64,000 nt of DNA, taken from Styela clava. Lineage: Eukaryota > Chordata > Ascidiacea > Stolidobranchia > Styelidae. The stretch lies in the NCBI RefSeq assembly GCF_964204865.1, contig NC_135250.1, positions 10,974,001 to 11,038,000 of the forward strand. Reading direction: 5' to 3'. Both the position numbers and the translations under genes were made by a program. The number at the start of each line of letters is the position of its first letter. Within the stretch, counting starts at the first letter, position 1. This document shows positions 1-64,000 of the stretch, piece after piece. The notes beneath the pieces were generated by a model. It saw only the letters and a list, made by a program, of their open reading frames with translations. It was not told where the DNA came from and made no database searches.

Positions 1-2049
1 CCCGCGATCCGCATTTGTCAAAATTTGTAGAATTTAAGCAGACGAATGCAATATAATGCATGCTGACAAACAAAAATATTGGATTGAAAAATAAAGACAG
101 TTACTTAAGCAATTTCGTCGTCAAAGCTAACAAGAGAGCAATTTTTTCACAATAACAACAAGAAGAACAACAAAAATACAAAGGAGAATATTAACAACAA
201 GAACAATTTAACAAAACGAATCGTCTGTCCACTTTGCTTCCAATGATTGCTGATGCGTTTTAACCTCGGATGCAAAATTAAATCGGTACATCTTGAAATA
301 CAGCTTATTTCACTGGACACGATATATAAAGTGTAGCTATGGATTGTTTTTCTGAATTCTCATTGTTATTGTGAAAATACTCTTATTCTCAATTAATGGA
401 GCGATCGATCTCAAATAAACGATAGTCACTGTTCCTTTGTGTTCATATATTTGACCACTGCTCTCCCTTTTTAACCATATTTTCTCAAACTTCAATACAG
501 AAATTGAATAGAAATATATTGTTAATGAGGCAAAAAACCGATGCGCCAAACTGGAAAGACCAAGCTTATTTCGCAACTTTGTGGCTACGCCTGGCGGCTG
601 TTTATGCAGGGATGGGTTAGTTTTCTTGTTCGGTAAAAAAATAACATTTAAAGTTTGAAATAAACTATTTTTTGTAGGTTGGTCTGGGAAATCCGGTGAC
701 ACGATTCAGCCATCGATACCATATGGATATGCACATTCCAGAAAAGATATATCCTCTGTTATCCTGATATTTTATCGCTGAATGCAGTCCTTTTCAATGT
801 ATAGTTCTGCTTGATGCTTTTGGGAATGAATATATAATTGCATATATTTCTCGGCAAGGTTTTTATTTTTGTTTGTTTGTTTTATTTACAATGTTTATGT
901 TTACGAAATCGAAGATTGCAATATCCATTATTTTATTTAAACTATTGAGACCTTCATCTTGTTTTGCGTATACATGTAGTGAAAACTATTCTAAAAATTT
1001 TGTTTTTGTGATATTTTAAATTTATTTATATATATATATATATATATAACTTGTATTTGCACTGGGAAAGAGTTATTTATGCAACGTCTATTAAAAGTGG
1101 TGATATACCCAAACCTCCACTGTACACACACTCTCACACTGAAAATTGAAATTGAAAAGCACTGTGATATTTATCCTCCCGTATCTAGTCAAAAACATGT
1201 TTGAATTGGTCAGCTTTTATTTCAAAGTCATGTTTGCAAAATAACTTACAAATAACTGCAGATTGATTGATTATCGATTTTTACCAAATTTGAGACACAG
1301 GAGGGTAATTACTATATTTTCTGACATAAAGGCAGCATTTTTTGTATTACAGTTCAGGCTGGTTGCAAAAAAACACCCGGCAGGAAATATGTTGGTCGGT
1401 TTTAGATCATTGGCTCCACTTTTGAAGTTTTCTTTTCTAAAATCACTTTTATAAATTTAAATATATATGAAAAGAATTATAACGCCATAATAAACAATCT
1501 TGCGTAGCTACTAATCAATAGTAGGCCGAGGAAGTGCGTGTTTAAAGATGCCGAAATATAATTTCTGGTAAGACCGGACCCAAATATTTTCAAACTTTTG
1601 TATGCGGATATTCGGTAAAATAGTTGAGTAGCCCTGCCCTAGTCTACCGACGATTTTTTACTTTCTTATTATTGAAACAAAACTGAAATTCCTCGGAAGA
1701 CAAAATGACTACTAGGTTATTTGTTTTATACCTGAATATCGGGAACTAAAAACTATCAAAAATAGCAAAGCCACGAAAACGTGCTAACGTTTACAACCAA
1801 GTCTTTGAACCACTCATAAAATTCCAATTGTGACGTCACACAATAAACAACGGAATCTATGATCGAGATCGCTCGTTCTTCCGATGAGAGATGTCAAGAA
1901 AAAGTGTGAAACAGACTTCATTACAATCTTTTGTATTTGGAGCAGATTGCCAAATAGCCTGTTTCGCAGCATTAGAATTCCAGTGAACACGTATGCTCAC
2001 TTTTGAATCGTTCTAAGTCGGGTTGGGATTTCGGACCAGTTTTTGAAAT

Positions 2050-2125
2050 CCCGGTATCGGGATATCCCGGGATTGAGTCGTATAATCCCGGGATTGAGCC
2101 GTATAATCCCGGGATTTTTCGGGAT
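2050..2125. repeat. short direct repeat with palindromic ATCCCGGGAT core
   Basis: The palindrome ATCCCGGGAT occurs three times, about 24 bases apart and joined by a TGAGYCGTATA spacer; a diverged form (TCGGGATATCCCG) lies just upstream. It lies just 5' of a hAT-like end and may be a subterminal repeat of a mobile element; that origin is inference. Confidence 0.6.
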
Positions 2126-2214
2126 TAAGTAAAAGATTGAAACAACTTGCATTATAATAAAATCACGTATTTATTTCATGTAATATCGACGCAGAAGTAT
2201 TAGGGCATCTAGGG

Positions 2215-2300
2215 CAGTGGTTCCCAACCTTTTTTTTTATATCGCGGCACACTATTTAGCTCTTTGAATATTCGCGGTACACCTATCACAAAACACGAAC
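2215..2300 (+). mobile_element. hAT-like 5' terminus (fragment)
   Basis: The sequence starts CAGTGGTTCCCAACC followed by a T-run, a common hAT-superfamily terminal inverted repeat form. A complete small element with nearly the same terminus sits at 40496-40604. I did not find the matching right end here, so this is a fragment or a longer element whose other end has diverged. Confidence 0.45.
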
Positions 2301-3158
2301 ATTTACTGCCCATTAAGAGTGCGATAGTCGAACGCGAACAAATGGTCAATAGTTAGACTACCAATATTAGAACTGTTTTCTTACATTAAATTAAACGAGA
2401 GCGTCTTCGGAGCACCTCACATTATTGTAAAAGTTGCGCGGCCGCTCGTTTAATACGTGCTCTTCTAACGCACCGCTGATAACGCGCTTCGGTTTTGATT
2501 GCCCTTCCACGTCGCGCCCTTATTATCATCGCATGTATTCTCACGTTTTCACAGCCTAATTCATTTTTGTTACAATTCAATGTTTCTCCCATTGCCAAAA
2601 TCATTCAATAATGTTATTGTCGGTAGTTGCGAGAGAAATTAGAGTGGCAAACTGTATTTCTTTAGAACAATTAATTATTATCGATTGAAACACTAAATAG
2701 GTTTAAAGTTTTTAAAACAATTTTCGCTGGACGTGTCTTTTCACGTTATGAATTTCGTGCAAGGCCCGAGCATAATTTGATGGCAAAGACTATAGCATTT
2801 ACTACGTCGAAACGCTTATTCGGTTTTTCAGACCGCAGAAACTATCCAAAAAGATAACCGTTTTTGTGTTCGAGATATGAAGTAATCGTCAATTCCACCA
2901 TGCTTTCGTGAAGTAGTGCAATTTACTAAATTCATGAAGGTTTTATTAAATTTCATTGCATCAGTGTTTGGACTACCACGCGTTTCGCCAGATTACTGGG
3001 ATATTTATGAATACGGTAGTTGACCTTGACTTTACTTTTCAAAAGTGTGACTGTTTTATTTTCGTATTTTAAGTAGTGAATAAAACCCTGCAAAGTCGTT
3101 GTGTGAATCCTGAATGCTATTTTGAGTTCAAATTATAATTAAATAAGTCGGCAATAAT

Positions 3159-3475
3159 GACAATTCTACTAGTCAAATATTAATTCCTTGGTACAATTTG
3201 AGAAAAATTTCGCACAATAATTCCACTTCCACTCAAACTGTAAGCGTAAATGACTTTGTTGTTGGAAATTTCAATGGGACGACCCACTTACTAGGTGTCT
3301 TGGGGAAATGGGAATATTGGCTATCTAAATTACATTCACTAAAGGGACTCTCTCTTATATTTTTCGATATACCATATACCTACAAATGTAATCTCTCTTG
3401 CTCCCTTCAGCCCATGGTATTATAAAGACGCCATATATATATATATATATATACATGTAGCATCTAATCTAGCAA
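3159..3475. repeat. interspersed repeat R1, copy 1
   Basis: This is nearly identical to 5201-5511, from GACAATTCTACTAGTCAAA to CATCTAATCTAGCAA, including an (AT)n tract. A 75-residue open frame is shared by both copies but has no known domain and no supporting start or splice context, so I read it as a repeat. No terminal inverted repeats are visible. Confidence 0.8.
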
Positions 3476-3694
3476 CACGAGAGTATGATAGTCAATGGTG
3501 TTATCTGTCGAAAGCGCGCCGATTTCTCGATTTCTTTTGTTCATGCCTCGCCGATTCTCCTTTGTGTTTCTCCCATGTAACCAGAAAGGCGGCCGTTGTG
3601 CTAACAAAACTATTATTCCTTACCGTTACTCAACTATTTTAATTGAAGACCTAGGTACTGAATTCAATGGATATGAGTGTTCGTAGACGTAGAT

Positions 3695-5137
3695 CAGGGC
3701 TGGGCAATTATTTTTGGTATCGGGCCACATTGAATACCGGTATTCAAAATGCAGAGGCGGGCCGGACTAATTTCGCGTTTTTATTGTATTTTATTACATA
3801 TTTAAATACGTACTTTATATAAGTAAGTATATAAATGAGTACTATATCACTTTGTTAGCGGTCTTACTACTTACTGAAAACACCGCAAAGAGAGCGAAAC
3901 AGCGCAAAACAGTGGGGAAAGAGCGCAAAACAGAGAGAAACAGTGTGAAGCAGAAAAAAAATTTGCAATGAGTTCGGGGCACCTCGTTTTGAGTTGGAGT
4001 ACCACGGCAGCAAAATAGCACATACTTCTGGAGCACCAAAGAGGTAGATAAAATTTCGCATGATGACCTATAATCCGGTACATAACCTTGTAAATATACC
4101 GGAAATAGCGCCATAAAACCATGGCGAGAGGCGCCGTGGTTCTTTCGTGGCAGGAGGTGGTAATGACTGCGTCTCCTGTGTTCCGCTGTTTCCCTCCGTT
4201 TTGCGCTGGTTTCCTTCTGTTTCGCGCTGTTTTCCTCTGTTTTGCGCTCTTTGCGGTGTTTCGCGCTGTATTCAGTAAGTAGTAAGACCCCTTTGTTAGA
4301 ATTTTTATTCAAAGCGCAATTAATAAAACTCGTTTAAAACGTAAATCTGACGATTTCGAGACAATACATTGGATCAGAGAAACGGAACGCTCGTGTTTTG
4401 CGATTTTGTGAATTCGACAAATCTGATCTGTTCCTGCAACACTGACTTAGCTCTGCTTTAAAGATTTTACCACCATGCGATAAAAGTAAAATTCTTTTTA
4501 GTTACATAAAAATCGATTGAGTTTACCTTACATTAATTATCTTATAAATCAGGCCCCGTCGGTAGTTTTAGAATTGATCAAAAGGTACATCGCGCCCACG
4601 ATAGCTACGCAATTAACATGTGTGCCGTGGGCACCAAAAATATTTCTAGTTTCCGTTTTCAAAAAAAGCGTTTTTAATTTGTCGCGAGCCGTTTGAATCG
4701 TAACTTGTTTCTGTTCAATTTTTAGTATTTTGTATTGCCGCTCTAAATCTAGATTTAGGTTGCTTGCAGATTCACTCCTTTATTTATCTTTAGCATTTCG
4801 TCGCCGATGGTTATATAATAACTCTTTTTTTTCAATGGTTTCACAGTTCCGTATACAAGACATACATATGTTAAGGAAAATTTGTGACTTGAGGAGACTA
4901 ATCGCCGACGTAAAGGTGTTTACGTTCTAAAATCTGAATAACACCTCGAGATGGCGAAAACAATCGGCGATTTAAGGGAAATTTAGTCGAATGTCGTTAT
5001 CGACTTTTTCATTGTCCTAAAAATTCTTTTGTTCGCAATCAAATTATATTTTATATGTAAATGGAAAAAAGTGTCTAAATCTAGATACTTGCTCGCGGAC
5101 CGCATGTGGCCCGCGGGTCGCAACTTGCCCAGGCCTG
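3695..5137. mobile_element. non-autonomous hAT element, 1443 bp
   Basis: The left end CAGGGCTGGGCAA matches the reverse complement of the right end TTGCCCAGGCCTG. Both sides are flanked by the identical 8-bp target duplication ACGTAGAT (3687-3694 and 5138-5145), the hallmark of hAT insertion. No transposase reading frame is present, so movement would need an enzyme in trans. A second element (3859-4290) is nested inside. Confidence 0.9.
3859..4290. mobile_element. foldback MITE nested in the hAT element (9-bp target duplication)
   Basis: The terminal inverted repeats are GGTCTTACTACTTACTGAA and its complement, and the repeat continues inward through GCGCAAAACAG-type arms. It is flanked by the 9-bp duplication CTTTGTTAG (3850-3858 and 4291-4299). 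A 9-bp duplication suggests a Mutator-like family; that assignment is inference. The long open frames across it result from its inverted repeat structure and are not genes. Confidence 0.8.
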
Positions 5138-5200
5138 ACGTAGATGGTACTTGCAAATACCGATGGGAGAGGGTAGCAAACGTTTAACTACTTTTATAAC

Positions 5201-5511
5201 GACAATTCTACTAGTCAAATAATAATTCCTTGGTACAACTTGAGAAAAATTTCGCACAATAATTCCACTTCCACTCAAACTGTAAGTGTAAATGACTTTG
5301 TTGTTGGAAATTTCAATGGGACGACCCACTTACTAGGTGTCTTGGGGAAATGGAAAGATTGGCTATCTAAATTACATTTATTAAAGGGACTCTCTCCTAT
5401 ATTTTTCGATATAACATATACCTACAAATGTAATCTCTCTTGCTCCCTTCAGCCCATGGTATTATAAAGACGCCATATATATATATATACATGTAGCATC
5501 TAATCTAGCAA
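5201..5511. repeat. interspersed repeat R1, copy 2, bounded by 28-bp direct repeats
   Basis: This is the second copy of the repeat at 3159-3475. A perfect 28-base direct repeat beginning TAGCAAACGTTTAACTAC lies at 5174-5201 and 5506-5533. That is far longer than a usual transposon target duplication, so an ectopic duplication or template-switch insertion is plausible. Confidence 0.75.
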
Positions 5512-5533
5512 ACGTTTAACTACTTTTATAACG

Positions 5534-7256
5534 TATGAAGTTTGTTTCACTTTTGTTTTTATAACGTATGGAGTTTTTTCAGTATCAAAGATATCCGATA
5601 TAGCTTATCCTCAGCACCACGATGCTACCAGAAGTTAATAGTCAGTTGCTAATTCCGCCATTTTAACGAATATTCCTATTTGTGTCAAAATTTTGGACGT
5701 CAGATCTATTCATGCATCTATTCGGCTTCTTGATGAAAATGTAGTTGAATTCGTGGGCAATCGACTTAGTGGTGATAGGGTAAAACCGTTAATATCCCAT
5801 TTGACGACAATTTCGAATTCAACAATTCCTATATGTACTAAAATAAACAAATCGCTTCGCTTGTCGGAAGTGCAAATTGACTTTGTGCTTGACATGCCAA
5901 TATTGAAGAACACAAAACAATCTATTAAGAGCTGATGCTGAATTTTTAAATGAGCGTCCGATGTACAGATGAATTTTGATAAACTAAAACGAAAACTGGT
6001 CGGTACACTGCCAAGTAATACAGGACCGAGAGAAATCTGTCGTCTTGTACGTCAAATACGGCGCTGTTCTTTGTAGATGGAATGCTATATCCAGGTCTTC
6101 AACTAAAATCGCGCACTGGTTCACATTCGTGCTCATTGAAGTGTGGTGGTTTCAATATTGATCCCTTTATTTATTTTGGGTTTTTATACGCTACGGCAGT
6201 AATTCCCAAACTGTGGTGGAATATAGGTGGTACGCAAGCAGCTCGCAAAGTCCGTCCAGAATAGAGAAAGGTCAGTAGTCTTTTCAAGAAGTACAAGTTA
6301 TGTTTTACACATTATTTAGAAATATTGCAAAACCGATATTGCGGTAGCGTAGATACAGCTTGTTGTTTATCGGTCTCGCATGCTGCGGTCAAAGTTTCCA
6401 AATCAGGGTCATGAATGTTATAATATGGAGAAAAATTTAAACTTTATTAATTTCACATAATGAAAAAAGATGCTATTGAGGTTTGATTTTTGATTTTAAC
6501 TGCCCAAGTCAGTTATGTACGAGATTATCCTTACCTAGGGTGCTTGTCTCTTATTTGAGTGGTAACGGTTTTTAATTTGAATGTGGAATTGTTGTTTAGT
6601 GATGTTTAATTGAGCGGCACATTTTTACGATGAAACATTATTTGAAGTTATTATATATCATACCGTGCGCTAATTTTTTCGCTTGGTAACTTCACACGCA
6701 TATTAGTTACCATAAATATTGAGGTTCGAAGCTCGCGAAGGACAAGTTGCAACTAGCTTCGCAGTAGTTTGAGTAATATAAAGGAGTGCTTCAGATACGT
6801 TATAGTTAAATGAAGTTAATTTTGGCTGGTACACATATACATTTAGGTATGAATATGGGAAATTTCCGGCAAAATACTCTCTTCTCACTGCCATAGGTGT
6901 AATGGTTTAATCATATTCAACAACAGTCAGCCCCGGAATAAATTCATAAATGATGTAGTCAGTTAGTTGGTGCCTAATATTTATTAAAATAACAGTGTAG
7001 AACGAAAGGTCTCGCGTGTGATCTACGTACATTTGAACAGCATTTAAAGTAAATAGATCTTTCGAATATTCTGGTTATAATGTTTGCATACCCAGGATTG
7101 TGTCAACAATGCTCACAGTCAGACCTACATGATCTTAAAATTACAGAAAGTACTTGGTAATATGTAAAATACAGTTGAAACTAAAGCTAAACCGTCGACG
7201 TGACTGTTTTGTATGCTTATTTTTACAGATATTAACCAGTTACTGAGCTCGACATC
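5534..7256. other. intergenic, no gene recognised
   Basis: Several short open frames (for example 5693-5935 and 6082-6264) show no recognisable domain, start context or splice signals. A hAT-like CAGTAATTCCCAAACTGTGG motif lies near 6198. The upstream region and promoter of the GT31 gene at 7257 should be at the right end, but I cannot identify elements. Confidence 0.5.
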
Positions 7257-9169
7257 ATGCAAATTTACTGCCGATGTCCGACACGGGTGAAATTCACTTA
7301 TTTATTTTGCTTTTCCTTGACTCTATGCCTTGTTCTCAAGATAGCAATTTTTATGTCTTCCCCTCCCGTAACCAAACAAAACATCGCAAAATATTTCGAG
7401 GCAACTTCAAACAAACTGACATTGCTTGCACACAAATACAACTGCGAAGCAATTGACGAGTTTCTCAAAAACGGCACAACCCCTAGAGAGCATTTGGAAT
7501 TTCTTGCGAAACCCTGGAGAATAAATGTATCTGCTTCTCCAGCTAGTTTATTTCACAACAATAACGTTGGTAAGTTGTTCATTTTGTCACGATTGTCTTT
7601 TACTGTATATTTGATAACATATAAAGAGGCACTTATTTGTATTTACAGTTGAATTATGGTCATCTATCGCTGTAGTCAAATCAAGTATTATGAACGAAAA
7701 TCGCAGGTTTGCTATTCGTGAAACATGGGGGAAATTCAAATTTATTGATGGAGTTAGACTCGAAACTGTATTTATCTTGGGAACTACTGATGATATTCAG
7801 CTACAAAAAGAAATAATAGAAGAAAATGGAATATACGGTGATATACTTCAGGTTGATCTACCAGACACCAAAGAGTAAGTATGAACACTGGGTATTCTAA
7901 TCGAATAAAAGCAAGTGTGTCTCAACGGAGCCATACAGAATAGTTGCAGTTAATCAATCATAATATTGATGTACATTACTAATTCACAAGCAATGACGTA
8001 TGGTAATAATCATTCGGTATAGAAAATTTGCAGCCGATGGTTTAGGACTTAATGGAATCATTTGCACATGGGTTGTATTATTGAATCAAGTATTGGCGAA
8101 GTCATACAATGATAACTCGTAACTTGAGAATCTTGAAACATATTTCAAGAGAGAAAACAAATAGCAAAGCGTCCTAGATTACTGAAACATTTGAGTCATA
8201 CACAATCATACACAAACAGAAGTTTAGGCTTTAAATAAATTTATTTTATTTTTAAGTTGTGTTTTTAGTCTTTAGCTTAATTAACTCTTTATGTTAAAAA
8301 AAAAACGTAATTAAGGCGGCTTCGGAGAAAAGGTTGTAGCATACAAACCAAACTAGGTGCTTATTTATTGGGTGAAGATTCGAAGAAATATTAAAAATAG
8401 GCTTGGCAACTGCAATCTTCTTCAATAACATATTTTTGAACATCCGTGCGCTCTGACAATGTGTGTACTCTGAAGACGTTAATGATATCATGCTTCCTAT
8501 CATTTTCTTAGAAATGTTCCTGCAAAGACGTTGGCGGGAATGAGATGGATTTCTCAAAATATCCCGGACACCTGGCTTTACTCTTCAGTAGACGATGACT
8601 TCATCCTACATCCACCAAATTTCATCCGATACGTTGAAAGCGTGAAACGAGATAGAATTTCCAAAACTCTACCAATCATGTGTATTTACGCTTACAGAAA
8701 AGCCGAGGAGATTAATAGAAAAAGAGGCAGTCCTTGGTATATTTCACCAGAGCAGTATGCAGCAAAGAATTGGCCCCCGTACTGTCGCGGTGGTTGGTAT
8801 ACAATGCCAACGGAAACCGCTTCAAAATTGTATGAAATATCAAGAACCACTCCGTTTCTAAAACTTGATGATGTTTGGATAACAGGTATAATAAGGCTTA
8901 TCATGAACGATCGTGAAAATAAACCGGTTCCTCCAGGTAGCCATGTCTCCGAGTACGGTATTACTTTTGCTCCCCTGGCGGATAGAACAAACAATCAATT
9001 GTATTATAATCAATATGAGAATGATTTAGGCAAGGTGATAGTCAGCCATACTTGGTCCGGTAATTATGGCCTGTTTGCACATAGTATTGAAAATGATATA
9101 GAAAATATTTGGAGTAAGTGGGAGACAGCGGTATTGGAGAGAATGAAATATTATATTCAAGCGATTTAA
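7257..9169 (+). CDS. beta-1,3-galactosyltransferase-like (GT31), three exons
   Basis: Predicted type II Golgi glycosyltransferase of family GT31, which transfers galactose or N-acetylglucosamine in beta-1,3 linkage from a UDP-sugar. Coding exons: 7257-7569, 7649-7874 and 8512-9169, all GT-AG, giving 398 residues in frame. Residues about 13-33 form the single N-terminal membrane anchor. Family motifs seen: RRFAIRETWG (123-132), VFILGTT, the metal-binding DDD (207-209) within SSVDDDF, YCRGGWYTM (270-278) and LDDVWITG (298-305). Candidate N-glycosylation sites lie in the stem (NGTT, NVSAS). An AATAAA signal lies at 9556-9561. A paralogue with identical intron phases is at 32447-34767 on the other strand. 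The exact acceptor sugar cannot be told from sequence. Confidence 0.9.
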
Positions 9170-13870
<4,701 letters not shown>

Positions 13871-14700
13871 TTCTGAGATATTAATGGTACGGTATAAATT
13901 GAGCAAATGTGCCAATATAATTTGATTCTTGAACATTGGTCTATTGGGTGGGAATTTAGAACAAAACAATTTTGTTGGGAACTAAATTGACGATAAAACT
14001 TACATGCGATTCCAGGAGAAATTATATGTTCTCAATATATTATAAAGCCTGATTTTTGCTATGTTTTACAGTCATTTAATCTGATTGTTCATATTATTCG
14101 GGTATGGAAATTGATTAATTGTGAGCCATCCATAAACGTCTTCTATCATATGCCCCAGCAGTAACTCAGTCCCATGTCATCATGTGTGTTATTTAAATGG
14201 ATGAAAACCGATATTAGTCGTGTTCCAACGACCCCACCACATTTATTGTGCTTGACTATTTACTGCTATTCATTTAACAAAACATATCAGTACAAAATTT
14301 GCCAAAATTGTTTTCACTTTTTTAATATGAAAAATATTATTATGATTATGTTGCCATTATTCTATTTTCTTTATTACTAATACCTATCTGTCATGCATGC
14401 AGGTGTTAATCAAGACTATTGCTCGTATTGTTATTGTAAATAAATTTAAAAAAAACTAGTGAGTTCTAGGAGTTAGATGGCAGATAGAAATAAAAATATG
14501 ACAAAGATTATAAAACAAAAATGATGGAATAAATTTGTAAGGTTGGAATCATTCTATTCATACGGGATTGGGAAAATACTTTGTCAATTAACATGAAAAA
14601 CGAGAATACCTACATTTGAGAATTTTAAAAAATTGATTTGGACAGGCGTTCGTTGAGAAATTTGTTCTGGTTTCATCTTAACTGTTATGCCGAGAAAAGG
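13871..14700. other. 3' UTR of the lectin gene and flank
   Basis: No further coding exon is seen. The stretch at about 14200-14460 is similar to 18170-18360, including the shared words TCTGTCATG and ATGCAGG..TTAATCAAGACTATTG, so the lectin 3' flank was caught in the local duplications. Confidence 0.5.
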
Positions 14701-16455
14701 CAGGACGAATAAAACATCGTTACTATATTATGAAAGGTATTTTTTGAAAGAAAATTTTATTTCAAATTTCATACCATAAAACGTAGTGCCAATTTTCGTA
14801 GAATGATAATATGATCTATATGCATTTCACGAGAATTTGATACAATCAAAATCACATGCGCTCACTTGGAAAACTATACAATCTGCTTACAGTGAAGAAA
14901 CGAGAAATCCTAAATCAAATACAGGAGAGCAATGCTCAATTATAATGACATGGAATCCAAATGAAATATTTTACCAACAACAAAAGCAACAATTTTTATC
15001 CACCGAGAATTTCAAAGCAATTGGTTCAGTAGTCGGAGAAAAAAACGATTTTTTCACAACAACAAGTCTATAGAATACCAGCAACAACACCAGAACGATC
15101 CATAGGTCTATGTCGTGTCCAACAAGCGAGCAATGCTTAGGTTCATTTCGTGTCCAATAATATCTATGCGAAATACTAAAGAATGGAATCACGTTATCAT
15201 CAAGTTATCGTCAATGAGGGTTTTACCGGCACAAGTGCCACCAACTAACAACGAACAATTCAAGGTATGCTATCAATTTAGTTGGTTTGAAACTAATCTT
15301 TTTTCTATGACCTTTCACTGTTGGATTCCAATGCGAATGATGCAGGGCTGCTGTTGTAGTGAATGTAGTCGATTATCAATTATGTTAGTTGGAATAATTT
15401 TGACATCAGTCAGATCGAAGGCTACAGAGATTCGTTTGTGTTAGTATGCAGCAAGACTTTTGAATCAATTAGCTCGAAAATTCAACGTAGCCTATTATAT
15501 AAATGCAAAAAACATACATAAAATGTTAACATTTTATGTAGGCTATTTTAACATGCAAATAAACTCCAGATATAATTTACTCACTCACGCACTGACAGTT
15601 TTAGTCAAGATTTATGCAGTTCACATTCAAAATACAAATATTAATATGATTAAGTACAAATGTGAAAATTAGAAACTCTGTAGTAACTCGTAAATTATGA
15701 ACACGACACAAGCACATATTACACAGGTATATGCATTGCATAGTCAATAGTATAGGTTTCTGATACTATTACTTACGAATTACGATTGGCGTAAGATCGT
15801 TTTATTAACACCGGAATTTAGTTAAGATTTTATGAGACATGCTAAATAAATAAATAAGAGGTTACAAATATGAAATCATATACAATCCACGATATGTCGA
15901 AGTGGTATTTCATATTCAATGGAAGGAAGGAAGCATGTGTCATGCCTGATATTTAGCAAATAATATAAACAACTGTATGAATTTCGAGTATAATAGTTAG
16001 ATGTTTTCAATCGGACATTTAATTTGACTGCGTCCTTATACTGTAACAACCCGTATGCATCGAAGTTTATTTTCTACAAGACCTTTCGCTATAGTGAGTT
16101 ACAGGTTTAGGTTGAATCTCGAATGCTACATCGTCTATTAAAACAGCAAAGAAATATTTACAAGAGTTGAATGTCTATACTGTATACCTTATTTATGAAT
16201 GGTTAATTACTAACACTTTAATCCAGGTTATAGATTTGAAATCATACTTTAGTTAAACGATGCTAATCTAAGGATATTACTTAACCTGCCCTTCAGCTTC
16301 ACGTTAATGAAGATTCTTTAGAAAACTCACCATCAAACAAAATTTTAGTTATAGCTTACGAACTTCAGTTAAGTTGGTAGCATAGAAATTGTGCCCTTTC
16401 TTTGTGATAACCAGCGTTGCCATCAAACAGTGTTGTTGTAAATCTCTAATAAAAT

Positions 16456-17630
16456 ATGTTTCAGAGTATAAAAATATTCATAAAAGTATGTATCGCATCA
16501 ATGTCGTCCGTTCTCGGATTTTTGGTTGCCATGGTCGGATTTATGCACGAGGTCAGTCTAACTAAATGAGGTCATTACCAAAGTCATTTTAAGCCCAGAA
16601 TTATACCAAAACGTTGTAAAAGCCTACATAATTAAAATCGCGTGTGATATGGTCCAAAAAATCAAGCAGAATCTGACCTGAGAAGTGTTTAAAAAAAAAC
16701 TGACCCGATTTACAACTTTGCGATGCATAAGATACAATAACTGGACATAATTTATGCGCTGATTTCAAGTCATTTAACTTGAGTTTAATAATATTGTAAT
16801 AACTAAAATTTATATCATTTTATCCTACAATTGGCGCAGTTTTCAAGATTACAAAATGTTGTCGACTTATTTGAAGAGCCAAATATTAGTATGAAATATA
16901 CAATATATATGTTATCATAAAGTTATAAATAATAATAATATAATGACCAAAATAAATGATGATACGCGACATAGGCAAATATTTTCAGCTGATAACCTTA
17001 AATGTGTTTCATAGTTGTTAAATACGTGAGTGTAGCATGGAGATAGATTAGTAGATATGACGTTTGCTTTTCTTTTTCAAAGCACTGACGATTGCAACGA
17101 ACCAACCAACAATTACAGCGAATAAACCAACGTTTGCTGCGCATAAACCAGAGTTTGCTTCATATCTACCAACGTTTGCTTCATATCAACCAACAGTCGC
17201 TTCAAATCTACCGAAGTTTGCCTCACATCAACCAAAGTTTGAACCAAATCTACCAAAGTTTGCTTCACATCAACCAAAGTTTGAACCAAATCAACCAAAG
17301 TTTGCTTCACATCAACCAAAGTTTGAACCAAATCAACCAAAGTTTGCTTCATATCAACCAAAGTTTGAATCGAATTTACCAGAGTTTGCTTCACATCAAC
17401 CAAAGTTTGAACCAAATCCACCAAAATTTGCTTCACATCAACCAAAGTTTGAACCAAATCAACCAAAGTTTGCTTCAAATCAACCGACGTTTGCTTCAAA
17501 TCAACCAATAGTTTCCCAAAATCTACCAACGATTGCTCAACATAAACCAAAGTTTGCTTCAAATCAACCAACAGTTGCTCAAAATCAACCAACGTTCGCT
17601 CAAAATCAACCAAAGTTTTCTCAGAATTAA
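16456..17630 (+). pseudogene. heptapeptide-repeat gene copy A, start codon lost
   Basis: Paralogue of the gene at 26122-26970. The exon 1 equivalent ends at 16551 (donor GAG|GTCAGT); the repeat exon runs 17083-17630 after the acceptor CTTTTTCAAAG. In the frame that joins the repeats, exon 1 reads KSMYRINVV..GRIYAR, matching the intact copy's KSIYYINAV..GQINGR. A one-base deletion has turned the expected ATG into CAT, and the hydrophobic core is gone. A different hydrophobic frame from ATG 16456 leads into an immediate TGA after splicing. The repeat exon itself stays open for about 180 codons of QPKFASH/QPKFEPN heptads. Likely a decayed copy; a frame-restoring splice form is possible but not visible. 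Confidence 0.65.
17083..17630 (+). repeat. 21-bp tandem repeat array A
   Basis: This is a tandem array with a 21-bp period and a higher-order 42-bp unit alternating the QPKFASH and QPKFEPN codings. It ends with QPTFAQN-type units and a TAA. Two other frames, one of them antisense, are also open simply because the period is a multiple of three. Confidence 0.9.
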
Positions 17631-18169
17631 CCAATATTTGCACCAGACCAACCAACGCTTAAACCATAACAAGGATAACATAAATAACATGACATAAATA
17701 TTCCAGATTGTATGATAAAAGATTCCAGAGCACCATGTTTAAACTATATCGATATACTTTATTCGTGGTCACGTAAAATCTGTTATTTTACAAAGTGACT
17801 ATTATTATCCAGGAATATATATCAAGGAATTTGATATTAATCGAAATTGTTGTGGTTACATTATATTTTTTATCTGTAAGCATAAGTTAGAGTTAAACTA
17901 AAGGTATCAAACTCATTGAAATGTATTCCCGAGTTCATGAATATTATACTACTCGAAGCACAGTCAAGTCACAATCAGACACATTTATGTTTTTCATCAA
18001 ATATATTGGAGGTTGAATCGGATTTAATCAGATTACAGTACTAATCAGAATTTGGCTTGTAATGCGTTCGTTAAAATATACAGCTATACGATATGTATGT
18101 GGAATCAGGTTATGTGCGTGTCTTGACTTTTATCAGTCAGAAGTATAAGATTTCAGAAAAAAAAATCGC

Positions 18170-18360
18170 CACCACCTTTCTTGTGCTAATTTTTTTGCTG
18201 CTGTTTATTTGACAAAACATTTCAGACCAAAATTTGTTTTACGTTTTCAATATGATTATTACCAATATATTATAATCAAGTTAATATTGTATCTGTCATG
18301 TATGCAGGATTAATCAAGACTATTGAGCTTATTATAAAAATAAATTTAAGCAAGAGAGCC
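18170..18360 (+). repeat. copy of the lectin 3'-flank sequence
   Basis: This is similar to 14200-14460 downstream of the lectin gene, ending with ATCAAGACTATTG and an ATAAATTTAA tract. It sits downstream of heptapeptide copy A, showing that the lectin tail was included in a local duplication. No coding exon is present. Confidence 0.6.
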
Positions 18361-18863
18361 ATGCTCGAATATGTCGACAAGGTGGGCAACACAAAATATT
18401 TTATCTCATCAATTCCCTGAAAATCATACACGGTAAATTACCAGTAGCCGTATCGGGAGGCGAAGAATTCGACTACCCAGACAACTCATCAGAAACAACT
18501 CGACTACTCAGGGTACTGACGAAAATCCATTCTTCATGATTAGGTTTCAACGTGAATTAAAACACCAACTGATCCGAGTCACTTATGTATCATCAGACCA
18601 GATCCCACAGTCTACCGTTCCTAATAAAAAGTTCCCACTTTCGCTAAGCACGAGATTCGCCGACTTTCGCACAGCATAATGTCCGCTGATAAATTCCAAT
18701 GACGTCATAGCACACAAAGAAAAAATATATATCTTTCACCACTGGAAATTTCAAAGCGATTGGTCCAGTAATTAGAAATAAAAGTGATTTTTCCTAACGA
18801 TAGAAACAAAAATATCATGAACAACAACTTAATAACAAAACGAGGACCTCCTGTCCCGAAGAA

Positions 18864-18984
18864 GTGGGACACGTGGTACAAGTGGGACACGTGGTACAAG
18901 TGGCACACGTGGTACAAGTGGGAAACGGGGTACAAGTGGTACACGTGGGACAAGTGGGGCACGTGGTACAAGTGGGACACGTGG
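18864..18984. repeat. 18-bp minisatellite carrying CACGTG in most units
   Basis: About seven tandem units of GTGGGACACGTGGTACAA. Each unit is itself two related 9-bp halves (GTGGGACAC and GTGGTACAA). The E-box hexamer CACGTG occurs six times. Open frames through the array are a by-product of the 18-bp period. Confidence 0.9.
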
Positions 18985-19089
18985 AATACGACATTTTGAA
19001 GACACCGCCAAAAACAACTGATGAGTTGTGGAAATTAGGTGATAGAAGGGAAGTAAGGGGAAGATAAAATTCCGAAACAAAAATGAAAG

Positions 19090-19320
19090 TACAAATTTTG
19101 CACGGGATGGATAAATTCTGTTATAAAAAGCATGCGTTTGTAAAACAATTACTGAATACAATTTATACGCAGATTTCATTTCATTGGTTTTGAGTTTATT
19201 TACGGATTTAATAATATTACAACAACTAAAATCTATATCATCTTTTTACAATTTACGCAGTTCTGAAGATTGCAAAAAGTTAACTTATCGACTTATTTGA
19301 AGAGCCACATTTTAATGTTA
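19090..19320 (+). repeat. fragment of the heptapeptide-gene intron
   Basis: This matches the intron of copy A (about 16728-16920): shared words include TTTAATAATATT, TCGACTTATTTGAAGAGCC and the TTTATGC/TTATACGC region. No heptad exon follows, so it is a truncated duplicate. Confidence 0.6.
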
Positions 19321-19917
19321 TCATACAAGCGAGCGATGCTCAAATATATGGATACGAACATCAAAACGAAGTAGAACCACAGAGATATATAAATAGAGTG
19401 CGCTTCTTTCTCGTTTCCGCGAGATTATTTGAAGGCTCTCTCGTTTTGACGATAGATTTCCAACTTTTCCGAAGCGCGTAATGCATTTCTTATGGGATTT
19501 GGCAGAAATCAATCATTTGCGTCGATTTTTCTCACATATTCGCCTGATCTTGATTCGTTTCTCATTATGTATCAAACGCTAGTATATCCCAGCTCACCAT
19601 ACGGTGCTAATTTTGGCAGTTTTATAAATTTGTGAAAGTCGTGGTTAATAATATGGCCAACGTATCAGTCAAAGGCGAACAAAAACGACCACAAAACATT
19701 AGTCAAGATGGCTTATTCGAATCGCTTCCCCATTTGTATATGGCCTTATTTTATCGCCTTACGCATTTTGCGTAACGATCTCAATATCATTGCGTGGCCT
19801 GGTTCCATAACACCCTAGCTGTACATGTAAATAGAACTAAAGAGCGCTCCTCAAGTGTATGTACTAATATGGAGGTAACTAATATTGTTCGCCTACTCTA
19901 CACCAATTTGTGTAAAG

Positions 19918-20751
19918 CAGGGATGCACGACCTTTTTGCTATTGGAGGCCACATTGCATTTATTTGTATTCGATACGGCCGCAAGGGGGCTGAAGAGCAC
20001 GCAGAACGCGCGCGATTTTTTTTTGGCTTTTATGACGCCATAACCGCGTATTTGAACCATGCGAGGTGCAGTCTGCCCACCTATAAAGTATGTAGGACTA
20101 CTTGGAAGTATAATATTCGCATTTTAAACGGATTTTTTTTCGGTGGACCTATTCTTGAGCAGATATATTGCAACAAGTTGCATAATGGTTGCACAATTTT
20201 GAAAAAAATTGAAAGTCGGGGATGGGAAGATGGGCGGTCGCTCCCATTTTCTTGTCCCCAAAAGTATAATAAAATGTCAAATATTTTAATGAATTTTTTC
20301 TATGAAAGTGTGCAAAGCACTGTAGCAATTCAATGACTCCCTTGGTCTTGCACGTGGACAGATAAACTTGCAAAGTCAGGTAACTGGCTGGATACCATCA
20401 ACCTTAGTTTAGACTCCAGCTTGACGTCTAACAATCTGGTTCGGTACTCATTTATCAGGTACGTCATTCTTGAAACGTTGCTTCGCATGTGTAAGTACTT
20501 CCAAAAAGAACGAGAGTTTTTCTTGCCAATTCTTGTAGCACTGGATATTCAACTGTGCTTTTAACGTGTCCAGCAGATTTTTCTCGTCTTTAAACTTCTG
20601 CACATGCTGTCCATCATGCTTTTTGCACCAGCATTGTCGCCAAATCCTATATTTTGAACTTTTTTTTTTCATTGAATTTTGTGTATGGAAGGCCGCATTA
20701 TTTTGTCACGACGGCCGCATACGGCCGTGCGCCGCAGGTTGTGCACCGTTG
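19918..20751. mobile_element. non-autonomous hAT element, 834 bp
   Basis: The ends CAGGGATGCACGACC and GGTTGTGCACCGTTG are imperfect inverted repeats (11 of 15). Flanking 8-mers GTGTAAAG (19910-19917) and GTGTAAAC (20752-20759) fit a hAT target duplication with one change. Internal open frames on both strands (for example 19794-20336 plus, which also spans the left end) are not recognisable transposase and are probably decayed. Confidence 0.7.
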
Positions 20752-20799
20752 GTGTAAACGGAAGGAAACCATGGGCACAGGATATATTCACTTGGCTAA

Positions 20800-20898
20800 C
20801 ACACACACAATTCCCGAACTCGTAAAAGAACTAGGATAAAGAAAGTCGGAATAAAGTTATGGCCTAACCTCAATCTGGAACACAGACTACGGGAGTAC
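20800..20898 (-). mobile_element. truncated GGTACTCCCGTAG-family MITE
   Basis: The right end reads CAGACTACGGGAGTACC. The preceding bases are the reverse complement of the left part of the relative at 25631 (for example CACTTGGCTAACAC). The other terminus is missing. Confidence 0.65.
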
Positions 20899-21061
20899 CA
20901 ACTAAATTGCGTTTCGCCCTCTGTCGAAGACTTGGGGATGAAATCTTCCCCGTGGAGGTTATTGCATTTTTATGATATTATTTGAAAACAATTGTTTCCA
21001 CTTTCTCACTTCTTTCCGGCTTCGCATTTCTTAGCCTTAGACCTCATAATGAATAAGGTTG

Positions 21062-23121
21062 ATGCACTACTCGCAGCTGCCGCTGGAACAAAAATTAGAG
21101 GTACAACGTCTTGGGCCTTATCAACCAAAAAATTGTTCACTGAAACAGTCCCATGACGGAGGAAAGCGTCGGCGTACATTCTGCGCAGAAACTTGGTATA
21201 AAAAACACGAATGGTTGTGTTACAGCGAGGACAAAAATGCACTTTTTTGTTTTTATTGCCTACTTTTTGCTATCGCCCGTGACTCACGTTGGTGTAAATT
21301 TGGTTTTAGAGATCTTAAACATCTTTCCGAGCGTGCCAGGGATCATCAATCTTCTATGGAGCATCTGGACAATGCAGTAAAATACCGAACATTCGGAAAT
21401 GTTAATATTGCAGCACAGTTGGATGAAGGACGCGCGGTTTCTATTCGTCGGCACAACCAAAACGTCGAGAAAAACCGCCATGTTCTCGGTCGATTGATAG
21501 ATGTTTTGAAGTTCATTGGTTGTCACGAGCTGTCCCTCCGTGGGCACGATGAACGGGCTGGCTCTTCTAATAGAGGGGTATTTTTGGATATGGTGGAATA
21601 CATCGCATCCCTAGATACAGTATTGAGAGATCATCTTGATGCCGAAACTGTTTCGAAAGGGACATCTAAGGATATCCAAAATGATTTGCTCGACTCAATG
21701 TATAAAATTTATTTACAAGACTTGGCTCTGGAAATTGAGAATTGCCAGTTCCTTTCGATTCAGTCTGACGAGACAACTGACATCACGTGCGTTTCCCAAC
21801 TGGCTGTGATTTTTCGGTTTGTGAAAGATGGTAAACCTACCGAGAGATTTCACAGCTTTGTACCAATCGTTGATCGCACGGCTTGCGGGATATCGGCTGT
21901 ACTGAAAGAAGTGTTACAGCCTTACAACGCGAAGTCAAAATTGATAGCCCAAACTTATGACGGCGCGGCAGTCATGAGTGGGTCGAAACAAGGTGTTCAA
22001 GTTTATATAAAAGAGGATTTTCCTCATGCGCATTTTTTACATTGTTATGCACACCAATTTAACCTCGTTATCAAAAATATGTGTCTTGATACCCCTCTTG
22101 TCCGTATATTTTTTGCAAATGTTTCGGGGTTTTCTTCATTTTTTTCCGTTTCGCCGAAGCGCTCTGACCTCCTTCGCCAGATATGTAGCCGCCGTCTCCC
22201 AGCTTGTGCACCAACACGTTGGAACTTCCTATCACGCGTGGTGCAGGGCGTGTCCGAAATTAGGTCTGAGCTCATTGAGAGTTTCAATGGCATTCAGAGC
22301 TCTCCGGTTTGGGACGAACGCTCTGTGAGGGAGGCGGCAGGTCTAAAGCGTCTGCTAGAAGATGGTGAGTTTTCATTTTTTCTCGCTTTTTTCTCCACAA
22401 TATTCTATCACGTGGATGTATTATACGGCGCATTGCAGTCAAGGCTAATGGATGGAGCGTCTGTGCAGTCGTGTATTTCAGACTTCTGCGATGCTGTATC
22501 TCGTATCCGGGAAACATAAAAATACGACGACACATGGAGTGCTTCTTTACGCCGCGGGCAAACAACGCAGCTTTTGATTTTGTCTGCAAAGGAATGCTGT
22601 GACATTCTGGTGAATCAGATATGCGATCGTCTGCGCACTGAACACCTTGCCGCGTTCTCTTTGATAAACCCAAAAATTTTTCAAAATTTGCACGTCAATT
22701 TCCCATCCATTTGTTGGCTACTGTCTCCAAATTTTACCCCATGATAAACGTGGGTAAATTGGAAAATGAATTGCGATGTATATACACCAATCAAACTTTT
22801 TTAAAAATCACATCAACTTGCGCGCTCTATGAGTTCCTCATAGATAACACTCTAGTAACTACCTTTGCGGCGTCTGCAAAATTTCTGGACATCATTTTGA
22901 CGACGCCTATTTCTTCCGCCGACGCAGAGCGAACATTCAGCACGCTGAAGCGTATTAAAACGTATCTCAGAAACACAATGAAGCAAGATAGATTAAATTC
23001 CTTGGCTGTTTTATCCATTCACAAAGACGTTATTTCTGGGATGAATGACTTTAATCAGCGCGTTATTGAGCATTTTGCTTCCAAGAAACCGCGGCGTGTT
23101 GGATATATGTTCAAGCAGTAG
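21062..23121 (+). pseudogene. hAT transposase (ZMYM1-like), broken
   Basis: Reading from about 21062: a TTF-type zinc finger (CAETWYKKHEWLCYS, then the CFYC pair), a DUF4371-type core with LSLRGHDE, the catalytic-region motif QSDETTDIT, HCYAHQFNL, and APTRWNF. The C-terminal hAT dimerisation domain (SSADAERTFSTLKRIKTYLR) is in the segment from 22711 to 23121. A stop at 22517-22519 and a frame change before 22711 interrupt the frame, so the copy is inactive unless spliced. Such enzymes cut and paste hAT DNA. A likely right terminus, CGCGCCGCCACTG, ends at 23534; I did not find the left one. Confidence 0.85.
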
Positions 23122-23533
23122 AAGTCTAGCAGCATATATATCTATGAATGAGCGACGCATGTCCTTATCTTTGCATTAACTTTCCTTTCTTCATAGTAAC
23201 GTTTTAAACCTTATTTTAGGTTTTGTCTGCTTTCCCGAAGTTTCTGTTAATATGTCATTGTATTTATATGGGTAAATATTGCTTTCCTTTTGAAAGAGGT
23301 CCCAAAATAAACTATGTCTATATCTATTAATCCCTTGACTTGGACTGGTTTTAAAGACACTTTCTTATCGTTAAAAATTGTCGCTTTTGCCGATTGGTTG
23401 TTACCGATGGAATGGTTTTTATACTCATAAAATGATGGGAGAACTCACAGCGCTCATCCTGTCTCCGTAGATGGGGGTGACTTGGTCCCGCAGTAGCTTG
23501 CCCCGGTTGTCAAAATGACCACGCGCCGCCACT

Positions 23534-23640
23534 GGGTCACAGTACACTATCGAAACCGCAGTCCCGCACGACTAACGCAAACCAAGAACTGCCACAATGT
23601 ACGCACTTTTTAAGGACAGCACACAAAAAACGATCTCTAT
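23534..23640. other. short flank after the hAT element
   Basis: No gene is seen. The interval joins the inferred right end of the hAT transposon to sequence shared with the heptapeptide duplication units (the ATTGG..AGAAA..TTTTTCACAATAA words also seen at 120-160 and 15020-15060). Confidence 0.4.
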
Positions 23641-24060
23641 AGTCCAGTGATTGGAGAGGAAAGAGACTTTTTCACAATAATAAGAAGAAAAATACTAACA
23701 ACAAAAATAAGAACAATAACATAATAACAAAACGACGCATGTGTACACTTCCTGTTAAATAATAATATAATAACCATAATAAGTGACGGTACACAACACA
23801 GGAAAATGCTGTTAGATAATTGGCTTGAATGTGCTCAATAGATGTTTAACTCGTGAATGTAGCGCTATGATAGAGTAGTAAACATGCATCACGTTTACTT
23901 TATTGACACGAAATGGACCTATGGATCGTTTTGTTGTTATGTTGTTGTTGTTCAAATTCAATCAATCAAATTTTGCACGAAATCAATCAACGTTTGCTCC
24001 AAATTACCCACAGTTTGCTTTAAATCAAACAACGTTTGTTGATGTTAACAGTTTTGTTCT
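23641..24060 (+). pseudogene. heptapeptide-repeat gene remnant D
   Basis: About four degenerate 21-bp units at 23950-24035 encode NQSNFAR, NQSTFAP, NYPQFAL and NQTTFVD. The upstream context resembles copy A (GTAGTAAACATG versus TTAGTAGATATGACGTTTGC), but the acceptor is damaged and there is no terminal stop in phase. No signal exon is seen. Confidence 0.6.
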
Positions 24061-25630
24061 TGTGTCTTCTGAATTGACAGCTAGATCAATGGCATGAATA
24101 GGATAATATTATAATTATGCTTATTATAATCAATATTTTATTATAATTTGTTATATTATAATAAAAATTGAGCTTGATATTTTTCGAAGAAAATTCAATT
24201 TGAAAAATATTCAATTTTTTTTATATTTGTACATATTTATACCACAAAAAGTATTTCCCATTTTCGTAGAATTATAATATGGTACATATGTATTTCATCT
24301 TTCATGAGAAATCTGCTTCAATCAAAATCACATGCGATCACATAGAAAACCACAAAATTTACAGTGAAGTAACGAGCAATTCTTGTAACCTTGAATCCAT
24401 TCAATAAATTTTGTAAAAAGTCAGGTTAACGAGCAAGTAACCTTGTCTTCCAAAAAGACAATAGTGAAATCTGGTAACTGGTAACTAACTGGACTTGGCG
24501 CGCGGTGACATCGATCCCGAAATTGTACGCACGAAAATTGTGAACGAAACTCATTATCTGATCACTCGCCTGCGACAGCAGTCTGGGTCCGAGGAGCATA
24601 TTTAATTACAGTTGCCTTGCCCTACTTACCTTTTTGTAGACGGAGCTTCCGAATCAGCGTAAAATTTGTATTGTATAACAATAATCGATTGCACATTTGT
24701 TTGGGTATCATGAAACATGTGATGAACAGGCAATGGCCCACAAAATTTCACGTCGCTATGAGGTAATAGTACGTCAAGATGTATCGTACATCGTGCATAT
24801 ACATAATTGTCTTCCAGTCCCCACTGCTCTAGCTTAAAGTAGGCACAGCTTGATTGATACTTTCACGATCTTTTTTTGTAGCGCACAAATTGTGTGTAAG
24901 TTATAGAATAAAAAAAACAATATAAAAAAATTTCTATAAAATATTTCAATACAATGAAATTGAAGATCCCCACGTTGAAAGCTGCCCAACACAGTATATA
25001 TATTCCATTCGATATGCCTTCATGGCCCCTAATAAGAACGCCGAAGGTTGGTGAAATTGCCCCGCAGATCATTGAAAACACAAAGTTTATATTTATGTAT
25101 GGTGAAGAGTTGAAGATATTATTATTGAGTACAAACGGAAAAGAGGAAACTCTGTACGCTAGGAACTCCGGGCACGAAAAATGCACATACATATTACATA
25201 ATATGCCTATATGTATAGTTAAAATTATGGGTTTTTGATAAAAATTCATTTTATTACCGCGGTATGCTTTAAATAAAAGGTTAAAAACATGAAGTCTAAT
25301 AAGTCCACATCATGTCAAAGTCCACCATCAAATACCCAATATAGAAGGAAGGAAGCACATAAGCCAGTATCCACATAATGCATTCCAATAAAATCACTGT
25401 GTTATGCCCGACCTTTAGCACTTAGTAGAAACAACTGAAATGAATTTCATAAAATATATATAAATAGACGTTTTTAATCGGGCATTGACTTAGATTGTCT
25501 GCGTCCTTATGCTGCAACATCTTACATTTATAGGTATGTATATATATTTGATAGATCTTAGGCTATAGTGGGTTTCAGATATAGATTTCAACTCGAATGC
25601 TTTATTTTCCACAAAATTAGCAGTTAAATC

Positions 25631-25854
25631 GGTACTCCCGTAGTCTGTGTACCAGGTTAGGGTTAGGGCATAATTTTTTCCCGATTTTCCTTATTTTAGT
25701 TCTATTACGTCTTACGAAGTTTGAGTATTGTCTGTGTTAGCCAAGTGAATATACCCCTGCTCATAAGTTTCAGTCCCTTTACACAACTTGATGAAAGGTA
25801 TAGGCGAACAAAATTAGTTACCTTCATATTGGTACACACACTTCTGGAGCGCCG
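25631..25854. mobile_element. palindromic MITE (GGTACTCCCGTAG family)
   Basis: Left end GGTACTCCCGTAGTCTGTG, right end ACACACTTCTGGAGCGCC, with GTACCA/TGGTAC mirrored inside the termini. It is present in unit B but not in unit C at the equivalent place, so it probably inserted after the duplication or was lost in C. Confidence 0.75.
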
Positions 25855-26121
25855 TTGAATCTTTACAAAAATTCGGTGAATATATATTTTGTTTTTATAA
25901 AGAGTTAATCGCTAACATTCTAATCGGTGTCGTTTATTTAATGGAATCATAATTTATATGGACGCGACTTATTTAAAAATATTTTGCATTAAAACTTGTG
26001 ACCTTAACTCAAGTTAGTAGTATGAAAACTGAGTTTCTTCCTCGTGATACCCAGCATTGCGAGTAAATCTGTGGTTAAATGTGTTACAGCTAACAAAGAT
26101 ATTCAGAAACAAGCAACTACC

Positions 26122-26970
26122 ATGAAAAGTATATATTACATCAACGCCGTTTGCTTGCTGATTCTCAGTTACTCTGGTCAGATTAACGGACGAGGTGAGA
26201 GTAATTGAGTAGGAGCCATTATGTATTTGAAGTTATCCCCAAACCCAAAGTATTTCAAAACGTTGCAAATTTCGAACGGATTAAATTTTAAAGTGAGGTG
26301 ATCTGAAAAAATTCCAGCCTAATTCGGATCGAGATGTGTAAGAGAACTGGTACCTAGCTTATAACTTTACGATTATCCATTGACAATTACTGATATTATT
26401 TCACGCGCTGTTTTCAATCCATGTCTTTGTTATTTTTATGGCAACTAAATTTTTTTTTAACTGATGAGGTAAAAAGTAAAGAGCCAAATTAGGGAATACG
26501 TTATGATATGTCACTTTTTTAGCCTAATAGGATACAATTAAATTAATATCTGTTTAATACCTGAGCGTACCGTGAAGCAATGAGTTCTCATTGCGTGAAG
26601 AGAGCGAAAATATAACCTTTGTTTTTTTCTTTTCAAAGCACTATTCGCACCAAATCAACCAATCTATGCACCAAATCAACCAACATTCACACCTAATCAG
26701 CCAACGTTCACACCAATTCAACCAACATTTGCACGAAATCAACCAACCTTTGCATCAAATCAACCAACATTCGCACCAAATCAGCCACCGTTTACACCAA
26801 TTCAACTAACATTTGCACCAAATCAGCCAACCTTTGTACCAAATCAAACAACATTCGCACCAAATCAACCAACGTTTACACCAAATCAACCAACATTTGC
26901 ACCAAATCAACCAACCTTTGCACCAAATCAACCAACATTCGGACCAAATCAACCAACATTTGCTCCATAA
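26122..26970 (+). CDS. secreted heptapeptide-repeat protein, two exons, intact copy B
   Basis: Unrecognised gene. Exon 1 (26122-26194) starts ATGAAAAGT and encodes a signal peptide: KS, then a hydrophobic core INAVCLLILSYSG, with a likely cut after ING near residue 23. The donor is G|GTGAGA. Exon 2 (26639-26970) follows a strong acceptor (TTTTCTTTTCAAAG) and keeps the frame (phase 1), giving 134 residues. After the signal, the product is about 15.6 tandem heptads of consensus QPTFAPN ending QPTFAP-stop, with no cysteine, almost no charge, and regular Pro, Thr and Asn. An AATAAA lies at 27326-27331. There are no dibasic cleavage sites, so a classical neuropeptide precursor is unlikely. A structural, mucin-like or mucus/tunic matrix role is possible but is inference. 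Confidence 0.7.
26639..26967 (+). repeat. 21-bp tandem repeat array B
   Basis: Tandem units of the form CCAACATTYGCACCAAATCA, period 21 bp, about 15 copies, encoding QPTFAPN. Most substitutions keep Pro, Phe and Asn positions, and no unit carries a stop or a length change that breaks the frame. Confidence 0.9.
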
Positions 26971-27759
26971 CAAGGAAGATTTAGACAACATGATATATCA
27001 TTCGAGGGCATCATATTTATCCTATAAAAATATGTTTTCTGTGTCACCCCAAATATGTATTTTTCTTCAGTGACTATTATTATTCAAGAATATCAAAGAA
27101 AATGGGCGCTGATACATACTATTTCAACAGTTAGCTCCATATTTTTTGGTTACATTGTATTTCTTCGCCGCCATCATAAATCAGTGTTAAATTTATATAT
27201 ATATCATAAGTTCTGCAAACTCATATTGATAATTTATTTCCGTTGGTTCTTGTTCAGACAATAATGCGTCGTAGTTGGGATTATATTGTCAAAATAGTGA
27301 AAATTTTATAACTTGGAACGAAGCCAATAAAAATGTTAACCAGAATTGTACACTATAATCGTTAATCGAACTTCCTATGGGATTCCCATTGGAATACAAT
27401 TTTTTATTAAATTTTTTAAAATTTAGGTTCAGTGGCCATTAACTAGCACTCTATGTACAAAGAGACATGTCAAGTTTCATCCGAATCCGAAAGGTGGAAT
27501 TATGCTCGCGCTCTAGAAACTAAACGCAGTAGTCCACTTTGCCCAAGGGAAATACAAATATGTGCTCCCAATTGCCTTGCGTTTCCCGCTTGTCCCATGC
27601 GTCCACTTGTACCGTGGAAAATGCGAATGTGTTCTGTCCTATCCCATCACATGATACGTTTCCCATGGTTTAGCCTGGTTACCTGGATATCAAGTTGGAA
27701 TCGTGTCAACTTGAGAGTGCTTGGGAAATAGAAATGATGCGTTTGCCGGAAGTATTTTA

Positions 27760-27800
27760 TATTTGAGCTTAGCCGAGTGGGTGACGGGTATTAGCATCTT
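27760..27800 (+). repeat. tRNA-like box A word at the duplication boundary (copy 1)
   Basis: TTAGCCGAGTGGGTGACGGG matches the 5' part of a Ser/Leu-type tRNA and the box A consensus TRGCNNAGYNGG. No box B or acceptor stem is visible downstream, so this is a remnant, not a tRNA gene. It recurs at about 30622-30645 and marks the ends of both duplication units. Confidence 0.5.
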
Positions 27801-29549
27801 CAATTAATTAATTCATGCTAAAGAATTTGCGATTGATATTTTTCGAAGAAAATTCAATTTGAAAAATATTCAAATTTTCATATACATATACCACAAGAAG
27901 TATTCCCCATTTTGTAGAATAATAATATGGTATATATATACATGTGTAATTCACGAAAAATTTGCTCCAACCAAATTTACATAGAAAACCACAAAATTTA
28001 CAGCAAAGAAACGTGCGATTCTTGTAACCAGGAATTCATTCAACAAACCAAACCAAGTCTCCCAAAAACACAATAGTGAAATCTCGTGAATCTCATTCAC
28101 AAAGGATTTATCGTAAAGACTTGGCGTGCGGTCACATGCGGTCCCCGTAATCGTACGCACGAAGGTTGTGAACGAAACTCATTATCTGGTCACTCATTCG
28201 TATCACTCGCCTGCGTCAGTAGTCTGGGGCCGAGGAGCATATTTAACTACAGTTGCCTTGCCCTACTTAATTTTTTGTAGTTGGAGCTTTCGAATCAGCG
28301 TAAAATTAGTATTGTATACCAATAACCGATTGCGCATTTGTTTAAGTATCATGAAACATGTGATTAACAGGCAATGGCACCGCAAAGTTGTCAAATTTCA
28401 TGTCGCTATGATATAATAGTACGTTAAGATGCATCGTGCTGCATATTCATAATTGTCTTCAAGTTCCCACTGCTCTAGCTCAGAGTAGGCACGACTGGGT
28501 TGACACTTCGACGATATTTTTTTGTAGCGCGCAAATTGTGTGTAAGTCATGGAATCAAAAACAATATAAAGAAAATTTCTAACAAATATTTCACTACAAT
28601 GAAATCGAAGATCCCCACGTTGAGAGCTGCCCAACACAGTAAATATATATATTCCATTTGATATGCCTCCATGGCCCCCTAATAAGAACGCCGAAGGTTG
28701 GTGAAATTGCCCCGCAGATCATTGAAAACACAAAATTTATATTTATGTATGGTGAAGAGTTGAAGTTATTGTTATTGAGTACAAATGGGAAAAATTGGAA
28801 ACTATGTATGCTAGGAACTCCGGGCACGGCAAATGCACACACATGTTACATAATATGCCTATATATATGTATAGTTGAAATTATGGGTTATTTATATAAA
28901 ATCATTTTATTTACGAGGTATGCTTTAATAGGTTAAAAACATGATATTTCATATAGTCGACATCATGTCAAAGTCCACCATCAAATATCCAATACAGAAG
29001 GAAGGAAAGCCATTATCCACATAATGCATTCCAATAAAATCACAGTGTTATGCCCGACCTTTAGCACTCAGTAGGAACAACTGACATGAATTTCACAAAA
29101 TATAAATAGACGTTTTTGATCAGGCATGACTCGGATTGTCCGCGTCCTCATGCTGTAACATCTCACATTCGTGGGTCTATGTATGACAACTTTTAGGCTA
29201 TTGTGGGTTTCACATTTAGATTTGAACTCGAATGCTGTATTTTCTACAAAATTAGCAATCTTTAAAAGAATTCAGTGATTAAATATATTTCATATTTATG
29301 AGGAATAATCAGTAAAACTCTAATGTCTCTATGTCGTATGACAACTAAATTTTTTAACCGATGAAGCAAAAAGTTGCCAATTTATTTAAAGAGCCAAATT
29401 AGGGTATGAAATAAATCATGATATGTCACTTTTTTAGCCTAATAGGATGAAATTAAGTTAATATCTGTTCAATACCTGAGCTTACCTTGAGGCAATGAAT
29501 CCGCATTGCGTGAAGAGAGCGAATATATGACTTTTTTTTCTTTTCAAAG

Positions 29550-29962
29550 CACTATTTGCACCAAATCAACCAACGTTAGCACCAAATCAACCAACGTTTG
29601 CTCCAAATCAACCAACGTTTGCACCAAATCAACCAACGTTTGCTCCAAATCAACCAACGTTTGCACCAAATCAACCAACGTTTGCTCCAAATCAATTAAC
29701 GTTTGCTCCAAATCAACCAACGTTTGCACCAAATCAACCAACGTTTGCAACAAATAAACCAACGTTTGCACCAAATCAACCAACGTTTGCGCCAAATCAA
29801 CCAATGTTTGCACCAAATCAACCAACGTTTGCACCAAATCAACCAACGTTTGCACCAATTCAACCAACGTTTACACCAATTCAACCAACATTTGCACCAA
29901 ATCAACCAACCTTTGCACCAAATCAACCAACATTCGGACCAAATCAACCAACATTTGCTCCA
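29550..29962 (+). repeat. 21-bp tandem repeat array C
   Basis: About 19-20 units of CCAACGTTTGCACCAAATCA. Units are nearly identical in the first two-thirds, which implies recent expansion or homogenisation. The last four units match the last units of array B (ending GGACCAAATC..GCTCCATAA), so expansion happened upstream of a fixed 3' end. Confidence 0.9.
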
Positions 29963-29965
29963 TAA
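29550..29965 (+). pseudogene. heptapeptide-repeat exon, copy C, without its own signal exon
   Basis: Acceptor TTTTCTTTTCAAAG, then a 416-base exon in the same phase as the intact gene. It encodes about 19-20 heptads, more uniform than copy B (most read QPTFAPN exactly), ending in TAA with AATAAA at 30316-30321. The upstream interval that should hold the signal exon is deleted. It is either an orphan exon or an alternative last exon reached from 26194; the phase would allow that splice. I call it a probable pseudogene with that alternative open. Confidence 0.55.
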
Positions 29966-30665
29966 CAAGGAAGATTTAGACAACATAATATATCGTTCGA
30001 GAGCATTATATCTATCCTATAAAAATATGTTTTCTGTGTCACGCCAAATATGTATTTTTTTTTTCAGTGACTACTTATATTCAAGAATATCAAAAAAATG
30101 GGCACTAATACATACTTTTCAACAGTTAGCTTCATGTTCTTTTGGTCACATTGTATTTCTTTGCCGCCATCGTAAATCAGTGTTAAACCTTTACCATAAG
30201 TTCTGCAAACTTATATGGATAATTTACTTCTGTTGGTTCTTGTTCAGACAATAATGCGTCGTTGTTAAGATTATATTGTCAAAATAATACAAATTTTATT
30301 ACTTGGAACGAAGTCAATAAAAATGTTAACCAGAGCTGTACGCTATAATCGTTTTTCGATTTTTTTTTAGATTAGGCGTTCGCTGAACTATTCAATTTGA
30401 CTTGTAAAACCGTCGTTGGTGTCTAATAATTCAGCGGGTTCTACACGAAATTCTTTGAATGAGTCCCAACTCCCAATTACTTATAGTCCCAGGGAGTTGG
30501 ATCAAACGGACGTTTCCCATGGTTCAGCCTGGTTATCCGGATATCAAGTTGGAATCGTGACAACTTAAAGAGTGCTTGGGAAATAGAAATTATGTGTTAG
30601 GTTGTCGGAAGTCTTTCATATTTGAGCTTAGCCGAGTGGGTGACGGGTCTTAAATCTTCAATTGA

Positions 30666-32446
30666 TACAAATTTGGTAAATGAACGAGAAATGAGAATCC
30701 TCTGCATTTAGTCGAAGATTTCGTTTATAACTGAACGATCTTAAAGACGCTAATTCAATCACGCCCAATAAATTGCAAAAGTAGTCGTTTTTTTTGTAGA
30801 TTACACTAGCATGATATATTCACGAACGCTGTCTGCCTAGATATAGCAAAATAAAATAGAGAAACACAACTTAATTGTATTCTATCTTAATTGTATTCTA
30901 AGATACTACTGGATGATAAAGCAAAAGAAGAAAAACTGAATATATATGGAAATTCTCATGATAGAAAGAATAAACAGTGTAGAAGCAAATAAAAATTTGA
31001 AGATCTGTTCACAATCTCATTGGAAACCGAAACGGAACAAAAAATATTTATATAATCGTTTGCACATTTTCAGCAGTATAGTGCTTCCGCCGAAGAAATA
31101 GAAGCTTAATTAAGTTTGCGATGATCACAGCCCTGAAACAGGAGATCTGAAAACGGGCTATGTATCAGATTATTAGTTTGCCTATCTGACTTAAGGGAAC
31201 ATTCAAAATAATAAGAAGACGAGCTACTACGCTTGCAAGTTAACTAAACACGAATGAACATATTGAATTCGACATTAGAATAATTAGAAAGAATTCTACG
31301 AATCCTGTTGGTGAAAATTTTTTTTTTTTTACAAAGCATTCCAACGAAGTAAAGGTCCCATAATATATTCATATGCTGCTTTCGTATTAGGTACATCCAT
31401 ATTTCAGGTACAAAAAATCTGAAATGGATCATTACTCTCGGAGAAAAGAGATGTTTTTAACAGCAAAAAACTTCATCCTAACGACAACAATAACTTAGCA
31501 AAAGGATCATAGGTTCGTGTCCATCAATACAGCAGAACGTTAGTAGCCCGTTATCACAGTGCTTTAAAGTTGTGCTTATTGAGATAACTAAAGTAGAATA
31601 TTCATTGTGTAAAATAATAAAAAGCCTGTGCAGTATAACAAAATGCCATTACCTATAAAATAGTAAAAAATACAATCGTTGACTTCACAAATTGAATGAA
31701 TGCAAGTATAAGTCTCGTTAAATGAGTTTATCACACCACAGTGTCAAAATGATGTTTTATAGTCAAAATTATATGCTTGCAAAAGAGTGTAGATCGGAGT
31801 AAATTCAAATTGTTAAGGCATGTTTGAATGGGCATTATTTCGGTAAGATTACCCAGCACAAGTTTTTTAAACGAAATACGAAACTATAAAATCTATAGAT
31901 TGTGTTGTAATCTAGCTAAGCTATAAATCCAGAAATATGAGTTGGGATGCAATTGTGCAATGTTGCCTTGTAACAACTGAAGGAAATCCAGCAGCATGCC
32001 CAGATTGTAAAAACAAACGGCTACAGGAAGCATTGAATGATTCAAGCTGTAATCAAGACAGGAGAACAAAGCAGGGAAATGACGAATACGAGACTAGAAT
32101 GAAATTACTACGAAACTAACTTACCTAGAACAATAGCAAACCAATCTGGGATACATGATATAGAAAATAACAGATAAAATTATCCCGCATTATTTTAGAA
32201 ACTAAATTCCACAGACGCATATTACTAATACTAGTTAATCTGTTTCACATGAATGATTCAATTTTTTTTTCTTAAATCACGTATATTGAACGAGCGATTT
32301 CAAAAATATTTTCTTAAAAATGATCAAATTTGCATATCGAAGTTTTAAAAACAAATTACAAATAAACAGATATATGATTATACAGTATTTTCAAACGAAA
32401 TATTTTGAACAAATCGAATCTCATATGCGACAAGAATAATAGAATT
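30666..32446. other. intergenic with one possible small gene
   Basis: There is AT-rich DNA with a T-run at about 31318. Apart from the 60-codon frame at 31937-32119 I see nothing coding. The 3' UTR of the minus-strand GT31 gene should lie at the right end, but I could not place its polyadenylation signal. Confidence 0.4.
31937..32119 (+). CDS. possible small protein or exon, unknown
   Basis: A 60-residue frame starts ATGAGTTGGGATGC. It has protein-like composition: CC, CPDC and a charged C-terminal half (QDRRTKQGNDEYETRMKLL). A TATAAAT word lies about 17 bases upstream of the ATG. No homologue comes to mind, no second exon is visible, and it could be chance. It is convergent with the GT31 gene at 32447. 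Confidence 0.25.
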   Translation: MSWDAIVQCCLVTTEGNPAACPDCKNKRLQEALNDSSCNQDRRTKQGNDEYETRMKLLRN

Positions 32447-34767
32447 TCAATCAGAACTACCAAATGTAACAAAATACTTCATTCTTTCCATGAAAGAGTT
32501 CTCCCATTTGCTCCATATATTGCGAATATCATCATCAATATTATGCCGAAGCCAGCCGTAATTTCCAGACCAGGTGTGAGTGACAATAACTTTGTTTAAA
32601 TCGTCTTCAAATTTATTCCAGTATAACTCATGGTTCGTTCTGTTCGCAAGAGGAGCATAAGTAATACCCTCTTCTGAAAGAAGACTACCGGGAGGAATAC
32701 TTTTGCCTTCTTGGTTGTTCACCATAACTCTCATTATCCCGGTAACCCAGACATCGTCAAGATATAAAAAGGGAGTTGTTCTCGATACTTCATACAACTT
32801 TGACGTTGTTGCAATTGGCATTGTGTACCAACCGCCACGGCAATATGGGGGCCAATATTTTGCGGGATATTGTTCAAGCGAAACGAACCAAGGACTCTCG
32901 GGTTGTCTATCGGGTTCTTCAGCTTGTCTATAACCATAGATACACATGATAGGAAGTGGATGAGAAGGTATTCTACGTCGCATTGTCTCTATATATCTAA
33001 GGAAATTTGGGAGGTGAATCGCAAAGTCGTCATCTGCTGATGAATATAACCAATTTTGCGGTAAATAAGTCGAGGCCCATCTCATTCCAGCCAGAAGTTT
33101 GAGAGGAACGTTTCTGTGTTGAAAAACATTGAAAGTTTTACCTAGTTTGAGGATAATAAATATTTAATTGAATTATTAGAAAAGGTTAATACTACTTTTT
33201 TAACATAAAATGAAAGAATTTGGCGCCTTCAGTAAAACATTTAATTTACAATTTAGAATCTTACGAATATCATAAACTTAAGATCTGAGGCTTCGACTGA
33301 AATAGAAATAAAAAAGCTCCATTCGATATACATTTATTCTATGTTAATTGCTTTACTTTCTTTACAAACTACTGAAGACCATTTTCATTAATTAAATACA
33401 ACTTACTCTTTGGTGTCAGGTAGATCAACCTGAAGTATATCGCCATATATTTGATTTTCTTCCTTTATATCACTTTGCAGATGAATATTATTAGTAGTTC
33501 CCAAGATAAAAACAGTTTCAAGTCTGACTCCATCAATAAATTTGAATTTACCCCACGTTTCACGGATGACATTTCGTCGTTTTTTATTCAATAAACTCGA
33601 CTTTACTACGGTGATAGATGACCAGCTTTCAACTGCAATAAAACAGAGAAGTCCATATAAATGCAGTCTGGAAATGATCTCTAAATATGATAAAACTGCT
33701 AAATATCAGTTGGTATACAGCAGCTTATTATTCGAACGATAATATTTATTGTATGTAAAACATAAGTTAGCGATATAAATTCAGTTAAGCATGCCAATTG
33801 TCAGTACAATAACTAGATAACTCTTAGAATACATTATACTAAATTCAAAAGCTAATTTAATCTACAAATGACCAGAGAAATTGAATAGTATGATAAGGTT
33901 TTATTTTGTATTCCACAAAAATACTTTTAATTTTAAACGGTACTCTTGAGGATATTACATCACTCAGAAATTATGTATATAATAGCGAACGAAACGCCAA
34001 ATAGGCTTCAAAGCATCAGCATTTTAAGATAAAGGATTGTATGTAATAAATGGTATTTGTGACAAATCTGTACAACACTCTATTTATAAAAACATTGTTT
34101 CAAAAAGATATTTACGCAAATTCTACATAACATGCGTGGTGATATTACCATTATACAAATATTTGTAATAGATTTTGCATATTCAAAACGGAATTATGTG
34201 GTTTTACTTCTATAAACTGCACATTTACATAAAGTTCTTTTTTTGATTTTGTCTCAATTTTTAAAAACTCAATTTCCGATAGCATATATTTCAAATTTTC
34301 ATTTCAAGCTAAATCACGTTGTATAAAACCGATATATTTTTCTCACCATTGATTTTGTCTTTAAATAAACCTGCTCTAGACGATGAAATATTTACATTCC
34401 AAGGTGAAACAAGAATTTTAATGTGTTTTCTTTGTGTCGTTCCATTTTTAATAAATCCATCAATTTCATTGTATTTCTTATGGTGTGCTACTAATCTGGG
34501 ATGTTCATATTGAAGCTTCATAAGTTTTCTTCCATTTGTGCCATTCGAATGCAAATGGAGCACCACAAACGCTAACTTAAACATAACACAGGCAATTATG
34601 AATATGCACATTAATATAATACTCCGCCTTTTGTTCCCATCGCGATACCATTTTAAAGACTTCACAAAGGTTATGCACTTATTCCTAACTTGCATCTTCA
34701 CTGATCCTGTAAAAAAGAAATGCCAAGCATTAAGTCGTCTTTTTAAACGGAAGTTTTCTGCTGACAC
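32447..34767 (-). CDS. beta-1,3-galactosyltransferase-like (GT31), second copy, three exons
   Basis: Paralogue of the gene at 7257-9169. Coding exons on the minus strand: 34767-34347, 33632-33407 and 33113-32447, giving 437 residues. The intron phases (1, then 2) and the 226-base middle exon are identical to the first copy. A longer cytoplasmic tail precedes the membrane anchor (about residues 47-70, IILMCIFIIACVMFKLAFVV). Motifs: RRNVIRETWG, VFILGTT, SSADDDF (DDD metal site), YCRGGWYTMP and LDDVWVTGIM. The stem has NGTT and NISSS glycosylation sites. It is predicted to be Golgi-resident and active; the acceptor is unknown. An upstream in-frame start is possible, as the N-terminal tail is long for the family. 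Confidence 0.88.
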
Positions 34768-34892
34768 ACCAGCATGATTGAGTCTCGACTGCCAATGTGT
34801 ACAAATGTAGTATTACAAAAATATTTTACCATTGCAAACTTCTGATGATTCTTAATCTGTACTAAAAAGTCTTCAAACGGTATTATACACTA

Positions 34893-35094
34893 CAGGGTGT
34901 CCAAAAAGTTCCGCCCGATTTCATAGCATTACCAATTGCATTTTTGAATAAATTTTGTTGTATGATAAATGGGGACTACAACATTCAACATCTATAACAT
35001 CCAATTAGAAACAGGTTGACTATAAATCTTTTATTTTAATTAAAAATTTGATTATAAAGACTTTATAATCGGGCGAAACTTTTTGGACACCCTG
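34893..35094. mobile_element. mariner/Tc1-type MITE, 202 bp
   Basis: Termini CAGGGTGTCCAAAAAGTT and AACTTTTTGGACACCCTG are perfect inverted repeats. They continue as CCGCCCGATT/AATCGGGCG with one change, and are flanked by TA on both sides (the Tc1/mariner target duplication). There is no reading frame for a transposase. Confidence 0.9.
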
Positions 35095-38000
35095 TATATC
35101 GCTGTTGATACGGTTCACTTATTGCGACTCCAAACCAGTCGTTTTTTTAATTACGCCGAATGGATTAAATTAAATTAGATGGGTTGATTATAATAACACT
35201 TACATAGATGACCGGCGACTGTATTTTTCGACCAACCGCCTGGCCTGTCAAATCTCTTCAGTAATGACTAATTCCGGTGTTGCGGTTTCAAATGCATACA
35301 TCACCCAATGGGAACTATCGTTTATAACGAACCCGACTACCCTACCCTATCTCAGTGGTTGACTTGACTGACAAATCCATTCCTCAATGTCAGTCCAACT
35401 ACAAGCCTAACGAATCATATCCAGGTTTCGCGCGTAGGAGTTATACGCAAATGTAATGCTTCTCTAGAGGTACAGGATGGCAACGATTTTGACAACACAA
35501 TGCGATTGTATTGAGCTGGACCTATCAAAATCCCATTTCACAAAAAGTTTTTTGAATGGGGCGCCCGCTGTGAACCATCAACTGATTTAGAACGAGATTG
35601 TTCCCATGTCAATAAAAGTACCGAATCGTGTGCGCTAAATACTACGATTGCCAGTCACAACAAAAAAATTACCAACACTGTATACACGGATGATATTGAT
35701 TGGGTTATTCATAAACACCTTTAAAATAGAATCTCGGTGTACATATATATAGCACAATGTAAATATAATGCTGCCAAAAACAAGGGGTTCACAATCTACC
35801 GAAAATGCTGGTTAATCATTAAGTTGATACACTGTACACAATACCGCTTTTCTCGCACACCTGCCATTTCCGCAATCAAAACGTCAGAGAAATTTTCCTT
35901 GTTTTGATAACTTACTAAACTGACGTCTACAATGTAAACAAAAACTTGTGCATATTTAAAATAGGCCTGACCAATCCTCCCTGCTACTGATGTTGCAGGC
36001 TTCTTTCGCCGCGCTTAAATCACGCTAGACTCGACTGAAGTAGTTTGGGTATAGCGATTAGCGGTATGGTGCGCTCTAACGAATGGAATCAAATCGTTAA
36101 GAGTCCCCTTCAAACACAATGTATATAGCTTTTCGATTGTATAACTAAAATGTTGAATGAGTACCGATTCCCCGCAATGTAAGATATAGCTATTAAACGT
36201 GCTACCCATTTGCGGCCAATAAAAAGCGAATACGACTAATCTATCTAAATTGGCGACTATTAAAATATACATATGCTGGCAATTGAATTAACTTATACAA
36301 AACGTTAAGTTGTCTACGATTTTGACAAAGCCTGGCAAGTGACTTAACGCGAGTGTGAAATAGACATATTAAATGACCAATGCTCGATGCGATTCTGGTA
36401 TCATTCAGCGGCTTCCTAGGCAAGTAAATTCACATACAGAATCAATATTTTATGCGAAAGGTTACAAATACAATCAATGAATACCGTCATTTCATGACGC
36501 CATAACCACCCTAACAGGTAATCGCGTATGCCTTTAGAAATATGGTTGTGCAAAACATTCAAAACAGTGATTTTTTTACCATAAATAGTAAACTAATGGC
36601 AGGCAAATTCAATTGGAATTCAGTAAAAGTAACTATTAAACGTGTTTCATTTTGCTTACTTCGCTGCACGCACTAACGACATAAAATTAGAGAAAGGCAA
36701 TAACAGTTTAGAGACCAAAAATATAAGAAAAACACAAACGTTGTCTTTTGAAGTCTGAAATCCAATATTTACAGTCGCAAAATTGGTTTATTTCATTGCG
36801 TATTACAAACACAAAATGTTCGACGATCACAAGTGAAGTGAAATAATATAAAGTACATTTTGCTAAAAAAACTTCTGCATTGTTTCAACATCATGATCTG
36901 CTCTAAATTAATTTTGCTCATTTACTTTCATTGACTATTGACAAGGTCGCGAATTCGTTTAGCCCAGGCAAATTGCCATATGGGATTGAATGAACTAACC
37001 ATAGCAATTAACAAAGGGCGCTCTCTACTGATTACTGCATCCTGGCTTAGTGACTCGCAGTTAGAATATCAACCTTAATTAACGCCGATCTATTTATATT
37101 GCGAGTGCGACAACGCGTTATAGTACAACACTTGCCAATCAGCACCGGATATTATCAACATGCACTGTGATAGTCACTTGCCAAGATTACTCGTATTCTG
37201 GTGTTACTGAACTTAGCGCAAAACGTGTTTTACATTCAAGAAAAATAACTTGGTATAAAACTTTTAATTCCGTGCTGAATATTACGGGCGCTACTGAATT
37301 ACTATAGCGACCATATAAAATATATGACAGCGATACAGCTACAGTTTTATCAACTATATTGCAACTTGAAGCGCCTCAAGCCATCTTGCTGCGGCATCAG
37401 CGTAGCCTCAGACAGAAAATGTATTGATCTTTGTGGTTTAAATTATTCATTCATACTACAATGGCATTGCCAGGCTGCATCACAACCACAACTTTGGTCA
37501 TTTTATAGGTTTCTGGAGTATTAATTCCATTCCTGTCGACTGAATATCTGAAAATTTGTATGTTTTTTAGTACCTTCTAAATACGATGATGGCTTAAATT
37601 TTGCGTGGTTTCAAAAAACTAATCCTTTGCTGAGTTTTTGCATGAACTGTAGACATCACGCAGTTAAAGTTCGTCGGCTTGATGAAACTACAGCTATCTC
37701 CAAGCAGAGGGCATGGTACTACCTTACAGCTTAATTTTAGTAGCACTTGTACAGCCATATCACTGGGAATTGGTAACACGTAAGGCCGGAACTGAACTAT
37801 TCGCCACAACGCTTGTCTGCAGGTCACGGTTTCGTTAAATCCCACTGATATGATACATGCGTAGAGTAGACGCTGCCAACAATTTCAAAAATACTTGCGT
37901 ATTTTGAAGGTATTTGGGGTGCGATTTTTGGGGTTGGCCTATTTCCATAAATGATGGAATATTTCGAGACTGTCTGGCACGCAATCAGGTTTGTTATCGA

Positions 38001-38758
38001 TAAATCAGAATATCTTGAAATATTCATATAACGTTGATAAATAAAAGACAATTGCCATTTCCACCAAAGTTCAATACTAGATTGCATTCTGCAAACAGCT
38101 TCTACTCCCAGCACACATCTATTTGACACCAATAGTGTTACATCATAAATACAAGTTCGTACCCCAATGAACTGCAATTGGCGTGTGAGCTCCGCATTCT
38201 ATTCCGGTTTTACGCTTTTTTGGTTCCTGTAAACGTTATGTAGATCACGACTTATAGCAATCGATATCTTTGAACGTATGACACGAATCTTACCACTGGT
38301 GTAAAAGATTTTTGATCTTTCCCTAACTAACCAATAATTCTGATTCTCAAAACACGCTCATTTGCGTTTATGAACACACCATATGGTTTATTACTCCATT
38401 GTTATTGACAAATTGGTTACATTAGGAAGGAAATGAATTGTTCCGTGAGACAATTAACGCGCAACTATAGTTGAGCAAGGATACGAAAAGTTGCTCTTAT
38501 CATCATGATAAGTGCACCCTATTAAATTGCAGCTTAATAACCAGTAAACTAAATAATCGCTCGATCAACAAATGCTTTTGAAATTGATTTCCTATTCCCC
38601 AATTGCGACATGTTAAATGAAATGCACAGTATTTGAAGCAATATGTACCATATTTGTGTCGTCGTTCTTGTTTGTCACATATGGTGGCCGTTGGTTAATT
38701 ATATATTAGTACGACGGCATCAATTATTATGTAATCTTCATTTTAATATAGAAAATTT

Positions 38759-38868
38759 GAACCTCCTGAAGTATGCGCACCAAGATGGCGCACAAACTGA
38801 ACTCGGGTTGGGTACCAGGTTAGGGTTTAGGTTATGCGACATCTTGGTGCGCATACTTCAGGAGTACC
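38759..38868. mobile_element. palindromic MITE, 110 bp
   Basis: CTCCTGAAGTATGCGCACC and AAGATGGCGCA are mirrored by GGTGCGCATACTTCAGGAG at the right, ending GTACC. It is the same family as 42360-42469 and is related to 9760-9994. It would fold into one hairpin. Confidence 0.85.
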
Positions 38869-40424
38869 GAAAATTTATTGTCGAACATCAGTTAGTATTT
38901 TGTAGTGGCCTAACTCGCGTATGAGCTTCAGAAACGCACATCGGACAAAGCGCTCTGAATATGCGTATGAAATATTCCGTTACATTTATTAAATGCTGCT
39001 GTCTCAATTTTTCACGAATGGAATAGTGTTTATAAAACGGCCAGGCAACGTCTGATGAAATTGTGCAAATGAAATTACAAGCCACCTCTGGTACGATAAC
39101 TCAAAAAATAATTTTCTGTAATTCTCTAGTAATTGTTTCGGGTTAATTAGGTAATTTAAACTTTCTGGATCGACACAAATAGTACGTCATAACTTTCATT
39201 ATATTCCTCCTGATGACGCGACAACGTCGCCATCGTTCGATGGCATCAATTACAACGACGCTAGCCAATCTCTCCGTCAAAACTTTAATTCGTAAATAAC
39301 TCTTTGGGGAGAAGAATGAGATTGTGTAGAAACTCGACGAAAAGGGAATTATTTTTTAATACTATGCGAATCAAAAGATTTTTTATAGACTGCACAATTT
39401 GCCGTACTTTGCTCTGTCTCAGCGCCATCGCTGCCGCGGGCCATACAGCTAGTGTAAAAGCAGTCTGCCTTCCTAATATTCTCGGGAAATGGTGGGCCAA
39501 TTTTAACAGTAATTAGCGTCCCCGTAATTTACTTAAAATATAAACTGATTTAGACATTTCTGTTCGAAAATATCCCAAGGTTTAATATACAACGCAAATA
39601 TACGAATGCTTGACGAATTAATAACGTTAGTATAGAACAGGTGAGTAGGTATGGCAATTGGCAATCCTTTTTTAATGAATGGGTCACATATTCATTGTAT
39701 TTTTATCATGAAAAATCGATTAATCAATGTCTGTTTCGTTTAAATGCATTATTCCTCAACTGTTATTTATAAACCTGTGTAGTTATTTATGGTACTCGAT
39801 TTCATGAAATTCTAGCGTGAAAAAGATAGATTTGATGAATACGAAGAACTAAATCGCACTTACACAAAAAAATTAACTCAATTTTGTGATCTTTAAAGTG
39901 TACTTTATGCCTTTTAAAGTTTGTAAAAATGTAGGCATGAAGAAGAAAGGCAAAGGTTTTTCAAGTCAACTTTTACATATCTCTCTGATTTTCTTTTGAA
40001 ATACTAAAAAATAAATAAACCGCCGCTCGCGAAATTGCCGTCTATTATTACGTAACAATGAAGGCATACACTACGTTACAGAAAGTAAACGACATAGAGA
40101 GGCAAAGGGAATTTCTTGATTTATATACACATCATTTAAATTTTAAAATAGGAAACAATAAAACATTTATAATAGATACAATATGTAAAATACTCACTCA
40201 TATAGTAGTTATGTTTAACACAATTCTGTTAATTTTCGGGGCGCACTTAGCAAGTACCTTTGGGAACCTCTGAGCTAGACTGTATTGTATTCCAGGAACA
40301 TAAAGGTCCTAACAGCATTGTTATAAGTAGCTGCGCCACTATAGTTGTTTACCTATTATCACTTTGAACTGAGTACTCACTACAAATATCTTTATCACTG
40401 AAAAGTTGGTACGTTTATGATTAC

Positions 40425-40460
40425 ACATACTACGTTCCGTTGTCCGGCATCGGGAGTACC
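40425..40460. mobile_element. solo right end of a GGTACTCCCGTAG-family MITE
   Basis: The sequence ACACATACTACGTTCCG..GGGAGTACCG matches the right terminus of the 9760-9994 element, with an internal rearrangement. No left end is seen. Confidence 0.45.
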
Positions 40461-40495
40461 GAATGTTGAATATAACGATTTGTACTTCTTTAGGT

Positions 40496-40604
40496 CAGTG
40501 GTTCCCAACTTTTTTTTCAATCGACCCAGACATTGTAAAATTATAATTTTTTAAAAAGCTTGCAAATGAGAATTTCTCGGCGACCTATAAGTTGGGAAAC
40601 ACTG
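40496..40604. mobile_element. miniature hAT element, 109 bp
   Basis: The left end CAGTGGTTCCCAACTT and right end AAGTTGGGAAACACTG are inverted repeats with one small difference. The flanking 8-mers CTTTAGGT (40488-40495) and CACTAGGT (40605-40612) agree at six of eight bases, fitting an aged hAT target duplication. It has no coding capacity. Confidence 0.8.
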
Positions 40605-40779
40605 CACTAGGTAACAATCACGAAAACCACTCAGTTTTCTACGGGCAAAATATAAGTCTTTGTGGACGTAATATTTGGAAAATGGGGTGTAACTGTAATT
40701 GGAATGTTATGGGGAAAGTCGATAAGACGACCTAATCATATCGCGAACCACGGGCTCTCGTGAGGTTATCAGTTCATGT

Positions 40780-41371
40780 CGGGTTTGGGATTTGTTGGTC
40801 AGCATTGCATAGGAATATTTTTATCGGAGATGACTTCTCCCCATCTCTGGCCTCTGAACGTCCGCCTCCAGATGAAGTTGCCGTAGAGAACCAAGAGTGA
40901 TCGCAAGTCGAGTCTGAGACCAATGTGACTCCAGAGCTGGTTCGGTCATTCACAAAACCTAAGCTACAGGAGCGAAAGAAACTAGAAAAAAATCCTGTAT
41001 TTTGACTCGAACTTCTGAGAATGACTTGGCTTTAGCTAGATATATGAAAAAGAACGCATCCAGTACACAATCTATACAACGCAAGATCCCCAGGAAAAAT
41101 GGTCAATGATGAATCGACCTCATATGAGGAAGATGTTATGCCTATTCACGACACCACTGACGACAGCGAGGAAGACATGTAGAAAAAGGTGGAATCATTC
41201 GAGCAGGGTGATTTTGTTACGGTCAGATTCCGAGGCTTTCGATCCATTGGGCACTATGTCGAAAAATTTTTGGAAGTTTCTGGTACGAGCGACGCAGAAA
41301 CCATAGAGATGAAAACAAAATTTTTGAGACGAGTGGATATGAGAAGAACCAATGCCAAGGTGAAGAAGTAA
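40780..41371 (+). pseudogene. pogo/Tigger-like transposase C-terminal remnant
   Basis: Pieces in shifting frames follow the order known from pogo-like transposases. ALHRNIFIGDDFSPS resembles the family's PFNRxIFxxDDF..S. ERPPPDE and VTPELVRSFTK follow, then ILTRTSEN (family ILTDTPEK). A basic/acidic tail and the terminal domain VRFRGFRSIGHYVEKFL (41222-41272) complete it. At least three frame breaks or stops separate the pieces. The DDE core is not seen upstream. Confidence 0.65.
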
Positions 41372-44300
41372 TGGCATAATATTTCAAGAATTCGAAACCT
41401 TACAGTCCTTACTTCGAACAATGTTCAAATGTGTGGTGATAGGATTTATAAGAGTTATGAATGAGTTAATAAAAGAGCAAATGTTAGGAGATGAGAAGAT
41501 TGAAATTCTTTTAGAAAAATCTGTGACGCTGTGAAGTTTTCATATCCATCAACTAAAATTTATTTACATAGTTATATATAATAAAATTGTATGTTTATTG
41601 TGATAAAATGAAAATTATGATTTACTAGATGAAATTGTTGTTGTATTGTATTCATGTCTATTGCTGTTTTTTTTTTCTTTCTTTTTTGAAAGAGAAAAAG
41701 AGTTACTTAAGTAACGGTGCCGGTACAGTGGCTGGTCCGTCTGAACGCGCGTGTGTCGTTGTCAAACACTGTGGGACAACGTTTGCGATGTGTTCAATAC
41801 AAAACGAAGTCTTCGTTGTGCGAGAGGGCGTTTTACTAAATATGTAAATCCCATCCTATTTCAAAAATCAAACCAAGGGTTTTAATTATCTACCATTGCA
41901 TGATCTATGACAAATACCATTCAGCACACCAGTTTCGAAATTGATTTGTGCATGTTTTATTTCATTTTATGAAGCAGATAACAAATGTATAGAACGGAGA
42001 ACGAAATATAGGCTACTATAGAAATTAGCACGCTTATGACCGATATAAGATATTATGGACAAAGCTGAACATATAACTTGCAACAACGAAAGAAAAGAGA
42101 AAAAAATTCAATTGGTTATGATTCAACAGGACGGCACTAAAGACTTTTAGAGCACCATTAACATTCTAAAAAATAAGAAAGCCAGAGTTTCTCAACAAAT
42201 CAAGGGTTCTACAAACGCTGGACAATGACTGACCAATCATCCATAGATTATAGTCTTCAATTGCAAAGTGAGCAAAACAAAAAAAAGAAGAACAAAACGA
42301 ATAAGAAACTGTCAGTCTGTAAATATTAAGCTCAATATTATTTTTGCAACATAATAAAAGGTGCTCCAGAAGTATGCACACCAAGATGTCACACAACCTG
42401 ATGCCTAACCGGTACAACATACTATGTTCAGGTTGTGCGCCATCTTGGTGCGCATACTTCTGGAGGTCCTAATAAAACTTAAAACTTGATAATACACAAA
42501 TCTTCAGAGAAAAAAATAGTATGCAGTGACAGAAATTTAGCAGTTCAGCAATTTATTATTACAGGGGTCAGCCATGATCAATATCCAACACATAAGAAAA
42601 CGACCTGCTCAATTTTCAAAACTTATTTGCATTAACAACTCCAAAGTAATACTATATTAGAGAAGGCAGTTAAATAATGTACAAGGAGGCCTGGTACTTA
42701 AGGTTGACTGTGGAACTGAATCCTATACAGTGAAAGCAAAAGCCACGAACAAACAAAAGGAATATTTAAACACGATTTCAGCTCATGGACGTTACAGATA
42801 CATGTGTAATGCACACGATCAAGTTCACAGTTACATACAAATCACAATGAAAAAAAAATATGACAAAAGCTTACTTATACTCTCTCAAACATTAACAGAC
42901 AGGGCTTTCAATTTTTTTTATAAATTCATTCCCAAATTGTGAAGTGAAGTTCGCATCATATTTTAGCATCATTTTGTATTTGACATGGACCAATAGTATA
43001 TATAATTATAAGTTTATACTTGGATGCATGCGAATGAAAAAAACTGGGATTAGAAAGGTGTTAGCAATGCATCATATCTGAATATTAATTATAATTTATT
43101 TAATTACAACTTCCTCCAATGGCATGAACCATCTTCGAAGAACAGCAGTTGCTATACTTTAACGTCAAGACACAACTTACAGAGGTAACATCAAATTCAA
43201 CAACAACTATGATTGACTATGAAACATATACATACATATAATTTTTCTTTTGACACATGTAACCAGTTTAACTCTCATATCTTGCATAATATTGACAACA
43301 AGAATGAATACTGTAATTTAGTGTAATCTTGAAACACGTCATTTTATAAAGCTGTCTAATTCATTATTTTTTCTTGGTAGAATGAGTAGTATACAGTGAG
43401 GATAGGACAAATGAAATTTAGATGAAAATAACTCGAAAAGAATTGCAGTTTAGAATACTCAATGATATGCTAGGTACGGTACTTGATAACACAAATATTC
43501 ATTCTTGCAATAATTATTGAAACTTCTTTTCAAGTTTTATTAAAGATGAATCATAAGTGAACAACCCCAAGCTTCAAAACTATTTCTAGTAAACATGGAT
43601 TTGATCCCAAACTAACTTAACCTGTACGGTGAAAAGATTCGCTTATAGGCCGAGGCAAACTAAAGCATACCTCACAGTTGCAAAACTTTTCAAATTAATT
43701 CGTTTACAATTGAAAAAAATAAAAATATTTAACAAAGTATAAGCCGATTGATATAAACAGAAAACAAAAAAAAAATACATTTGATTTGTTATTTTTATCC
43801 CATTAAATTTGTCGATTTTATAACAAGATCCTGCAGTGTAAATAACGTTAAAAAAAATTAAAAATGACCAGTACCATAAAAAAGGACACCCAACATTGTA
43901 AAACACTCTTGAAATCGCCAAAATCGCAAATATGAAAGTGTTAAAATGGGACTACAAAGGGTGGCCGAATTTAAAATGAGTAGGGAAAAAACAGTCTGAA
44001 TGAAGTCCCATTTTAGGCACCATCATAGGCAGTAAACCCATTTTTATCAATCTAAAAACAATAGGATTCTTTGCTTTATAAGTAGCCCGGCCACCCTTAA
44101 AATCACACACCACCAAAATGGCCCACCACCCTGATATTCAAAAGTAATCAAGAGCACAAAACAAGTCATCAGTAAAATTCCTCGACTAGAAACAATCTTT
44201 TAAAAGCTTTTTATATGAGGTTTCTTCCAAGACAACATTTTCACAAAGAAAATTTGCACATGAAATAGATTGCTTCAAGTATAATAATCATGGCACAGTT

Positions 44301-44793
44301 TCAATTCGAGTAAAAATTGTGTAAAAATCCTGTAAGAGCTCGACGATAAATGCCACAGAGAAAATGTCATTTAGTAGAAAACCAGTAAAACAAAAACTAA
44401 ATATATTCAAAAACTGAGAACTAAAAAAATATCTGGCATGAAAACAAGCAAAAACATTGAAAGCGATAACCAATTTTTCAGAATTCATACATTTCCGTTT
44501 TTCCAAGGAACATAATGAGAAAAGTATTTAACAAATGATTGAAGGTCTATAATACAGTATGAGAAAATTGCCATCAAATATGACTGTTTGACAGGAAAGA
44601 TAGTATGTATAATACAGTGTTGTAATTTTTTTCAACAGCACAGTAGCATCCCAAGTCAAGGACAAGTCAGCATAATAATAAAGCTATATTTCCGGAGCGT
44701 CCAACTGGTAACTAACTATTCAAATATCGGTTCCACAGTGGCTCAGCAAGAGGGAACACTGTTCAGGCAGTCGTGCAAGGTAATAAATAGTAC
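41372..44793. other. intergenic plus probable 3' UTR of RTCA
   Basis: Holds a MITE at 42360-42469 and a set of short inverted repeats at about 43940-44100 (AAAATGGGACT against AGTCCCATTTT, and AAGGGTGGCCG against CGGCCACCCTT). Otherwise no gene is recognised. Part of 43.9-44.8 kb may be the RTCA 3' UTR on the minus strand. Confidence 0.4.
42360..42469. mobile_element. palindromic MITE, 110 bp
   Basis: CTCCAGAAGTATGCACACC on the left pairs with GGTGCGCATACTTCTGGAG on the right; AAGATG and CATCTT are mirrored inside. It has the same length and family as 38759-38868. Confidence 0.85.
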
Positions 44794-47181
44794 TCAGAAG
44801 TGCGGATTGCGATGCCCAATGCCTTCACATTCAATAATGTAACTTTCAGTGGATGGGGGAGCTGCTTGAACCAAACTGAATTGAGCCTGTGTCATCATTT
44901 GCGCTATGTGCATTGCGGTTTGGGTGTGAAGAGTTATTGGGCCAGTCTTGAGCCTGGATCGACCAGCTGCGAGTGCCATGTATATGATAAGCTGATCTTG
45001 TAGGTACTCATCCACACAACACCCATAGGAAAGGTTACGAAGTAACATTTCAGCAGCATCAGCACCAACCTGCTCAGCCTGAATTCCTTTCCTTCCCAGT
45101 GAGGACCCTGATAATCTGCAACCTGTCGTTGTTTCAGCAACCACAATTATTCCTGTGCCATTTCCCACTACAGCATTTTTAGGCTCCTGGAATTAAGATA
45201 CAAATACAAAAAACACATATTTTTGAGCTGAATATGAAAAGTCAAAGACAGGAGAATAAAAACTTACCTGTACAGCTTGAATATTAATAGGCACCTCCCG
45301 ATATGTCCTCCACAAAACCGAAGTTGCACTTTTTGCCATTTGTTGAGCTATCTTGAAAGGAATGACACCAGCAACAAAAGCCCGACCTTCAACAGATATG
45401 AATGTATTATTATTTTTGAAAATATTATCACTCAAAAATAACTGGAATTTAATTGTTATCCCGCACTTGAATTAACTAACAGTTAACAACCTTGTGGACC
45501 AAGCTGGAGATAATGGAAACAACTTGAAATGACATAGCAATTGTTCGGTGTCTTAGTAAAATACACATCAGTAAAATATTCTCTTCCTATTTATACCTGT
45601 TATCCTCTTGATTGTGCCAAAATTTGTCAAATCAACCGCTCTCAATTGTCTTACAGGTGAACTTTGAACTGTTACTTCTCCACCACCTCTCGGAAAATAA
45701 CCTCTGGTGACAATTCTGTAGAAACAAAATATTTTGTGCAAAATATGCAGAATATAAACTTGCAAATTGAAGGTAATGAGCCCATACCTGCAATCCATAC
45801 GAACACCAAAAAGCTCTAGCATTGGCTTAAGCACACAAGTGGTATAATCAATTTGAGGAGCCATTTCCGCATTTGTACCTCCTCTCAAAGTCAGATGTGA
45901 TGTACCAGGTGTAAACATAAGACAAGGAAGTGCTACCTATAAAAATATTAAAATGAGTAGTAAGAGTTAGGAGATATGAGAAAAAAAATTACACAAAGAT
46001 CATTTTCGGTTGCGTAATAAAAAAATGAAGAGATTTGTTAATTAACAATGTCTTTTGCAATCAAATCCATATGAAGCATAAAGCCTCTATACAGTATTTA
46101 ATAGAAACTTGGAACCAGGTGGGACTTGATTGAAAGAATGTAACAATACCTGCAATAAAAGACTGACTGCACCAGCAGTTCCAGTGTCAGCAAGAAAAGT
46201 TCCACTTTGCAACATTCCTGGAATGAATGTGACATGCTGTGCTCCTACTTGATCGCCAGTCAACTGTCCAGAGCATAGATCTCTAACTAGTTGCATTCCA
46301 GTCATATGCTGTGGTCGAAGCCCAGGATTGGTACGATTTGCTCTAATCCTACTTATTGATATAGGCTTATGCTGAATGGAGCACAAAGCAATAGCAATGC
46401 GTAAGATCTGACCGCCTCCTTCCATGATACCACCATCAATCTCAGTAACCTCCATAGATTCTGCTTCATCAGAGTTTGTTGTCCACTTGTTGTAACCGTT
46501 AGTGAAACCCATTGTTGGAGTGACTGCCATTCCACCACCATAATTTCGATTCATATTTCCTCCCTGTCATTAGATGAAATGGAGTAATGATAATGCCATT
46601 GATGAAAAACGGATCTAAGAAAGTTTTCAGTCTTTTCGGAACCCAGGATGGCATAAGACAAATTGAATTTAGTTTTTGGATTTTCGAACCTTTCAGGAAT
46701 TGTTTAAAATAATACTATATAAATACATGTGGATACATCTGTCGACCGAAACGTCTGGATGAAATATCTGTGAAACATGTAAAAATCAGGGCATTCTTGG
46801 AATGAAAGACCCCAAAACACAATACATTGGTTATCTATTGGGGGTTATTAATATTAGGCATAAAATCTGTGGCTGTATGGAGGCGCATATATTGGTGAAT
46901 TAAAATAATTTTAGCTTCATAACTTACAGGTATTGCCTAATATTACTAAAGTAAGAATCTCAAAAAAGCTATAATGAAATTTGTACCACTGCTCCAAGTG
47001 CGGACATATTCATTCCTGTATTGCAATTTATATCTGAGGAGCTTCCTTGACCAAACTTGGAAATATCCAATCCAACCGTGTGACTCATATTAACCTTGCT
47101 TTTATCATCATGTTGCTGATTTTCCATGTAGCCATTGAATTGATGAGAGTTGATGTTCATATGGCCTTGGTTTGAAGCCAT
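44794..47181 (-). CDS. RTCA: RNA 3'-terminal phosphate cyclase, six coding exons
   Basis: Catalyses ATP-dependent conversion of RNA 3'-phosphate to 2',3'-cyclic phosphate through an adenylated enzyme (RtcA family). Minus-strand exons: 47181-46987, 46563-46150, 45936-45788, 45715-45597, 45386-45268 and 45186-44794, all GT-AG and in frame, 462 residues. Family signatures: EIDGGIMEGGGQILR (about 106-120), NPGLRPQH, LRGGTNAEMAPQIDY, TRGYFPRGGGEV, GRAFVAGVIPFK, and VDEYLQDQL followed by PITLHTQTAMH, which holds the catalytic histidine. It ends ECEGIGHRNPHF like its relatives. About 100 extra N-terminal residues rich in Asn, Met and Gly precede the enzyme and span an intron. A donor-like AAG|GTAAGC near 48721 may mark a 5' UTR exon. 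Confidence 0.93.
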
Positions 47182-49673
47182 CTTACCTATCAAGCGAATG
47201 CTTGATAATATTAGTCTGGTTTTGATTTTTAAGGTAAAGCATTGATGCCAAAGAAAATGCCTAGGAGTAGTAAATAGTATAATTTAACAAGGTAATGGGT
47301 GAAAAGAGCCCTGATTACTAGGTAGGCCTATGTTTGGCTTTGGTATCATCAATGAGAAGCATCTCTGATCTTTCCTTGGAACTGTGATATCATTATAAAA
47401 TTTGTGTATTATTTGTTCATAGGTCCATGTCAAAAAAAATAGATTTATAAGATATATAGTTAATTTGTATGGAACACGACAAATAAAAACCCATTCAATT
47501 AGTGAATTACCAAAAAAAATTCAATTATGTGAATCGTTCCAATTTTAAATCATTTCTAAAGAGGATAAAAGTTGTAGCTTAACACCGAAACGGCAAATAC
47601 AGAAACGTGGTAATAAGAGTGAGAGAGATCTGCATTTCAGCATTTTTATCACAGTATCAATATGTAAGAACTCATTAAAATTGAATACTTGAATTGAATG
47701 TTAATAAAGGTTGAAAGGAAACATATACTATTGTCTCAGGAAGAACATTAATAAAGCTGAGTCTATGTGGTATCTTTATCTACATCGATTACTGCAGTAC
47801 TGGTAACTTCCAAGTTTATTTAACTAGAACAAATCTAACATTTTCATCTCCTTATCCAGGTGGTAGCCTAACTGAAATAAACAAACTTTTCCTGTGTTCA
47901 CTACTTTTGTCCCAAATACAGAAATATGGAAATAGTAGTCCCAAATGCAAATCCATGAATCCCTACAAATACTGAAATAACAGAATTACTACAGTACTAA
48001 CTTAGAAAAATAACGTTATGCCAATAAACAAAGAAATACCACTGTAATACTATAATGCTGTTATCTATCAGAATATTGGAATATGAAGGAACTGGCAAAG
48101 AAATACAGAAATCCAAACCAAATTCCGAATATATCAACCGGTCTTGCAAGTAGGCTAAAACGTATAACAGTATAATGGTGTGAACTATTTATATGCTTCC
48201 AAAATTTTGAATTTTTCCTGACGTTTTGTCCGTTTGTGGGGCCGTAGGCTGGTAGGTAGCAGCAGTCGATCGACGCAATGAGTATAACCCATGTCAGCAT
48301 GTTATTAACTTATGTAATGCGGTAACTTAGTACGGTACACGCATTACGGATTTTATGTTACAGATATAGGCTAGACAACCAGCTAAATTAACGTTTAACT
48401 CCCTATTGCAGTAGCCTATTGCTACTCATCGTACAACTTCTACTAAATATAATTTACAACATTAATGCTCACAACTAAAGTTAAATTATAGAAATAGTCA
48501 TCGACAAACGTTCGCCATGGGGGAGGCAGCACTCACATCACAGAGCCACGCTTAGAAATGCAAAACAACGTGTTTCGTTCGTCGCATATCTCTTGTTTGT
48601 TTAACCAGAAATATGATGACTTATTTGTTTCGCCATTTGTGTGAAATCTTGCTTCTTATAAACTTCGACTATAACGTACAATTCTATCAAAAATAATATA
48701 AAAAGTAATATGAATAAGCTTACCTTATTTTTGCTTGATTACGTAAACACAGAAAACTGATTGATGACAAGTTCAATGCTAATTGTGACGTAACAATTAT
48801 CAACTAAATTGTAAACACGCTGTAAAATACTTTAACCACGCGGGTTTGTGGAACACCAAAGATGCTTTTTCCGAACGTTGACGAGCTCCGCAAGAATGCA
48901 AATGAAAATACTTTCATTATTACACGAATTCCAACCCCGACTGTTTCGAAGTAATAATTACTAAAGTGATGTTTACCTGTTTTCGCGACCACTGAATCGC
49001 TAGACGAGTAATCAAAACATTGTGCAATACGACGTGTTTCAATCAACCAGGGTGCTTCCAATCTATAGTAAATGAGTGAGTGACCTTTGTACAAAATTCT
49101 CTGTTCATCACACCCATTGCGATCAATTTTATAATCGCATGAGGTGGCAGAATGATGCAAAATATTTTTTAGATTTTCGCGGTTCATTCTACAAACGTCT
49201 TCTCTTGAGAGGAGAGCTGGAGACAATAAAGATCATATGTAAACCGTACTGGTATTGTATGCGCTCATTTTAAGCCAGACGAACCCAATCCCAAATCATT
49301 TTGTATTTACATTTTCAGAAGTATTTTAAATGGTAGTCTATCTATGAGACGTGTTCCAGTGTGTCGCAGTTCGTCTTTGGATTATATTGGATAATGCTGA
49401 AGTTTAATCTATGCATTACTGATTGCATAAAAATATATTGGAGCTACGAAAACTGCCGTGGAGTGAACTTTATTGGATTATACAAGTCGCGAGATAGTTC
49501 TCGCGGAGATTTATTTGTATGCCTCCGACTTCGTAACGCCATCTAGCGAATGAATGCGTGGAGTGAAAAACTGCAGGTGCACGTTCAGCAATGTTGAAAA
49601 GCCGACGAAATACGATCGCTACCTTATGTTGCAGTATTAGGGCGGTTTTATTTTGATTGTGCATGTCTTTGGT
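47182..49673. other. head-to-head intergenic region between RTCA and CCDC51
   Basis: This 2.5 kb interval separates two divergently transcribed genes and should hold both promoters. A minus-strand donor-like AAATAAG|GTAAGC near 48721 could end an RTCA leader exon. A 140-residue minus frame (48804-49226) has no recognised domain. I see no clear TATA box. Confidence 0.4.
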
Positions 49674-52600
49674 ATGCGTTCTCCCGGTATTTTTGGTGGA
49701 TTCAGATTGCTGAGCGAGAACTGCAAGTTGATTAATACTGGAAAATCCCTTTATTCGAGTGAAGCTCAGAACGAAAGAGGTAAAATCAAATTAGTGTTGG
49801 AATCTCAAAAAACTGCTCTGTTGCGACGTCTACAAAATTTTAATGACAAGTACGAAGAATATGTCGGACTTGCGGACGTCCAAGCAGCGCAAAAGAAAGT
49901 TAAAGAGGTAAGTTGTCAATCCCAAAATCTTTTGAAATACTCTATTTCTGTCTTCATCAATGCACACTCTCGTCTCGGCAGTGGATGGGATAGGATAGGA
50001 TTTACATAGGATAGTGTGGCTCATCATGCCAAGTGTTAGAAATTCGGTTATTGCTAAGGGATTTTCTTTGATTCTGTTCATTTTATTGTCTTAACTAACT
50101 GTTCCTATATTGAGCTGACTTGGATCCCTCCCGTCTTTATCAAAAACAGTGGTCCATTTCAGCATTTGGTTATCAAAAGCTTTAAACAACATAAAGTAAA
50201 CAACGATGAGTCAATCTAACATATCAGGATTTTCATGTGAACTTTTCATTTTAAGGCTGAATTAATCTTTCTGGGTGCTCGCTCGAAGGAGAGAACGATT
50301 CTACGACAGATGGTTGCTACAAGAGAGAAACTAAAGAATGTCAGAGAAAGATTAAGTCATGTTGATTACTCGAACACAATGTATTTACAACTTGCTTCTG
50401 AGCAACATGAACTTGTCAATATAGAAGAAAGGTTAGTTTTATATATTTGTATAGGTAAAACCCAACCTTTTGCTCTGAACAAGGCCCTGTACAGGCCCAT
50501 TATTCACTCCGAACAAGACACAAAAATTCACTGATATCTAAAAAGGTACTATTTACCGGAATCTTTCCTGTTAGGCATTGCCTACACAGATTACACCCAA
50601 GATGAGGCGGGAAGTATGGTATTTGAACCTAAGATGTGTAATCTGCAATGTCAACACAGTTAAGTTTAACACTTCAATCACTAAGCCATCAAAACAAATT
50701 GTAAAACCTATATCGGGAAGTGAATGCACACACATAAAAATGTAGTGTACAAATATTTGGGGTTAGGATATATTTATAAATAATAAGAAAAAGATTTTTC
50801 AAATTTTATATAAAAAGAAAAACAACAAGATACAGTATACTGTATTATAATCATGTCTATTAAGACGAGATAAATTTCTCATCAAGAAGGTTATTGTTAA
50901 ATAGGATCTGTCGCATTCCTCCCTATTACACTTCACATAACTAATATGAAGGATAACATTATTCTATCCATTGTGAAATTTGTGTATATATATTGACAAT
51001 ATGCTGCCTGGCTTATGACAAAGGTATCTGAAGACATTTATCCATATTTCAATTACATTTAACTGATGCATTTCAGTCAGAAAAGGGAACTTGAGGAAGC
51101 TGAAGATTTGGAGAGAGATTCTTTTATCGATTTGTCGAATGCAATGAGAGAAAGTTATGAACATGAGAGAGCAAGAGTTGAAAGAACAAAGTATTGGTCG
51201 ATTATTGGAACTGTGATTGGCACATTAATAGGTTAGTGTATAAAATATGAGAATTCAGTTGTCACTATAATCTTGAATCTCTTCTTAAATTATATTCATC
51301 GAGCTTTGCTAGAAACAGCTTTTATTGGCTTTCACATCTAGTCTTATGGTTCTCAACCGTTGTTGATAAATTTCTCTTTGAATCTTTTCTCTCTGTTCTT
51401 CCCTCGACAATATCAGTAAAACTACACCAAGGGTCTGGAAAAATGCACTTTATCCTGTTTGGCTGTTAAATGATTAGAGAAATCTGAAAAAACTCAGATA
51501 AACTTTTAAGGCATGATGGGATCAATTTACGTGAACAGAGTTAGAACTAAGGATTTGATGAAAGCTGTGAAAGAATCTGGAAATAAAAATGACCTTGCTG
51601 CTAAGATTGATACAGTGAGTTGAACTTTGCTTTCATTCAGGAATTTGATCTCTGTCGTGTTCAACAACTCCTTATACCTTAAAGTAACCTTCATATTTTA
51701 AGTTAAAAAATAGTTGCACATGCATTAGATCAACTTATTCCGCCATCATTATCTGTCCTATAATTGTGAAGTTTATTTATACTTAAATTTGATAGATTCA
51801 ACCAGTCTCGCTGCCAGGATTTCCCAAAGGGTGGGAGGGTGTTAGGATTTAAATATTTGAAATTCCAATGCAATGTTTATTATACCTCGTTTAAGAACAG
51901 ACTTTTTCAGCAGATAATGATTTTTATGTTGTGTAAACCTTTCGTGGCCGATAAAAGCATTTAAAATGGACTGCCAATTGCATATTGGAATGAAAGTAAC
52001 CCTTGCATGTAATTACGGGGCCCCAACCCTCACTACCATAATCTTATCTAGGCTTATCATGATGCTACTGATTAAATTTTATTGTAGCTGTCTGCATCTA
52101 ATGAGGAGCAAAGAGTTGCTTTCACATCTGCCTTGAATATCATAGCGGAAAATATCGTGGAAATGGGCAATGCTCTTCAAGTTCAAAACTTACAAGCTAT
52201 GGCCGGTTTTGTCAATGAATCACTGACTGACCAACAAACAAGAGCCATACATCCAAGCCAACCGGATAAAAAATCAACGCATGTACCCCTGACAGCACTT
52301 ACACATGAATTGTCTAATTATAATGTAGCTTTGACTTCACTCGCAAATGCAGTAACCGCTCTTTCAAATGCCGGGGCACTGTTAGATAGCAGTTCCTCGA
52401 TGAAGATAGAAGTTTTGTTACAAAAACAAATTGAAACTACAAACCTTCTTCAAAACAGATTAGATGAAATGATAACATCGGCAAATGAGCTTGGCTTATC
52501 TGATATAAACAGTCAATTAAAAGAGATCAAGTCCAAATTATCATCCATTACATTTTCAAATTCCATTGAGTCAGAGTTTGACGATTCTGGTCCCATTATT

Positions 52601-52720
52601 CGTGAATTACACGGTGAGGATGAGACACCGCCGAAAGAACCAAACTGGGGTGTTGGGGTTAAAGATGTTGTACTCTGGGGTTCAGTACTGTGTTGTTTAT
52701 ACATGTTTATTAAATTTTGA
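49674..52720 (+). CDS. CCDC51: CCDC51 (MITOK-like mitochondrial inner-membrane protein), five exons
   Basis: Orthologue of the mitochondrial coiled-coil protein CCDC51, reported as the pore subunit of the mitochondrial ATP-sensitive potassium channel. Exons: 49674-49907, 50256-50431, 51077-51231, 51511-51614 and 52088-52720, in frame, 433 residues. The first ~35 residues ([16 protein letters not shown]) look like a mitochondrial presequence. Family-like segments: [18 protein letters not shown], a long coiled coil, [18 protein letters not shown], the first membrane span [11 protein letters not shown], then [11 protein letters not shown]-terminal span ([17 protein letters not shown]) ends the protein. 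I chose the ATG at 49674, the first in frame. AATAAA at 52734-52739. A SINE sits in intron 2. Confidence 0.9.
50462..50695 (-). repeat. tRNA-derived SINE in CCDC51 intron 2
   Basis: On the minus strand the head has a box A-like TGGCTTAGTGATTGAAG (50688-50672) and a box B-like AGGTTCAAATACC (50630-50618), about 41 bases apart, as in RNA polymerase III promoters. The tail ends near TTGTTCAGAGCAAAAGG. A second copy is at 62374-62571 and a tail-only fragment at 63130-63190. Confidence 0.75.
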
Positions 52721-52825
52721 TTATGCTGCCTGCAATAAATACACTGTCTCTTTGGTCTTAATTCGAAATGTCTGCAGGAATGACTGTTCTTTCATATGGA
52801 ATATCACATAAATCTTGTGATTGAG

Positions 52826-52867
52826 ATCCCATCTACAGTGTTTGAAACAAACCCCAGTAGATGGGAT
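52826..52867. other. compact hairpin 3' of CCDC51
   Basis: ATCCCATCTAC (52826-52836) pairs perfectly with GTAGATGGGAT (52857-52867). Inside, GTTTG (52840-52844) pairs with CAAAC (52848-52852) around an AAA loop. It lies about 90 bases past the CCDC51 polyadenylation signal, followed by a T-run. It could be a structured RNA end, a miRNA-like foldback or MITE debris. Confidence 0.5.
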
Positions 52868-53656
52868 TTTTTGCGAGGATGTGAAGCTAATTAAAAATAT
52901 TCATTAGATTTGATCTTGCCTGCCTTATTTGGGATATTTTTTTGTTTAGACTAGAGATTGTGAGAGTAAAACATACTTTCGCCTAACTATCTGTTATTGT
53001 TAGCTGGTTATTTTTGAGGTGGGGCGCAGGTCTTAAAAAATTCTAAAAAGGAGGCTTAAACAGTTTTTAGAACTGTTTAAATATGTAATATGAGAAAAGA
53101 TCGAAAAATCTAGATGTGTAGCACTAACTGTTTCAAATTTACCCATCGGGGATTATTGAGTTTCAGAAAGTTTTTAGTGCATATGCATAACATAAATCTC
53201 CCTAGTCTCGTTTACATTTAGTGATGCCTGCAACTATTCATTCAACAGAATATTTTAATTTGAAAAACCATAAATTAACAACGAAAGTCTCTAGGATTAA
53301 GATATCAGATTAATAAGGATAGATGCAGTATTGCAGAAATCCTGTCCAAAATTTGCGAGTTGAAATGTTTCTACCCATATATAATTCTACGACAACGTTC
53401 TAAATTACTATGTTTTTTGTAAATCAAATGAAAAATTATTACGGTAAGTTATATATTTGCGAAATCATGATTTACAGTGGACATAAAATTCAGATTAAAA
53501 GTAGAGCAGTGGAATATAATGCTATGCATAAGTGCATGAAATAAAATTGTATAAAAGATTGCGAGATGTTTCACCATTGTGTGCCATATTGAATTGAGCC
53601 ATTTGCGGTACTGCTGTTGACAATGTGTAAATATCAATATATGATCTGATAAGCAT

Positions 53657-56093
53657 TCAACAAATGCTGCAAGTATCTTTTTGCACTGGATAATCAAAGT
53701 GGTCATCATCTTCAAGCTTTGGTGTGCCATCTAAAGCTTCAAGTGTGGGTAGCTTCTTGAAGATGCTAAATAATAAAGAATATCATTTTTAGTATAATAG
53801 ACTTATTGCATTTGGCAAGGTTGTAGGTTACCATGAGACTTGCTTGAGCAGTGCTACTTACAATATTTGAAAATATCAACAGTCTAACTAACCTACTAAT
53901 AGATTTTTGGCCTGTGAGCTGCAGTTGACCCATCCCTGTACTAGTGGATACGCCATCACCTTGCATCATGAGTGCTAAGTCTTTACATTTAAATATGGTC
54001 ACCAAGTAGAAGAATGTGTGCCCTCAAGAAAGATATAACAAGCTGAGAAGAACCTACTGTGGTCTGTAGTCAAATGAGTAAGAGATCGGATTCCTGGTGA
54101 GATGAAGTGTCTTGAGACGTTTCAATTTTTCTAGTCCATCATTCGTCTTTATATTATTTTCTGTCATATTGAGGCGTTGTAGAACTTTGGTGGACGGTAG
54201 ATCCTATGGAATTATTAATTAAAATCCATTATAATCAATGAAAAATAATAAAAAACATCGCTAAATGTTGTAAAACATAAACGTACCTTCAATGACGTCA
54301 AGTGATTTGAAGTCAAGTTCAGAACTTTACACATGGGCAATGAAATCCTGCTCAAGTCTCTCAGTTCATCAGAAACAAGATGTAGCTCTACGCATGTCCG
54401 CAGCATTCCGATAACTCTCATGAAATTATTGATTTGAAAGCTGTCCCCAAGATTTTGATATGACAAATTTACAATCTACCAGAATAAAAAAATTGTCACA
54501 TTAAAAATATGTTACTTCTCAAAGAGATGCTTTGGTATTGCTCCGATGTGCTGTCAGGTCCAAAATATGGATGGAACAAAACCATGTTATATTTCAAGGA
54601 CTCACAACAGATATAAGAGTAAAACAAAAAGGGACTTAAAACACAGACAGAATAATCATTTAGTAACTTTTGTTTCTTAAAAAATAATTTTTACTTTGGC
54701 TTCTTCCCAATTTTCATGCTCATCTCTGTGATTTCTCCGGAATTTCAACCAATTTCTATCCATTTTCCTTTTTTTCTTGACACTCTCTTCATCATCACTT
54801 TCACTATCGCTGCTGCTGCTAGATGAAGATGAATTTTCGTCATCTCTATCCGAGGGATACGGTCCTAAATTATATTATTGAAAAATCTGTTAAAATTTCA
54901 AACTCTTTGGTTTATTTATTAGTATACAGGGTATAGCAGAAACTGAATTTTATAACAACGGTTCCTATACTCCCAAAAAACTCATATCTTGTTTGCATTC
55001 AAAAAATGCTTGTAAAATAGTAAAAATAAATAAATTAATGATAGTGTAACAGATGGTATCGCACATTCAGCCGTGTTATAATCATGAATGTGCACAAAAA
55101 CTGGCTCACATATTCAATTGATGTGCATATATTATAAAAATTTCGTCATAATTTACTGTCAATAATATCAATTTTTTATTCCAGCGTGTCATGATTTGTA
55201 TTACAAAAAATAAATGCACTCTCTCTAAAAGTCTACCATATATCAGTGTTGAAATGAATGAATTGAATTATTATAAATTTGAATTATTTGACATATTTGT
55301 AAGTTACCCTTTCTGATTCTAGGATTTTTCAACTCATCAGCATCAATTGTATTGTTCTTTATATCATGCCATACATCATATTTGAATTTTGCACTTGGTA
55401 ACTAAAACATGCGAAAGTGATGAAACACAATGAAAAACAGTTTACCAGATTCAGATATTCATTTTTCGCCACGCAAAAACATTGTACATTTAAACAAATA
55501 GTAAAAATTAAAAAAGATCATTGAAAGAAACAACAAACAATATTTGAACTGCAATAGACGAGGGGCCGCGAAAAGACTATCAAAAGTCATCATGTCAGCG
55601 ACACCAGACCAGTTATACTGAATTGCATTGAAACAATTATAACCGTATAAGGTTCATATTCTAATTCTTTTCAAGTTCTGAAATTCAACCAGTAATAAAA
55701 GTGCCAAAATCAAGCAAGTATTCTTACATCACTGGGTTTTATAAATGCATCTGATCCTTCTCTGTGTTGAGATAAAACTAATGTAGGCACAGCAATTGTC
55801 CCTCTGAAAAACAAAATGTTGAATTAAAGCTTGGAAGGCCTGAGGTGACAAAAAGGCAGTACCGGTATAGAAGATGCATATAGACTAGTAAGTTTAGTTT
55901 AGACTTCGTTTTGGAGGAACCAATTCTAATTGCTGAATTGTCCAACTACCGGTAGTGCCAGAATGCCTAAAGTTTGTTTATTTCACTTTTTATGAAAAAC
56001 ATACCCAAATGAGAAGTATTTTTTCTATTACTGTATTAAAAGTAATCTATGATACATCTAAATTCATGTAATTTCTTACCCTTCTCTTGTCAT
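53657..56093 (-). CDS. acidic leucine-rich-repeat protein, seven exons, unassigned
   Basis: Minus-strand exons: 56093-56080, 55803-55728, 55401-55308, 54864-54695, 54475-54287, 54203-54058 and 53765-53657, all GT-AG and in frame, 265 residues. Order: an N-terminal segment, a Ser/Asp/Glu tract (SSSSSSSDSESDDEESV) followed by a basic KKKRK patch (possible nuclear signal), then about four leucine-rich repeats of the SDS22 type (LHLVSDELRDLSRI, LNLTSNHLTSL, LNMTENNI, LHLTRNPIS). A capping motif IFKKLPTLEALDG resembles the cap of U2A' and ANP32 proteins. The last four residues are CSIC, which could be read as a CaaX box. I do not recognise a named orthologue. A role in protein-protein binding is inference. 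Confidence 0.8.
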
Positions 56094-56787
56094 GTCTTCA
56101 CCGTTTTGTTTCTTTACATATATAGTTTAGTCGAGCAGGATCTGGCCAAACGACAGAAGAACGACGTACGAAGATGAAGATCGACTTGTTTATTTTGGCG
56201 TCCTTTGTCGCCATCGTTTTTATGACATGCATGGCTGCACAAGGGAATACAGGGATGTGATGAAAAATATTGGTTACCTTGGTATGTTAGTCGTTGGTTA
56301 CCTTCATAATTGAAAGTACAAAAAATGGGAATAATGTTGATATTTTTATTTTAACTTCTGAGGTTGAATATAACTGGCGTGCATTTAGTGTTGATAAGAT
56401 AAGTAACCATCGGTCCCATTTACTTACTCTATAAAGTAAACAATGCATACATGTAACGTAAATAGGATAGGATTTACATGAGCCACACCGCACATTCCTG
56501 GATAAGTAAAATTATACTCAATAATGATTAAATATTTTCTGTAGTTAGTCGATAAACATACGGTACTTTTAGCGAGCGTTCGTGGCCTGTGTTAAAAAAA
56601 TTAAACATAAATTACCACCGGATAGCGCTCTCAAATTAAACCCAAAACAGCAGGAAACCGACGTGTTCTTCATTTACGTCATAAACAATATTGCCCCATT
56701 TCTTATGCTGCGTTGGTCGGGTCAGCAGCGTTTCAGGAACAAGTTTTCGCAGGGAAATTTGGTACTAAACAATTACTATTCTGAGGT
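56094..56787. promoter_or_regulatory. divergent promoter interval between the LRR gene and PKD2
   Basis: These 694 bases separate two start codons on opposite strands, so promoters and leaders of both genes must lie here unless leaders extend further. A 28-codon plus-strand frame with a signal-peptide-like sequence lies at 56174-56260. No clear TATA box is visible. Confidence 0.5.
56174..56260 (+). CDS. micro-ORF with signal-peptide-like sequence, uncertain
   Basis: 28 codons from ATGAAGATC to TGA. The sequence has a charged start (MKID), a hydrophobic run (LFILASFVAIVFM) and a small-residue stretch (CMAAQG) that would suit signal peptidase. It may be an upstream ORF of PKD2, the first exon of an unseen secreted peptide gene (a weak donor AT|GTGATG overlaps the stop), or chance. 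Confidence 0.25.
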   Translation: MKIDLFILASFVAIVFMTCMAAQGNTGM

Positions 56788-59301
56788 ATGGAAGACGATA
56801 CTAACGGTAGGGGAGAATATAATAATGGAGGGCAACCCAGTGAAATGTCCATGGAGGCGTACGTGTCGACGGTAGGTGCTGGAAGAAACATGTCTTACGA
56901 CAACATGGGTGCACAGAGCGAGTTTGGGGATGATTCAGGAGATCGCAAGAGTTGGTGGGCCGGTTTGAAGAAAGGTGTCCGTGGCCTATGGGGTACTCGT
57001 CACACAGAGGATACCACAAATGATCGTGAATTATACATTCGTACAACCCTTCGTGAATTGATTATTTACGTTTTCTTCTTGGTAACTCTTTGCATCTTAA
57101 CTTTTGGAATGACTAGTTCGACTCATTTTTACTATACAAAAGTGATGCAAGAGCTATTCCTTGACACCCAATTCACAGAAACAACCAACAATTTCCGAGG
57201 TATCACAACAATGCAAGATTTTTGGCGATTTGCAGAAGGGCCATTGATGAATGGATTATATTGGGAAAAATGGTATAACAATCAAAACGTCTCAGAAGAA
57301 GATCTTGGTTATATTTATTATGAGAATAAGCTACTTGGAGTTCCTCGAATGAGACAACTGAAAATTCAAAATGGATCTTGTCAAGTTCACCCAGATTTTC
57401 AGAATGAAATAACTGCATGCTTCGATTCCTATCATGCAGATAAGGAAGATACGACCCCATTCGGAAAAGAAAATGGTACTGCCTGGACTTATCAAACAGA
57501 AGAAGAATTGGATGGATCCTCTCATTGGGGTTTACTTGATGTGACCTATTCTGGAGCAGGATATGTTCAAGATTTGTTTTCAACAAAAGCAGCGTCGTTG
57601 CCCCTCATTGAAGATCTGAAAACTAACTTATGGCTTGATCGTGGAACTCGTGTTGTATTCATTGATTTTTCGGTATACAACGCTAACATCAATCTTTTCT
57701 GTGTCGTTCGCTTGGTTGTTGAATTTCCTGCTACTGGAGGAGCATTGCCATCTTGGCAATTTCGTACTGTAAAATTGATTCGATATGTTTCTACTTACGA
57801 TTATTTCCTCATGGCTTGTGAAATTTTGTATGTGCTATTCATTGTGTACTACATTGTGGAAGAGATTTTGGAAATCAAGCGTCACAAGTGCAAGTACTTT
57901 GGAAGTTTCTGGAATTGTTTGGACATTCTTGTAATTGTCCTTTCCATTATTGCTTTTGCATTCAACATCTATCGGACTGTGAAAGTTGATAGCCTGCTAA
58001 ATGGCCTCCTGGATAATCCTCATATTTATGCTGATTTTGAATTTCTCGCTTTCTGGCAAATGCAATACAACAACATGGTGGCCGTTGTTGTATTTTTTGC
58101 TTGGATCAAGATTTTCAAGTACATCAGTTTTAATCGAACGATGACACAATTGCAATCGACACTTTCACGCTGCTCTAAAGATATTGCTGGATTTGCGATA
58201 ATGTTTTTTATCATATTTTTTGCTTATGCTCAGCTCGGCTATTTGGTTTTCGGAACTCAAGTCAAAGATTTCAGCACTTTTGAGGAAAGTATTTATACTC
58301 AATTTAGAATTGTTCTGGGAGATTTTGATTTCCACGAGCTGGAATCTGCGAATCGTCTTCTTGGGCCAATCTTTTTCCTCACCTATGTCTTCTTTGTATT
58401 CTTCGTTCTGCTCAATATGTTCTTGGCCATCATTAATGATACTTATTCTGAGGTCAAAGCTGAAATATCTGTCCAAAAAAGCGAGTTTGAGATCTCTGAT
58501 TACATCAAGCGTGGATACAACAAAGTTCTGGAAAAGCTTTCATTGAAAAAAGACCGAATTCGTGACATTCAAGACGCCATACAATCTGCTGATTTGAATC
58601 ATGACAGACAACTGGACTGGGAAGAATGGCGATTAGATTTAAAAATGCGTGGAATACCTGACGCCGAAATTGAAGCTGTTTTTGCAAAATACGATCAAGA
58701 TGGTGACATGATACTGAATGAGGATGAACAGAAACGAATGCATGCTGATTTAGAGAAAGAAAAAGCGGATTTGAGTAATGAATTAGATGAAATTGAACGT
58801 GAGAAAACCGCAGCTGGAGGTACTGGAAGTTCATCTTCGCATCGACCACCTTCTGCAAGATCCAAAGTTTCACACGTCAGCGCTGCGGAGTCGGGGGCAG
58901 ACAGTGATGACGACGATGATGATGATGACAACCGCCGTATTGATTCTAAAAATCTCGTTTCTCAAGATGATTTCCAGATATTGACTCGTCGTGTAGACAG
59001 AATGGAACACAGCATCGGATCAATTGTCTCTAAAATCGACGCCGTAATTGTGAAATTGGAAGCAATGGAACGAGCGAAACTGAAACGCAGAGAAACGATG
59101 GGAAAACTTCTTGATAGCATAAACGAAGACAAACCAATGGAACGATATGTGAAAGAAGAATTTGACCAACTCGTATTGGAAACATCACCAAATGAAGAAC
59201 GTCACATGGGACGACCCCAATCTGGTAGATCTACAGCATCAGCGGGTCGTGGGTTAGGCCTTGGCCTTAACCTGGGTGTCAACGACCAAAGTCACGCATG
59301 A
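56788..59301 (+). CDS. PKD2: polycystin-2 (TRPP cation channel), intronless
   Basis: Calcium-permeable TRPP channel of cilia and ER membranes, typically acting alone or with PKD1-type proteins. The coding region is one uninterrupted frame of 837 residues from ATG 56788. Layout: cytosolic N-terminus; S1 about 89-110; extracellular polycystin (TOP) domain about 111-335; S2-S5 between about 338 and 490; the pore with filter Leu-Gly-Asp (510-512, in RIVLGDFDF); S6 527-550 ending [15 protein letters not shown]. Then two EF-hand loops (602-613 [12 protein letters not shown] and 636-647 [12 protein letters not shown]), an acidic tract, and the conserved trimerisation coiled coil ([20 protein letters not shown], about 735-795). 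AATAAA at 59765-59770. Vertebrate PKD2 has many introns; none is present here. Confidence 0.95.
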
Positions 59302-61700
59302 AGATTCTCGAGGAAAAAATTTCTTTTGTATATATTTTTTTGTATTTTTCAGTATTGTAACTTTCAGTATTTTGAAAATTTTGTTGTAATCATCAGTATC
59401 CCTCCCTACACGCGAATGATCTTACAAATTTTGTAATGCTTGCATGGCTAACATAAGTTAATACCTGTTGTTAGAAAAATCATTGGATGTTTTCAAATGC
59501 TGATAAACTTAGTTTCCTTTCATTCCTTTCATTAAACCATTCCTGAGTGCAGTTTTTAAGAATTAGTCTCAGTGCAAGACTATTATGATATATTTTTTTT
59601 GTTTTGAGTTTTCTTATAGTTCCAATAGCTAGCTGCTTTTGACAAGTTTCACAAAGAAGAATTTGTTTTCAAATTTTCTGTATATATCTATGTTTATTTG
59701 TTATATGTTTATTAAAATGTAGATCACGTAGACAAAATTATCAAAGTATTTTAAACTTTGTATGAATAAAATTGGAATTTTTTTAAAGTTGCTCATCATG
59801 CAAAGTCTATCACTTGTGATGGAGGATACAAGTTATATTCATAGGTATAAAGAGGATTGTTATAAATTTTACTGTGATAATTTTGTTTATGTGATCTTAA
59901 GTTTTTATCTGTGTTTTCTATTGTTCTAGTATGTGAAAAAATCTGGTTATTGGTAGAATGCTTCAACCAGTCAAGCACTGAAACTTAAATTTCATTTGCG
60001 GCTATGATTAATATATCAAGTTTAGTTTAAAATCCGTTGTTCAGGTTATCTTAATATCCATTCTATTTGTATTGAAAACCTTTTGCATGTGGTGCAGATA
60101 TGTTGTCATACAGTATTTTTTTTTCTGGCTTCCTATATTTCTTTTCAATTTACAAAGGGTAATATTTAGTTTTCATGAATCCTGAATGGCTAAAAGTATT
60201 TGAAATGCGGTTTTAATTAGTTAATTTGCTGACAGCTTCGATATTTCCTAATCCCAATAATATTTTTAAATATTAATTACTAGTGCGGCAAAATCATGAT
60301 AAATGTTTTGTATAAAATTCAATATATATTGTGATTTCATTCATAATCGATTGACACTTTTCAGTTTTTTAATTCCTTGCCCCAAATTCCAACAATTTCT
60401 TTTTCACTGTTTTACATTCGATATCTACCGAATAATTGTGATACAAATTTAATAATTAGAGTTACGGTACATTTTATATTCTTATTGTTTGAAGGTGCTT
60501 TTTTTCTATAGGAGATCATATTTACTTGGTTTAATGGTTCTATTATTTGCCATTACTGACACCTTATTCAATCTTGCACTTGTGCTCCTATTAACCAAAC
60601 TCTGTATATTCTCTAAGGCCCACTGTGAGTTTCCCTATTGTATTATACAAAAATGGTGTAATTTTAGTAAACATTTTGTTTTTTCTTAAACATATCGGGT
60701 TCTAAACATATCGGCTTTGGATCAAAGATGAATGCATCTTATTTAAAACATAACCCATGCTTAGTCAAACTCGTTTTTTTTCATTCTGCATGACCGATAT
60801 ATAACAAAATGTAATTTGAAATGAATGTCTATGTAATTGCGATGTACAATCGATCTGTTTGTAATTGGACTTGTATATTGTACTACTTGTTACTGGCTGC
60901 CATTTTGGTTATTTTTATTTTACCTATGTTTTCAATTTAGCAATAAACTGAAATTTCATTCATTACAATTTTAATATAAGAAATAATTGATCCCTATTTT
61001 TCGTTTTAGAATTATCTCCAAAACAAACATGGTTGCTTCATATTGAATTGTGAAAAGAATTTGACAATAAAATATTTGGTACTGGTCTTTCAGCCTAATC
61101 TTATTCACACTGGCATGCGTACTATTATCTTTTGTTTTGTCTATTTTTGCCTTATTTCTATTTGAAACGAAGATTTTCTGGTCTGAAAATTTCCATATTA
61201 TGGCTATATATATATACATATACTTCTCTAGCACCCCAGTTATAATTTTCTTTTCATGGATTTTGAGCTAAAGCTAGTATGTACTGTGTCTGATTGATAG
61301 CTAATAATCCATTATCAATTTATATAATATATAAACAAAAGAATTTTATAACTGGGTTTATTATATCTCGTTTTTGACATTGCAAATTATTAGAAACTAC
61401 TCGTTGAAATATTTGGTCAAGGATTGCGAACATTAAAATTTATTAATTTTGTTTCTCTCAGTTACAATTATATTTTCTCCATTCATGGCAATAGGATAAT
61501 TAAAACTTTAAGTAGTTTCAATTATCACTTTATCATGTTTGGTACAATAATAAAAGTTTACCCATTACCACAATGGATATTGTCATAATAAGATTTACGG
61601 TCTTATTTGCATTCATTCTTGTAATATATGTGTTTATTTTTCTATGTTGTAGAATTTATTTATTGTCAGTATAAAACGAAAAGATTATTGAGATCAGAGA
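59302..61700. other. PKD2 3' UTR and spacer before COPA
   Basis: The PKD2 message probably ends near the AATAAA at 59765. The rest is AT-rich with no coding exon that I recognise; the COPA promoter and leader should lie at the right end. Confidence 0.5.
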
Positions 61701-62759
61701 ATGTTAACGAAGTTTGAGACAAAGTCCGCAAGGGTAAAAGGTGAGTAATAATTTTTTTTAAGCGATTGGCTCTTGAAATTATTTAATAGTAGCATTTGAT
61801 TGTATTAGTTAAAACTAATGGACCATGTTTATCTTAGTTTGGGTTCAAAGGTGAAGCAATATCCTAACCCATTTTGTCCCAACGTAACTTAAAACAGAAT
61901 GAAAGAAAACATATCATAAAATTTCTGGCGGGGACTGTTATCTCTTTTTTTGTTCAAAGACTTAAAAAATATTTGTTTTATTATTCTTTAAAAATTGGAT
62001 ATGAAATTGAAATCTTACACTTAAAAGCATGGCTGCATATTTAAAATGTTTTTTTTTTCCTTTCAGGGCTTTCCTTTCACCCGAAACGTCCATGGGTTCT
62101 TGCTTCTCTGCACAGTGGTGTAATTCAACTATGGGACTATCGTATGTGCACGTTGATCGATAAATTTGAAGAGCATGATGGTAAGCATTGAATTTTTTTA
62201 TGCTATTAGGTTAATAATATCTCATTCAGATGGTTGAAAATATTTTTTTGGATATAATTTAATTATTGGTAATGATAAATGTCAAAATATTATTCTTGAC
62301 CAATTTTGTTTTGTTACAATTGAATCAAGCTGAAGATGCTAGTTTTAAACATTTTTCGTACAACCTATCTATATACCTTTTGCTCTGAATAAGGCTTTGC
62401 ACAAGCAGCCACTGTTTGGTAAGGAGTTACTATAGTTTGGAATGACCGAAATCTTTTCAGGACGACATTGCCTACCAAACTTATTCCCCCCTCGGGTGAG
62501 GGAGTGGGAGCATGTTTACGATGCCAACTCAGTTAAGTCTAAGGCTTTAATCATTAGGCCATCACACTCTTACATAGTAAAAATTCTGTCTCATATTACA
62601 AGCAAAAGGCTCGAATGTGCTCAAGGAAAAGATTTCTTTCTTTCATAAAATAGGCTATACTATTATGATTTTGTTTGCTTTACAGGCCCTGTTCGTGGTG
62701 TATGTTTTCATAACCAACAGCCTTTGTTTGTATCTGGCGGAGATGACTATAAAATCAAG
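61701..62759 (+). CDS. COPA: coatomer subunit alpha, first three coding exons (gene continues past the window)
   Basis: Alpha subunit of the COPI vesicle coat, which returns cargo from Golgi to ER. Exons: 61701-61740, 62067-62180 and 62686-62759, in frame with GT-AG introns. The N-terminal sequence is close to identical across animals: [40 protein letters not shown], then [11 protein letters not shown]. These are the first WD40 repeats. The next exon (VWNY..) is not found before 64000, so intron 3 is longer than 1.2 kb and the gene is cut by the window edge. Confidence 0.95.
62374..62571 (-). repeat. tRNA-derived SINE in COPA intron 2
   Basis: This is the second copy of the SINE at 50462-50695. 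The box A-like word on the minus strand is TGGCCTAATGATTAAAG (62561-62545). Box B has decayed. The tail shares TTGCTCTGAA..AAGGC with the first copy. Confidence 0.65.
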
Positions 62760-64000
62760 GTCATTTTGTTATTTTTTTAATAGTACATTCACAGCTAAAG
62801 ATTATCTGAAAATAGAACTTTAGTTGGAAAACCAATTTTTATCAGTGGCCCAAGGATCCATTGATGATGATCAATCTACAAAATTTAAGTGTTGTAGTCA
62901 AGTACCATATCGGACCTTATGAGGGGCTAAAACTTTTCAACGTTCCATGTTGTATAAAAACATGTTTTTAACATTCAATAGTTTCAGATCTCGAGTAGGC
63001 CTATTTCAAAGTGTCTGTTTTTTTTATTTTTGAAGTATAAAAAATACATAAGGTATGTTATACAATTTTTTTTTCATGTCCAATTCATATAACATGAAAT
63101 TCTTTCACACAACTCTTCTCCCACTCTTTTTTGTACCTATCACTCTGACCAAGGCTTCGTATAAGCAGCCACTGATATCTAATTGCTAAGGAATCAAATG
63201 TTCGTCAAGTGCATAAATGCTTTCTTCAGCTACCGAGATCAAAACATCCTTTATCTTCATACATTTTTCATGTTGTCATCATCTATTCATTGTTATTTAA
63301 TATTGAAATTGGCATTGACGTCACAGGTGCAGACGTGTCCTTTTTTCAATTACGTTCTGAAACTGTTAAATTATTAATATTTTATATTGTTATTATTCAC
63401 AAAATGGACAGAAATTTTTGTTCACTACTTAGACTGACCATTATACCAATTGAATATCCGCGTTCTTTGTATTGAAACATGGGAAGCTTGTAATTTCCAT
63501 GTCACAATACATTATTTATAAACGATAAAAAGTTGTTATAGGAACTGATGAACTTTGTACTACTCTAGTTCGTATTCATACGTAACCATCTTAATTATTC
63601 AAATGAAAAGATATCTCAAAATTATTATTTATTTTTGATTAAGTTCCAACATTCCACCATGTTGCAATACATTATTTATAAAATGTAAAAAGTTGTTATA
63701 GATGCTGATAAACTTCTGACTACCATATTTCTCATCCATACGCAATTATTTTAATTATTCATAAAAAACACATTACAAAATAAATATTAATTAATCTTCG
63801 ATTGAGATCCACCCACCCCTTTGTAATAATTATTGTTATTGCCTTTCTCCCTAACCATTAGTCCAGTGGTTTCCAAACTTATGGCATTATGAAGCCCGTG
63901 AACAATCTGACTATTATTTGCGGAGCCCCACAACCAATTTATAAAAATTAAAATTATCTATTGAAACTTATAGATTGTGTCATATTTAAATTACTGCCTT
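62760..64000. other. start of COPA intron 3 with repeats
   Basis: Contains a SINE tail fragment (63130-63190), a tandem duplication of about 159 bp (63498-63815), and a hAT-like CAGTGGTTTCCAAACTTATG motif at about 63863 that runs toward the window end. No further COPA exon is seen. Confidence 0.6.
63498..63815. repeat. two-copy tandem duplication, about 159 bp
   Basis: Both copies contain CAATACATTATTTATAAA, AAAAGTTGTTATAG, CTGATRAACTT, ATTCATACG/ATCCATACG and TTAATTATTCA in the same order. It lies within COPA intron 3. Confidence 0.8.

Follow-up and report, generated by a model that had tools for sequence, protein, structure and literature searches.

The interval 26122–26970 (+) of the analyzed window, a stretch of 64,000 nucleotides from Styela clava, probably harbors a real and young secreted repeat-protein gene, hereafter gene C, that belongs to a partly decayed local family. 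Its product would most likely be a disordered secreted protein of a coat, mucus, or adhesive, specific to the lineage. The repeat is built from QPTFAPN-type heptads, and the gene stands in a cluster of related arrays (A, B, C, and D) on the same strand.

The two-exon structure given in a preliminary description, with its start codon, phase-1 donor, and repeat exon continuing in phase to a stop, was recovered in full. The leader exon (26122..26194, +; 73 nt) begins with the ATG at 26122, encodes the predicted signal peptide MKSIYYINAVCLLILSYSGQINGR, and ends in CGAG, followed after 26194 by a phase-1 GT donor (GTGAGA). The hydrophobicity ascribed to this leader was borne out by a maximum 9-residue value of 2.82, as measured by the Kyte–Doolittle scale only. 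The predicted intron (26195..26638, +; 444 nt) is bounded by GT and AG and carries a T-rich tract, with the acceptor region at 26620–26638 ending in CAAAG. The repeat exon (26639..26970, +; 332 nt) terminates in a TAA codon at 26968–26970 (+), and the phase-1 join gives a predicted product of 134 aa, MKSIYYINAVCLLILSYSGQINGR-A-LFAPNQPIYAPNQPTF...QPTFAP*. The repeat, earlier counted as about 15 heptads, consists of 14 full heptads and partial units at either end; the exact QPTFAPN sequence is found in three of the 14, and the remaining heptads differ from it at 1–3 residues. The array lies beyond chance, with TRF scores of 419 (period 21) and 512 (period 84).

The mature part comprises 110 of the 134 residues, including 28 Pro, 18 Thr, 15 Phe, 15 Gln, and 13 Asn. 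It contains one Arg, one Tyr, and one Ser and is devoid of Lys and acidic residues, in agreement with the low charge described previously. The reported absence of Cys applies to the mature part and not to the leader, which contains the only Cys of the product. A possible polyadenylation signal AATAAA also exists (27326..27331, +; equivalent to that at 30316 in the block of array D), but this nearest downstream hexamer on the + strand lies 356 nt beyond the stop, outside 26122–26970. As AATAAA occurs 197 times on both strands of the window against 166 expected, its presence near gene C is weak evidence. The GC content of the window ranges from 28 to 42%, with 25 of the 32 two-kb steps at 32–38%.

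Gene C is one of three long arrays (A, C, and D) that, together with relic B, lie within 13 kb. The preliminary description had overlooked this cluster, the tandem duplication of C and D with the loss of the leader in D, and the resemblance of the heptad spacing to that of the RNA polymerase II (Pol II) C-terminal domain (CTD). DNA self-comparison delimited one duplicated block with gene C (24165..27369, +) and another with array D (27824..30359, +). The D block lacks a counterpart of roughly 25914–26437, a stretch that in C holds the leader exon and the greater part of the intron, and no leader of its own was found within 1 kb of array D. The D repeat exon (29550..29965, +) nevertheless contains 18 full heptads behind the same acceptor and phase as in C, with 137 open codons ahead of the stop and a hexamer match to a possible AATAAA signal (30316..30321, +). 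Paralogue A comprises a leader-exon homologue (16488..16551, +) with an ATG and a GT donor in phase 1, together with a repeat exon (17083..17630, +) of 25 heptads of the QPKFASH/QPKFEPN type, ending in TAA (17628–17630) two units ahead of the position of the stop in C. Relic array B (23960..24038, +) retains 3.8 degenerate units. The cluster expanded by duplication, from A and B and then to C and D.

Neither paralogue, A nor D, has kept a complete secreted gene. Among the relatives compared, which were paralogues only, the two-exon structure persisted in part: A keeps the ATG, donor, acceptor, and phase, but its leader is non-hydrophobic in the array frame (best 9-residue hydrophobicity of 0.89 versus 2.82 in C), and D is leaderless. 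A hydrophobic frame present in the A leader (16501–16551), MSSVLGFLVAMVGFMHE, runs to the homologous donor in phase 0 and does not match the array frame. These losses bear on the reading of the cluster as one in decay, in which the proteins were secreted once, A and D have since lost a working leader, and C may be the last copy or already silent. The missing leader exon of D, relic B, the lack of a hydrophobic core in the array frame of the A leader, and the early stop of A would all fit such decay; however, C is intact in the features tested, and arrays C and D keep their frame, and we regard this reading as quite unlikely.

The retention of the acceptor, the phase, the 137 open codons, the stop, and AATAAA in D despite its lost leader would also be expected if one leader, that of C, served two interchangeable last exons, C or D, so that isoforms would carry either 14 or 18 full heptads. 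Between 24000 and 29549, no + strand phase-1 leader other than that of C has a donor score of at least 3, and the join of the C leader to the D exon is open through to the stop of D. Frame retention in D could, however, be a result of homogenization, and we consider a shared leader unlikely. Still more doubtful is the composite proposal of a secreted polymer of CTD-spaced heptads (FAPNQPT) whose length depends on which of two duplicated last exons is joined to the signal-peptide exon that they share, the second copy having lost its own leader.

The repeat itself is a poor guide to coding. In 4000 arrays simulated from random 21-mers of the window with ~8% effective change per base, 78% were open in some frame and 57% in a + frame, and the openness of a 21-bp array is therefore weak evidence on its own. 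The probability of encountering no stop by chance was 0.41 for C and 0.58 for D; for A, it was 0.011 with 84 changes placed at random, though changes in the real array depend on one another. Of the six frames, that of QPTFAPN alone runs free of stops across all full units of C, D, and A. The simulation favors an explanation in which the arrays, as non-coding minisatellites, stay open by virtue of their 21-bp unit, which preserves any stop-free frame, and the leader and splice sites are coincidental. The genome also contains open 21-bp arrays in other contexts, such as those with NLHPTPE (L022, L026, and L027) and SINQPVD (L031) units. Against this explanation stand the rarity of the leader, the acceptor and phase conserved in three arrays, the absence of frameshifts relative to the flanks, and the stop-free course of A over 25 diverged units, and we hold it to be rather unlikely.

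The rarity of the leader was assessed by scanning the 64 kb on both strands and in three phases for ATG leaders of 15–40 codons closed by a GT donor that scored moderately or higher; the scan was home-made, with donor weights from the consensus and our own hydrophobicity rule in place of a trained predictor. Two strongly hydrophobic matches were obtained, namely the leaders of C (phase 1) and A (phase 0). That of C, with a donor score of 6.5, was the sole phase-1 hydrophobic leader with a good donor on either strand of the window, and the four of 504 one-kb windows that held such a leader overlapped one another and each contained C's own. Hydrophobicity can nevertheless arise without fitting the array, as in the other frame of the A leader. 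The acceptor core is CTTTTCAAAG|CACT at C and D and CTTTTTCAAAG|CACT, with one extra T, at A, and the splice phase is identical in the three arrays. This acceptor and phase recur despite an identity of only 54% between the A and C introns.

Comparison of C and D provided evidence on the frame. Their non-coding flanks (1942 aligned bp, 87–90% identical) contain 30 indels, 24 of which are not multiples of three, whereas no frameshift separates the two exons, against ~4.6 expected from the flanks (P about 0.01). The length difference between the exons, 84 nt, equals four units. The segment 26900–26999 is 99% identical between C and D, and the remaining aligned 100-bp segments are 81–97% identical. 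Unit exchange within arrays can erase frameshifts without selection.

Synonymous changes in the QPTFAPN frame were in excess when all unit differences were counted, in C (16 of 31 changes versus 9.4 expected, P 0.0015) and in D (9 of 19 versus 5.2 expected, P 0.028). Significance was lost when each distinct change was counted a single time (P 0.18 for C, with 5 of 16; P 0.12 for D, with 5 of 14), as the minisatellite explanation would have it, and array A had no excess (22 of 84 versus 21.5 expected). Moreover, one minus frame of D showed an equal excess (9 of 19, P 0.035) despite 16 stops over 18 units, indicating that such an excess is possible without coding. Antisense coding was rejected, with stop counts in the three minus frames over full units of 2, 14, and 5 in C, 2, 16, and 1 in D, and 17, 19, and 1 in A. 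Array A has a long minus frame of 181 aa, the counterparts of which in C and D contain stops.

Considered jointly, the rare leader, the recurring acceptor and phase, the absent frameshifts relative to the flanks, and the synonymous excess suggest that gene C is probably coding. The first three features likewise lend indirect support to the earlier gene model and its predicted secretion, and the coding status of C is supported indirectly. We rate it as fairly likely that gene C is protein-coding, which is a judgement and not a computed value.

A genome DNA search with the gene returned A, C, and D only (6/6 matches), a search with the C leader region matched itself only, and no further copies outside the cluster were recovered in 376.6 Mb (379 contigs). 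In the 20-kb flanks on either side, there was no heptad match, and the leader query gave two chance-level matches (E 0.46 and 0.88). The genome protein search yielded at least 35 matches with E no higher than 1; five of them corresponded to A (two), C, D, and B, and three to the Pol II CTD, the YSPTSPS array of the genome on contig C8. The remaining 27 of the 35 were weaker, and the 22 of these that were inspected were mostly other low-complexity arrays or repeats; 30 of the 35 were inspected via the longest central frame, and these counts are lower bounds. The NLHPTPE arrays (L022, L026, and L027; contigs C6 and C66) are a heptad-coding minisatellite within a dispersed repeat of ~3 kb or more, copies of which are 92–96% alike over the longest aligned pieces and 85–88% over shorter ones. 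This repeat has two short matches only to the window DNA, both outside the heptad arrays.

Pfam gave no match for C or D and one sub-threshold match for A (E 0.07), and Rfam at gathering thresholds returned nothing in the window. None of the 22 and 4 pattern matches in bacterial, archaeal, and viral contigs was confirmed. The six rotations of the heptad unit appeared in no paper of the open-licence PMC literature, and a literature search for secreted lineage-specific heptads found none. The earlier remark that no family with this unit was known therefore holds for PDB, Pfam, prokaryotic and viral contigs, and the open-licence PMC literature.

The surroundings of the cluster include several other genes and repeats. 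Two related galactosyltransferase (PF01762) exons, at 8486–9166 (+) and 32447–33163 (−), flank the heptad cluster in opposite orientation and are about 69% identical over 647 aligned columns. A collagen-repeat frame behind a hydrophobic leader is located at 12516–13073, with a Pfam match for the collagen part only, and downstream of it (13168–13521), a stretch resembles, by eye, part of a C-type lectin domain. The region 18862–18984 contains another open-frame minisatellite, an 18-bp tandem repeat (AAGTGGGACACGTGGTAC, 6.8 copies) with open minus frames. A DUF4371 (PF14291) reading frame of 488 codons, which we take to be hAT-transposase-like, spans 21053–22516, with a further piece at 22642–23121 by eye. 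A Polycystin-2-like sequence of 838 codons (56785–59298; Polycystin_dom and PKD_channel) forms one uninterrupted frame and is intronless or a retrocopy. An RNA cyclase gene was also identified by Pfam among the neighbors in the window; together with the galactosyltransferase, collagen, and polycystin genes, it is in keeping with an animal source.

As to the product, the leader exon would provide a signal peptide directing the chain into the secretory pathway, and the second exon, which may have grown and been homogenized by exchange of 21-bp units, would encode a neutral, cysteine-free, intrinsically disordered heptad chain of Pro, Phe, Gln, Asn, and Thr. Phe, at about one per heptad, may act as a sticker, and Pro pairs at fixed places would keep the chain extended. 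AlphaFold prediction for D aligned with C and A showed no secondary structure (mean pLDDT 49, pTM 0.12); this model, a weak test of disorder with three related rows as input, contains no confident fold, as would be expected of a disordered chain.

Thr in the P-T-x-x-P setting would be a candidate O-glycosylation site, as GalNAc transfer to Thr is favored by Pro at −1 and +3. There are nine such sites in C, 16 in D, and none in A, which has a K/E-bearing unit variant. According to passages of one study, most GalNAc-Ts recognize a PXP motif next to the acceptor (PMC5716993); gene C agrees with this motif in part, having P at −1 and +3 and F at +1. Passages of another source (PMC6272458) contained nothing usable on flanking-residue rules for O-glycosylation. 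Once secreted, the chain, flexible and multivalent, could act as a polymer within mucus, cuticle, matrix, or an adhesive layer. A matrix, mucin-like, or adhesive role with O-glycosylated Thr is plausible by analogy, and secretion, glycosylation, and the biological role are what we infer for the product. We regard the chances as about even that C is a real lineage-specific two-exon gene, within a local cluster, for a secreted disordered multivalent polymer of such a layer.

If expressed, gene C would offer a compact example of how a secreted repeat protein grows and decays at one locus; of the four copies within 13 kb, each at its own stage, one is intact, one has lost its leader, one has a drifted leader, and one is a relic. 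It would also allow a test of how genes arise from a leader exon and a minisatellite, and its natural neutral Phe/Pro/Asn/Gln heptad polymer could be compared with the CTD and with disordered polymers made by engineering.

Several known systems share features with gene C. Adhesives of the mussel foot protein 1 type are secreted proteins with a short Pro-containing repeat that depend on Tyr/DOPA and Lys. The predicted product of C shares the secreted short Pro-containing repeat; its mature part has one Tyr and no Lys and thus falls outside the DOPA/Lys adhesives with Tyr- and Lys-rich repeats. Gel-forming mucins combine a Ser/Thr-dense PTS domain with cysteine-rich or vWD domains, and C, with 18 Thr and one Ser among the 110 residues of the mature part, no Cys there, and no Pfam match, does not belong to them. 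Schistosome MEG-4.1 is a gland protein with a central repeat region, resembling C in the repeat and in the candidate O-glycosylation. Passages of two reports describe that region as predicted to be heavily O-glycosylated and make no mention of a QPTFAPN-type heptad (PMC7046203, PMC5825161). MEGs are described as having short exons of 3–81 bp (PMC10526429), whereas C has a single 332-nt repeat exon; a schistosome micro-exon gene was ruled out by this exon and the 73-nt leader. Secreted Pro-rich repeat proteins likewise consist of a leader and then a short lineage-specific Pro-rich unit over most of the protein. In contrast to the plant members, C is from an animal, and hydroxyproline and the cell-wall context are not among the likenesses.

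The heptad itself has its aromatic and proline residues spaced as in the CTD of Pol II RPB1 (YSPTSPS), sharing, in the FAPNQPT register, an aromatic residue at position 1, Pro at 3 and 6, and a hydroxyl residue at 7. All PDB matches with E up to 1, the values being inflated by repetition, were to the Pol II CTD (18/18 sequences for D and 17/17 for C). However, C has no polymerase, is predicted to be secreted, and carries Phe instead of Tyr and N/Q for T/S at positions 4 and 5; its heptads are predicted behind a leader exon and are not attached to RPB1. Since 24 of the 360 circular arrangements possible for the unit (counting the real one) fit the CTD as well or better, we read the likeness as probably a convergence on an aromatic/proline heptad. 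Overall, gene C appears to encode a further fast-evolving, lineage-specific protein of a coat, mucus, or glue and not to represent a system of a new type.
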